This document shows positions 1-36,706 of a stretch of DNA of 36,706 nucleotides, one piece after another. The stretch's first letter is position 1; each line of letters starts with the position of its first letter. The notes beneath the pieces were generated by a model. That model was not told the DNA's origin. It was given only the letters and a program-made list of their open reading frames with translations, and searched no databases. Source of the stretch: a virus; IMG/VR virus record IMGVR_UViG_3300025674_000147, positions 1-36,706 of that record; one strand, given 5' to 3'. The position numbers were made by a program, and so were the translations under genes.

Positions 1-70
1 TGTACAATCTTGGCAGATTGTCGACACCGGAAATAGTGTCACTTGGAATGAGATTGACACAGCCGCTTAA
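1..70 (+). CDS. C-terminal end of an upstream virion/tail protein (partial)
   Basis: An open frame enters from the left edge and ends at the TAA at 68-70, giving 22 residues that end in ...TWNEIDTAA. Only the extreme C-terminus is present, so no family can be named. It runs into a tail-fibre-like gene after a 34-base gap, which suggests it is also a tail or virion gene. Confidence 0.6.
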   Translation, partial: VQSWQIVDTGNSVTWNEIDTAA

Positions 71-104
71 ATTTAGTAAAAATAAAATATAAGGATTTAA
101 AATT

Positions 105-1181
105 ATGGCATCAAGTTATTCAACAGATCTTAAACTAGAGTTAATGGTTACCGGTGAAAAAGCTGGTTTATGGGGTGACATTACAAATACAAACTTAGTA
201 ATTGTACAACAAGCTATCGCTGGTTTTGAACAAGTTGCATTAAATGCAACAACAGGTGCAACTCTTGCATTTACAAACGCAGCAACTTCAAATGGTAAAA
301 ATGCAGTTATCGAATTAACTGGAACAATCACAGGTAATGTTGATGTTACTATTCCAGCAAGTGTAACTAATAAAGTTTACATTGTTAAAAACAGCACATC
401 AGGTGCTTTCACTGTAACGGTAAAAGTTTCTGGTCAAACAGGTGTAACTTTCTCAGCTACTGATAAAGGTGCAAAACTTGTATATGTAAATGGAACTGAT
501 GTTGCAGATTCAAACATTGGAAAAGTTTCAAATGATATTTCTCCATCACTATCTGGAATACTAGATACAAATGGTAATGACATTATTGTTGATGACGCTG
601 GTGCAATTGAAGATGATTCAAATAATCCATACATTAGATTTCAAAAAACAGCTTCAGCTGTAAACTTTTTAGATGTAACTAACCAAGCAACTGGTTCAGC
701 ACCAGATGTTGCAGCAGTTGGAACTGATACAAACATTGATTTTAATTTAACTCCAAAAGGAATTGGAAGAGTTACATTAAATGGTAATGGTAAGATTAAT
801 GGTCTTGCAGAAAAAGTAACTGTTAATGGAACATTTACTTCTAACATAAACTTTGACACAAACACTCAAGCAGTTCAATTAGATACTGCAGCAGCTTCTG
901 CAAACTTTACAGTTAACTTAAGAGGTGATGGTTCAAATTCTTTAGATGCTTCTATGGATACAGGTGAATCAGTTACCATTGCATACATTTCAAAACAAGG
1001 TGCAACAGCATATTATAATACAACAGTACAAGTAGATGGCTCAGTTGTAACTCCAGTATGGCAAGGTGGATCAGCACCTTCAGCTGGTAATACAACATCA
1101 AATGATGTGTATACATTCACAGCTATTAAAACAGCTTCGTCTACATTTACTGTATTAGCAGCTCAAACGCAGTTTGCGTAA
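105..1181 (+). CDS. Tail-fibre-like virion structural protein
   Basis: A 358-residue protein rich in Thr, Ala, Ser, Asn, Val and Gly, with alternating short polar and hydrophobic stretches typical of beta-rich phage fibres. The N-terminus (MASSYSTDLKLELMVTGEKA, followed by GLWGD and an N-rich segment) resembles a segment that recurs at the start of tail proteins in marine phages and probably anchors the protein to the tail. A central segment near residues 155-225 has NGNDIIVDDAGAI and a D-x-N-I-D-F-N-L-T-P-K-G-I-G-R stretch, common in beta-helical fibres. The start follows an AAGGA ribosome site at 91-95. No enzymatic motif is visible. It precedes the Gly-rich adhesin gene by 18 bases, so the two are probably co-expressed as part of the host-recognition apparatus. 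The family is assigned by resemblance only. Confidence 0.7.
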   Translation: MASSYSTDLKLELMVTGEKAGLWGDITNTNLVIVQQAIAGFEQVALNATTGATLAFTNAATSNGKNAVIELTGTITGNVDVTIPASVTNKVYIVKNSTSGAFTVTVKVSGQTGVTFSATDKGAKLVYVNGTDVADSNIGKVSNDISPSLSGILDTNGNDIIVDDAGAIEDDSNNPYIRFQKTASAVNFLDVTNQATGSAPDVAAVGTDTNIDFNLTPKGIGRVTLNGNGKINGLAEKVTVNGTFTSNINFDTNTQAVQLDTAAASANFTVNLRGDGSNSLDASMDTGESVTIAYISKQGATAYYNTTVQVDGSVVTPVWQGGSAPSAGNTTSNDVYTFTAIKTASSTFTVLAAQTQFA

Positions 1182-1199
1182 TAGGAGGAATATAGAAAG

Positions 1200-2057
1200 A
1201 TGCCAATTATAGGTACACTTGCAGGAGGATCAGCAGGGGGATTTGGACAAAGAAAAGGTGGAATAGCTTTTGATGTCGACTATCTTATTGTTGCAGGTGG
1301 TGGCGGTGTTAACTGGATTTTTTCTGGTGGCGCAGGCGCAGGCGGTTATAGAACTTCATATCCAGGTGGAACACAATTAACTATAAAAGACGCAGTAACA
1401 ACAGTCACTGTAGGTGGTGGCGGAGCTGCAGGTAATCCTGGAAACTCAGGAGATGGAACTCCTGGAGTAGATTCAAGTGTAGGAACTTTTGCAGCCTCTG
1501 GCGGAGGTAAAAATAGTGAACCAGGTGGATCTGGAGGTTCTGGATCTACAGGAAACGCTGGAGGATATACTCCACCAGAAGGAAACAATGGTGGTAGTCC
1601 TGTTCAAGGTGGACAAGGCGGTGGCGGAGGAGCTAACCAAGTTGGACAAGATGGAACTCCTACAGGTCCGCCGTTGCAAGGTAATGGTGGCCCAGGTGGA
1701 GCAGGATCAGCTTCTTCTATTACAGGATCATCTGTAACAAGAGCAGGAGGCGGTGGCGGAGCCGTTTATTGGCCAGGTCGTCAAGCTGGATCAGGCGGAG
1801 CAGGCGGAGGCGGAAACGGTTCTTCTAGACCCGGTTCTGCAGGTCAACCAGGACAGGCTAACACTGGAGGCGGTGGTGGCGGAGCCAATGAGCAATATCA
1901 GCTAGGTGGAGCTGGAGGAAGTGGTATAGTTGTATTAAGATACCCAACAACTCTTGCGCCTAGACTAACTGTTGCTCCTGGAACTAATACAACAGCAACC
2001 GATGGATCAGATACATATGCAACATTTACAGTATCTGGAACATTAACTTATACGTAG
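1200..2057 (+). CDS. Glycine-rich adhesin-like tail protein
   Basis: A 285-residue protein with a very high Gly content. It opens its repeat region with FDVDYLIVAGGGG and closes it with GGSGIVVLRYP, the bracket of the glycine-rich domain (Gly_rich_2 type) found in phage tail tips and fibres. Between these lie many GG, GGG and GGGG runs with Pro, Ser, Asn and Gln, including short Gly-Pro segments (GNPGNSGDGTPG, GGPGGAG, GQPGQANTGG). The last 40 residues form a Thr-rich tail. Polyglycine-sandwich adhesins are known in T4-like phages (gp38), where the Gly-rich loops set receptor specificity; the same role is inferred here. An AGGAGG site lies 11 bases before the ATG. GC content is locally high because Gly codons dominate. 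The Pro-Gly segments make it a conceivable substrate for the oxygenases encoded downstream, which is untested. Confidence 0.75.
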   Translation: MPIIGTLAGGSAGGFGQRKGGIAFDVDYLIVAGGGGVNWIFSGGAGAGGYRTSYPGGTQLTIKDAVTTVTVGGGGAAGNPGNSGDGTPGVDSSVGTFAASGGGKNSEPGGSGGSGSTGNAGGYTPPEGNNGGSPVQGGQGGGGGANQVGQDGTPTGPPLQGNGGPGGAGSASSITGSSVTRAGGGGGAVYWPGRQAGSGGAGGGGNGSSRPGSAGQPGQANTGGGGGGANEQYQLGGAGGSGIVVLRYPTTLAPRLTVAPGTNTTATDGSDTYATFTVSGTLTYT

Positions 2058-2062
2058 GATTT

Positions 2063-2509
2063 ATGGCACATTTTGCAAAATTAGATGAAAACAATATTGT
2101 AGAAAAAGTTGTAGTAATTGGAAATGATGTTCCAACAGCAGCTGGACCTTTAGGTGAAAATGATATGCACCCTGATGGTGAAAGTTATTGTCAAACTTTA
2201 TTTAAAGGTGGAGTTTGGAAACAAACGTCTTATAACAACAATTTTAGAAAACAATATGCAGGTGTGGGGTATACTTACGACTCTTTAAAAGACAAGTTTA
2301 TTACACCACAACCTTATCCTTCATGGGTTTTAGATGCTAACGATGATTGGCAGGCGCCTGTTGCGTATCCAACAGTTCAAAATGTAAACGAAAATGTTTA
2401 TTTACCTGTTAAAGAGTGGTCAGAAGATGATCAAACTTGGAAATCTACAGGAACAGATAATAATAATTATCTTTGGAATTCAGCTACTTCTAGCTGGGAT
2501 TTAGCTTAA
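2063..2509 (+). CDS. Small conserved tail-associated protein of unknown function
   Basis: A 148-residue protein beginning MAHFAKLDENNIVEKVVVIG and rich in Trp, Tyr and Asn. Proteins of this look, with the opening H-F-A-x-L-D and repeated Y/W-rich beta segments near residues 70-148, recur next to tail-fibre genes in marine cyanophages and pelagiphages; the function is unknown. It starts 5 bases after the adhesin gene, so translation is probably coupled. It is the last gene before the oxygenase cassette, and the 46-base gap after it holds a candidate promoter and hairpin. Confidence 0.65.
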   Translation: MAHFAKLDENNIVEKVVVIGNDVPTAAGPLGENDMHPDGESYCQTLFKGGVWKQTSYNNNFRKQYAGVGYTYDSLKDKFITPQPYPSWVLDANDDWQAPVAYPTVQNVNENVYLPVKEWSEDDQTWKSTGTDNNNYLWNSATSSWDLA

Positions 2510-2512
2510 ACC

Positions 2513-2540
2513 TAGACTTTCTATTTATAAATGATATAAG
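2513..2540 (+). promoter_or_regulatory. Candidate sigma70-type promoter of the oxygenase cassette
   Basis: TAGACT at 2513-2518 (4 of 6 to the -35 consensus) is followed after 16 bases by TATAAG at 2535-2540 (5 of 6), preceded by TG at 2532-2533 as in an extended -10 element. Transcription would start near 2547, about 9 bases before the ATG at 2556. In a 75 percent AT genome chance matches are common; the extended -10 and the position in the only sizeable gap before the cassette raise the odds. Confidence 0.4.
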
Positions 2541-2562
2541 TCATACTCATAAAGTATGATTT
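2538..2562 (+). promoter_or_regulatory. Hairpin covering the start codon of the first oxygenase gene
   Basis: AAGTCATACT at 2538-2547 pairs with AGTATGATTT at 2553-2562 (10 pairs, one of them G-U) around a 5-base loop. The ATG at 2556-2558 lies inside the right arm, and there is no Shine-Dalgarno sequence upstream. On a read-through transcript the start would be hidden; a transcript beginning near 2547 would lack most of the left arm. The regulation is inferred. Confidence 0.4.
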
Positions 2563-3227
2563 GGCCAACTGTTTGTATAGATAATTTTTTTGATAACCCA
2601 GATAAGGTTGTTGAAGTAGCTAATTCTTTTTCTTACAAAAAAGATGAAACAGGTAAATGGCCTGGAGAAAGATGCGAGCATGTTGGAAATCTTCATTATG
2701 AATTATTTCTTCATTCAACTAAAAAAATAATAGCTTCAATATTTCCAAACGAATATAAAAACTTACAATGGAATTGTTCACAATTTTTTCAAAAGATAAA
2801 ACCAAAAGATCATAAAGGACCTGGATGGGTTCATAAAGATGATGAAGCAGAATTTACTTGTATTATTTATTTATCCAAAAACCCAAACAATGGAACATCT
2901 TTATTTAGTACTAATAATTTTTTTAATTATAGAATGGATAAAAACACAGGTATTAAATGGAAATATATAAGAGAAAATAAAACATCTAGTTCAAAAATTT
3001 ATCAAGATGCATTAAAAGATAACAATTCTAATTTTACAAAAACATGTTCTTTTAATTCTATTTATAATAGAATGATTTTATTTGATTCATATCAAGCTCA
3101 TGGAGTTGATAATTTTGATAATGAAGATAATGAAGAAAGACTTACCTTAATCACCTTTTTTTATGATGTAAGTAAAAGAGATGGTTCATTGTTAAAAAAA
3201 CATGGATCAGAACAAAGGAGAATTTAA
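2556..3227 (+). CDS. 2OG/Fe(II) oxygenase-like protein (array member 1)
   Basis: A 223-residue protein resembling the DUF6445-like branch of the 2-oxoglutarate/Fe(II) dioxygenase fold. The opening IDNFFDNPDKVVEVA is typical of that branch. The predicted iron ligands are H93 and D95 (WVHKDD) and the distal H182 (YQAHGV); R195 (EERLTLITFF) is placed to bind the 2-oxoglutarate carboxylate. All key residues are present, so it is likely active. The substrate is unknown; members of this fold hydroxylate amino acids, peptides, nucleic acids or small molecules. It is the first gene of a ten-gene run with almost no spacing, and its stop overlaps the next start by one base (TAATG). It lacks a ribosome site and its ATG sits in a hairpin, unlike the later genes of the cassette. 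Confidence 0.75.
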   Translation: MIWPTVCIDNFFDNPDKVVEVANSFSYKKDETGKWPGERCEHVGNLHYELFLHSTKKIIASIFPNEYKNLQWNCSQFFQKIKPKDHKGPGWVHKDDEAEFTCIIYLSKNPNNGTSLFSTNNFFNYRMDKNTGIKWKYIRENKTSSSKIYQDALKDNNSNFTKTCSFNSIYNRMILFDSYQAHGVDNFDNEDNEERLTLITFFYDVSKRDGSLLKKHGSEQRRI

Positions 3228-3865
3228 TGGTTTTAAAAGAACATTTTTGGTTTTTTGAATCTGCTTTACCAAGTAAGTTTTGTGATGAAATTGTAGCATT
3301 AGCTAAAAAAAGAAAATTAGATTTAGGTAATATTGGAAAATATACTGATTTAAAAAGAAAATTAACTAAAGAAGAAATTAAAGATTTAAAAAAGAAAAGA
3401 AATTCAAACATAGTATTTATGAATGATAAATTTATTTATGATGAAATTTGTCCATTTATAAGAATAGCTAATTCTTCTGCTCAATGGAATTTTGAGTGGG
3501 ACTGGTGTGAATCTGCACAATTTACTGAATATAAAAAAAATCAACATTATGGGTGGCATTGTGATACTTTTCATGAACCCAATAATTCTGATAACATAAA
3601 TTTAAAAGGTAAAATAAGAAAGTTATCATGTATTATAAGTTTATCAGATAGTACTAATTATAAAGGAGGTTTATTAGAATTTGACCCAAGGAATTATGAT
3701 CCTGAAACTGAAAAACCTCTTAGTAAAATTTTAAAATGCAAACCTTTACAAAAGAAAGGATCTATAGTTGTATTTCCATCTCATGTCTGGCACAGAGTTA
3801 AACCAGTAACACAAGGTATTCGACATTCTTTAGTTATCTGGTGTATAGGGTATCCTTTTAAATAA
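3227..3865 (+). CDS. 2OG/Fe(II) oxygenase, PKHD-like (array member 2)
   Basis: A 212-residue protein with a clear double-stranded beta-helix oxygenase pattern. H111 and D113 (GWHCDTF) form the HxD pair, the distal histidine is H189 (FPSHVWHRVKPVT), and R199 follows in G-I-R-H-S-L-V-I-W for 2-oxoglutarate. The C-terminal motif FPS-x5-H-R-V-x-P-V-T-x-G-x-R is characteristic of the PKHD/PiuC-type prolyl-4-hydroxylase superfamily branch. A GG-x-L-x-F segment near residues 147-152 is also typical. It overlaps the preceding gene by one base and abuts the next with no gap. Of the array this is the most canonical member, so catalytic competence is likely; the substrate cannot be told from sequence. 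Confidence 0.85.
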   Translation: MVLKEHFWFFESALPSKFCDEIVALAKKRKLDLGNIGKYTDLKRKLTKEEIKDLKKKRNSNIVFMNDKFIYDEICPFIRIANSSAQWNFEWDWCESAQFTEYKKNQHYGWHCDTFHEPNNSDNINLKGKIRKLSCIISLSDSTNYKGGLLEFDPRNYDPETEKPLSKILKCKPLQKKGSIVVFPSHVWHRVKPVTQGIRHSLVIWCIGYPFK

Positions 3866-4330
3866 ATGTACTTTGAAGAAGAAAATTTTCTATCTAAAGA
3901 GGAATGTAAAAAAATAATAAATGTTTACAAAGATAATATAAATAAAACATATATACATGGTTCTAAAATTACAGGAACTAAACCATTAAAAATAAGTGAT
4001 ATAAACTATTCTAATTTTAAAAAAATATTAAACGCCATTGAAAATAAATATATAAAAAAGTTTTTTAATAAATGCATACTTTCAAATTATGAAATAGTAT
4101 TTTGGCCTAAAGGTTCTTATATGGATCCTCATTATGATGAAGGAGATGAATGTGGTTTTTTTATTTATTTAAATGATAATTATAAAGGAGGAGAAACAGA
4201 GTTAATAGGTATCAAAAAAATTAAACCAGAAACAGGAAAGTTGCTCTTGTTTAAAAATGGAAATATGTTACATAAGGTCAATAAAGTTAAAATAAACGAC
4301 AGATATACATTAGGAGGTTGGTACATATGA
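3866..4330 (+). CDS. 2OG/Fe(II) oxygenase, prolyl-4-hydroxylase-like (array member 3)
   Basis: A compact 154-residue protein that is little more than the oxygenase core. H89 and D91 (DPHYDEGD), distal H136 (NMLHKVNKV) and R146 (NDRYTLGGWY) form the full iron and co-substrate set. The strand turn YKGGETEL near residues 106-113 is the prolyl-4-hydroxylase-like signature seen in the P4H and EGLN families. The start codon immediately follows the previous stop, and its last bases form an ATGA overlap with the next gene. Its small size suggests a free-standing catalytic domain that acts on a small or exposed substrate. The family is clear; the substrate is not. Confidence 0.82.
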   Translation: MYFEEENFLSKEECKKIINVYKDNINKTYIHGSKITGTKPLKISDINYSNFKKILNAIENKYIKKFFNKCILSNYEIVFWPKGSYMDPHYDEGDECGFFIYLNDNYKGGETELIGIKKIKPETGKLLLFKNGNMLHKVNKVKINDRYTLGGWYI

Positions 4331-4962
4331 ATCATATGCAAAACATATTTGGAGTTCCATTATTTATAAAAAAATTTGATTGTGATGGACAAGACGTAAA
4401 AATAAGAAAACAAATAAAAAGTATAAATAAAAAATTATATACTTTAGTTAAGAAATTAGAAAAAAAAGAAAAAAACTTAAAAACACGGTTTAGTAATTTA
4501 GGTGGTTTTCATTCTAAACCTTTAATAAAAAATAAATTAGCAGAAGAATTTGTAAAATTTATACAGCCTACCGTATATGATAATTTAAAATTATTTCATT
4601 TTAAAAATGACGTACAAGTTTCTTTTGAAGAACCATGGTTTACTGTAAATAAAAAAGGTCATGAAAATCATATGCACACTCATAGTGGAACTGATTTTAG
4701 TATTGTTTTTTATGTTAAGGCACCAGTAAATTGTGGAGATATAACTTTTTATCAAAATCCATATATAAATCATGGCTGTGGTTATTTTAATTTTGAAATA
4801 GAAGCACTTCATGCATTAAATTCTATGAGTTGGAAAGTAACTCCAGAAGAGTCAATGATGGTTATGTTCCCAAGTTATTTACAACATTCTGTAAAAGAAA
4901 ATTTATCGGATAAGGAGAGAATTAGTTTTGCTTTAAATATAAGACTTAAAGAAATAAAATGA
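4327..4962 (+). CDS. 2OG/Fe(II) oxygenase-like, 2OG-FeII_Oxy_5 type (array member 4)
   Basis: The ATG at 4327 is preferred over an upstream TTG in the same frame, because an AGGAGG lies at 4312-4317 and the ATG overlaps the previous stop as ATGA. The 211-residue product matches the 2OG-FeII_Oxy_5 (PF13759, TIGR02466-like) style: an N-terminal helix-rich part, a family histidine motif at NHMHTHSGTDFSIVFYV (H115, H117, H119), then distal H187 (FPSYLQHSV) and R198 (ERISFALNIR). The usual HxD is replaced by histidines, as is normal in this family. It resembles array member 6 (5797-6378), with the same FPS-x-L-x-H and D/E-R-I-S endings, so these two are probably related by duplication or common recruitment. 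Confidence 0.8.
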   Translation: MNHMQNIFGVPLFIKKFDCDGQDVKIRKQIKSINKKLYTLVKKLEKKEKNLKTRFSNLGGFHSKPLIKNKLAEEFVKFIQPTVYDNLKLFHFKNDVQVSFEEPWFTVNKKGHENHMHTHSGTDFSIVFYVKAPVNCGDITFYQNPYINHGCGYFNFEIEALHALNSMSWKVTPEESMMVMFPSYLQHSVKENLSDKERISFALNIRLKEIK

Positions 4963-5573
4963 GTTTTAAAGAAAATGGATACAGTGTAATTAAAAAAGCT
5001 TTAGATAAAAGTTTAATAGATTATCTAACTAAATATATAAGTTTAAAAAAAGATATATTTACTTTTCTAACTAATACAAAATCTGTATCTCCTTTAAATA
5101 AAGATTATGGAAGTTGGGGTGATTTACAAGTCCCAGATGAAAGAATATATAATCTTTATGGAGACCCTGGTTTAGACACTCTTTTATTAATTGTTAAAGA
5201 AAAAATGGAAAAAGAAGTGGGGTGTTCTTTAATAGAAAACTACAGTTATTGTAGAATATACGTGAAAGGAAATGTTTTAGAAAAACATATAGACAGGGAA
5301 CATTGTGAAATTTCTACTACTTTAAATATTGCAGGAGATTTTTGGCCTATTTTTATTAAAAATAAAAAAAATAAAAACATAAAAGTTGATTTATCACCTG
5401 GTGATATGTTGGTTTACAGAGGATGTGAATTGGAACACTGGAGAGAATCTTTTAAGGGGGATAAATGCATTCAAGTTTTTTTACATTTTAATAAAAAAAA
5501 TAAAAATAATATAAAAAACAAATATGACACTAGACCTACTTTGGGTTTAGGTTTGTACCATAAAGGAGGATAA
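4959..5573 (+). CDS. 2OG/Fe(II) oxygenase-like protein (array member 5)
   Basis: A 204-residue protein. H110 and D112 (EKHIDREHCEIS) and distal H160 (CELEHWRESF) give the iron triad. The motif D/E-H-W-R-E-x-F-x-G-x-x-C-x-Q-V-F-L-H-F is common in marine bacteria and phages. The arginine that normally binds 2-oxoglutarate, about ten residues after the distal His, is not obvious; K169 or R162 would have to serve. It overlaps the previous gene by four bases (ATGA) and is followed after two bases by the coiled-coil gene. The composition is extremely A/T-rich, with Lys and Asn runs at the C-terminus. Oxygenase fold is likely; activity is slightly less certain than for its neighbours. Confidence 0.75.
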   Translation: MSFKENGYSVIKKALDKSLIDYLTKYISLKKDIFTFLTNTKSVSPLNKDYGSWGDLQVPDERIYNLYGDPGLDTLLLIVKEKMEKEVGCSLIENYSYCRIYVKGNVLEKHIDREHCEISTTLNIAGDFWPIFIKNKKNKNIKVDLSPGDMLVYRGCELEHWRESFKGDKCIQVFLHFNKKNKNNIKNKYDTRPTLGLGLYHKGG

Positions 5574-5575
5574 AA

Positions 5576-5803
5576 ATGGAACATAGATTAAAACAATTAG
5601 AACAAGAAAATTTAGATTTAAAAAGTAGACTTAACATGGAAACAGAAGTTAAAAAATCTGAAGTAATGTTAAACAAAGAATTGAAGGAAAGAATAGAAAC
5701 ATTAGAACTTCAATTAGAAACCGTTTTAAAAATAAATGAAGAATTTTGTAATAAAGTAGCAAAATTAAGAAGGATTAATAAAGAGCTTATAGACAAATGT
5801 TAG
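5576..5803 (+). CDS. Small coiled-coil protein within the oxygenase array
   Basis: A 75-residue protein that is almost wholly charged heptad-like helix (for example LKQLEQENLDLKSRL near residues 5-19 and ELKERIETLELQLETVLK near 35-52). No signal peptide, membrane segment or cysteine cluster is visible; the only Cys residues lie at the C-terminal end. An AAAGGAGGA site precedes the ATG, one of the best ribosome sites of the cassette, so it may be made in quantity. It overlaps the next oxygenase gene by seven bases. It may be a scaffold or adaptor that brings the array enzymes or their substrate together; this is inferred from position only. Confidence 0.7.
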   Translation: MEHRLKQLEQENLDLKSRLNMETEVKKSEVMLNKELKERIETLELQLETVLKINEEFCNKVAKLRRINKELIDKC

Positions 5804-6378
5804 AAACTGTTGTTTATGAAATATTACCAAACCCTGTTGGAAAAACCTCTTTAAATGTAGATTTAAAAAAATTAACTAAACTATGTTATCAAGAAAAGAA
5901 AAAAGGAGGTAGGAATTTTAGTAACAGGGGCGGTTGGCAAAGTTTGAATATGAAAATAGACAATCAAATATTAAAAGAACTTTGTAGTCAAATATTAACC
6001 GTGGCAAATGAGTTTAAAAAACTATATCTATTAAATAAAAAATTAGAGATATGTAATTTATGGATAAACATTAATAATTATAAAGATTATAATGTAACAC
6101 ATACTCATCCTAGATCTTTATTTTCTGGTGTTTTTTATGTTGTATGCCCACTAAATTCTGGATCAATAGTTTTTGAAAGAGATGCAGAAATTGGTTGTTA
6201 TATAGAACAAAGAGAACAATGCTCAGAGTTTAACAAATATAATTCTACTGATTGGAAATTTGATAATGTTGCAGGTCAATTATTAATTTTTCCATCCTGG
6301 TTAAAGCATAGAGTTGAAGCAAATATGTCTAAGAAAGATAGAATATCAATTTCATTTAATATTATACCATATGAATAG
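5797..6378 (+). CDS. 2OG/Fe(II) oxygenase-like, 2OG-FeII_Oxy_5 type (array member 6)
   Basis: A 193-residue protein of the 2OG-FeII_Oxy_5 (PF13759) type. A W-x-N-x-x-x-x-x-D segment leads to the family motif VTHTHPRSLFSGVFYV (H102, H104, residues 100-115). Distal H171 (FPSWLKHRVEANMS) and R182 (DRISISFNI) complete the site. This is the clearest member of that family in the window, including the H-x-H-P and S-G-V-F-Y-V pattern. Proteins of this family are widespread in marine phages and cyanobacteria but have no established substrate. It overlaps the coiled-coil gene by seven bases and the methyltransferase gene by eight. Confidence 0.85.
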   Translation: MLETVVYEILPNPVGKTSLNVDLKKLTKLCYQEKKKGGRNFSNRGGWQSLNMKIDNQILKELCSQILTVANEFKKLYLLNKKLEICNLWININNYKDYNVTHTHPRSLFSGVFYVVCPLNSGSIVFERDAEIGCYIEQREQCSEFNKYNSTDWKFDNVAGQLLIFPSWLKHRVEANMSKKDRISISFNIIPYE

Positions 6379-7084
6379 TAATTTTAAAAATGTATTTGAG
6401 TATATTGAAAAAGAAGGTGAAATGTATGACACATACTCAACAGCTTTATTTATGTATTCGTTATTAAAAATGAAAAAACCTAAAAACTTCATAGAGTTTG
6501 GAACGGGTTTAGGCTGTACTTCTTTTATGGCAGCTCAAGCGTTTAAAGAAAATGGTTTTGGTAAAGTATATACATTTGATAATGGAGAACACTGGAAAGG
6601 GTATGGAAGAGAAGGAACTTACAAATCTTTTATAGAAAATAAAATTAAAGAATTAAATATAAGTAAACAAATTAAATTTGAGTTTGGAGATATTTATATG
6701 AACAAACTTAAACTAAAAAAATTAGATTTTGTATTTTTTGATTTTTATAAAGAGCCTTTAGCTTTATTAGATATGTTTGCTTATATTTTTCCTAAAGTAA
6801 ACAAATACTGTAATGTCTTTGTTGATAGTGCTCCTTGTTTTTGGCCTGCATATAGTATGTTAAGCATGTTAATAGATACTTTACAAAAAGGGAAAATACC
6901 TGAAACTATGTATCAGCTGTGTCCAGAAAAAGATAAACTAAAACATTTAGTATCTACCAGTAAATTTACTTTATTAAATATAAGAAAAAGAGACAACAGT
7001 GCCCATCAAAATGGAATTGCTTGGATAAAAATAGAACCACAAGATGTTCTTGTAAGAAGTTTGAAAAATGAAGATCATACCTAA
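6371..7084 (+). CDS. Class I SAM-dependent methyltransferase-like protein in the oxygenase array
   Basis: The ATG at 6371 is chosen because it overlaps the previous stop by eight bases and gives a start suited to the fold; an earlier in-frame ATG at 6314 would overlap the oxygenase gene by 65 bases. The product has 237 residues. Motif I is FIEFGTGLGCTS (residues 40-51), an acidic strand end is at D70 (YTFDNGEH), and later strands are FEFGDIY and LDFVFFDFYKEP. It is close in style to the Methyltransf_24 group, which often modifies small molecules or sugars, and no DNA-methyltransferase motif (DPPY, NPPY, PC) is visible. It is flanked on both sides by oxygenase genes in one unit, so it likely acts in the same pathway. 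Confidence 0.72.
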   Translation: MNSNFKNVFEYIEKEGEMYDTYSTALFMYSLLKMKKPKNFIEFGTGLGCTSFMAAQAFKENGFGKVYTFDNGEHWKGYGREGTYKSFIENKIKELNISKQIKFEFGDIYMNKLKLKKLDFVFFDFYKEPLALLDMFAYIFPKVNKYCNVFVDSAPCFWPAYSMLSMLIDTLQKGKIPETMYQLCPEKDKLKHLVSTSKFTLLNIRKRDNSAHQNGIAWIKIEPQDVLVRSLKNEDHT

Positions 7085-7565
7085 CTTTTTAGATCAACAA
7101 AATTTTTTAGAACTTAAAGAAAATATGTTAGGATCTTATTTCCCTTGGTTTCTTGCAGAAGGAGTAGTTAAAACAGGAGACAATCAATTTCAATTTATAC
7201 ATAATTTCTATAAAGAAAATCAAATTACAAGCCCTTTTTATAATTTGCTTTTACCTATTTTAGATAAAATTAAACTAAGAGCGTTAATTAGAATTAAAGC
7301 TAATCTTATATATAAAACAAATAAAATAATTGAACATGGCTTTCATACAGATGTTAATCCCATTAAAAAAAATACTAAACAAAAAACAGCTATTCTTTAT
7401 ATGAACACTAACAATGGTTACACTAAATTTAAAAAATCAAAAGTTAATAGTGAAGAAAATAAAATGGTAATATTTAACTCTAGAGAAGAGCATACGGGAA
7501 GCTCTTGCACTGATCAAGAATTTAGAGTGGTAATTAATTTTAATTATTATGACACAGACTCTTAA
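7068..7565 (+). CDS. 2OG/Fe(II) oxygenase-like protein (array member 7)
   Basis: A 165-residue protein with the 2OG oxygenase residue set: H93 and D95 (HGFHTDVNP), distal H142 (REEHTGSSC) and R153 (QEFRVVINFNY), eleven residues later. The strand ILYMNTNNGYTKF near residues 109-121 matches the core strand after the HxD pair. The closest look is that of small phage oxygenases seen in T4-like cyanophages. It overlaps the methyltransferase by 17 bases and the next oxygenase by 17 bases. Confidence 0.75.
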   Translation: MKIIPNFLDQQNFLELKENMLGSYFPWFLAEGVVKTGDNQFQFIHNFYKENQITSPFYNLLLPILDKIKLRALIRIKANLIYKTNKIIEHGFHTDVNPIKKNTKQKTAILYMNTNNGYTKFKKSKVNSEENKMVIFNSREEHTGSSCTDQEFRVVINFNYYDTDS

Positions 7566-8079
7566 AAGAAAATTAATATTAGATGAGGTAGAAGTTTTTG
7601 ATTCTTTAAATCAAATGACCTTTACTGAATATAAAGGTGTGGTAAATGGTCAATCATCATATTCAAACCATCTAATTATAAATGATAATAAAATACTCAA
7701 TTTAATTGTAAATGAATTTATTGATATGGCTGGTAAAGATTACAAACTATTAGAAGTATGGGCAAATAAATATGGTAAGGGTGGTTATGTACAAGAGCAC
7801 AGTCATGTTCCTACAATAGAAGAGTTAAAAAATGTAGATTGTAAGGCCGGTGTTTATTTCTTTAAAAAACCTAAAAGGTCAGGTGATTTTGTTTTAGATG
7901 GTGAGAAACAAAATGTTGAGGAAGGTGATATACTATTATTTAACTGTGATAAAAAACATTATTCATTGCCAAATGAAACAAATGAAGATAGGATCATATT
8001 CTCTATTAATCTTGCCAAAGGCGTAGAAAAAATATGGAATAATGATAAATGGGAGTTTAAGAAAATACTACCAAAATAA
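7549..8079 (+). CDS. 2OG/Fe(II) oxygenase-like protein (array member 8)
   Basis: A 176-residue protein. The stretch EVWANKYGKGGYVQEHSHVP (residues 69-88) carries H84 and H86, in the H-x-H arrangement of the 2OG-FeII_Oxy_5-like branch; distal H137 (DKKHYSLPN) and R148 (EDRIIFSINL) follow. AGVYFFKKP after the histidines parallels S-G-V-F-Y-V in member 6. It is the last gene of the cassette and is followed by a 25-base gap before a virion gene; no hairpin terminator is visible there, so transcription may continue rightward. Confidence 0.75.
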   Translation: MTQTLKRKLILDEVEVFDSLNQMTFTEYKGVVNGQSSYSNHLIINDNKILNLIVNEFIDMAGKDYKLLEVWANKYGKGGYVQEHSHVPTIEELKNVDCKAGVYFFKKPKRSGDFVLDGEKQNVEEGDILLFNCDKKHYSLPNETNEDRIIFSINLAKGVEKIWNNDKWEFKKILPK

Positions 8080-8104
8080 TAAAAAGCATATATAATGAGG
8101 TGCT

Positions 8105-10042
8105 ATGCTTCAGAAAATACAATTTAAGCCAGGATTTAACAAACAAGCTACAGAGACCGGAGCAGAAGGTCAATGGGTAGATGGGGATAATGTACGTTTT
8201 AGATATGGTCAGCCTGAAAAAATAGGCGGTTGGCAGCAACTAGTAGATAACACTATATCAGGACCTGTTAGAGATCAGCATACATGGACAGATTTAGATG
8301 GTAAAAAATACGCAGCTCTAGGTACATCTAAAGTATTAGTTATTTATTATGAAGGTGGGTTTTATGATATTACACCTATTAATGCAGATCAGGCAGGAGC
8401 AACCTTTGATTCAACAACAGGTTCAGCGACAGTTACTGTTAACTTAACATCTCATGGTTTATTAGTTGGAGATTATTTTAAATTTAAATCTGTATCATTA
8501 CCTGGTGGTGGTGAAACAGGATACACAACAAATGATTTTGAAACAAATGTGTTTGAAGTTATTGCAACACCTACCGGAAACACTTTTACCATTACTATGC
8601 CATCTAATGAAACTGGCACAGGAATGTCGGCTCAAGGATCTGCAACATTAAATTCATACATTACTATTGGTCCAGTTTTTCAAACACCAGCTTATGGTTG
8701 GGGTACAGATAGTTGGGGATCAGGTGAATGGGGAGAAGAATCTTCTGTAACAAACGTTACACTCGATCCTGGTTCCTGGAGCCTCGATAATTATGGACAG
8801 TTACTTGTTGCAACAGTTAAGAATGGTGCAACATATACATGGAATCCAGGAGCAGCTGGAGCTTTAGAAACTAGAGCTGCTGTTGTAAGTGGTGCACCAA
8901 CTGCATCTTTAATGAGTCTTGTATCAGATAGAGATAGACATTTATTTTTAATGGGTACTGAAGAAACTATAGGTTCACCTTCAACTCAAAATAAAATGTT
9001 TATTAGATTTTCTAATCAAGAAGATATTAACACTTGGACACCTACTGCAACCAATACTGCAGGTACATTTCTCTTGGACCAAGGAAATGAAATCATTGGA
9101 GCCGTACAAGGTAAAGATTATATTTTAGTGCTCACGGATCAAGCAGCTTATGCTATTCAGTTTGTGGGCCCACCTTTCACATTTAGTATTAGACAAGTAG
9201 GTTCTAACTGTGGATGTTTAGGTCAACATGCAATGGTGTATGCACAAGGCGCAGTCTTTTGGATGGGATTTGGTGGTGGATTCTTTATGTATGATGGTAC
9301 GGTAAAACAACTGCCGTCACTAGTTGAAGATTTTGTATTTACTACTCAAGGAGATAATTTAGGAATTAATTATGATGCCAATCAAATTGCATATGGTTAT
9401 CATAACTCATTGTATAATGAAGTAGGCTGGTACTATGCAGCATCAGGTTCACAACAAATAAATAGAAATGTAGTTTATAATTTTTTAGAACAAACCTGGA
9501 CAACAGGATCCTTATCTAGAACATCATATAATGATGCTCACACTTATGGATTACCTTATGCAACAGAGTTTACAACATCTAGTACACCTACGTTTCCAGT
9601 TATTAATGGTGCAACCAATACATTTGGAGCAAGTAAATATTGGGCCCATGAAACAGGAGTTAATGAAGTAGATGCAAATGGTGTTGAAACAGCAATTACT
9701 TCTTACATACAATCTGGAGATTATGATATATCCATGCAACAAGGCTTAGCTGGTGATGGTGAAAATATTATGAGAGTATCACGATTTATACCTGACTTTA
9801 AAAACTTATCGGGTAATGCAAAAATAACTATGTTCTTTAAAAATTACCCTAATCAGGCGGATACATCTAGTGCTGTAGCACCCTTGATTACTGGACCATT
9901 TACGTGTAATAGTACTACAACTTTTGTAAGTACAAGAGTTAGAGGAAGACAAGTAAGTTTAAAAATAGAAAATGATGCAGTAGATGAGTCTTGGAGATAT
10001 GGAACTTTGCGATTAGATATTCTTGCTGGAGGTAGAAGGTAA
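8105..10042 (+). CDS. Virion structural protein, probable tail/connector component
   Basis: A 645-residue protein opening MLQKIQFKPGFNKQATETGA, then a WVDGDNVRFRYGQPEKIGGW stretch, a signature I recognise from conserved large virion proteins of marine podophages. The body is rich in Gly, Thr, Trp and Tyr with repeated beta-strand segments (for example YITIGPVFQTPAYGWGTDSW, residues about 182-201), compatible with a beta-propeller-like or beta-sandwich fold. It ends in a WRYGTLRLDILAGGRR segment also seen in this family. There are no enzymatic motifs. A GAGG precedes the ATG by four bases. Its stop overlaps the next small gene by one base. A tail-hub or head-closure role is inferred from phage context. 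Confidence 0.7.
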   Translation: MLQKIQFKPGFNKQATETGAEGQWVDGDNVRFRYGQPEKIGGWQQLVDNTISGPVRDQHTWTDLDGKKYAALGTSKVLVIYYEGGFYDITPINADQAGATFDSTTGSATVTVNLTSHGLLVGDYFKFKSVSLPGGGETGYTTNDFETNVFEVIATPTGNTFTITMPSNETGTGMSAQGSATLNSYITIGPVFQTPAYGWGTDSWGSGEWGEESSVTNVTLDPGSWSLDNYGQLLVATVKNGATYTWNPGAAGALETRAAVVSGAPTASLMSLVSDRDRHLFLMGTEETIGSPSTQNKMFIRFSNQEDINTWTPTATNTAGTFLLDQGNEIIGAVQGKDYILVLTDQAAYAIQFVGPPFTFSIRQVGSNCGCLGQHAMVYAQGAVFWMGFGGGFFMYDGTVKQLPSLVEDFVFTTQGDNLGINYDANQIAYGYHNSLYNEVGWYYAASGSQQINRNVVYNFLEQTWTTGSLSRTSYNDAHTYGLPYATEFTTSSTPTFPVINGATNTFGASKYWAHETGVNEVDANGVETAITSYIQSGDYDISMQQGLAGDGENIMRVSRFIPDFKNLSGNAKITMFFKNYPNQADTSSAVAPLITGPFTCNSTTTFVSTRVRGRQVSLKIENDAVDESWRYGTLRLDILAGGRR

Positions 10043-10212
10043 TGGCAAAAGTAACACCAGTATTTCCAACTTTTATTAAAGACGAACAAACACAAGTTGA
10101 TAATAGTCAACAGTTAATAGAGGCTCTAGAAACATTAAAGAATCAATTAAACTTTGGTTATCAAAAAGATTTAAAAGATGAACAAACAAGATTGGAGTGG
10201 TTTTTATTCTAA
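10042..10212 (+). CDS. Small virion-module protein of unknown function
   Basis: A 56-residue protein, MAKVTPVF... to ...RLEWFLF, starting on the last base of the preceding stop (TAATG) and ending one base into the next ATG. It is mostly a charged helix (residues 14-50) with an aromatic end. Position and perfect start-stop coupling on both sides support a real gene in the structural operon. Confidence 0.65.
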   Translation: MAKVTPVFPTFIKDEQTQVDNSQQLIEALETLKNQLNFGYQKDLKDEQTRLEWFLF

Positions 10213-10556
10213 TGGCAAACTTTTATAAAAATCAAGGTTTTAATTTAACAACAACTAATTTAACAACAGTATTAACTGTTAATACAAGCTCTATCGTTAT
10301 TGTCAAAGGTATGAATATTACTAATGAACACAATAACAATCTTTTATTAGAGTGTTTTTTACACGATTCTTCAGCAGGTACAGACTATGAATTTTTTCAT
10401 AAAGATGTTGCCGCTGACACAACTGAATTAAATGTTTGTGGTCAGGCCTTGAATTTAGAGGCAGGAGATGCTATAAAAGTGAAGTCTGAAATTGCTAATA
10501 CCATACAAGGTGTTATTAGTTATTTACAGATAGATAGATCACAAGAAAATGGATAA
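10212..10556 (+). CDS. Conserved virion protein, possible decoration or neck protein
   Basis: The ATG at 10212 (product MANFYKNQGFNLTTTNLTTV...) is chosen over an earlier frame opening because it couples to the previous stop as TAATG. The 114-residue product is beta-rich, with alternating V/I/T segments (TVNTSSIVIVKGMNITNEHN, residues 22-41), a pattern of small phage jelly-roll or immunoglobulin-like virion proteins found in marine podophages. No catalytic motif is seen. It overlaps the next gene by eight bases. Confidence 0.65.
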   Translation: MANFYKNQGFNLTTTNLTTVLTVNTSSIVIVKGMNITNEHNNNLLLECFLHDSSAGTDYEFFHKDVAADTTELNVCGQALNLEAGDAIKVKSEIANTIQGVISYLQIDRSQENG

Positions 10557-10737
10557 AGTAGTAAAGATAGAAACAGAAACAAAACAAACCTTTAGAAGTA
10601 AATCTACAAAAAAGATTTATGAAACTAAGGAAGAGTTTTTAAAGAATCATACAGAAGATGATTTAGCAGTAGATACTGCGGTCACTGTAACAAATAAAGG
10701 ATTAGACTTATTACAAAAAGTAATGGGTAAAAAATAA
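10549..10737 (+). CDS. Small charged protein of unknown function
   Basis: A 62-residue protein, MDKVVKIETETKQTFRSK..., with a basic first half, a KEEFLKNHTEDDL helix and a VTVTNKGLDLLQKVMGKK end. It overlaps the preceding virion gene by eight bases and lies three bases before the glycosyltransferase gene, in the same frame. I do not recognise a family with a known role; similar small proteins occur at this place in related marine phages. Confidence 0.6.
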   Translation: MDKVVKIETETKQTFRSKSTKKIYETKEEFLKNHTEDDLAVDTAVTVTNKGLDLLQKVMGKK

Positions 10738-10740
10738 TTT

Positions 10741-11676
10741 ATGGAATCACCTAGAGGTGGTACTGAATTACAGTTAGAGTATTTAAATAAGTATGTAGAT
10801 AAAAGCATACTGGATCAAGTACAAATAACAACATCAGTACCAGAAAAAATACCATTACATCCAACTAAGTTAAATATACTTTGGCAAAAAAATTCATATG
10901 ATCAAGGTAATTTAGCACCATGGTTTAAAGATAAATCTAATCATAAAAAATATGATTGGTATGTATTTAATTCACATTGGAATTATGAGAAGTTTAGATA
11001 TAATTTTGATATACCTACAGAAAGATCTTTGGTAATTAAAAATGCAGTTGATAGTATTAAACCAAGAGATATTGATAAAAAGAAAGATAAAATAAAACTA
11101 ATCTTTCATCCAACACCATGGAGAGGATTAAATGTAATGTTAGCTACAATGCAGTTACTAAACAATCCTAATATTGAACTTGATGTATATTCATCAACAG
11201 AAGTATATGGAAAAGCTTTTAAAGAAGCTAACGATAAACAATGGCAAGAATTATATCAACAAGCAAAAGATTTAAAAAATGTAAATTACATTGGATATAA
11301 ACCTAATGAATATATAAAAGAACATTTACGTGAGTATGATATATTTGCGTATCCAAATATATGGGAAGAAACATTTTGTATATCAGCAGTAGAAGCGATG
11401 GCTGCAGGTCTTTATCTTATTACCACAAATAATGGAGCTTTGTATGAAACATGTGCAGAGTTTTCTACTTATATTCCATATCAAAAAAACTATATGAATT
11501 TAGCTAGCAACTTTGCTTATGCAATAGATGCTTCAGCAAAAAAACTTTATAGTGATGGAGTTAAGCAACACTTAAAAATGCAAGTGGAATATACTAATCA
11601 ATACTACAATTGGACAAGACAAGGAAACGCTTGGACTAATTTTTTAAAAGGAGCACTAAATGCAAGATCCAAGTAA
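10741..11676 (+). CDS. GT-B fold glycosyltransferase, GT4-like
   Basis: A 311-residue protein. The C-terminal half carries the GT4 donor-binding signature: YIGYKPNEYIKEHLREYDIF leads to PNIWEETFCISAVEAMAAG (about residues 205-223), the E-x-F-x7-E motif region of retaining glycosyltransferases. FHPTPWRGLNVML near 122-134 corresponds to the start of the donor domain, with R128 in place of the usual lysine region. The N-terminus begins almost at the GGTELQLEYL loop, so the usual first beta strand is absent; the stop of the preceding gene lies in the same frame three bases upstream, which rules out a longer product. The likely role is adding sugar to a virion protein, DNA or host glycan. It overlaps the second transferase by 17 bases. 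Confidence 0.82.
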   Translation: MESPRGGTELQLEYLNKYVDKSILDQVQITTSVPEKIPLHPTKLNILWQKNSYDQGNLAPWFKDKSNHKKYDWYVFNSHWNYEKFRYNFDIPTERSLVIKNAVDSIKPRDIDKKKDKIKLIFHPTPWRGLNVMLATMQLLNNPNIELDVYSSTEVYGKAFKEANDKQWQELYQQAKDLKNVNYIGYKPNEYIKEHLREYDIFAYPNIWEETFCISAVEAMAAGLYLITTNNGALYETCAEFSTYIPYQKNYMNLASNFAYAIDASAKKLYSDGVKQHLKMQVEYTNQYYNWTRQGNAWTNFLKGALNARSK

Positions 11677-12481
11677 ACCAATATGGGTAAAACCAAAAGT
11701 AGAATCTAATAGCACATTACCATGTATATATTTAGCAACACCTGTACATAGTGAATGTTCTATTCATTACACACAAGCTCTATTATCTTTTCAACAAGCT
11801 TGTCTTAGTAAAGGTATACTAGTTAGTTTTGCATTATTAAAATCATCATTAGTTACTCAAGGTAGAAACTTATGTGTATCTAACTTCATGGAATTAAGTG
11901 ACACCTATAGTCATTTTTTATTTATTGATTCTGATATAGAATTTAGTCCAGATACAATCTTTAAAATGATTGAAGCAGACAAAGAAGTTATTGCTGCACC
12001 ATATCCATTAAAACATTTAGATTGGGATAAAATAAGTCATAGAATAAAAGGTAAAGAATTAGATTCTGAAACGTTATCCATGATGGGTTTTACTTGGCCA
12101 ATTAAACTAGAACACACTAAAGAAATATCTGTAACCAAAGGTATTATGGAAGTTTCTCATGCACCAACTGGATGTATGTTAATTAAAAAACAAGTATTTG
12201 AGAAGATGATTAAAGCGTATCCAAACTTAAAGATAGAACAACCAACCATTGTCAATGGTGAGGAATCTACTAAACCATATTATTATAACTTTTTTGACAC
12301 ATTTCATGAACCTGAAACTAAAAGGTATTATGGTGAGGATTTTGGATTCTGTAAAAGATGGACTGAAATAGGTGGTAAATGTTATTTATATGTACCCGAT
12401 AATCTTACACATATTGGTGAATATAGATACACTGGAAACCTGTTAAAGGACATGCAACAGAATCTTAAAAAGATTGACTAA
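11660..12481 (+). CDS. GT-A fold glycosyltransferase-like protein
   Basis: A 273-residue protein starting with a good AAGGAG site. After a proline-rich lead, IYLATPVHSECSIHYTQALL (residues 23-42) starts the nucleotide-binding fold, and HFLFIDSDIEFSPDTIFKMI (85-104) carries the DxD-type metal site (D90-S-D92). APYPLKH, SHAPTGCMLIKK and a late YYGEDFGFCKRW segment (E-D acidic pair) match family 2 or Anp1-like transferases. It is probably an inverting glycosyltransferase working with the preceding GT-B enzyme. Its stop codon is within a perfect 15-base palindrome. Confidence 0.75.
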   Translation: MQDPSKPIWVKPKVESNSTLPCIYLATPVHSECSIHYTQALLSFQQACLSKGILVSFALLKSSLVTQGRNLCVSNFMELSDTYSHFLFIDSDIEFSPDTIFKMIEADKEVIAAPYPLKHLDWDKISHRIKGKELDSETLSMMGFTWPIKLEHTKEISVTKGIMEVSHAPTGCMLIKKQVFEKMIKAYPNLKIEQPTIVNGEESTKPYYYNFFDTFHEPETKRYYGEDFGFCKRWTEIGGKCYLYVPDNLTHIGEYRYTGNLLKDMQQNLKKID

Positions 12482-12487
12482 GTCAAT
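12473..12487. promoter_or_regulatory. Perfect 15-base palindrome with promoter-like context
   Basis: ATTGACT-A-AGTCAAT is a perfect inverted repeat spanning the stop of the glycosyltransferase gene. TTGACT at 12474-12479 is a 5-of-6 match to a -35 box, and TAAATT (4 of 6) lies 17 bases further on at 12497-12502. The palindrome would overlap the -35 box, a usual place for an operator. The following 70 bases are the only non-coding gap in this part of the virion module. Confidence 0.4.
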
Positions 12488-12555
12488 AAAATCAAGTAAA
12501 TTACGTCAATTACAGGTATCATTCCCTGCTCTTTTACATTATAAACTATTAAATT

Positions 12556-14532
12556 ATGGCAATATCAAGAATGCAAATGAACAGACAATTACGAGCAGGT
12601 GGCGGTATCATGGATATTGCACCTAGAGAAAAATTCGGTTTAGGAAGTAAGCTTAAAAGAGCCGTTAGAAAAATTATACCTAATGAAGTAGCAGATGTAG
12701 CTAGTAAAGCAGCTCCGTTTGTAGCTCCGTTTAACCCATTACTTGCAGGAGGTATGGCTGCTATAGGTGGGTTTGATAAATCAGGAAGTATTGGTGATTC
12801 TTTAAAAAGAGGTATTCTAACCTATGGTGGTGGACAAGCTGCTAGATATTTAGGTGGCGCAGGATTTCAACAAGGTGTTAATCCATTTGCAGGTGCAGAT
12901 TTTTCTCAAGGTATTATGTCTGGTCTTGGTAGTTTAGGTAGCTCACCTATTGGAACTTCAACAGGATTAAAATTAGGTCAGTATCCAATATTTGGTGGAC
13001 CACAAGCTGTACCTGAAGGACAATATTTACCAACAGACTTTGCAAAAGAAACATTACCTTTAGAACAAGCAACAACTGGTTTAACTCAAGGTGGTGGAGA
13101 AGTTGCAAAAAAAACTACAACTGATTTATTAAAAACATTAGTTAGTCCACAATCAACTTTAGGTGAAAGAGGAACAGCATTAAAAGATTTAGGTGGTAAG
13201 GCATTAAAAGCTGTATACACAGATAAAGAAGGTAACTTAGATAAGATGGCTGTTGCAGGAACTATTGCTGGAGTTACAAGTTATATAGAAGCTAAAAAAT
13301 TAGCTGAAGAAGCAGGACTAGTAGATGATGCAGAAGAATATACTGAAGAAATGTATAATGCAGACAAAGCTAAGTATGCAGAAAAATATGGTGAATATTT
13401 AACACCAGAAGCTTTTGGATTAAAAGACGGTGGTAGAATAGGTTTAAGAGATGGTATGAATTACAAATTCATGGAATTAGTTGATGAAGATGCTGAAGAA
13501 GAATACTACAAGAAAAAAGCAGACGAATTAGATAGAAAATATAATCCACAAAACTATAAAGATATTATTCCAAAAGAAAAACCTTTAGATCAATTTATGT
13601 TAAATGAAATCATGGGTGATAAAGGTATGAATACTTTATCAGAAGATACTAGAGATAAGGCTATGAAAATGTATGCTAAAAGAGCATATGAAAAAGGACA
13701 AATATCTGAAGAAGAATATAGAGAGATTATGGGTTTTAAAGTAGGTGGTAGAGTAGGATATAAAGATGCAGGATTTACTACTGTAAAAGATTTAGATATT
13801 AAAAGAGATAAGTCAAAAGTTTTAGTAATGGATGAAGATGGTAGTACAAAAATTATGGATAAAGAAATAGCTAAAACTTTAGGTTTAAAAATAATTGCAG
13901 ATAGTTTTGATACAGAGCTAATAAAAAAAGCTAATGGTGGTAGAGTTAAATACGCATTTGGATCTCCAGAAAATACAGGAAGAAAAGAAGGTATAACTAG
14001 TATTACTTTAAGTGAAACAACAGATGATTTAGATCCTAGTACAGACAAACCAGAAGGTATAGAAACTATTTTAGATGATAAACTTTCTTATTATATCCCT
14101 GGATTTAGTTCAAAAGATTTAAGTAAATTATATAAAGTATTGGGTAAAGAAGGTGGTAAAAATGTAGATTTTAAAAACCTACATAAAGTATTAAGTAATC
14201 CAAATGATTATCCAGAAGCTATTATTGAGATTAAAGAAATGTTAGGTATACCAGGTAAAAAAAATGGTGGTAGAATACAATATGCAATGGGGACCGAAGT
14301 GCCTATTAGAGAAAACCAAGCAGGAGTAAGTGAAATGGATTTTAGACAAACTGGTGGATTTGTCCCACCAATTGGTGTAAAAGAGAGAGCAGATGATATT
14401 CCAGCAATGTTATCTAATAATGAATTCGTATTTACCGCTGATGCAGTAAGAGCTGCAGGTGGTGGAAGTGTAAACAAAGGAGCTAAAAAGATGTATGATC
14501 TTATGAAGTCTCTAGAAGGTAAAGTAGTATAA
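12556..14532 (+). CDS. Large virion protein with GGR repeats
   Basis: A 658-residue protein with the opening SRMQMNRQLRAGGGIMD typical of marine podophage virion proteins. Residues 50-130 are Gly/Ala-rich and hydrophobic in part. A short motif GGR-[IV]-x-[YL]-x-x-G occurs four times (DGGRIGLRDG at 291-300, then VGGRVGYKDAG, NGGRVKYAFG and NGGRIQYAMG), separated by acidic or charged helices. The C-terminal part (TGGFVPPIGVKERADDIPAM and LSNNEFVFTADAVRAAGGGS) is a segment I know from the ends of large phage structural proteins. An internal virion or tail-associated role is likely. It couples to the next gene as TAATG. Confidence 0.7.
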   Translation: MAISRMQMNRQLRAGGGIMDIAPREKFGLGSKLKRAVRKIIPNEVADVASKAAPFVAPFNPLLAGGMAAIGGFDKSGSIGDSLKRGILTYGGGQAARYLGGAGFQQGVNPFAGADFSQGIMSGLGSLGSSPIGTSTGLKLGQYPIFGGPQAVPEGQYLPTDFAKETLPLEQATTGLTQGGGEVAKKTTTDLLKTLVSPQSTLGERGTALKDLGGKALKAVYTDKEGNLDKMAVAGTIAGVTSYIEAKKLAEEAGLVDDAEEYTEEMYNADKAKYAEKYGEYLTPEAFGLKDGGRIGLRDGMNYKFMELVDEDAEEEYYKKKADELDRKYNPQNYKDIIPKEKPLDQFMLNEIMGDKGMNTLSEDTRDKAMKMYAKRAYEKGQISEEEYREIMGFKVGGRVGYKDAGFTTVKDLDIKRDKSKVLVMDEDGSTKIMDKEIAKTLGLKIIADSFDTELIKKANGGRVKYAFGSPENTGRKEGITSITLSETTDDLDPSTDKPEGIETILDDKLSYYIPGFSSKDLSKLYKVLGKEGGKNVDFKNLHKVLSNPNDYPEAIIEIKEMLGIPGKKNGGRIQYAMGTEVPIRENQAGVSEMDFRQTGGFVPPIGVKERADDIPAMLSNNEFVFTADAVRAAGGGSVNKGAKKMYDLMKSLEGKVV

Positions 14533-15407
14533 TGGCTGAACAAACAACGATATCAAGACCGGCACCTTATTTAGAAGCTGCAGGTGAAAAATTTATAGAC
14601 TTAGCATCACAACTAGCCGCTAAACCAGTTGATACAAGTGCATTTGCACCAACGATTGCTGGACAAAATGTTTTAACACAAGCTGCACAACAACAAGCTG
14701 CTACACAAGCAGGACTTGGCACATTATCTTTTGATCCAACAACTGGAGCTGTATCTGGTGTTGGCACAGGAACTGGTGTTGCAGGTTATCAACCATTCTT
14801 ACAACAAGCTGCTGCATATTCAGGACCACAAGCTTATCAATCTTTTATGTCACCTTATCAACAAGAAGTAATTGATACTTCATTAGCAGAGTTTGATAAA
14901 CAAAGACAAATTGCAAGACAACAATTAATGGGAAGTCAGGTTGCTCAAGGAGCCTTTGGCCAAGGTCGAGGACAAATTGCTGAGTCTGAATTTGCTGCGC
15001 AGTCATTACAAGACAGAGCATTATTACAAGCGCAATTGCAACAACAAGGATTTAGTCAAGCACAACAAGCTGCAGCTCAAGCACAAGCACAACAAGCAGG
15101 TCTAGCTTCATTACAACCAAGTTTAGCACAAACAAATATACAACAACTAGGTGCTGCAGGCACAGGAAACTTAGCTTACCAACAAGCAATACTAGATGCA
15201 GCAGCTCAAGGAGCTCAAATGTCTGCATACGAACCAAGAGAAAGATTAGGATTCTTAGGTTCTGCAATTGGTGGTATGTTATCAGGACAACCTCAAGCGT
15301 ACTCAACTCAAACAACTGCACCGGCTGCAGGTACTGTAGGTCCATTAAGTCAAGCATTATCTAGTGCTGTTGGTATTTATGGCTTAGGTAGTTTATTTGG
15401 GAGATAA
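14532..15407 (+). CDS. Gln/Ala-rich virion protein
   Basis: A 291-residue protein rich in Gln, Ala and Gly. Residues 95-210 form long Q/A helices (for example QQQGFSQAQQAAAQAQAQQ), followed by a Gly-rich end with FLGSAIGGMLSG and SAVGIYGLGSLFG, short hydrophobic stretches that could insert into or line a membrane or channel. Helical, Ala/Gln-rich proteins between tail and internal core genes are typical of ejected internal virion proteins in short-tailed phages. The role is inferred; no catalytic residues are seen. It starts on the last base of the preceding stop. Confidence 0.65.
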   Translation: MAEQTTISRPAPYLEAAGEKFIDLASQLAAKPVDTSAFAPTIAGQNVLTQAAQQQAATQAGLGTLSFDPTTGAVSGVGTGTGVAGYQPFLQQAAAYSGPQAYQSFMSPYQQEVIDTSLAEFDKQRQIARQQLMGSQVAQGAFGQGRGQIAESEFAAQSLQDRALLQAQLQQQGFSQAQQAAAQAQAQQAGLASLQPSLAQTNIQQLGAAGTGNLAYQQAILDAAAQGAQMSAYEPRERLGFLGSAIGGMLSGQPQAYSTQTTAPAAGTVGPLSQALSSAVGIYGLGSLFGR

Positions 15408-15409
15408 TA

Positions 15410-17071
15410 ATGGCGTATAATGTTTTAAAAAGACCTATGTTTAAACGAGGTGGCTCGACTACTGGAACAGGGATCATGTCTCATGTTGAATCTAAAAAAA
15501 TTGGTGGTGGAACTATTAGTGGAAACAATATGCCAAATAACAGAACTGGATTTCAAAATCCTCTTTTTGGTTTAATAAGTGAAGGTATGGCTAATGAGTT
15601 ATCTAGAGGTGCATATAAATCACCAGGTCAATATAATATTGATGCAGGTGCTCGTGCAAGACAAAATTTATTATCTAACCTTCAAAGATATGGAAAAAAA
15701 GGTTTAGAGTTTTTAAGAGGAGCTGGTCAACGTTCAGCAGGATTCTTTGGATTAAATAGAATTCCAGTGCCTCCTGGAGTTGCATCAGCAGCAACATCAA
15801 CTGCAACTATGGCAGCACCGTTTGCTCCTGTAGGAATAATGGCTTATTTAAATAGACCTAAAACAGATGTAGCTTTAGATGTTATGAGAAGTGAACCTGC
15901 TTCTACTTTTGATGAAACCAGTCTTTTTGAATATGAAGATTATGCTAGAAGAATGAAAGAAGCAGAAAAACAAGGAAAAGAAATTGGTTTCTTAGATATA
16001 TTTAAATCTTCAAAAGATAAAGATAAACAAGCTGCAGCCGCTGCTGTAGAAAAAACAGGTGATGAAGATGATTTTGAAGTTAGTGGTTTACCGGCAAGAG
16101 TAAAACCAGGTGAGACTGCAATAGATGCTGTATTTAATAGAGCTACTGAAAGTAAAAAACCAAAATATGAAGAAACAGATTTAAGAACAAGAGTACAAAA
16201 AGAAGCTGATGAAATTATGAATTTAATCAAAGATGAAGATTTAGATAAAGCAGAAGCTGCATTGTTAGTATCCAAAGCTTTAAAAACTTCAGGATCTATT
16301 TCAGATAAAATAGATGCAGCTGTAACAGATGCAAGAAGCATTGCAAAAAGAAAAGCTTCAGAATCTAAAGCAGCTAAATTAATGGCATACAAAACAATTA
16401 AAGAAGAAGACATTGCTAAAATAAAATCAGGTGAGTTACCAGGTATTAGTAAAGTAATTAAAAGACTTTCAGATTTAAAAGCTTCGGATCCTAAAACATT
16501 ATCTGGTGCTGAAAAACAAGAATTAGCTTCTTTAGAAGATTATTTGAAAAAAGAAACTTATGGTGAAAAACAAATTCTTTCATACATGAGTAGTGTATTA
16601 GCTGCAAATAGAGATAAAATTCCTGCATTAGAGAGAAAAATAAACGATCTTAAATCAGAAGGTTCATTAGATGAAGATGAAAAAGCTGATTTAGCAAGAG
16701 CTGAAAAAGAATTAGAAACTTTAAAATATTATGAAAATGTATTAGGTGTAGGTACAACTGCTGGTGTTAATCTTGCAGAAGGTGGAAGAGTAAAGTATGC
16801 AGACGGTACTGAAGATCCAAATGCTCCTGAAATAGAATCAGATGAAATGGCTGGTGGTTCAAATGTTTTCCCAACTAAAACAGTTGAGAAATTAACTTTT
16901 GCTGAATTAAGACAAAAATTACCACAAGAAATAACAAACGATATTGTACAATTAATTGCAAATAGTGAAGAGGCTTTACAAGACTTTGCATACATTGCAA
17001 CACAAAAAGATATTAATGATTTTAATATCAAGTATGGAGTTAATTTAGTATTACCGCCTCAGAAAGGATAA
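15410..17071 (+). CDS. Virion-associated protein with a GGR motif
   Basis: A 553-residue protein. MAYNVLKRPMFKRGGSTTGT and GIMSHVESKK at the start resemble the opening of related marine phage virion proteins. Residues 105-150 are Ala/Pro-rich and partly hydrophobic; 165-450 are long charged helices (EDEKADLARAEKELETLKYY). One copy of the GGR motif (EGGRVKYADGTED) lies near residue 458, matching the four copies in the gene at 12556. The C-terminus is a helical domain ending YGVNLVLPPQKG. Probably an internal or tail-tip protein. Confidence 0.65.
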   Translation: MAYNVLKRPMFKRGGSTTGTGIMSHVESKKIGGGTISGNNMPNNRTGFQNPLFGLISEGMANELSRGAYKSPGQYNIDAGARARQNLLSNLQRYGKKGLEFLRGAGQRSAGFFGLNRIPVPPGVASAATSTATMAAPFAPVGIMAYLNRPKTDVALDVMRSEPASTFDETSLFEYEDYARRMKEAEKQGKEIGFLDIFKSSKDKDKQAAAAAVEKTGDEDDFEVSGLPARVKPGETAIDAVFNRATESKKPKYEETDLRTRVQKEADEIMNLIKDEDLDKAEAALLVSKALKTSGSISDKIDAAVTDARSIAKRKASESKAAKLMAYKTIKEEDIAKIKSGELPGISKVIKRLSDLKASDPKTLSGAEKQELASLEDYLKKETYGEKQILSYMSSVLAANRDKIPALERKINDLKSEGSLDEDEKADLARAEKELETLKYYENVLGVGTTAGVNLAEGGRVKYADGTEDPNAPEIESDEMAGGSNVFPTKTVEKLTFAELRQKLPQEITNDIVQLIANSEEALQDFAYIATQKDINDFNIKYGVNLVLPPQKG

Positions 17072-17077
17072 TAGCTG

Positions 17078-20000
17078 ATGGCTATAGATCTAGATCTACA
17101 ATTAGAGTTGGGACTTGATAAACCTAATCTTCCAGAAAAAATAGTTGAACCTGTAAAAGATGAAGTATCTTTTGGTGATTACATTGCTGATATTGTTAGA
17201 GCTCCATTAGGTGGGGTAAGTGATGCAGTTCAAGGTTTAATAACATTAGGTGCACTTCCAATTGATTATGCATTCGATACTAATATTACTAAAAATATAG
17301 ATAACTTTTTTAACAAGTATACTCCTGATGCAAGAACGGGAGTTGGAGAAGTAGTACAAACATTAGTTCAATTTGGTTTGCCTTTAGGTGTAGCATCTAA
17401 AGTTGGATCAGGAATGAAAATTCTAAAAGGTGCAGAAGTTACTAAACTATCTTCTTTATCTGGAGCCGCTAAAGGAGCAGAGCTTGTAAAAAGAGCTGGA
17501 TACTTTGGAGGATTAGGTGGTGCAGTTGACTTTGCTGTTTCTAATCCAAGTGAACAAACAACATTAACAGATGCATTAGGGTTAACTGAATCAAAAGATT
17601 TAAATAGATTAGAAGGTAGAGAAAGAGCGGCAGAATTATTTAAACAAAAATTAAAATTTGGTGCTGAAGGTGCGATCATTGGTGGAGGTATACCTTTATT
17701 ACCTACAGCAGGAAGTTTAGGTTATAAGTATGGTATTAAACCAATAGCTAAGGTAGCTTCTCCTGTTGCTGGAACTACGCTTAGAGTTTTGGATAAAGCA
17801 GTGATTAATCCATTATCACAAGTAATAGCAGGTAAAGGAACTAAATCTTTAGCCTCAGACATTGTATCTAAATCAGGCGGTATGTTAGAAAAGATTTACG
17901 ATAAAACAGGATTACCACCAGTAAGTCAATGGAAAGAATTTGATGCAGGTTCTGGAAATTTTACTGAAAGATTATTGAAAAAAATAGATAATATTAAAAC
18001 TAATTTTACTTCTACAGGTAAGGTTCAGTTTCCTGAAATTAAAAAAATACAATCTGAAGTAGATGCGGTTGCTAACTCAGAAGTTAAGAATTTAAAAAGA
18101 GTTCAAGAACGTATTAACAATACTCTTTATGATATTACATCCAAGTTTAAAACAAACTTTTATGATATTGCACAGTATAAAGCAACAAGGACCGGGAATT
18201 ATACTAACATCATGGATGACCTTTATTCTGAAAAAAATAAAATCTTTGATTATTTATTGGCTCAAGGTAAAGATGCAGACACAGCATTAAAAAATGTTAA
18301 TAAAGCAGTTAGAACAGATGCAAAAGAATTAAAGAAAATATTAATTAATTCAAATAAAAGATACTATAATTTAATTTCAGCTAACCCAACTGAATCTAAT
18401 AGAGAACTAGCTCAAGCGTTAGTAGAAAATGCAGATGGTTTCTTTAAACAAAGATTTGCATCTTTTAATAATAAATCATTTCAGTTTGATCCAGTTACTG
18501 GGCCAATTGGAAGTAAGGCATTAAAAGAAGTTAAGAGTTTAGTTAAAAGAGATCCAGACTATAGAAGAGAAGTTACTAACATAGCTGACCGATTAATGGC
18601 TAAAAATAAAAATTTAAAATATGATGACGCTTTTGAAAAAGCATCTACCGAACATGCAACAAGATTATTAAATGAAATTAAATATGCAACCATAAGAGCT
18701 GGTGTAGATCCTGATCAATACATTAGAAGAATTGGTGGTCTTTTAAAAACAGATGAAGCAGGAAAAGCAAACTTAATGAAACCAGGAGAAACTTTTCCAG
18801 ATGCAATTAAAAGATTTTTAAGTCAAGAAAGAAACGCTTCTGTTTCTGTAAAAGATTATGAAAATGCTTTAGTAGATACTGTTCTATATCAATCTAAACA
18901 GTACCATGCAAAAAATTATTTTGATCAAGTAGAAAATATTTTAAAAGAAAAAGGTGCTTTATTTGATGCTTCTCAAGCTACTAGTAGACCAGGATTAAGA
19001 GAAATTAAAGCACAGCACAATGCAAAAACAGGAGTAAACCCTGATGTAGACGTTGCTTTTAAAAGTACTTTATTTGATGGTAAATATACATATCCTGAAA
19101 TTGCAAATGCATTAGTAGAAACTAAAGTCGCTTTTGATAACTTTTTTGATTTTCCTTTATATAAATCTTTAATGAGTGTTAAAGCTGGAGCTCAAATCGC
19201 TAAAACAATTTTCTCACCAATGACACAAATAAGAAACGTATCTACTGCATCTTTCTTTCCATTAATGAATGGTCTAATTGGTAGTAGAGCTTCTGTAAGT
19301 GACTCATGGAAATTAGTTGCTGAAGATATATTTACTGGAGCTAAAGCAGATTTACCTAGATTAAATGCTGAAATTGAAGACATGGTTAGAAGAGGTGTTA
19401 TTGATCAAAACATTCAAGTTAATGAAATGAGAGGTATTTTAAATAAAGCAAAAGATGGTGCTATTAGTTTTGAATCTTTTATGAATAACCCAACAGTTAA
19501 AAAATTTGTAGATGTCTATCAAGGAGGTGATAACATTTGGAAAGTTTATTCAGATAAATTTTATCAATCAGCTTTAAAAGATGCTTTTAGTTATGTAACA
19601 CCAGAACAAGCTGCAAGAGGTTTAAAAGGTGGAGATGAATCTTTAATGTTAGAAAATATTAAAGAGTGGTATAGAACTGTTGCTAAAGAAGACTTTGTTC
19701 CAAATAGTATATTCACAGGTCAAGCTAAAACTGCTGACGAAGCATTAAAAGATGTTTCTGCATATCTAGTTACGAATACAATTCCAACATACAGTAAAGT
19801 TCCTCAGATTATTCAAGCCATTAGAAATTTACCATTAGGTAATTTTATAGCTTTTCCAGCTGAAATTTTAAGAACATCTTCTAATGTATTATCTTTAGGT
19901 GCAAGAGAACTAACAAGTACAAATCCATATATAAGACAAATGGGAGCAAGAAGAGTTATTGGAGCTTCTGCAACATTAGGTGGTATTGGAACTGCAGTTG

Positions 20001-21277
20001 GTTCAGTAGCTCAATATGTAACTGGTGTAGATAAAGAAAAACTTGATTCAGCAAAAAGATCATTTGTTCCTGTGTATGAAAAGAATGCAACACTAATTCC
20101 ATTATCTGCTCCAGACAGACAAGGTAAATTTAAATACATTAACTTTTCTTATTCAAATCCTTATGACACATTAGTTAGACCTTTTAATGCAGTCCTTGGT
20201 GCTTATTCAGATGGTACATTAACTAGCGATAGTGCTGACGATATTGTATTTAGTGCATTGTTTGGTAATCCCGTTACTAATAGACCAGGTGCTTTATCTG
20301 AATTTTTCTCTCCATTTATATCAGAATCAATTGGTACAGAAAGAATTGCTGATGTAACTTTAAGAAAAGGAGAATCTATTAATGGAGCAAGAGTTTATAA
20401 TCCTCAAGATCCAATAGGTGTTAAAATAAATAAAAGTTTAAATCATATTATTGGTGGATTAGAACCAGGAGCTTTTACTCAAGCTAGAAGAGTTTGGGAA
20501 GGTGCAACAGGACAATTCACAGATGCAGGTACTGCAAGAAATACTGTTGATGAAATTACTGCATTAATGTCAGGTGTTCGTGTTCAAGAAGTTAAACCAT
20601 TAGCCAGTATGCCTTTTATACTATCTTCTTATTCTAAAGATAAACAAAATATTGGAGGTAAGTTTGCAAGAACAGCTTACTCTGCGCGAACCACTCCAGA
20701 AGAAGCTTTATCAGCTTGGAAAACTTATGTAATGGAGTCTTATGATTCTCAAACTAAAATGTACAACACAGTTAAAGATGCAAGAAAACTAGGTATTGAT
20801 GAATATGAAATAAAATCATTAGTACAAGATAGATTAAAAAACAAAGGTGAAACAAATAAACTTATGGAAGGTTATTTTAAAGCACCAAACTATTCTAAAG
20901 AAAGATTCAGATCGTTAGTTAGTAGAGTAGCTAATGAAGATTTAAGAGCTTCTTATAGATTAGAAGATAATATTGCTAGAATTACTGAAGCTTTCGACAC
21001 TACAAAAACAGAATTAAACTTCTTTGATTTAAATAAACCAATGGATGAAATATCAGCTCTTATAGATAGAATTATTAGACCTGAATTGCCAGCAATTAGA
21101 AGATTGCCACAAACTGGTACTTTATTTCAACCACCAAGAAACACGAATCAAGGAGCTAATTTACCACCTCCAGTATTTCCTCAAGGTAATGTAGCTGCAT
21201 CGCAGCCACAATCACTAGGACAACAATTTAACATTGGACAAGATCCAAGATATAAAATATTATTCCCACAAGGTTAA
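17078..21277 (+). CDS. Very large internal virion protein (1399 aa)
   Basis: The longest gene in the window. The N-terminal 250 residues hold several Gly/Ala-rich hydrophobic segments (QFGLPLGVASKVGSG, GGLGGAVDFAV, GAIIGGGIPLLPTAGSLG). The remainder is mainly charged helix, with segments such as IFSPMTQIRNVSTASFFPLM (from about residue 710) and NLPLGNFIAFPAEILRTSS (from about 925) that resemble conserved blocks of giant internal proteins in marine podophages. The end is Pro/Gln-rich. I see no lytic transglycosylase, protease or polymerase motif. The length, helical content and place at the end of the virion module suggest an ejected core or DNA-injection protein, as gp16 in T7, but without sequence evidence of homology. 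Confidence 0.65.
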   Translation: MAIDLDLQLELGLDKPNLPEKIVEPVKDEVSFGDYIADIVRAPLGGVSDAVQGLITLGALPIDYAFDTNITKNIDNFFNKYTPDARTGVGEVVQTLVQFGLPLGVASKVGSGMKILKGAEVTKLSSLSGAAKGAELVKRAGYFGGLGGAVDFAVSNPSEQTTLTDALGLTESKDLNRLEGRERAAELFKQKLKFGAEGAIIGGGIPLLPTAGSLGYKYGIKPIAKVASPVAGTTLRVLDKAVINPLSQVIAGKGTKSLASDIVSKSGGMLEKIYDKTGLPPVSQWKEFDAGSGNFTERLLKKIDNIKTNFTSTGKVQFPEIKKIQSEVDAVANSEVKNLKRVQERINNTLYDITSKFKTNFYDIAQYKATRTGNYTNIMDDLYSEKNKIFDYLLAQGKDADTALKNVNKAVRTDAKELKKILINSNKRYYNLISANPTESNRELAQALVENADGFFKQRFASFNNKSFQFDPVTGPIGSKALKEVKSLVKRDPDYRREVTNIADRLMAKNKNLKYDDAFEKASTEHATRLLNEIKYATIRAGVDPDQYIRRIGGLLKTDEAGKANLMKPGETFPDAIKRFLSQERNASVSVKDYENALVDTVLYQSKQYHAKNYFDQVENILKEKGALFDASQATSRPGLREIKAQHNAKTGVNPDVDVAFKSTLFDGKYTYPEIANALVETKVAFDNFFDFPLYKSLMSVKAGAQIAKTIFSPMTQIRNVSTASFFPLMNGLIGSRASVSDSWKLVAEDIFTGAKADLPRLNAEIEDMVRRGVIDQNIQVNEMRGILNKAKDGAISFESFMNNPTVKKFVDVYQGGDNIWKVYSDKFYQSALKDAFSYVTPEQAARGLKGGDESLMLENIKEWYRTVAKEDFVPNSIFTGQAKTADEALKDVSAYLVTNTIPTYSKVPQIIQAIRNLPLGNFIAFPAEILRTSSNVLSLGARELTSTNPYIRQMGARRVIGASATLGGIGTAVGSVAQYVTGVDKEKLDSAKRSFVPVYEKNATLIPLSAPDRQGKFKYINFSYSNPYDTLVRPFNAVLGAYSDGTLTSDSADDIVFSALFGNPVTNRPGALSEFFSPFISESIGTERIADVTLRKGESINGARVYNPQDPIGVKINKSLNHIIGGLEPGAFTQARRVWEGATGQFTDAGTARNTVDEITALMSGVRVQEVKPLASMPFILSSYSKDKQNIGGKFARTAYSARTTPEEALSAWKTYVMESYDSQTKMYNTVKDARKLGIDEYEIKSLVQDRLKNKGETNKLMEGYFKAPNYSKERFRSLVSRVANEDLRASYRLEDNIARITEAFDTTKTELNFFDLNKPMDEISALIDRIIRPELPAIRRLPQTGTLFQPPRNTNQGANLPPPVFPQGNVAASQPQSLGQQFNIGQDPRYKILFPQG

Positions 21278-21279
21278 TT

Positions 21280-22023
21280 ATGAACATAGACAAAAAAATT
21301 AAATACGAAAATAGAACAAATTTTAGAGGTGGTGGTGCTGACATGGGTGCTGGTGCTTCAGGAATGGGATCTGGTAATACTGGTGGAAAATCAGGTGGAG
21401 GAAATGATGCTAGAGATAGAGGCATGGGTATGGCTGGAAAAACTGGTGACTATGGTACAGGTCCAACTGGTAATGATGGCGGAGGAAATCAATTTACAGA
21501 TTTTACTAAAGATGTATTAAATCCAAATGTAGATTATGTTGGCCCAACTACATTTGGTCCTACACAGAAATATTCTGGTGATGGTATATTTTCAGGTTAT
21601 AGAAATATAGATCCAGTAACGGGTCAACCTTTAAGTGGCTTAGCTTATGTAGGTGATAGATTATCCAATATAATGAGTCCAAGTAATATACTAGGTGGTA
21701 TATTAGGATTAATTAACCCATTAGCTGGATTAGCTTTTAGAGGTGTTAACTATTTAGGTCAACAAATTCCTGAAACATTTGATCAATTTAAAAGCTCTAA
21801 TACATTAGAAGAATTTAGAGATAAGGTAAGAGGTTATGGTAGAACCATGCCGACTGTATCACCCAATCCAATGTATGGTGGCATTGAAAGTTTAGGTGTT
21901 CAAACTGTTGCTCCAGTTGAAACAATAACTCCAGTAAATAAACCAGATGTTCAACCAGGCGAGTCTTATACATTTGATGAACTCGCTATTAACCCGGGCT
22001 TTATAAGTCCTTATCAACCATAA
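21280..22023 (+). CDS. Glycine-rich virion-module protein
   Basis: A 247-residue protein. Residues 15-70 are Gly-rich (GGGADMGAGASGMGSGNTGG and following), then a mixed region with SPSNILGGILGLINPLAGLAF (about 130-150), a hydrophobic segment that could contact a membrane, and a structured end EPSYTFDELAINPG-like. No enzymatic motif is seen. It lies two bases after the giant virion gene and one base before a small membrane protein gene. Tail or injection-related function is inferred. Confidence 0.55.
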   Translation: MNIDKKIKYENRTNFRGGGADMGAGASGMGSGNTGGKSGGGNDARDRGMGMAGKTGDYGTGPTGNDGGGNQFTDFTKDVLNPNVDYVGPTTFGPTQKYSGDGIFSGYRNIDPVTGQPLSGLAYVGDRLSNIMSPSNILGGILGLINPLAGLAFRGVNYLGQQIPETFDQFKSSNTLEEFRDKVRGYGRTMPTVSPNPMYGGIESLGVQTVAPVETITPVNKPDVQPGESYTFDELAINPGFISPYQP

Positions 22024-22024
22024 T

Positions 22025-22228
22025 ATGCCTAAAAGATCTCAACAAGACCCAATTCAAAGAATAGATTCACACGAAAAACTTTGTCGTATAATGCAAAAGC
22101 AAACACAAAATTCAATAGACGGTCTTCAAAGTCAAATCAATAGAATAGAAAGAATATTATTGGTATCAGCAGGAGCTTTATTTTCTGGCATGGCAGGAAT
22201 TATATTAGTGCTTTTACAAAAACTTTAA
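22025..22228 (+). CDS. Small XhlA-like membrane protein, possible holin accessory
   Basis: A 67-residue protein: an N-terminal charged helix with heptad spacing (HEKLCRIMQKQTQNSIDGLQ, about residues 17-36) followed by one transmembrane segment (ILLVSAGALFSGMAGIILVL, about 44-63). This layout matches the XhlA family of holin-associated haemolysins, which sit on the cytoplasmic face and anchor by the C-terminus. The sequence similarity is only of layout, so the role is tentative. Its stop overlaps the stop of the opposing helicase gene by three bases, leaving no room for a terminator. Confidence 0.55.
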   Translation: MPKRSQQDPIQRIDSHEKLCRIMQKQTQNSIDGLQSQINRIERILLVSAGALFSGMAGIILVLLQKL

Positions 22229-23658
22229 ATCCAATCTTTAAGAGCATCACCAGTTATTTTACTAGCAATGTTCATTTTACTTTTTAAAGCTTTTACAATT
22301 TTTTCATCAACAGTATCTTCTGCAATAATATCTATATAAGTCATTTTTCTAGTTTGACCTGCTCTATTAATTCTAGCTTCTGATTGTATTCTTTTTTCAT
22401 AATCATAACCATTTGCATAATAGATCATTGTATTAGCACCTGTTAAAGTAATACCATAACCACCCGTTTGTGGTGTACCAATAATAAATCTAACAGGACT
22501 ATCAGGATCTTGTATTTGTTTAATTGCATTTTGTCTTTCTTCATTTGTTGTATCACCATAGTAAGTTACGTAAGATTCTTTACCAAAGTTTTTTTCAACA
22601 GCATTAACAATAGCATTGATGTCATGTCTATAGTGGGCCCAAATAACAGCTTTGTTTTCAACCTCACCAAGTATATCTACTAATGCATCAAGTCTTTCAT
22701 TCTTAACTTCTTTGATGGTACCATCATCAGCAGTAAAGTGACCACAAGTAATTTGATGGAGTCTCATTAACTGAACCATAGCAGATTGAGTTGTCATTTG
22801 TTTTCCATCTAACTCAGCTAATGCTAACACTTTCATTTGAGTATATAATTTTTTCTGTTCTGGTGTCAGTTGAATTACACGTTTAGTGTAAGTGTAATCA
22901 GGTAAATCTAAACAATCTTCTTTTAAACAACGATAAGAAAATGGTTCAAGCTTCTGTGATAATTCACCTAGGTTTTTATAACCCACTACTATTTGTACTG
23001 ATCGTCCACCAAAGTTTGCAGATCGCATTACCGCATATCGAGTTCTAAATGCATAGTAAGAACCATAGTCCAATAAATACGGATCAAGGAACTCACATTG
23101 TTTATATAAATCTAATGGTGATTTAGTTACAGGTGATCCTGTAAGTATTCTTTTATATTTTGCATACTTACCTAAGGCTACAATATTTTTAGTTCTTTTA
23201 GCATCTGGGTTTTTAATTGTAGTAGACTCATCAATAGCCATTAATGTATTATGACAACTCATAAATTTAGCTGCAAAGTCTAAACCTTTTTTAGTTGAGA
23301 ATGCTTCAACGTTCATACACAATACATGAAGTTTTTCTGTAGACTCAAATAATTTATTAAGTTCATTTTGTTGTTTTTGATTTATCATGGCTTTCCATAA
23401 CACAACATCTTTTTCAACATGAGCTGCCATATGAACAGGTATCTCAGTATCATACCAGTTTTGATAAACACCTTTAGGTGCAATAATTAAAGCACCATTA
23501 ATTTTACCTTTGTCATACAACATAGAAATGTTATCAATAAGAACTTTTGATTTACCAGTTCCCATTTCCATAAAGTATGCAAATACTTCTTTATTCCACG
23601 ACTTTTCTAACGCAGTTATTTGATGCGCATAAGGTTTAGTTTTAAATTTATAATTCAT
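22225..23658 (-). CDS. SNF2/DEAD-type superfamily 2 helicase
   Basis: A 477-residue protein on the minus strand with the SF2 motif set: Walker A MEMGTGKSK (residues 31-38), motif Ia-like LIIAPKGVYQNW (57-68), motif II AIDESTTIKN (141-150, DEST rather than DEAH), motif III RILTGSPVTKSPLDLY (170-185), and in the C-terminal half VIWAHYRHDINAIV, IGTPQTGGYGITLTGA and QSEARINRAGQTRKMTYIDI for motifs IV-VI. The layout is that of SNF2-type ATPases common in phages, which remodel or translocate on dsDNA during replication or recombination. It is the only long minus-strand gene here and is read away from a shared control region with the replication genes. The ATG is preceded by a GGAAAT-type weak ribosome site. 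Confidence 0.88.
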   Translation of the reverse strand: MNYKFKTKPYAHQITALEKSWNKEVFAYFMEMGTGKSKVLIDNISMLYDKGKINGALIIAPKGVYQNWYDTEIPVHMAAHVEKDVVLWKAMINQKQQNELNKLFESTEKLHVLCMNVEAFSTKKGLDFAAKFMSCHNTLMAIDESTTIKNPDAKRTKNIVALGKYAKYKRILTGSPVTKSPLDLYKQCEFLDPYLLDYGSYYAFRTRYAVMRSANFGGRSVQIVVGYKNLGELSQKLEPFSYRCLKEDCLDLPDYTYTKRVIQLTPEQKKLYTQMKVLALAELDGKQMTTQSAMVQLMRLHQITCGHFTADDGTIKEVKNERLDALVDILGEVENKAVIWAHYRHDINAIVNAVEKNFGKESYVTYYGDTTNEERQNAIKQIQDPDSPVRFIIGTPQTGGYGITLTGANTMIYYANGYDYEKRIQSEARINRAGQTRKMTYIDIIAEDTVDEKIVKALKSKMNIASKITGDALKDWI

Positions 23659-23671
23659 AATAATATTTCCT

Positions 23672-23691
23672 ATTGTCTTTCTATTGACAAT
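23672..23691. repeat. Inverted repeat in the divergent promoter region
   Basis: ATTGTC (23672-23677) and GACAAT (23686-23691) are perfect inverted arms around 8 bases. A second short palindrome, CTTG-T-CAAG, lies at 23713-23721. Both fall between the two outward-facing promoters of the helicase and the replication operon, so they may be operator half-sites; they may equally be just the -35 boxes facing each other. Confidence 0.4.
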
Positions 23692-23700
23692 CTATATAAT
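23673..23700 (+). promoter_or_regulatory. Candidate rightward promoter of the replication module
   Basis: TTGTCT at 23673-23678 (4 of 6), a 16-base spacer, and a perfect TATAAT at 23695-23700. Transcription would start near 23707, about 32 bases before the ATG at 23739. A perfect TTGACA at 23684-23689 also faces right but lacks a -10 box at a proper distance. Confidence 0.5.
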
Positions 23701-23720
23701 AAAAGGTAATTACTTGTCAA
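23691..23720 (-). promoter_or_regulatory. Candidate leftward promoter of the SNF2 helicase gene
   Basis: Read on the minus strand, a perfect TTGACA (23720-23715) is followed after 18 bases by TATAGA (23696-23691, 4 of 6). Transcription would begin near 23684, about 25 bases before the helicase ATG. The -10 boxes of the two opposing promoters overlap, so they would compete for polymerase. Confidence 0.45.
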
Positions 23721-23738
23721 GCGAAAGTAAAAATAATT

Positions 23739-24098
23739 ATGAGTGAGAATACAGTTTACGTAATTCAAGAATTACCTGGTACAAGATCTGGTAATCCAAA
23801 ATTTAATATTATGGGTGCACAGAAATATGGTAAGCTTGTCACATTGTTGCCTGAATTTAGCCAAATTATTTTGTCACCTGGTCCATTAATTTTTAAGTTA
23901 AGAAAACTTTTAAAAAATTATACTGAAAAAGATTATTTGTTATTAACAGGTGATCCAGCTATAATAGGTGTAGCGTGTTCAATTGTCGCAGATATAACAG
24001 GAGGTAAATATAATCTCTTGAAATGGGATCGACAAGAGCATACATACTACCCAGTTGAAATAAACTTATACGAAAAAGGAAACATAGATGACGGATAA
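23739..24098 (+). CDS. Conserved phage protein of unknown function, first gene of the replication module
   Basis: A 119-residue alpha/beta protein. VYVIQELPGTRSGNPKFNIM opens it, SQIILSPGPLIFKLRKLLKN and EKDYLLLTGDPAIIGVACSI form Rossmann-like strand-helix units, and it ends in a KWDRQEHTYYPVEINL strand. Proteins of this type sit at the start of the early region in related marine phages; none that I know has an assigned function. It is the first gene after the divergent promoter, so it is probably expressed early. It overlaps the next gene by eleven bases. Confidence 0.65.
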   Translation: MSENTVYVIQELPGTRSGNPKFNIMGAQKYGKLVTLLPEFSQIILSPGPLIFKLRKLLKNYTEKDYLLLTGDPAIIGVACSIVADITGGKYNLLKWDRQEHTYYPVEINLYEKGNIDDG

Positions 24099-24402
24099 AG
24101 AACGATGGAAGATACAAAATAAATTGTATCGTATGAAAGAAGGAAAGATAGAAGGAGAAATGAGATTAAAAGAATTAGAAAAAATGAAAGAGATATTTTT
24201 TAATTGTGATTTATTTTTTAAAAGAGATGATGAGTCTTTATTTGATTATATTTTAGATTTAATAAAAATAATTTTTCTAGACCTTGACAAAGTTTTTGAT
24301 TTCTATTATTTAAAGATTAAGACTGCATATGTTATAATGCGGTTAAAGAAAGTAATAAATAAACTAAATAAGGAGATACAATACTATGAGTATAAACTTT
24401 GA
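24088..24402 (+). CDS. Helical hypothetical protein
   Basis: A 104-residue protein that is nearly all charged and aromatic helix (KLYRMKEGKIEGEMRLKELE; DYILDLIKIIFLDLDKVFDF). I do not recognise a family. An AAAGGA site precedes the ATG and both ends overlap neighbours, which supports translation. Its last third also holds a promoter-like sequence for the gene after it. Confidence 0.55.
   Translation: MTDKERWKIQNKLYRMKEGKIEGEMRLKELEKMKEIFFNCDLFFKRDDESLFDYILDLIKIIFLDLDKVFDFYYLKIKTAYVIMRLKKVINKLNKEIQYYEYKL
24330..24338 (+). promoter_or_regulatory. Candidate extended -10 promoter
   Basis: TG-T-TATAAT at 24330-24338 is a perfect extended -10 element inside the preceding gene, about 48 bases before the ATG at 24386. 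No good -35 box lies 17 bases upstream (TTAAAG at 24310-24315), which extended -10 promoters do not need. A TTGACA at 24284-24289 with TATTAT at 24304-24309 has too short a spacer (14). Confidence 0.4.
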
Positions 24403-24934
24403 AGCAGATCAAACTGAGTCAATAACTCAAACTAATGATGCTAAAGCATTGTCAGATCAAGTTATTAAACTTAGAGATTTAGAAGACCATATAAAAGTTG
24501 TTGAAGAAAATTTAAAACAACTTAAAAAACAAGCTGATACATTATCAGGTGAAGTAATTCCTACAATGATGACTGAAATGAATATCAGTACTATGAAATT
24601 AGCAGACGGCTCAGCTATAGAAGTAAAGCCCGTCTACGGTGCTTCCATTCCTATAGATAAAAAGGAAGAAGCATTTAACTGGCTTCGTGAAAATGGCCTG
24701 GGTGACCTTATTAAAAATGAAGTCACCGTTTCCTTTGGTCGTAACGAAGATAACAAGGCGGCAGATTATGCTGTCCTTGCGCAAGGTCAAGGATATCAAC
24801 CGACCCAGAAGTTAAAGGTTGAACCTATGACACTTAAGGCTCTGGTCAGAGAGCGTGTCGAAAAGGGTCTCGATATGCCCTCTGATCTATTTAATGTGTT
24901 CGCAGGAAACCGAACTAAAATAACACGTGCATAA
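24386..24934 (+). CDS. Conserved replication-module protein with N-terminal coiled coil
   Basis: A 182-residue protein. Residues 20-55 form a coiled coil (IKLRDLEDHIKVVEENLKQL), followed by a compact alpha/beta domain with MKLADGSAIEVKPVYGASI, AFNWLRENGLGDLIKNEVTVSF and an end in MPSDLFNVFAGNRTKI. The family recurs just upstream of the ssDNA-binding candidate and primase in marine podophages, so a replication role is likely but not established. A strong AAGGAGA ribosome site is present. The gene is compositionally split: the first 200 bases are AT-rich like the neighbours, whereas from about 24600 on the codons change to C/G-ending ones. Confidence 0.65.
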   Translation: MSINFEADQTESITQTNDAKALSDQVIKLRDLEDHIKVVEENLKQLKKQADTLSGEVIPTMMTEMNISTMKLADGSAIEVKPVYGASIPIDKKEEAFNWLRENGLGDLIKNEVTVSFGRNEDNKAADYAVLAQGQGYQPTQKLKVEPMTLKALVRERVEKGLDMPSDLFNVFAGNRTKITRA

Positions 24935-24947
24935 AGGAGAAAAAAAT

Positions 24948-25760
24948 ATGTCACAAGAACAAGTAACAAAGAAACAAGAACCAAGGACCAATAATGCAGT
25001 AACTGAAAAAGTTAATGCAGGTGCGTTAGCTGTAAATTTATTTGAAGCTGATGCAAACCAAGGAGTGGATAATCTAACTCATGAAGATTTAGCATTACCA
25101 TTCTTAAAAATACTAGGACAATTATCTCCAGAGGTTAACAAAAGAGATGGTAAATATGTTCAAGGTGCTGAACCTGGAATGATTTACAATTCTGTAACTG
25201 GAGAATTGTTTGATGGAGAAGAAGGAATCGAAGTTATTCCTTGTCATTACAAGTTAGAATACATTGAATGGCAAGATAGAGGCGAAGGTTCTGGTGCTCC
25301 AGTAGCAATTCACTCATCGTCTAGTGATATACTAACTCAAACAAAAAGAGATGCTTCTTATAAAGATAGATTACCTAATGGTAATTATATCGATAAGACT
25401 GCAAGTCATTTTGTTATAGTAAATAGCAAATCACCTTCAACTGCTTTAATTGCCATGAAATCAACACAATTAAAGATTAGTAGAAAATGGAATAGTATGA
25501 TGGCAAGTATAAAGATGAAAGGAAAAAATGGAATGTTTACTCCAGCTTCTTTTAGCCATACATACAAACTAAGATCTACTCAAATGTCTAATGACAAAGG
25601 TACTTGGTTTGGATGGGAAGTTAGTAAAATTGGTCCAGTGCAGGATGCTGCATTATACCAACAAGCTAAATCTTTCTCTGAAAGTATATCTAAAGGTGAT
25701 GTCAAAGTTAAGCATGGTGAAAGTACTGAAGGTACTAAATCAGAAGCTTCTCACTTTTAA
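24948..25760 (+). CDS. Probable single-stranded DNA-binding protein
   Basis: The ATG at 24948 is chosen because AAGGAGA lies at 24934-24940 at correct distance; an earlier in-frame ATG at 24927 has none. The 270-residue product has a disordered charged N-terminus, a beta-rich core (EGIEVIPCHYKLEYIEWQDR, about 90-109; ASHFVIVNSKSPSTALIAMK) with basic and aromatic residues, and an acidic-to-polar tail. The layout and place before the primase fit phage ssDNA-binding proteins of OB-fold type; I recall this family as such in marine phages but cannot verify it. A strong hairpin follows the stop. Confidence 0.55.
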   Translation: MSQEQVTKKQEPRTNNAVTEKVNAGALAVNLFEADANQGVDNLTHEDLALPFLKILGQLSPEVNKRDGKYVQGAEPGMIYNSVTGELFDGEEGIEVIPCHYKLEYIEWQDRGEGSGAPVAIHSSSSDILTQTKRDASYKDRLPNGNYIDKTASHFVIVNSKSPSTALIAMKSTQLKISRKWNSMMASIKMKGKNGMFTPASFSHTYKLRSTQMSNDKGTWFGWEVSKIGPVQDAALYQQAKSFSESISKGDVKVKHGESTEGTKSEASHF

Positions 25761-25775
25761 TACAATTAATATATC

Positions 25776-25795
25776 GTGGGCGAGCAATCGCCCAC
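25776..25795 (+). terminator. GC-rich hairpin with GNRA loop between SSB candidate and primase
   Basis: GTGGGCGA (25776-25783) pairs perfectly with TCGCCCAC (25788-25795) around a GCAA tetraloop. Eight pairs, six of them G-C, stand out in AT-rich surroundings. No T-run follows (ATAAACTAG), so it is not a classical intrinsic terminator; attenuation or protection of the upstream mRNA 3' end is as likely. Confidence 0.55.
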
Positions 25796-25813
25796 ATAAA
25801 CTAGAGACGGTTT

Positions 25814-27460
25814 ATGGATAAAAAAGAAAGAAAATTTATAGAAATCTTTACAGGATTACCAAGAGATTTTGGTACTGCTGATTTAAGTAGACTACAAATA
25901 GATCCTAGTACAGGAAAAGCTAAACCAGTATATGGTTGGGCTCATTCACCAATTACAGAACAAGATTATTTAGATCATTTAAATGGTAAACAATCTATAG
26001 GTATTCAACCTTGTGATGATAAAGGCATGGCAAGATTTGGTGCTATAGACATAGATGATAAACAACATAGTTATTCTAACTTTCCATATAAAAAATATTT
26101 AGATATTATTGCGGAACATAAATTACCAATCGTTCCAGTTAAATCTAAATCAGGTGGACTTCATTTATATTTATTTGTTAAAGAACCAATAAGAGCTGTT
26201 GCAATAAGAAATTTTTTAGAAGGATTATTATTTACATTAAAACTTCCAACTAACATTGAAATATATCCTAAACAAACTGAACTAGGTCAAGACTCAGAAG
26301 GTAAATGGAACATGGGTCAGTATATTAATTTACCTTATTATAATAAAACAGAAAGAGTTGGATTTAATTTAGATGGTACAACATTTACTTTCGATCAATT
26401 TATAGAAGTTATAGAAGCAAATACTTATACTGCAGATGAATTAGAAGAGTTTACATTAGAACACACCAGGTCTTTATTAAATGGTGGTGGCGAAGAATTT
26501 AATGATGGTCCACCATGTTTACAAATATTAACTAAAAATAAATTAACAGATGGTAGAGATCGATTTTTATATAACTACATGGTGATGGCTAAAAAGAAAT
26601 ACCCAGATGATTGGGAAAAAATGGTTATTGCAGCACCAGGAAAATACTTTCAACCTGGAGCAAATGGTGTAATTGATTGGACAGAAACTAAAACAAAACA
26701 AAAATTAAAATCTTGGGCTAGAGAAACTAAAGGACATACTTGTAATGAAGATCCAATACAACCAGTATGTATGAAAGCAGAATGTCGTAAGAGAACTTAT
26801 GGATATTTATCAGATAAGAAAAGAGTCTTTCCAGCATTATCAGGATTACAAAAAATAACTTATGCAGAACCACAATATACATTCAATGTAACTTTATCAG
26901 ATGGTCAAACTACAAAAGAAGTTAGAGCAAAAAATATAAAACAAATAATAGAATTAGATAACATAAGAGCAATTATTGGTGCAGCAGCTGATATGATTCC
27001 ACCAAAAATAAAACAAAATGAATTTCAAGATATACTCGATAACTTATTTCCACCTAAACTAACAACACCTCCACCTAAAGGTACTTCAGATGAAGAGTTA
27101 TTAGAAGAGTATCTATCTAAATATTTACATGGACCTAAAGCTGGAACTTATGCAGCATTTAAAACAGGTGCTGTATTGATAGAAGATAGTCATGCATATT
27201 TTGTTTATTCAAGTTTCTTTGATTCTTTAAAAAATAAAGAATGGAAGATGGATAGAAAAATAACTGCAGAACAAATGACAAAATTATTTGATGCAAAGTT
27301 TGGTGTAAGTAAACGATTTCCAAAAAAAGATGGGGATACTAATTCTTATAATCCAATTAATGTAACAGTAGTATCATTAGATAAGTTTCCAGAATTATTA
27401 TCAGACGAACAACCTAAACCTGAGATAGTAAAAACTAAGTCTAAGGAGAATATATTCTAA
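25814..27460 (+). CDS. Archaeo-eukaryotic type primase with cysteine-bearing C-terminal domain
   Basis: A 548-residue protein. The AEP catalytic set is visible: GAIDIDD (residues 76-82; D79, D81 metal ligands), SKSGGLHLYLF (111-121; H117) and NIEIYPKQ (147-154; E149), followed by GQYINLPYY (168-176). This matches the TOTE-type AEP primase family seen in phages. The following region carries C235 in GPPCLQIL, then C310, C319 and C324 (HTCN, PVCMKAEC), a spacing reminiscent of the iron-sulphur domain of the archaeal/eukaryotic primase large subunit or of a zinc-binding PrimPol tail. It would make primers for the family A polymerase. The stop overlaps the helicase start (TAATG). Confidence 0.8.
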   Translation: MDKKERKFIEIFTGLPRDFGTADLSRLQIDPSTGKAKPVYGWAHSPITEQDYLDHLNGKQSIGIQPCDDKGMARFGAIDIDDKQHSYSNFPYKKYLDIIAEHKLPIVPVKSKSGGLHLYLFVKEPIRAVAIRNFLEGLLFTLKLPTNIEIYPKQTELGQDSEGKWNMGQYINLPYYNKTERVGFNLDGTTFTFDQFIEVIEANTYTADELEEFTLEHTRSLLNGGGEEFNDGPPCLQILTKNKLTDGRDRFLYNYMVMAKKKYPDDWEKMVIAAPGKYFQPGANGVIDWTETKTKQKLKSWARETKGHTCNEDPIQPVCMKAECRKRTYGYLSDKKRVFPALSGLQKITYAEPQYTFNVTLSDGQTTKEVRAKNIKQIIELDNIRAIIGAAADMIPPKIKQNEFQDILDNLFPPKLTTPPPKGTSDEELLEEYLSKYLHGPKAGTYAAFKTGAVLIEDSHAYFVYSSFFDSLKNKEWKMDRKITAEQMTKLFDAKFGVSKRFPKKDGDTNSYNPINVTVVSLDKFPELLSDEQPKPEIVKTKSKENIF

Positions 27461-28935
27461 TGATTAAAAAAATATTTGGTCCTCCAGGTACAGGTAAAAC
27501 AACTACACTATTAAATTTAGTTGATGAATATATTAAAAAAGGAACTGACTTAAACAGAATAGGTTATTTTGCTTTTACTAGAAAAGCAGCTAACGAAGCT
27601 AGAGATAGAATGTTAGAAAGAAACCCTGAGTTAGATAAAAAAGATTTAAAACATTTTCAAACTCTACATTCTTTTGCTTTTCATACATTGGGTATGAGTG
27701 AAGAGTCTGTATTACAACCAGTACACTATGAACAAATAGGTAAAGAATTAAATTTAAGAGTTACTGATACTGGAGATGAGTCTGGTTATTTAAATTTTAA
27801 TAGTGAATATTTTAAACTTATTAATAAAGCAAAAGTAAAAAACATTTCTCCTGAAGAAGAATTTAATACTAATGAATGGAGTAATGAAATTGATTACGAA
27901 ACTTTAGGACATATTTATTTAAACTACAATCATTTTAAAGGTGATAACCTTTATGATTTTAATGACATGATTACAAAGTTTGTAAATGAAAAAGAAAAAT
28001 GTAAAGAGTTTGATGTAGTATTTATAGACGAAGCTCAAGATTTATCTCCAATACAATGGATGATGTATGATGTATTAAAAGAAAAATCAAAAGATATTTA
28101 CTTAGCTGGCGATGATGATCAAGCAATCTTTGCCTGGGCTGGAGCGGATGTTAAAAGATTTTTAAATGAGCCTGCAGAAGAAGTAGTATTACCTTATTCA
28201 AATCGTGTACCAAAAAACATACAAGAATTATCTAATGTTATTGTAAGTAGAATACAAACAAGAAAAGAAAAACAATACTTTGCAAAAAAAGGATCACCAG
28301 GAAACGTAGAATTTATTTACAATATTGAACACATTGATTTAACAAAAGATAATTGGTTAATACTAACTAGAACAACTTATAGGTCTGATGAAATATCAAA
28401 ACAATTAAGATCCAATAATTTATATTTTAAAGATAGATATGGTAAGAGTTACAATACAAGACTCTATAAAGCGATATTAAATTTTAGTGAACTGTGTAAA
28501 GGTAATACAATTACTTTAGCTGATGCAAAAGAATTACATGAGTTTTTACCAGACAATCCATTTTTTAAAATTAAAGACACCAAAACATATTATAGCATGG
28601 ATGATTTTGGTTATGGTAAAGATGCTCTTTGGTACAATTTATTTACAAGAGCTGACCAGGAAGAATGTTTTTATATAAGAACAATGTTATCTAATGGTGA
28701 TAAATTATCACAACCACCAAGAATAGAAGTATCAACTATTCATGCAGCAAAAGGTGGTGAGTGTGAGAATGTTATTTTAGTTTTAGATAACGCTAGAAAA
28801 ATTAGGCAATCTGTAGAAAATAATATTGATAAAGCAGATGAAGAACATAGAGTTTGGTATGTTGGCTCAACTAGAGCTAAGGAAAGCCTATACTTATTAA
28901 AACCAAAGAAGGAACGTTATGGTTACTCTTTGTAG
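27460..28935 (+). CDS. Superfamily 1 (UvrD/Dda-like) DNA helicase
   Basis: A 491-residue protein with the complete SF1A set: Walker A GPPGTGKTT (residues 7-15), Ia YFAFTRKAANEA, motif II FIDEAQDLSPIQW (about 188-200; D190, E191), motif III LAGDDDQAIFAWAGA (about 217-231), motif IV LILTRTTYRS, motif V VSTIHAAKGGECENVI (about 425-440) and motif VI YVGSTRAKESLYLL. It is probably the replicative or origin helicase working 3' to 5' or 5' to 3' with the primase and polymerase; Dda-like enzymes move 5' to 3'. It is shorter than UvrD (720 aa), as usual for phage types. An AAGGAG site precedes it within the primase gene. Confidence 0.9.
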   Translation: MIKKIFGPPGTGKTTTLLNLVDEYIKKGTDLNRIGYFAFTRKAANEARDRMLERNPELDKKDLKHFQTLHSFAFHTLGMSEESVLQPVHYEQIGKELNLRVTDTGDESGYLNFNSEYFKLINKAKVKNISPEEEFNTNEWSNEIDYETLGHIYLNYNHFKGDNLYDFNDMITKFVNEKEKCKEFDVVFIDEAQDLSPIQWMMYDVLKEKSKDIYLAGDDDQAIFAWAGADVKRFLNEPAEEVVLPYSNRVPKNIQELSNVIVSRIQTRKEKQYFAKKGSPGNVEFIYNIEHIDLTKDNWLILTRTTYRSDEISKQLRSNNLYFKDRYGKSYNTRLYKAILNFSELCKGNTITLADAKELHEFLPDNPFFKIKDTKTYYSMDDFGYGKDALWYNLFTRADQEECFYIRTMLSNGDKLSQPPRIEVSTIHAAKGGECENVILVLDNARKIRQSVENNIDKADEEHRVWYVGSTRAKESLYLLKPKKERYGYSL

Positions 28936-28961
28936 TTTTAAACAGAACGGGATAGAAGGGT

Positions 28962-29096
28962 ATGTTGTCTCCTGGAGAGTGGCAGCTTCAGGCCTTAACG
29001 GGCATAGTTGGTTCGGGGCCTTCGACTCCCAGATATTTTTTAGACCCGTTAAATCAACAACTGCCACAAAACAAAGGAGAAAAATATGACGCATAA
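28962..29096 (+). CDS. Possible 44-codon small protein in a structured segment
   Basis: The frame MLSPGEWQLQALTGIVGSGP... to ...EKYDA runs from ATG 28962 to TAA 29096 and overlaps the DUF3310 gene by eleven bases. Its codons (GCC, GGC, TCG, GGG, CCG) differ from the AT-rich usage around it, yet the peptide has protein-like composition and a GAAGGG before the ATG. The same bases form strong nested dyads, so the open frame could be by chance over an RNA element. Both readings are kept. Confidence 0.4.
   Translation: MLSPGEWQLQALTGIVGSGPSTPRYFLDPLNQQLPQNKGEKYDA
28979..29067 (+). ncRNA. Candidate structured RNA element
   Basis: Two nested perfect dyads: GTGGCAG (28979-28985) with CTGCCAC (29061-29067), and inside it TTAACGGG (28995-29002) with CCCGTTAA (29045-29052), separated by a 9/8-base internal loop. 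The inner loop may add GGGG (29015-29018) with TCCC (29027-29030), followed by a T-rich run at 29034-29041. GC content is well above the neighbours. The outer span of 89 bases with a 7-pair end helix looks tRNA-like at first, but no D, anticodon or T arm fits. It lies in the leader of the DUF3310 gene. Confidence 0.45.
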
Positions 29097-29340
29097 AGAT
29101 GACATGGAAAAATTATTTCCACAAGATAAGCAGATAGGTGGGAGTCACTATAAAGACTTTCACATTCAACCATATGAGTTTATTTCTAAGAACGACTTGA
29201 GTTTCTTTCAAGGAAATGTTATTAAATATGTATGTCGTTATAAAAATAAAAATGGCATACAAGATTTAGAAAAAATAATTCATTACTGTGAATTAGAAAT
29301 TAAAAAGATGAAAGATACAGATGGCAAAAGAAAAAGGTAG
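29086..29340 (+). CDS. DUF3310 protein (T7 gp1.7-like family)
   Basis: An 84-residue protein with the DUF3310 pattern: GGSHYKDFHIQPYEFI (about residues 18-33), a helix DLSFFQGNVIKYVCRYKNKNG and DLEKIIHYCELEIKKM. The family includes T7 gp1.7, reported as a nucleotide kinase, so a nucleotide-metabolism role is possible. An AAGGAGA site at 29074-29080 gives good spacing to the ATG. The gene sits directly downstream of the structured segment and overlaps the next small gene by 20 bases. Confidence 0.8.
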   Translation: MTHKDDMEKLFPQDKQIGGSHYKDFHIQPYEFISKNDLSFFQGNVIKYVCRYKNKNGIQDLEKIIHYCELEIKKMKDTDGKRKR

Positions 29341-29476
29341 AAAATACGACGGTAGATCAAGACCAACTAATGATGTTTATAAACAACGTTGGGAAGAAAT
29401 TTTTGGTAAAAAGAAACAAGAAGAATTAGATAAAGAGGATCAAGAATATTTAGATTCATTAAAGGATAAAATATAG
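29321..29476 (+). CDS. Small basic/charged conserved protein
   Basis: A 51-residue protein, MAKEKGRKYDGRSRPTNDVY... to ...DSLKDKI. The basic start and R-W-x-E-I-F-G segment recur beside DUF3310 genes in related marine phages; function unknown. It starts within the DUF3310 gene and its stop shares one base with the GTG of the next gene (TAGTG). Confidence 0.6.
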   Translation: MAKEKGRKYDGRSRPTNDVYKQRWEEIFGKKKQEELDKEDQEYLDSLKDKI

Positions 29477-30147
29477 TGGCTACTCATACAAATTACTTTG
29501 ATTATTATCCAAAAGATATTCCAACTTGTGATGAAAGTCACGGTGAAAATGAACTAAAAATTATATCGGAGCTTAATGAAATAGTCAATGGACCTGTAGA
29601 AGGTAACTATTGTTTTATACATCAAACTGTTATTAATAAAGATTCTGTTCCAATAAAAGAAAGATCATGGAAAAGAGAATATTTAAGAAAAGCAATTAAG
29701 AATTCAAAGATTGCTTTAGAAATAGGCTTTAATGCTGGTCATAGTTCTGCTATAATGCTTGCCACAAATCCTAATTTAAAATTAGTTACCATCGATATCT
29801 GTACCAATCCATATGTAGAAAAATGTGCACAACATTTAAGTAATATTTATAAAGATAGATTTTATTTTTATAAAGGTAGTAGCCAACAGATATTAAAGAA
29901 TAAAAAATCTAGTGTTGATTTTGATTTCATTCATGTAGATGGTGGACATGGTATTGCAGATTTTTATTTTGATATTGATTGGTCAGAAAAAAATTTAAAA
30001 CCTGGAGGAAGATTATTAATTGATGATGCTTATCTACCAGACTATCTAAAGTATCTTGCATACAAAGAACAACAAGAAATATTTAAACAAATAAATCCAG
30101 AAGGTATGCCTTCTTCAGGAGAAAATATATTAGTGGAGAAGATATGA
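29476..30147 (+). CDS. Class I SAM-dependent methyltransferase (Methyltransf_24-like)
   Basis: A 223-residue protein read from a GTG that overlaps the preceding stop by one base. Motif I is ALEIGFNAGHSSAIML (about residues 79-94), the acidic strand end is VTIDICTNPY (D106 region), and FDFIHVDGGHGIADFYFDID followed by LKPGGRLLIDDAY gives the typical post-motif strands. The D-G-x-H pattern is the mark of Methyltransf_24/cephalosporin-hydroxylase-like enzymes that act on small molecules or sugars. It lies between replication genes and overlaps the polymerase gene by four bases (ATGA). The substrate is unknown. Confidence 0.78.
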   Translation: MATHTNYFDYYPKDIPTCDESHGENELKIISELNEIVNGPVEGNYCFIHQTVINKDSVPIKERSWKREYLRKAIKNSKIALEIGFNAGHSSAIMLATNPNLKLVTIDICTNPYVEKCAQHLSNIYKDRFYFYKGSSQQILKNKKSSVDFDFIHVDGGHGIADFYFDIDWSEKNLKPGGRLLIDDAYLPDYLKYLAYKEQQEIFKQINPEGMPSSGENILVEKI

Positions 30148-32000
30148 AAGTACCAATGTTCACAGCACAAACAGAATGGATAGAACCAGAAGAGTTTCCT
30201 GATTTAAGATCTTATGATGAGATTGCAGTTGATTTAGAAACAAGAGATCCAGATTTAAAAACAATGGGATCTGGTTCCGTTATAGGTAATGGTGAAGTTG
30301 TAGGTATCGCTGTAGCTGTTGTAGGTAGAAAATTTTATTTTCCAATTGCTCACGGATCAGGGAGCAACATGGATCGTAAAAAAGTATTAGCATGGTTTGC
30401 AGATACTATGGCAACTCCTGCTATAAAAGTATTTCATAATGCAATGTATGACGTATGTTGGATACGTAATTTAGGTATAAAAATCAATGGTTTAATTGTA
30501 GATACTATGATTGCAGCAAGTTTGATTGATGAAAATAAATTTGCCTATTCATTAAATGCATTGTCCTGGGAGTATTTAGGTCATGGTAAAAATGAAGCTG
30601 CATTAACTGAAGAAGCAAAGTCAAGAGGACTCGATCCAAAAGCAGATATGTGGAAGTTACCGCCAATGTATGTTGGAGCTTATGCAGAAAAAGATGCTGA
30701 ACTTACATTAGAGTTATGGCAAAAATTTAAAACAGAAATACTGAATCAAGATATAGAATCTATTTTTAATTTAGAAACAGATTTATTTCCATGTCTAGTT
30801 GATATGAGATTCAAAGGTGTAAGAGTAGATGCAGATAGAGCTGGACAATTAAAAACTCAACTGCAATCTCAAGAAGAACAGTTATTATTAGAAGTACAAA
30901 AAGAAACGGGTATTGAACCACAGATATGGGCTGCAAGAAGTATTGCTAAAGTATTTGATAAACTTGGTTTAGAATATTCTGTAACTGAAAAAACACAAGC
31001 ACCTTCTTTTACTAAAAATTTTTTATCTGAACACAGTCATCCTTTAGTACAGAAAATTGCACAAGCAAGAGAAATTAATAAAGCACACACAACATTTATT
31101 GATACTATTTTAAGATTCGAACATAAAGGTAGAATTCACGCTGATATAAATCAGATACGATCCGATGCTGGTGGTACTGTAACCGGAAGATTTAGTTATA
31201 GTAATCCAAACTTACAGCAACTGCCAGCACGAAACAAGGATCTTGGACCTATGATACGATCATTATTCTTACCAGAAGAAAATCATACCTGGGGTTGTTT
31301 TGACTATTCACAACAAGAACCAAGACTAGTGGTACACTATGCAGCATTACATAAATTTCCATCAGTGTATGATGTTGTTGATGCATACAATGATAATACC
31401 AATACAGACTTCCACCAAACAGTTGCAGAGATGGCAGAGATACCAAGATCACAAGCTAAAACAATTAACTTAGGATTGTTTTATGGTATGGGTAAAACTA
31501 AATTACAAGCAGAGCTTGGTGTAACAAAAGAAAAAGCAGATGAACTATTTAATCAGTATCATGCAAGAGTACCTTTTGTTAAACACTTAATGAACAGTGC
31601 ATCGAACAGAGCTCAAGCTCAAGGACAAATAAGAACGTTGCTAGGTAGATTATGTAGGTTTCATTTATGGGAACCAAATATGTTTGGTATGCACAAAGCC
31701 ATGCCTCATGAAGATGCACTCAGGGAACACGGACCAGGGATCAAGAGAGCTTATACTTACAAAGCCTTAAATAAATTAATTCAAGGTAGTGCTGCAGATA
31801 TGACTAAGAAAGCTATGGTTGATTTATACAAAGAAGGAATTGTAGCTCATATACAAATTCATGATGAATTAGATTTATCAGTAGAGTCTGAAGATCATGC
31901 CAAAAAGATAATTGAAATTATGGAAAATGCTGTTAAACTAGAAGTCCCAAATAAAGTTGACTATGAGTCAGGTGAAAACTGGGGAGATATTTATGGATAA
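30144..32000 (+). CDS. polA-like: Family A DNA polymerase with 3'-5' exonuclease domain
   Basis: A 618-residue protein. The N-terminal exonuclease domain has AVDLETRD (Exo I), FHNAMYDVCW (Exo II) and YAEKDAELTL (Exo III). The polymerase domain has motif A FDYSQQEPR (D387), motif B RSQAKTINLGLFYGMG and motif C IQIHDELD (H573, D574, E575). The residue equal to E. coli Pol I F762 is leucine (L443), the variant frequent in marine phages. There is no 5'-3' nuclease domain, as normal in phage replicases. The acidic motif A end reads EPR where Pol I has ELR. It copies the phage genome with the nearby primase and helicases. Confidence 0.95.
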   Translation: MKVPMFTAQTEWIEPEEFPDLRSYDEIAVDLETRDPDLKTMGSGSVIGNGEVVGIAVAVVGRKFYFPIAHGSGSNMDRKKVLAWFADTMATPAIKVFHNAMYDVCWIRNLGIKINGLIVDTMIAASLIDENKFAYSLNALSWEYLGHGKNEAALTEEAKSRGLDPKADMWKLPPMYVGAYAEKDAELTLELWQKFKTEILNQDIESIFNLETDLFPCLVDMRFKGVRVDADRAGQLKTQLQSQEEQLLLEVQKETGIEPQIWAARSIAKVFDKLGLEYSVTEKTQAPSFTKNFLSEHSHPLVQKIAQAREINKAHTTFIDTILRFEHKGRIHADINQIRSDAGGTVTGRFSYSNPNLQQLPARNKDLGPMIRSLFLPEENHTWGCFDYSQQEPRLVVHYAALHKFPSVYDVVDAYNDNTNTDFHQTVAEMAEIPRSQAKTINLGLFYGMGKTKLQAELGVTKEKADELFNQYHARVPFVKHLMNSASNRAQAQGQIRTLLGRLCRFHLWEPNMFGMHKAMPHEDALREHGPGIKRAYTYKALNKLIQGSAADMTKKAMVDLYKEGIVAHIQIHDELDLSVESEDHAKKIIEIMENAVKLEVPNKVDYESGENWGDIYG

Positions 32001-32015
32001 CCCAAGGATTAAAGT

Positions 32016-32663
32016 ATGGCCTACCTTAACGCGAATATACCACCTATTTATTGTAAAATTAGGACCGAGTATTTGTATGACATGGACATGGATAAAAAAG
32101 GTGAGCAAGACTGTGTTATCTTTGGTTTGGTCTCTATCTCGGGACGCGCTCTCTTATTTAATATCATGCTCCCCAACGGTGCGTGCTATTGGAGATTGCC
32201 TATCTCAGCGTTTTTCCAAAAATCGTATGACAGATCCAAAGTGCCAGATATGTCAGTTGACCAGTTGGAATTGTGGAACTGTTTTAGTTATTGGCCTAGC
32301 GTTCATTGCTTTGATTGGTTGGCTGGTATAGACGGAAAATACCTAGGAAAAGATAAAAAATTCTACCATGGGCAATACTTATTTACAGTTGACTGGGCCC
32401 ATCCAGATACTAATATATTAAATGTTGAACATTCTGAAATTCCTCAAGAACATAAGTGTGCACACATACTGGCTCTTGATAATGGGAATTATGCAGCTCA
32501 GCCTAATAATCGTATTCTGTGGCATGTTAATTCATACACTACTGATAACAGCTGGCCTGACTATAAAGTACAAAACACGGTCTGGGATTGCGAAGGTTCG
32601 GACTGGGTTACAGAAGATACTGACAAAATGTTTTATGAAATAGAAGATAAGGAGGATAAATGA
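32016..32663 (+). CDS. Conserved phage protein of unknown function
   Basis: A 215-residue protein starting MAYLNANIPPIYCKIRTEYL, an opening that I recognise from many phages of alphaproteobacteria. VIFGLVSISGRALLFNIMLP (about 34-53) and CYWRLPISAFF follow. A Trp/Cys-rich middle (LELWNCFSYWPSVHCFDWLA, about 85-104) and W-x-V-N-S-Y-T-T-D-N-S-W-P-D-Y-K near the end complete the family pattern. The function is unknown; its constant place after the polymerase suggests a replication link. The first 320 bases use C/G-rich codons unlike neighbouring genes. Confidence 0.72.
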   Translation: MAYLNANIPPIYCKIRTEYLYDMDMDKKGEQDCVIFGLVSISGRALLFNIMLPNGACYWRLPISAFFQKSYDRSKVPDMSVDQLELWNCFSYWPSVHCFDWLAGIDGKYLGKDKKFYHGQYLFTVDWAHPDTNILNVEHSEIPQEHKCAHILALDNGNYAAQPNNRILWHVNSYTTDNSWPDYKVQNTVWDCEGSDWVTEDTDKMFYEIEDKEDK

Positions 32664-32827
32664 GAGATACAAAAACAATTGAATCTTTTTTAAAAGAAAA
32701 AGATTTAAAAACAAAAGAAAAAATTTTATTTAAAAATTTAAAAAAAGAAGTAGAAACGGGTGCCAATGGTACTCAAAAATATGTAATTAAAGAAGGACCT
32801 AACAAGGGTAAAATTGCAAGTAAATGA
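32660..32827 (+). CDS. Small Lys-rich protein
   Basis: A 55-residue protein, MRDTKTIESFLKEKDL... to ...GPNKGKIASK, with about one third Lys plus Glu. A near-perfect AAGGAGGA lies just before the ATG, and both ends overlap neighbouring genes by four bases (ATGA). The two-part look (charged helix, then G-T-Q-K-Y-V-I-K-E-G-P-N-K-G-K) suggests a nucleic-acid contact, which is conjecture. Confidence 0.6.
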   Translation: MRDTKTIESFLKEKDLKTKEKILFKNLKKEVETGANGTQKYVIKEGPNKGKIASK

Positions 32828-32931
32828 TAGATAAAATTTTTTATAAAATGTTTGAGACAATAGATATCTTTTTTGATAAAATAGATAATCTATTTAAGAA
32901 AAAGAGGAGACATAAAAATGAAAAAATGTAA
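32824..32931 (+). CDS. Very small basic amphipathic protein
   Basis: A 35-residue frame, MIDKIFYKMFETIDIFFDKI..., coupled by ATGA to the previous gene and overlapping the next by 14 bases. Aromatic and basic residues alternate as in an amphipathic helix. There is no ribosome site of its own, so translation would depend on coupling. Moderately uncertain. Confidence 0.4.
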   Translation: MIDKIFYKMFETIDIFFDKIDNLFKKKRRHKNEKM

Positions 32932-33052
32932 TCAATGTGAAAAAGAATTTAACCCTAAAGATGAACTAGATCAATTTTGTAGTCAGGATTGTAAAGAGGA
33001 GGCCTTAGCTGAATTAGATTCTAGTTCAGATGAGTGCCTTTCATGTCAATAA
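32918..33052 (+). CDS. Small zinc-ribbon-like protein
   Basis: A 44-residue protein, MKKCNQCEKEFNPK..., with C-x2-C (C4, C7) and C-x3-C (C21, C25) pairs spaced like a treble-clef zinc knuckle, plus a C-terminal C-x2-C (C40, C43). AGGAGA lies about seven bases before the ATG. Such mini zinc proteins in phages may bind nucleic acid or host proteins; no target can be named. Confidence 0.6.
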   Translation: MKKCNQCEKEFNPKDELDQFCSQDCKEEALAELDSSSDECLSCQ

Positions 33053-33462
33053 AAAAACCACTCACTATCTCTGAGGAGGCTTCCGTGCAGATGCCTATGA
33101 AGACGGTTGCCAGTTTGATTGGTCTTGTTGCAATCGGCACCTGGGCTTATTTTGGTTTGATTGAAACACAAAACCAACATCATACTCGATTACAATTAAT
33201 GGAAGCAGATGTTGAAGATAACACAGAGTTTAGAATAAAGTGGCCAAGAGGTTTAATGGGTTCGTTGCCCGCTGATTCTGAGCAGTTCATGCTTATCGAA
33301 GATCTATATAAACAAGTAGAAAAAATGCAACAAACTCAAGAGATGAATATGACTAATAAAGTTAATATAGAATTCTTAATGAAGCAATTAGATAAGGCTC
33401 AAAAAGATATAGAAAAATTAAAAGACAAACAACGGGAGTTTGCTAATGGAAACGGTCATTAG
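33043..33462 (+). CDS. Single-pass membrane protein with coiled-coil tail
   Basis: The ATG at 33043 (MSIKKPLTISEEASVQMPMK...) gives 139 residues; a GTG nine bases upstream is also possible and neither has a clear ribosome site. Residues about 21-40 (TVASLIGLVAIGTWAYFGLI) are transmembrane, followed by a long charged helix with heptads (LYKQVEKMQQTQEMNMTNKV; EFLMKQLDKAQKDIEKLKDK). The N-in, long extracytoplasmic coiled-coil layout resembles inner-membrane spanins of the Rz type. The location two genes before a peptidoglycan peptidase supports a lysis role, but the family has no proven function. Confidence 0.6.
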   Translation: MSIKKPLTISEEASVQMPMKTVASLIGLVAIGTWAYFGLIETQNQHHTRLQLMEADVEDNTEFRIKWPRGLMGSLPADSEQFMLIEDLYKQVEKMQQTQEMNMTNKVNIEFLMKQLDKAQKDIEKLKDKQREFANGNGH

Positions 33463-33670
33463 TAGTGTGGTTGCTCTCTGTATGTTTATTGCGGGAGAGC
33501 TTAAAGAACATAGAATAAAAGAGTCTATGTCAGATTGTTTGAAGGGAAAACGCCTTGCGGAACGAGATGTAAATGTTAATATTCAGTACATGTGCGGGGT
33601 TGTAGAGGCAGAGCTTGAAAAGAATATAGATGGTAGTATAAGTATAAAAAGAATTATAAAACCAAAATAA
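33446..33670 (+). CDS. Small membrane-anchored protein, possible lysis accessory
   Basis: The ATG at 33446 follows GGGAG at 33434-33438; a TTG six bases earlier is less likely. The 74-residue product opens METVISSVVALCMFIAGELK, a short hydrophobic anchor, then a charged part with C-x-K-G-K-R and a second Cys in QYMCGVVEAELE. Similar small proteins appear beside the preceding gene in marine podophages. A holin, outer-membrane spanin or accessory role is possible; no proper lipobox is seen. Confidence 0.55.
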   Translation: METVISSVVALCMFIAGELKEHRIKESMSDCLKGKRLAERDVNVNIQYMCGVVEAELEKNIDGSISIKRIIKPK

Positions 33671-33837
33671 TGAAATTAAATCAGCTTAGTAAACTTGCTA
33701 ATAGACTTCGTAATAATTTATTAAATCCTTATGCAAAAGAAGTAAGAACACCTAAATATAAAAAACGTATTGTTGAGTCAAAAAAAGTATATAATAGAAA
33801 AAAATATAACAATGATGATTGGAGTGGAATAGTATGA
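33670..33837 (+). CDS. Small basic protein
   Basis: A 55-residue protein, MKLNQLSKLANRLRNNLLNP... to ...NNDDWSGIV, strongly basic in the middle (KYKKRIVESKKVYNRKKY). It starts on the last base of the previous stop and overlaps the peptidase gene by four bases (ATGA). No family recognised. Confidence 0.55.
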   Translation: MKLNQLSKLANRLRNNLLNPYAKEVRTPKYKKRIVESKKVYNRKKYNNDDWSGIV

Positions 33838-34310
33838 ATTTATCACGAAACTTTACTCTTCAAGAATTAATCAAATCAGATACAGCTATTCGATTAAACA
33901 TTGATAACAATCCTAACGGTGATCAGATTGATAAATTAAAACAACTGTGTGAAAATGTACTGCAGCCAGTACGTGATCAATTCGGTAGAGTAAAGGTAAC
34001 TAGCGGATTTAGATCTCCTGAGTTATGTAAAGCAATAGGCAGCTCAGAAAATTCACAGCATGCCAAAGCTGAGGCCGCAGACATAGAAGTAATTGGCGTG
34101 GATAATGCAGAACTCGCAGATTGGATATATAGGACTTGTGAACCAGATCAACTGATTTTAGAATTTTATACACCAGGAGAACCAAATAGCGGATGGGTTC
34201 ATGTAAGTTGGGTACCTTATAATCCAAGAAGACAGTATATGAGAGCATATAGGGAAGATAAAAGAGTTAAATATAAACCCATAATAGGAAAGGCAGTAGA
34301 TTTAGTATGA
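33834..34310 (+). CDS. M15-type peptidoglycan peptidase (endolysin candidate)
   Basis: The ATG at 33834 overlaps the previous stop as ATGA and is preferred over a TTG at 33819. The 158-residue product matches Peptidase_M15_3: NFTLQELIKSDTAIR (residues 6-20), VTSGFRSPELCKAIG (55-69), SQHAKAEAADIEV with zinc ligands H76 and D83, and GWVHVSW with H123. The small helix between H76 and D83 has AKAEA where GxA is usual. M15 enzymes cut D-Ala containing cross-links or stems of peptidoglycan, and phage versions serve as lysins. There is no signal peptide, so a holin or other membrane protein must release it. Confidence 0.85.
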   Translation: MNLSRNFTLQELIKSDTAIRLNIDNNPNGDQIDKLKQLCENVLQPVRDQFGRVKVTSGFRSPELCKAIGSSENSQHAKAEAADIEVIGVDNAELADWIYRTCEPDQLILEFYTPGEPNSGWVHVSWVPYNPRRQYMRAYREDKRVKYKPIIGKAVDLV

Positions 34311-34516
34311 GTAAATTATATAAAGTATTCAATAAAATAGATACCGTACATGGTTTTTGTGAAGAGTGTGAGGAAGATAGTATTTTAGTTGCAATTGTAT
34401 CAGAGTTTTATAGATGTACTAACTGTGGAGCAGATACAAAACAACATATAAATGGCAGAATTAGATATATGTCTTTATCTGAATCTGATATTAAATATAT
34501 AAAAGAACATGGCTAA
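34307..34516 (+). CDS. Small zinc-ribbon protein
   Basis: A 69-residue protein with two C-x2-C pairs, GFCEECEEDS (C18, C21) and YRCTNCGADT (C37, C40), the layout of a zinc ribbon. A basic and polar C-terminal half follows (INGRIRYMSLSESDIKYI). It overlaps the peptidase gene by four bases and the next gene by eight. Similar ribbons occur in this place in related phages; the target is unknown. Confidence 0.65.
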   Translation: MSKLYKVFNKIDTVHGFCEECEEDSILVAIVSEFYRCTNCGADTKQHINGRIRYMSLSESDIKYIKEHG

Positions 34517-34622
34517 ACAAAAATTTATACATTATGTACCTAGACCAAAACCTAGGAAACGTCCTGGCCGTCACACTAAAAATTTAAATAAACATAAAAA
34601 AAGACAGAGAAAAAAATCTTAA
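34509..34622 (+). CDS. Very basic 37-residue protein
   Basis: MAKQKFIHYVPRPKPRKRPG followed by a K/R-rich helix ending KKRQRKKS. Almost half the residues are Lys, Arg or His. The R-P-K-P-R-K-R-P-G-R-H-T-K pattern recurs in marine phages, which supports a real gene. It probably binds nucleic acid; this is inferred from charge. Its stop overlaps the stop of the opposing gene. Confidence 0.6.
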   Translation: MAKQKFIHYVPRPKPRKRPGRHTKNLNKHKKRQRKKS

Positions 34623-34870
34623 GCTGGCTCTTCAGCTACTTCTATTTTTTCACAAGAAAATTTAGGATAGAGCTCCATTTTTTCTATAACATTAGCACTA
34701 AAAGTCTTACCATCAAATAATATTTCAAAAGAATTACCAAGTCCTGCACGAACACAACCATAGTGTGTGCCATAAAATTGACTCATTTCAAATTGTTCTA
34801 ATTTAGGGGCTATACATTCCCCACTAGCTAAAGAACAAATATATATTGTTAATAAAAACTTCATTGACAT
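34619..34870 (-). CDS. Small secreted or periplasmic protein on the minus strand
   Basis: An 83-residue protein. After MSMK comes a short hydrophobic run FLLTIYICSLASG with Cys following, like a signal peptide or lipoprotein-type export signal; four further Cys could form disulphides. A second ATG two codons in (34862-34864) is as good a start. The M-K-F-L-L-T-x-Y-x-C-S opening is familiar from small proteins of marine phages. It is divergent from the RHH regulator and possibly controlled with it; the product may act at the cell envelope. Confidence 0.6.
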   Translation of the reverse strand: MSMKFLLTIYICSLASGECIAPKLEQFEMSQFYGTHYGCVRAGLGNSFEILFDGKTFSANVIEKMELYPKFSCEKIEVAEEPA

Positions 34871-34890
34871 CCTAAATAGATTACTATAAT
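34864..34890 (+). promoter_or_regulatory. Candidate promoter for the RHH regulator gene
   Basis: A perfect TTGACA (34864-34869) and a perfect TATAAT (34885-34890) are separated by 15 bases, one short of the usual range. Transcription would begin near 34897, about 30 bases before the ATG at 34928. The -35 box lies inside the start of the opposing gene. Confidence 0.5.
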
Positions 34891-34927
34891 ATCCCAGTAT
34901 TATGTTATTAAAAGAAAGGTTATACTA

Positions 34928-35122
34928 ATGACAGACGTAAGTAAATATAAAAATGTGTCTTTAACTAAAGATACTTATAATAAGATTGATGACATTAGGC
35001 GCGTCATTGTACCACAGATGACAATCAGTCGATCTCAAACTATAACATTACTAGTTAATGAAAAAGAAAAATCATTAAATGGTAAACTTAAACCAATAAA
35101 GAAAAAAAGAAAAAAGGAGTAA
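34928..35122 (+). CDS. Ribbon-helix-helix DNA-binding protein
   Basis: A 64-residue protein with an Arc/CopG-like layout: strand KYKNVSLTKD (about residues 6-15), helix A TYNKIDDIRRVI (16-27), turn VPQMTISRS, helix B SQTITLLVNEKEKSLNG, then a basic tail KPIKKKRKKE. AAAGG precedes the ATG. RHH dimers insert the strand pair in the major groove and often control their own promoter; the divergent promoter region next to it is the obvious target. Confidence 0.65.
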   Translation: MTDVSKYKNVSLTKDTYNKIDDIRRVIVPQMTISRSQTITLLVNEKEKSLNGKLKPIKKKRKKE

Positions 35123-35124
35123 AT

Positions 35125-35436
35125 ATGATGAATGAATCAATGAAAGTATTGACAGAAGAAAGTCCAGATCCAGAAAAAAAGTTATGGAGAGCGGTATTAG
35201 GTCAGGCATTTGAAGATGCTTTTGGTCCTGAAAGATATGAGAAAACAAAAGCTATCAAACAAGAGGCTGTAGAGTTTCTTACAAACTATAGTGATGTTAG
35301 TTTTATTAATGTTTGTGAGAATGCAGGTTTTGATCCTAGTTTTATTAAACGTAAAGTTAGAAAAAAATTTACAGAAAAATTTACTTCTGCTATAAAAAAC
35401 CTATCAACGAAAGTGAGGAATAAAAATGAATGGTAA
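35125..35436 (+). CDS. Conserved helical protein, possible DNA-binding
   Basis: A 103-residue protein. KLWRAVLGQAFEDAFGPERY (about 19-38), EAVEFLTNYSDVSFINVCEN and AGFDPSFIKRKVRKKF match a small family found in many phages of Proteobacteria, where the last helices look like a helix-turn-helix. The function is unknown. AAAGGAG precedes the ATG; a second ATG follows immediately and cannot be excluded as the start. It overlaps the next gene by eleven bases. Confidence 0.62.
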   Translation: MMNESMKVLTEESPDPEKKLWRAVLGQAFEDAFGPERYEKTKAIKQEAVEFLTNYSDVSFINVCENAGFDPSFIKRKVRKKFTEKFTSAIKNLSTKVRNKNEW

Positions 35437-35671
35437 AAAACTAAAACTAACAGAGAAAAAGAAAAAAGAATTAAGACATCATTTTCTTAAATCAGATAAC
35501 TTAGATTTTGGTGAATTAACGCCGGCTCAAGTATCTGTTAAAGCAGTTATGTTTATAGAAGGATTGTTAGATGCGAAAAATCAAAATCATTTCTATATAG
35601 AACAAATCACTGGTATTAAATTAAGTCCACCAGCTGATGTAACCCCAGAAACTTTATTCGGAGGTAAATAA
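35426..35671 (+). CDS. Hypothetical protein
   Basis: An 81-residue protein with a Lys-rich start, a LTPAQVSVKAVMFIEGLLDA helix pair in the middle and an end in TPETLFGGK. I do not recognise it. TGAGGAA lies before the ATG and the stop overlaps the next start by one base. Confidence 0.55.
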   Translation: MNGKKLKLTEKKKKELRHHFLKSDNLDFGELTPAQVSVKAVMFIEGLLDAKNQNHFYIEQITGIKLSPPADVTPETLFGGK

Positions 35672-35844
35672 TGAGTGGTAAAATGATATGTCCTGACTGT
35701 AATGGTAATGGTTATATTGGTTCTGCAAAAGAACCCGACATGGTTAGAGATTGTTTAAAATGTGATAACCAAGGTGAAGTAGAAATAACTGAAGAGTCTA
35801 TTAATGAATTATTAGATTCAGTTAAATCAGCGAGGTTACAATGA
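35671..35844 (+). CDS. DnaJ-type zinc-finger mini protein
   Basis: A 57-residue protein with two copies of the DnaJ central repeat: CPDCNGNGYI (C7, C10) and CLKCDNQGEVE (C28, C31), together one zinc site of the C-x2-C-x-G-x-G type. There is no J domain or substrate-binding domain. Stand-alone DnaJ zinc domains are seen in phages; one possible role is binding a host DnaK partner or a nucleic acid. Its GAGGT ribosome site is inside the upstream gene; it overlaps the next gene as ATGA. Confidence 0.65.
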   Translation: MSGKMICPDCNGNGYIGSAKEPDMVRDCLKCDNQGEVEITEESINELLDSVKSARLQ

Positions 35845-36008
35845 GTACAGAAAGGTTAATTTTAGAGTCTAGATTAGTTAAACAATTAAATGGAGTCATT
35901 AAAAAATTAAATGATGAAGTTGATATGTTAACTAAACAAAAAATATATCTTCAATCTAAACTGAGAGAAAAAAATGGCGAAAAAGAAACCGAAGAAACCA
36001 AAAAATAA
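35841..36008 (+). CDS. Small coiled-coil protein
   Basis: A 55-residue protein with a heptad helix (RLILESRLVKQLNGVIKKLN, LTKQKIYLQSKL) and a charged tail. It couples to the previous gene by ATGA, and its last 35 bases are shared in another frame with the next gene. Confidence 0.5.
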   Translation: MSTERLILESRLVKQLNGVIKKLNDEVDMLTKQKIYLQSKLREKNGEKETEETKK

Positions 36009-36111
36009 AACCTGGATAGTCGAAGGATATTATTATGATGGTAAGAATGCATATACTTACGTCAGAGATCCTGAAACACTTAAAGGAAAACGAATAAAAG
36101 GAATAGCATGA
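35974..36111 (+). CDS. Small Lys-rich protein with beta hairpin-like end
   Basis: A 45-residue protein: MAKKKPKKPKNK, then TWIVEGYYYDGKNAYTYVRD and ETLKGKRIKGIA. The basic head and the aromatic two-strand part suggest a small nucleic-acid-binding fold. It overlaps its neighbours at both ends (35 bases upstream, ATGA downstream). No family is recognised. Confidence 0.5.
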   Translation: MAKKKPKKPKNKTWIVEGYYYDGKNAYTYVRDPETLKGKRIKGIA

Positions 36112-36242
36112 CACCAAAACAAAGACGATTAAAAGTAATGCGAAGGAATAGAATGATTATAAAAATAAAAAGAATAAGCTTTGGTTTATTCTTTATTGCA
36201 ATGGTTATTGTAGCATTAGCCGCAATCCTTGGAGCATTATAA
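36108..36242 (+). CDS. Small single-pass membrane protein
   Basis: A 44-residue protein with a very basic N-terminus (TPKQRRLKVMRRNRMIIKIK) and one transmembrane helix FGLFFIAMVIVALAAILGAL at residues 25-44. The cytoplasmic basic side is clear by the positive-inside rule. It could be a small holin or antiholin, or a superinfection factor; nothing in the sequence decides. Confidence 0.5.
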   Translation: MTPKQRRLKVMRRNRMIIKIKRISFGLFFIAMVIVALAAILGAL

Positions 36243-36475
36243 TGAAAAAATCTACTAAGAATCTTGTTAAATGGAATAAGTTATTAGAACTTGTCTATAA
36301 TTTAAAGGTTAAAGTGGTTGAGAATAAACCGATTAAGTATGAAGAGCTCGATGTTATTGACACAAGGCTCAAGAATCTATTTGATCAATATCAATATTAC
36401 GTACCACCTGAAGTTAAATTAAAAAAACAAAACAGATACTTTGCATACAAAGCATTTGTAGAAGGAAAGAAATAA
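36242..36475 (+). CDS. Helical hypothetical protein
   Basis: A 77-residue basic helical protein: KNLVKWNKLLELVYNLKVKV, then EELDVIDTRLKNLFDQYQYY and KKQNRYFAYKAFVEGKK. It starts and ends with one-base overlaps (TAATG) with its neighbours. I do not recognise a family. Confidence 0.55.
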   Translation: MKKSTKNLVKWNKLLELVYNLKVKVVENKPIKYEELDVIDTRLKNLFDQYQYYVPPEVKLKKQNRYFAYKAFVEGKK

Positions 36476-36706
36476 TGAAAAAACATTATGGCCCCAATGA
36501 ACAAGTGTTAAAGCATATTGAAACTATCACACAAGGTAAACGCGTCCTGGAACTTGGACCAGGGAACACGCCATTTAAAAACGCAACTGATTTTATAGGT
36601 TGGGAACATGGGGTGCAGCCAATTGATAAAGGTAATAATTATAAAGTTTGTGATTTCAATCATCACTCTTTACCTTATGGCGATAAGGAATTTGATTTTG
36701 TTTATT
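36475..36706 (+). CDS. SAM-dependent methyltransferase, N-terminal part (cut by window edge)
   Basis: 77 residues before the window ends. RVLELGPGNTPFKNATDFIG (about residues 23-42) is a motif I glycine loop, and LPYGDKEFDFVY is the start of the post-I region of Methyltransf_11-like enzymes, where D-F-V-Y usually follows. The codons around motif I are more GC-rich than in the neighbours. It would be the third methyltransferase gene in the window. Confidence 0.65.
   Translation, partial: MKKHYGPNEQVLKHIETITQGKRVLELGPGNTPFKNATDFIGWEHGVQPIDKGNNYKVCDFNHHSLPYGDKEFDFVY

Follow-up and report, generated by a model that had tools for sequence, protein, structure and literature searches.

Why would a phage carry eight different 2OG/Fe(II) oxygenase genes side by side? 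We considered this question for the window, that is, the whole 36,706-nucleotide stretch that was analysed, in which an operon at 2556-8079 comprises eight different 2OG/Fe(II) oxygenase genes, one coiled-coil gene and one O-methyltransferase gene. By megablast, no phage record matched the window. The phage is a pelagiphage of the HTVC023P type: the protein encoded at 8105 is 61% and 56% identical to its homologues in HTVC023P and HTVC027P, respectively, and the flanking gene order is shared. The locus reads as follows.

105..1181, +: 'fib', tail-fibre-like protein, conserved upstream flank (phrog_31104/5906; 52 homologous ORFs at the same site in relatives)
1200..2057, +: glycine-rich adhesin-like protein, 32% Gly, the proposed substrate (PF21722 Gly_rich_2, E 4.9e-14; co-occurs with P2 and P5)
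2063..2509, +: 'f148', small tail-associated protein that travels with the glycine-rich adhesin (phrog_7759)
2556..3227, +: P1, DUF6445-type 2OG oxygenase, H93-D95-H182-R195 (DUF6445 E 1e-11; phrog_1644, PHROG name 'minor coat protein'; AF2 model)
3227..3865, +: P2, PKHD-like 2OG oxygenase, H111-D113-H189-R199 (PF13640 E 2.2e-16; phrog_61, T4-GC412)
3866..4330, +: P3, P4H-like 2OG oxygenase (PF13640 E 5.9e-11; phrog_2297, 'DNA endonuclease'; hhalign to P2 97%)
4318..4962 (ATG start at 4327 possible), +: P4, 2OG-FeII_Oxy_5 type, HxH...H...R (PF13759 E 6.9e-18; phrog_81)
4959..5573, +: P5, 2OG-oxygenase fold, H110-D112-H160, Gln172 (phrog_2954/T4-GC615, 'ferrochelatase'; AF2 model)
5576..5803, +: P6, 75-aa coiled-coil protein (homologues among relatives)
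5797..6378, +: P7, 2OG-FeII_Oxy_5 type, HxH...H...R (PF13759 E 1.7e-22; phrog_81; PDB 3bvc/2rg4 relatives)
6371..7084 (alternative TTG start 6314), +: P8, class I O-methyltransferase-like, Methyltransf_24 (PF13578 E 7.6e-6, above cut-off)
7068..7565, +: P9, 2OG type, H93-D95-H142-R153 (phrog_274/T4-GC100, 'DNA endonuclease V'; PF13640 in 10/15 relatives)
7549..8079, +: P10, Oxy_5-like 2OG oxygenase, HxH...H...R (PF13759 E 1e-5; hhalign to P7 98%)
8105..10042, +: phage 'stabilization'/virion structural protein, conserved downstream flank (phrog_3287 E 8e-82; homologue in phage DSL-LC04 named 'stabilization protein')
10741..11676, +: glycosyltransferase group 1 (PF00534 E 1.8e-16; same place in HTVC023P and HTVC027P), possibly a further decorator
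11660..12481, +: Anp1-like (glycosyltransferase-like) protein, weak (PF03452 E 0.0044, below cut-off; phrog_1574)

All ten ORFs from P1 to P10 lie on the + strand, with spacing that ranges from a 2-base gap (P5-P6) to 17-base overlaps (P8-P9 and P9-P10); for P4 and P8 this holds with the ATG starts only, the mechanically assigned TTG starts lying further upstream. With these starts, the spacing given in the earlier note is confirmed, and its reading of the cassette as one translational unit is supported. Because two other contigs (L003 and L070) hold the same ten-gene order, we rejected an assembly artefact or chimera.

Are all eight truly 2OG oxygenases? P2, P3, P4 and P7 match Pfam 2OG families above the cut-off, P9 and P10 fall less than 1 bit short, P1 matches DUF6445 and P5 has no Pfam match; in PHROGs, all eight fall in phage families traceable to the 2OG fold. 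For the two weakest by sequence, P5 and P1, AF2 gave models with pLDDT values of 94.9 and 80.2, and among the PDB matches listed for these models all are 2OG oxygenases, which is the outcome, for these two proteins, of the structure prediction that the earlier note had proposed. The double-stranded beta-helix is assigned to P1 and P5 from AF2 and PDB comparison, to P2, P3, P4 and P7 from Pfam, and to P9 and P10 from profile links. The iron set that had been reported in all eight, with a following Arg in seven, is borne out: P1, P2, P3, P5 and P9 have HxD...H, conserved in relatives, and P4, P7 and P10 have HxH...H, its second His a putative iron ligand; this motif is nearly always kept in relatives, and the three proteins match Pfam Oxy_5 (P7 also PDB 3bvc/2rg4). 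The triad is retained in 63 of 64 relatives in the P2 family and in 36/36 in the P9 family. At the place of the Arg, the putative ligand of the 2OG C5 carboxylate, P5 has an invariant Gln, and 19 of 42 P4-group members have Phe in the aligned column. Since the metal ligands are kept in nearly all members, we rejected the possibility of dead enzymes. Simple tandem duplication, which had also been doubted earlier on the grounds of mixed subfamilies, was rejected because P4/P7 is the sole alignable pair within the window, at 32% identity. Sequence and models together place eight divergent 2OG/Fe(II) oxygenases, with conserved metal ligands, in one operon that has tail-fibre/adhesin genes on one side and a virion gene on the other.

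Two of these oxygenases carry other names in phage annotations. On the evidence of a confident model, an intact HxD...H and structural matches that, among those listed, are exclusively 2OG enzymes, the 'ferrochelatase' of phrog_2954 (P5) is predicted to be a 2OG oxygenase. None of the 36 phrog_2954 members matched ferrochelatase Pfam models at E<=1, and no ferrochelatase was among the PDB matches listed for the P5 model; on these profiles and structural matches, a ferrochelatase identity was rejected. Profile comparison did not link P5 to any of the other seven oxygenases, and its fold is therefore a predicted one; its 2OG site may differ, because the Arg is replaced by the invariant Gln. The model matches SnoN, a small-molecule enzyme, as well as it does protein prolyl hydroxylases, and the modelled likeness to the latter does not fix the substrate. 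In the open-access literature, we found no directly relevant prior correction of the 'ferrochelatase' name. Similarly, the phage 'DNA endonuclease V' of phrog_274 (P9) is, judging from motif and profile, another 2OG oxygenase. HxD...H...R is conserved in its family, no solved endonuclease V was matched in the PDB at E<=10, and the Pfam pyrimidine-dimer family gave no match at E<=1; given these results and the 2OG triad, T4 endonuclease V was rejected as its identity.

How unusual is such an operon? Many marine phages have comparable operons, partly masked by incorrect gene names. Relatives carry 0-10 2OG genes at this site, with a maximum of 10 in L035, and in the cultured cyanophage S-SM1 a run of nine adjoins a glycine-rich protein and f148. 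The S-SM1 sequence has been in GenBank since about 2010. The earlier note's view that eight such genes are far out of the ordinary finds no support in these loci or in a 2022 report (PMC9599517); a comparison of this neighbourhood in relatives, of the kind that it had proposed, found adjacent oxygenases there too, and the window is not unique. In relatives, 2OG genes are mostly adjacent (204 of 240 same-strand neighbouring pairs lie within 20 bases), and their placement exceeds chance: upstream of the 'stabilization' gene, 536 kb hold 322 2OG ORFs, versus 1 in 292 kb downstream. Around P5 relatives, their density is about 0.5 per kb, versus 0.006 per kb at PolA-centred control loci. Whole oxygenase sets are swapped between relatives at one site, the set tracking the adhesin type, and turnover is fast between near-identical neighbours (L004 versus the window), which fits the suggestion in the earlier note of a bank of interchangeable specificities. 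The low GC content (25.5% versus 32.9%) suits a foreign origin.

Within this turnover, P2 and P5 behave as a pair. Their presence is identical across 52/52 complete loci, they were gained or lost together in 9/9 independent tree contrasts (p 0.004), and, after control for core distance, their similarity matrices remain correlated (partial rho 0.64, p 0.001). Natural fusion ORFs of P5 with P2/P3 were found (n=24).

The adjoining tail adhesin genes offer the strongest clue, one that the earlier note missed. P5 is present in 29 of the 35 loci with a glycine-rich ORF versus 0/17 without one (contrasts about 7:0), and P2 similarity follows that of the adhesin (partial rho 0.33, p 0.004); the sequence correlation with the adhesin is weak for P5 (p 0.09) and for the variable members (p 0.06). 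Glycine-rich and Tail Collar adhesins never occur together (32/11/7): the former, with f148, pair with P2 and P5, and the latter with other oxygenase sets. PolA control loci have neither a glycine-rich adhesin nor f148. Podophages, SAR11 myophages and cyanomyophages all retain the P2/P5-adhesin module, HTVC008M despite opposite strands. Three tail loci (L004, L017 and L086) have the glycine-rich adhesin and f148 without P2/P5, other 2OG genes being present, and most Mosig-type P5 loci lack both the glycine-rich adhesin and f148 within the stretch covered. By eye, no f148 motif separating cassettes with P2/P5 from those without was evident. Joint recombination of neighbours could account for part of the adhesin-oxygenase linkage.

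We propose, with a probability of roughly one half, that the cassette serves as a modular tailoring island for the receptor-binding adhesins of the phage, which it would hydroxylate and in some cases decorate further; both the substrate and the chemistry are what we infer. Similar operons probably decorate host-recognising tail tips chemically. Made together with late virion proteins, the oxygenases would add hydroxyls to side chains of the adjacent receptor-binding adhesin or of a protein that assembles with it; P2 and P5 would work as a unit, and the variable oxygenases would contribute extra sites. These hydroxyls may in turn be modified by methyl-, carbamoyl-, sulfo- and glycosyltransferases of the same cassette. 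Adhesin folding, stability or receptor specificity, varied through cassette swaps, would be what the system probably serves. Sulfotransferase, carbamoyltransferase, halogenase or methyltransferase genes occur in 17/50 cassettes, and the sulfotransferase is always accompanied by an APS-kinase-like gene. Chromosomal P5 relatives adjoin PqqD, HPr-kinase-like, sulfotransferase and Asn-synthase genes, or three Tail Collar genes, neighbourhoods that resemble peptide- or adhesin-maturation settings. More tentatively, we speculate that marine phages diversify their adhesins chemically, beyond sequence alone. In this view, swappable operons, with as many as about ten divergent 2OG hydroxylases centred on the P2-P5 pair and with sulfo-, carbamoyl-, methyl- or halogenating enzymes in addition, would install combinatorial modifications in the style of natural-product tailoring.

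Could the enzymes instead modify the host surface during infection? Together with carbamoyl-, sulfo-, methyl- and glycosyltransferases, they might alter lipid A, O-chain or another glycan and so block superinfection or keep progeny from re-adsorbing to debris. Carbamoyl-, sulfo-, O-methyl-, epimerase and glycosyltransferase-like genes, common in surface-glycan loci, are all present in these cassettes, a change of this kind has been proposed for glycosyltransferases of SAR11 myophage host-recognition clusters (PMC7029224), and linkage to the adhesin is predicted here as well. We nevertheless consider this unlikely, given the peptide-maturation setting of chromosomal P5 relatives (PqqD, HPr-kinase-like and Asn-synthase genes) and the 33/50 cassettes in which no transferase was found. 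Somewhat less likely still is auxiliary metabolism, in which the enzymes convert small metabolites or consume 2-oxoglutarate, so as to modulate nitrogen signalling or supply succinate for respiration, and the 'ferrochelatase' handles haem/iron. It is the reading of published reports (PMC3037559, PMC9599517 and PMC11561400), but that 'ferrochelatase' has a 2OG-oxygenase fold and matched no ferrochelatase model, and metabolic genes need neither a tail location (322 versus 1) nor a match to adhesin type nor an array of divergent members.

A recombination hot spot by the tail genes might also collect unrelated 2OG enzymes by chance, with no common function, as the fast turnover between L004 and the window and the low GC would allow; retained metal ligands in nearly all members, the strict P2/P5 pairing with its fusions, and a module kept across phage families make this improbable. 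Least probable of all, by our estimate, is modification or repair of DNA, RNA or nucleosides by TET/JBP-like or AlkB-like hydroxylases, to which the PHROGs names 'DNA endonuclease (V)' and a very weak P5 profile match to a Naegleria Tet-like dioxygenase (E 0.12) point. P9 matched no solved endonuclease and carries the 2OG triad, and the genes sit among tail, not replication, genes, with almost none at the PolA loci of related phages.

Should the 'ferrochelatase' prove to be a hydroxylase and the whole set to serve the tail adhesin, these ecological readings would move from host metabolism to host recognition, and the role of marine phage 2OG oxygenases, a long-open question, becomes testable by virion mass spectrometry on cultured phages. 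We found nothing directly relevant in the open-access literature on hydroxylated phage tail proteins, nor, in the parts of the published text concerned, the expression timing of the HTVC027P 2OG genes. For HTVC023P-type pelagiphages, Wittmers et al. 2022 (PMC9599517) reported eight non-orthologous 2OG genes co-located with 'ferrochelatase' as 2OG-Fe(II) 'partner-AMGs', and read them as not adjacent, metabolic and haem/iron-linked. The co-location had accordingly been published; in the same phage group, we find the genes mostly adjacent and tail-adhesin linked, and the 'ferrochelatase' to be, by its predicted fold, a 2OG oxygenase. In T4-like cyanophages, the relevant parts of Sullivan et al. 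2010 (PMC3037559) list 2OG genes T4-GC 104/240/412/611, 'ferrochelatase' T4-GC615 and 'denV' T4-GC100, read them as nitrogen metabolism or DNA repair, and do not present the nine-gene S-SM1 run as one operon; these genes are homologous to those here, which we read as a tail-adhesin-linked operon.

A parallel to the proposed role is offered by viruses that encode a hydroxylase for their own proteins, with glycosylation then following. Mimivirus L230 is a collagen lysyl hydroxylase/glucosyltransferase. The PBCV-1 prolyl 4-hydroxylase is mentioned in PMC9301287 (citing Eriksson 1999) as a viral hydroxylase acting on viral proteins. Those systems have one enzyme and a collagen-like substrate, whereas the island here has many divergent enzymes in one operon and a substrate that we deduce. 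A P5 homologue also occurs, alongside a second 2OG oxygenase, in lasso-like/RiPP maturation clusters of bacteria (Asn synthase, PqqD, HPr-kinase-like and sulfotransferase genes); in contrast, the island of the window has no PqqD or Asn synthase, and its proposed substrate is a structural adhesin.

How is this oxygenase cassette organised? Its ten ORFs (P1-P10) are all on the plus strand, spaced from a 2-base gap to 17-base overlaps, and their coordinates agree with the earlier note that eight 2OG-type genes form one operon; P6 encodes a coiled-coil protein and P8 an O-methyltransferase-like protein. The surrounding features are as follows.

105-1181, upstream: tail-fibre-like gene
1200-2057, upstream: glycine-rich, adhesin-like protein (Pfam Gly_rich_2, E 4.9e-14)
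2063-2509, upstream: 148-aa tail-associated protein, f148 (phrog_7759)
2556-8079, plus strand: ten-ORF cassette
8105-10042, downstream: virion structural ('stabilization') gene (phrog_3287)
after the 8105-10042 gene, downstream: group-1 glycosyltransferase

The GC content is 25.5% in the cassette versus 32.9% in the remainder of the window. Because the 8105 protein is 61% identical to that of Pelagibacter phage HTVC023P and 56% to that of HTVC027P, and the maps of both carry 2OG genes at the equivalent site, we assign the window, known solely as a 36.7-kb viral record, to the HTVC023P-type pelagiphages on sequence grounds. A second Methyltransf_24 gene lies far from the cassette, directly before the DNA polymerase gene (29476-30147).

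Pfam 2OG cut-offs were passed by P2, P3, P4 and P7; P9 and P10 fell less than 1 bit short, P1 matched DUF6445 (E 1e-11) and P5 had no Pfam match. Profile-profile comparison linked P2 with P3 (97%), P4 with P7 (100%), P7 with P10 (98%), P9 with P10 (95%) and P1 with P9 (73%), and linked P5 to none of the other seven. Since these matches left P5 and P1 weakest, structure prediction within the window covered these two proteins. The best PDB matches of the P5 model (pLDDT 94.9) were Pseudomonas P4H, PHD2 and SnoN (Z 15-17, ~160-175 residues, 9-14% identity); every match listed for P5, and all 50 listed for P1 (pLDDT 80.2), were 2OG oxygenases. Metal ligands were retained in 251 of 257 distinct relatives scoring at least 60 bits, and several of the other six showed gaps or ambiguous letters. 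The P4, P7 and P10 groups use an HxH motif, and the P5 group has an invariant Gln where other groups mostly have Arg. Given these matches, models and ligands, support for the fold and metal site of the eight is strong; catalytic activity is predicted. Throughout the Oxy_5-type group (P4, P7, P10 and relatives), HxH...H is conserved in place of HxD...H, which may be a three-His iron site.

The earlier note considered eight such genes far beyond what its author knew of. Across 80 IMG/VR loci built around the 8105 gene, together with isolates, however, the equivalent site held 0-10 2OG ORFs (these and the following counts come from iterated profiles with a 25-bit minimum, part of them checked by hand), with ten in L035 and nine in L008; the window's exact set recurred in L003 and L070. 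S-SM1, a cyanophage in culture, packs nine 2OG-type genes into 6.3 kb directly behind the genes for a glycine-rich protein and a homologue of f148; the nine are annotated as 2OG oxygenase (three), leprecan, denV, ferrochelatase (two) and hypothetical (two), and shorter runs occur in HTVC008M, Mosig, HTVC033P and S-SSM5. Eight is therefore high but not exceptional. Adjacent 2OG genes recur at this locus: 204 of 240 same-strand neighbouring pairs lay no more than 20 bases apart. On the upstream side of the 8105 homologue, 536 kb of sequence held 322 2OG ORFs, versus one in the 292 kb downstream. Other long runs on single contigs comprise ten (L427), nine (L421) and ten (L210) genes; two of these contigs are binned as bacterial genomes yet are phage-like in content. 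Relatives share a conserved ~105-aa gene ('ELWDVEGILHNQKFKFDLRPLKNN...') at 29 loci (e.g., L028:2113-2427, L018:5071-5382), often with the P5 region on one side and the stabilization gene on the other; it was not found in the window's cassette.

Several of these families carry other names in PHROGs: 'ferrochelatase' for P5 (phrog_2954), 'DNA endonuclease V' for P9 (phrog_274), 'DNA endonuclease' for P3 (phrog_2297) and 'minor coat protein' for P1 (phrog_1644). None of 36 P5 relatives matched any ferrochelatase Pfam model at E<=1, and a PDB search with the P9 profile recovered no endonuclease V (E<=10); PF13640 was matched by 10 of 15 P9 relatives. GenBank also labels the cyanophage relatives of P5, T4-GC615, as ferrochelatase; in 2010 it was listed as hypothetical, with a ferrochelatase domain noted (PMC3037559), a reading taken further in two later studies (PMC9599517; PMC11561400). 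We found no prior correction of this name in the open-access literature, and one may exist elsewhere.

P2 and P5 (each at least 200 bits) were jointly present or jointly absent in all 52 complete loci. On the 8105-protein tree, which has moderate support and some long end branches, they changed together in 9/9 independent contrasts (p 0.004), and their similarity matrices correlated after control for core distance (partial rho 0.64, p 0.001). P5-type and P2/P3-type domains are fused in 24 ORFs, P5 first in the cases listed, and phrog_3531 has the same layout, judged from matched positions. These natural fusions support joint action of P2 and P5.

With what does this pair travel? P5 was present in 29 of 35 complete loci with a glycine-rich ORF versus 0 of 17 without, and on the same tree the two changed together in ~7 contrasts and oppositely in none (median p 0.016). 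With core distance held constant, adhesin similarity correlated with that of P2 (partial rho 0.33, p 0.004) and with that of the variable members (0.14, p 0.06). Among independently fetched cyanophage-type P5 loci, 72/80 contained P2, 50/80 the glycine-rich profile and 59/80 f148; the figures for Mosig-type loci were 43/80, 20/80 and 11/80, and PolA control loci had none of the three. Loci carried the glycine-rich protein only (32), a Tail Collar adhesin only (11), neither (7) or both (0), and those without the glycine-rich protein mostly paired a Tail Collar protein with different 2OG sets. Because the oxygenase operon and adhesin pair of HTVC008M stand side by side on opposite strands, shared transcription is not their sole tie.

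A genome scan yielded 26 P5 relatives, about half on phage-like marine metagenome or single-cell contigs, many with the glycine-rich protein, f148, P2 and P5. Methylobacter chromosomal loci combine an HPr-kinase-like gene with three Tail Collar genes, to which L431 adds a sulfotransferase; those of Methylomonas and Mucilaginibacter (L437) have HPr-kinase-like, sulfotransferase and Asn-synthase genes, with PqqD additionally in Methylomonas, and in several further chromosomal loci a P2/P3-like gene immediately follows P5. The part played by PqqD-type domains in known RiPP pathways is recognition of the peptide substrate, so that these neighbours favour a peptide or protein substrate. The chromosomal clusters L431, L433, L437, L438 and L440 are possibly peptide or adhesin maturation clusters.

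Additional tailoring enzymes occur in 17 of 50 cassettes: carbamoyltransferase (6), tryptophan halogenase (4), sulfotransferase (4, each with an APS-kinase-like gene alongside), O-methyltransferase (2, including P8) and, in one or two each, epimerase, glycosyltransferase-like, radical SAM and methyltransferase genes. Most of these enzymes take hydroxyl acceptors, which the 2OG enzymes could supply. The sulfotransferase and APS-kinase-like genes of L023, L024, L026 and L063 lie in tail islands with neither glycine-rich nor Collar adhesin, three of which also hold a cytidylyltransferase-like gene; tryptophan-halogenase genes (PF04820) lie in or near the tail islands of L036 (5688-7220), L004 (4350-5471), L017, L044 and HTVC008M (L089).

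Beyond the fold, metal site, operon, genomic site, P2-P5 pairing and adhesin association established here, we propose that the oxygenases would be co-expressed late with virion proteins, that P2 and P5 may hydroxylate the adhesin or its partner, that the variable members could add further modification sites and that transferases might decorate these, altering adhesin folding or receptor binding. Modification of the host surface by the island enzymes is the serious rival, because it likewise predicts linkage to the adhesin; a metabolic role and a role on DNA both fit poorly with the location of the genes.

Each ingredient of the proposed adhesin tailoring has a precedent: 2OG genes occur in phages, they have been described as co-located in this phage group, and there are viral hydroxylases whose substrates are viral proteins. 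Three points appear to be new: that the tailoring island is contiguous and matched to the adhesin, that P2 and P5 form a unit, and that the 'ferrochelatase' and 'DNA endonuclease V' families are to be reassigned.
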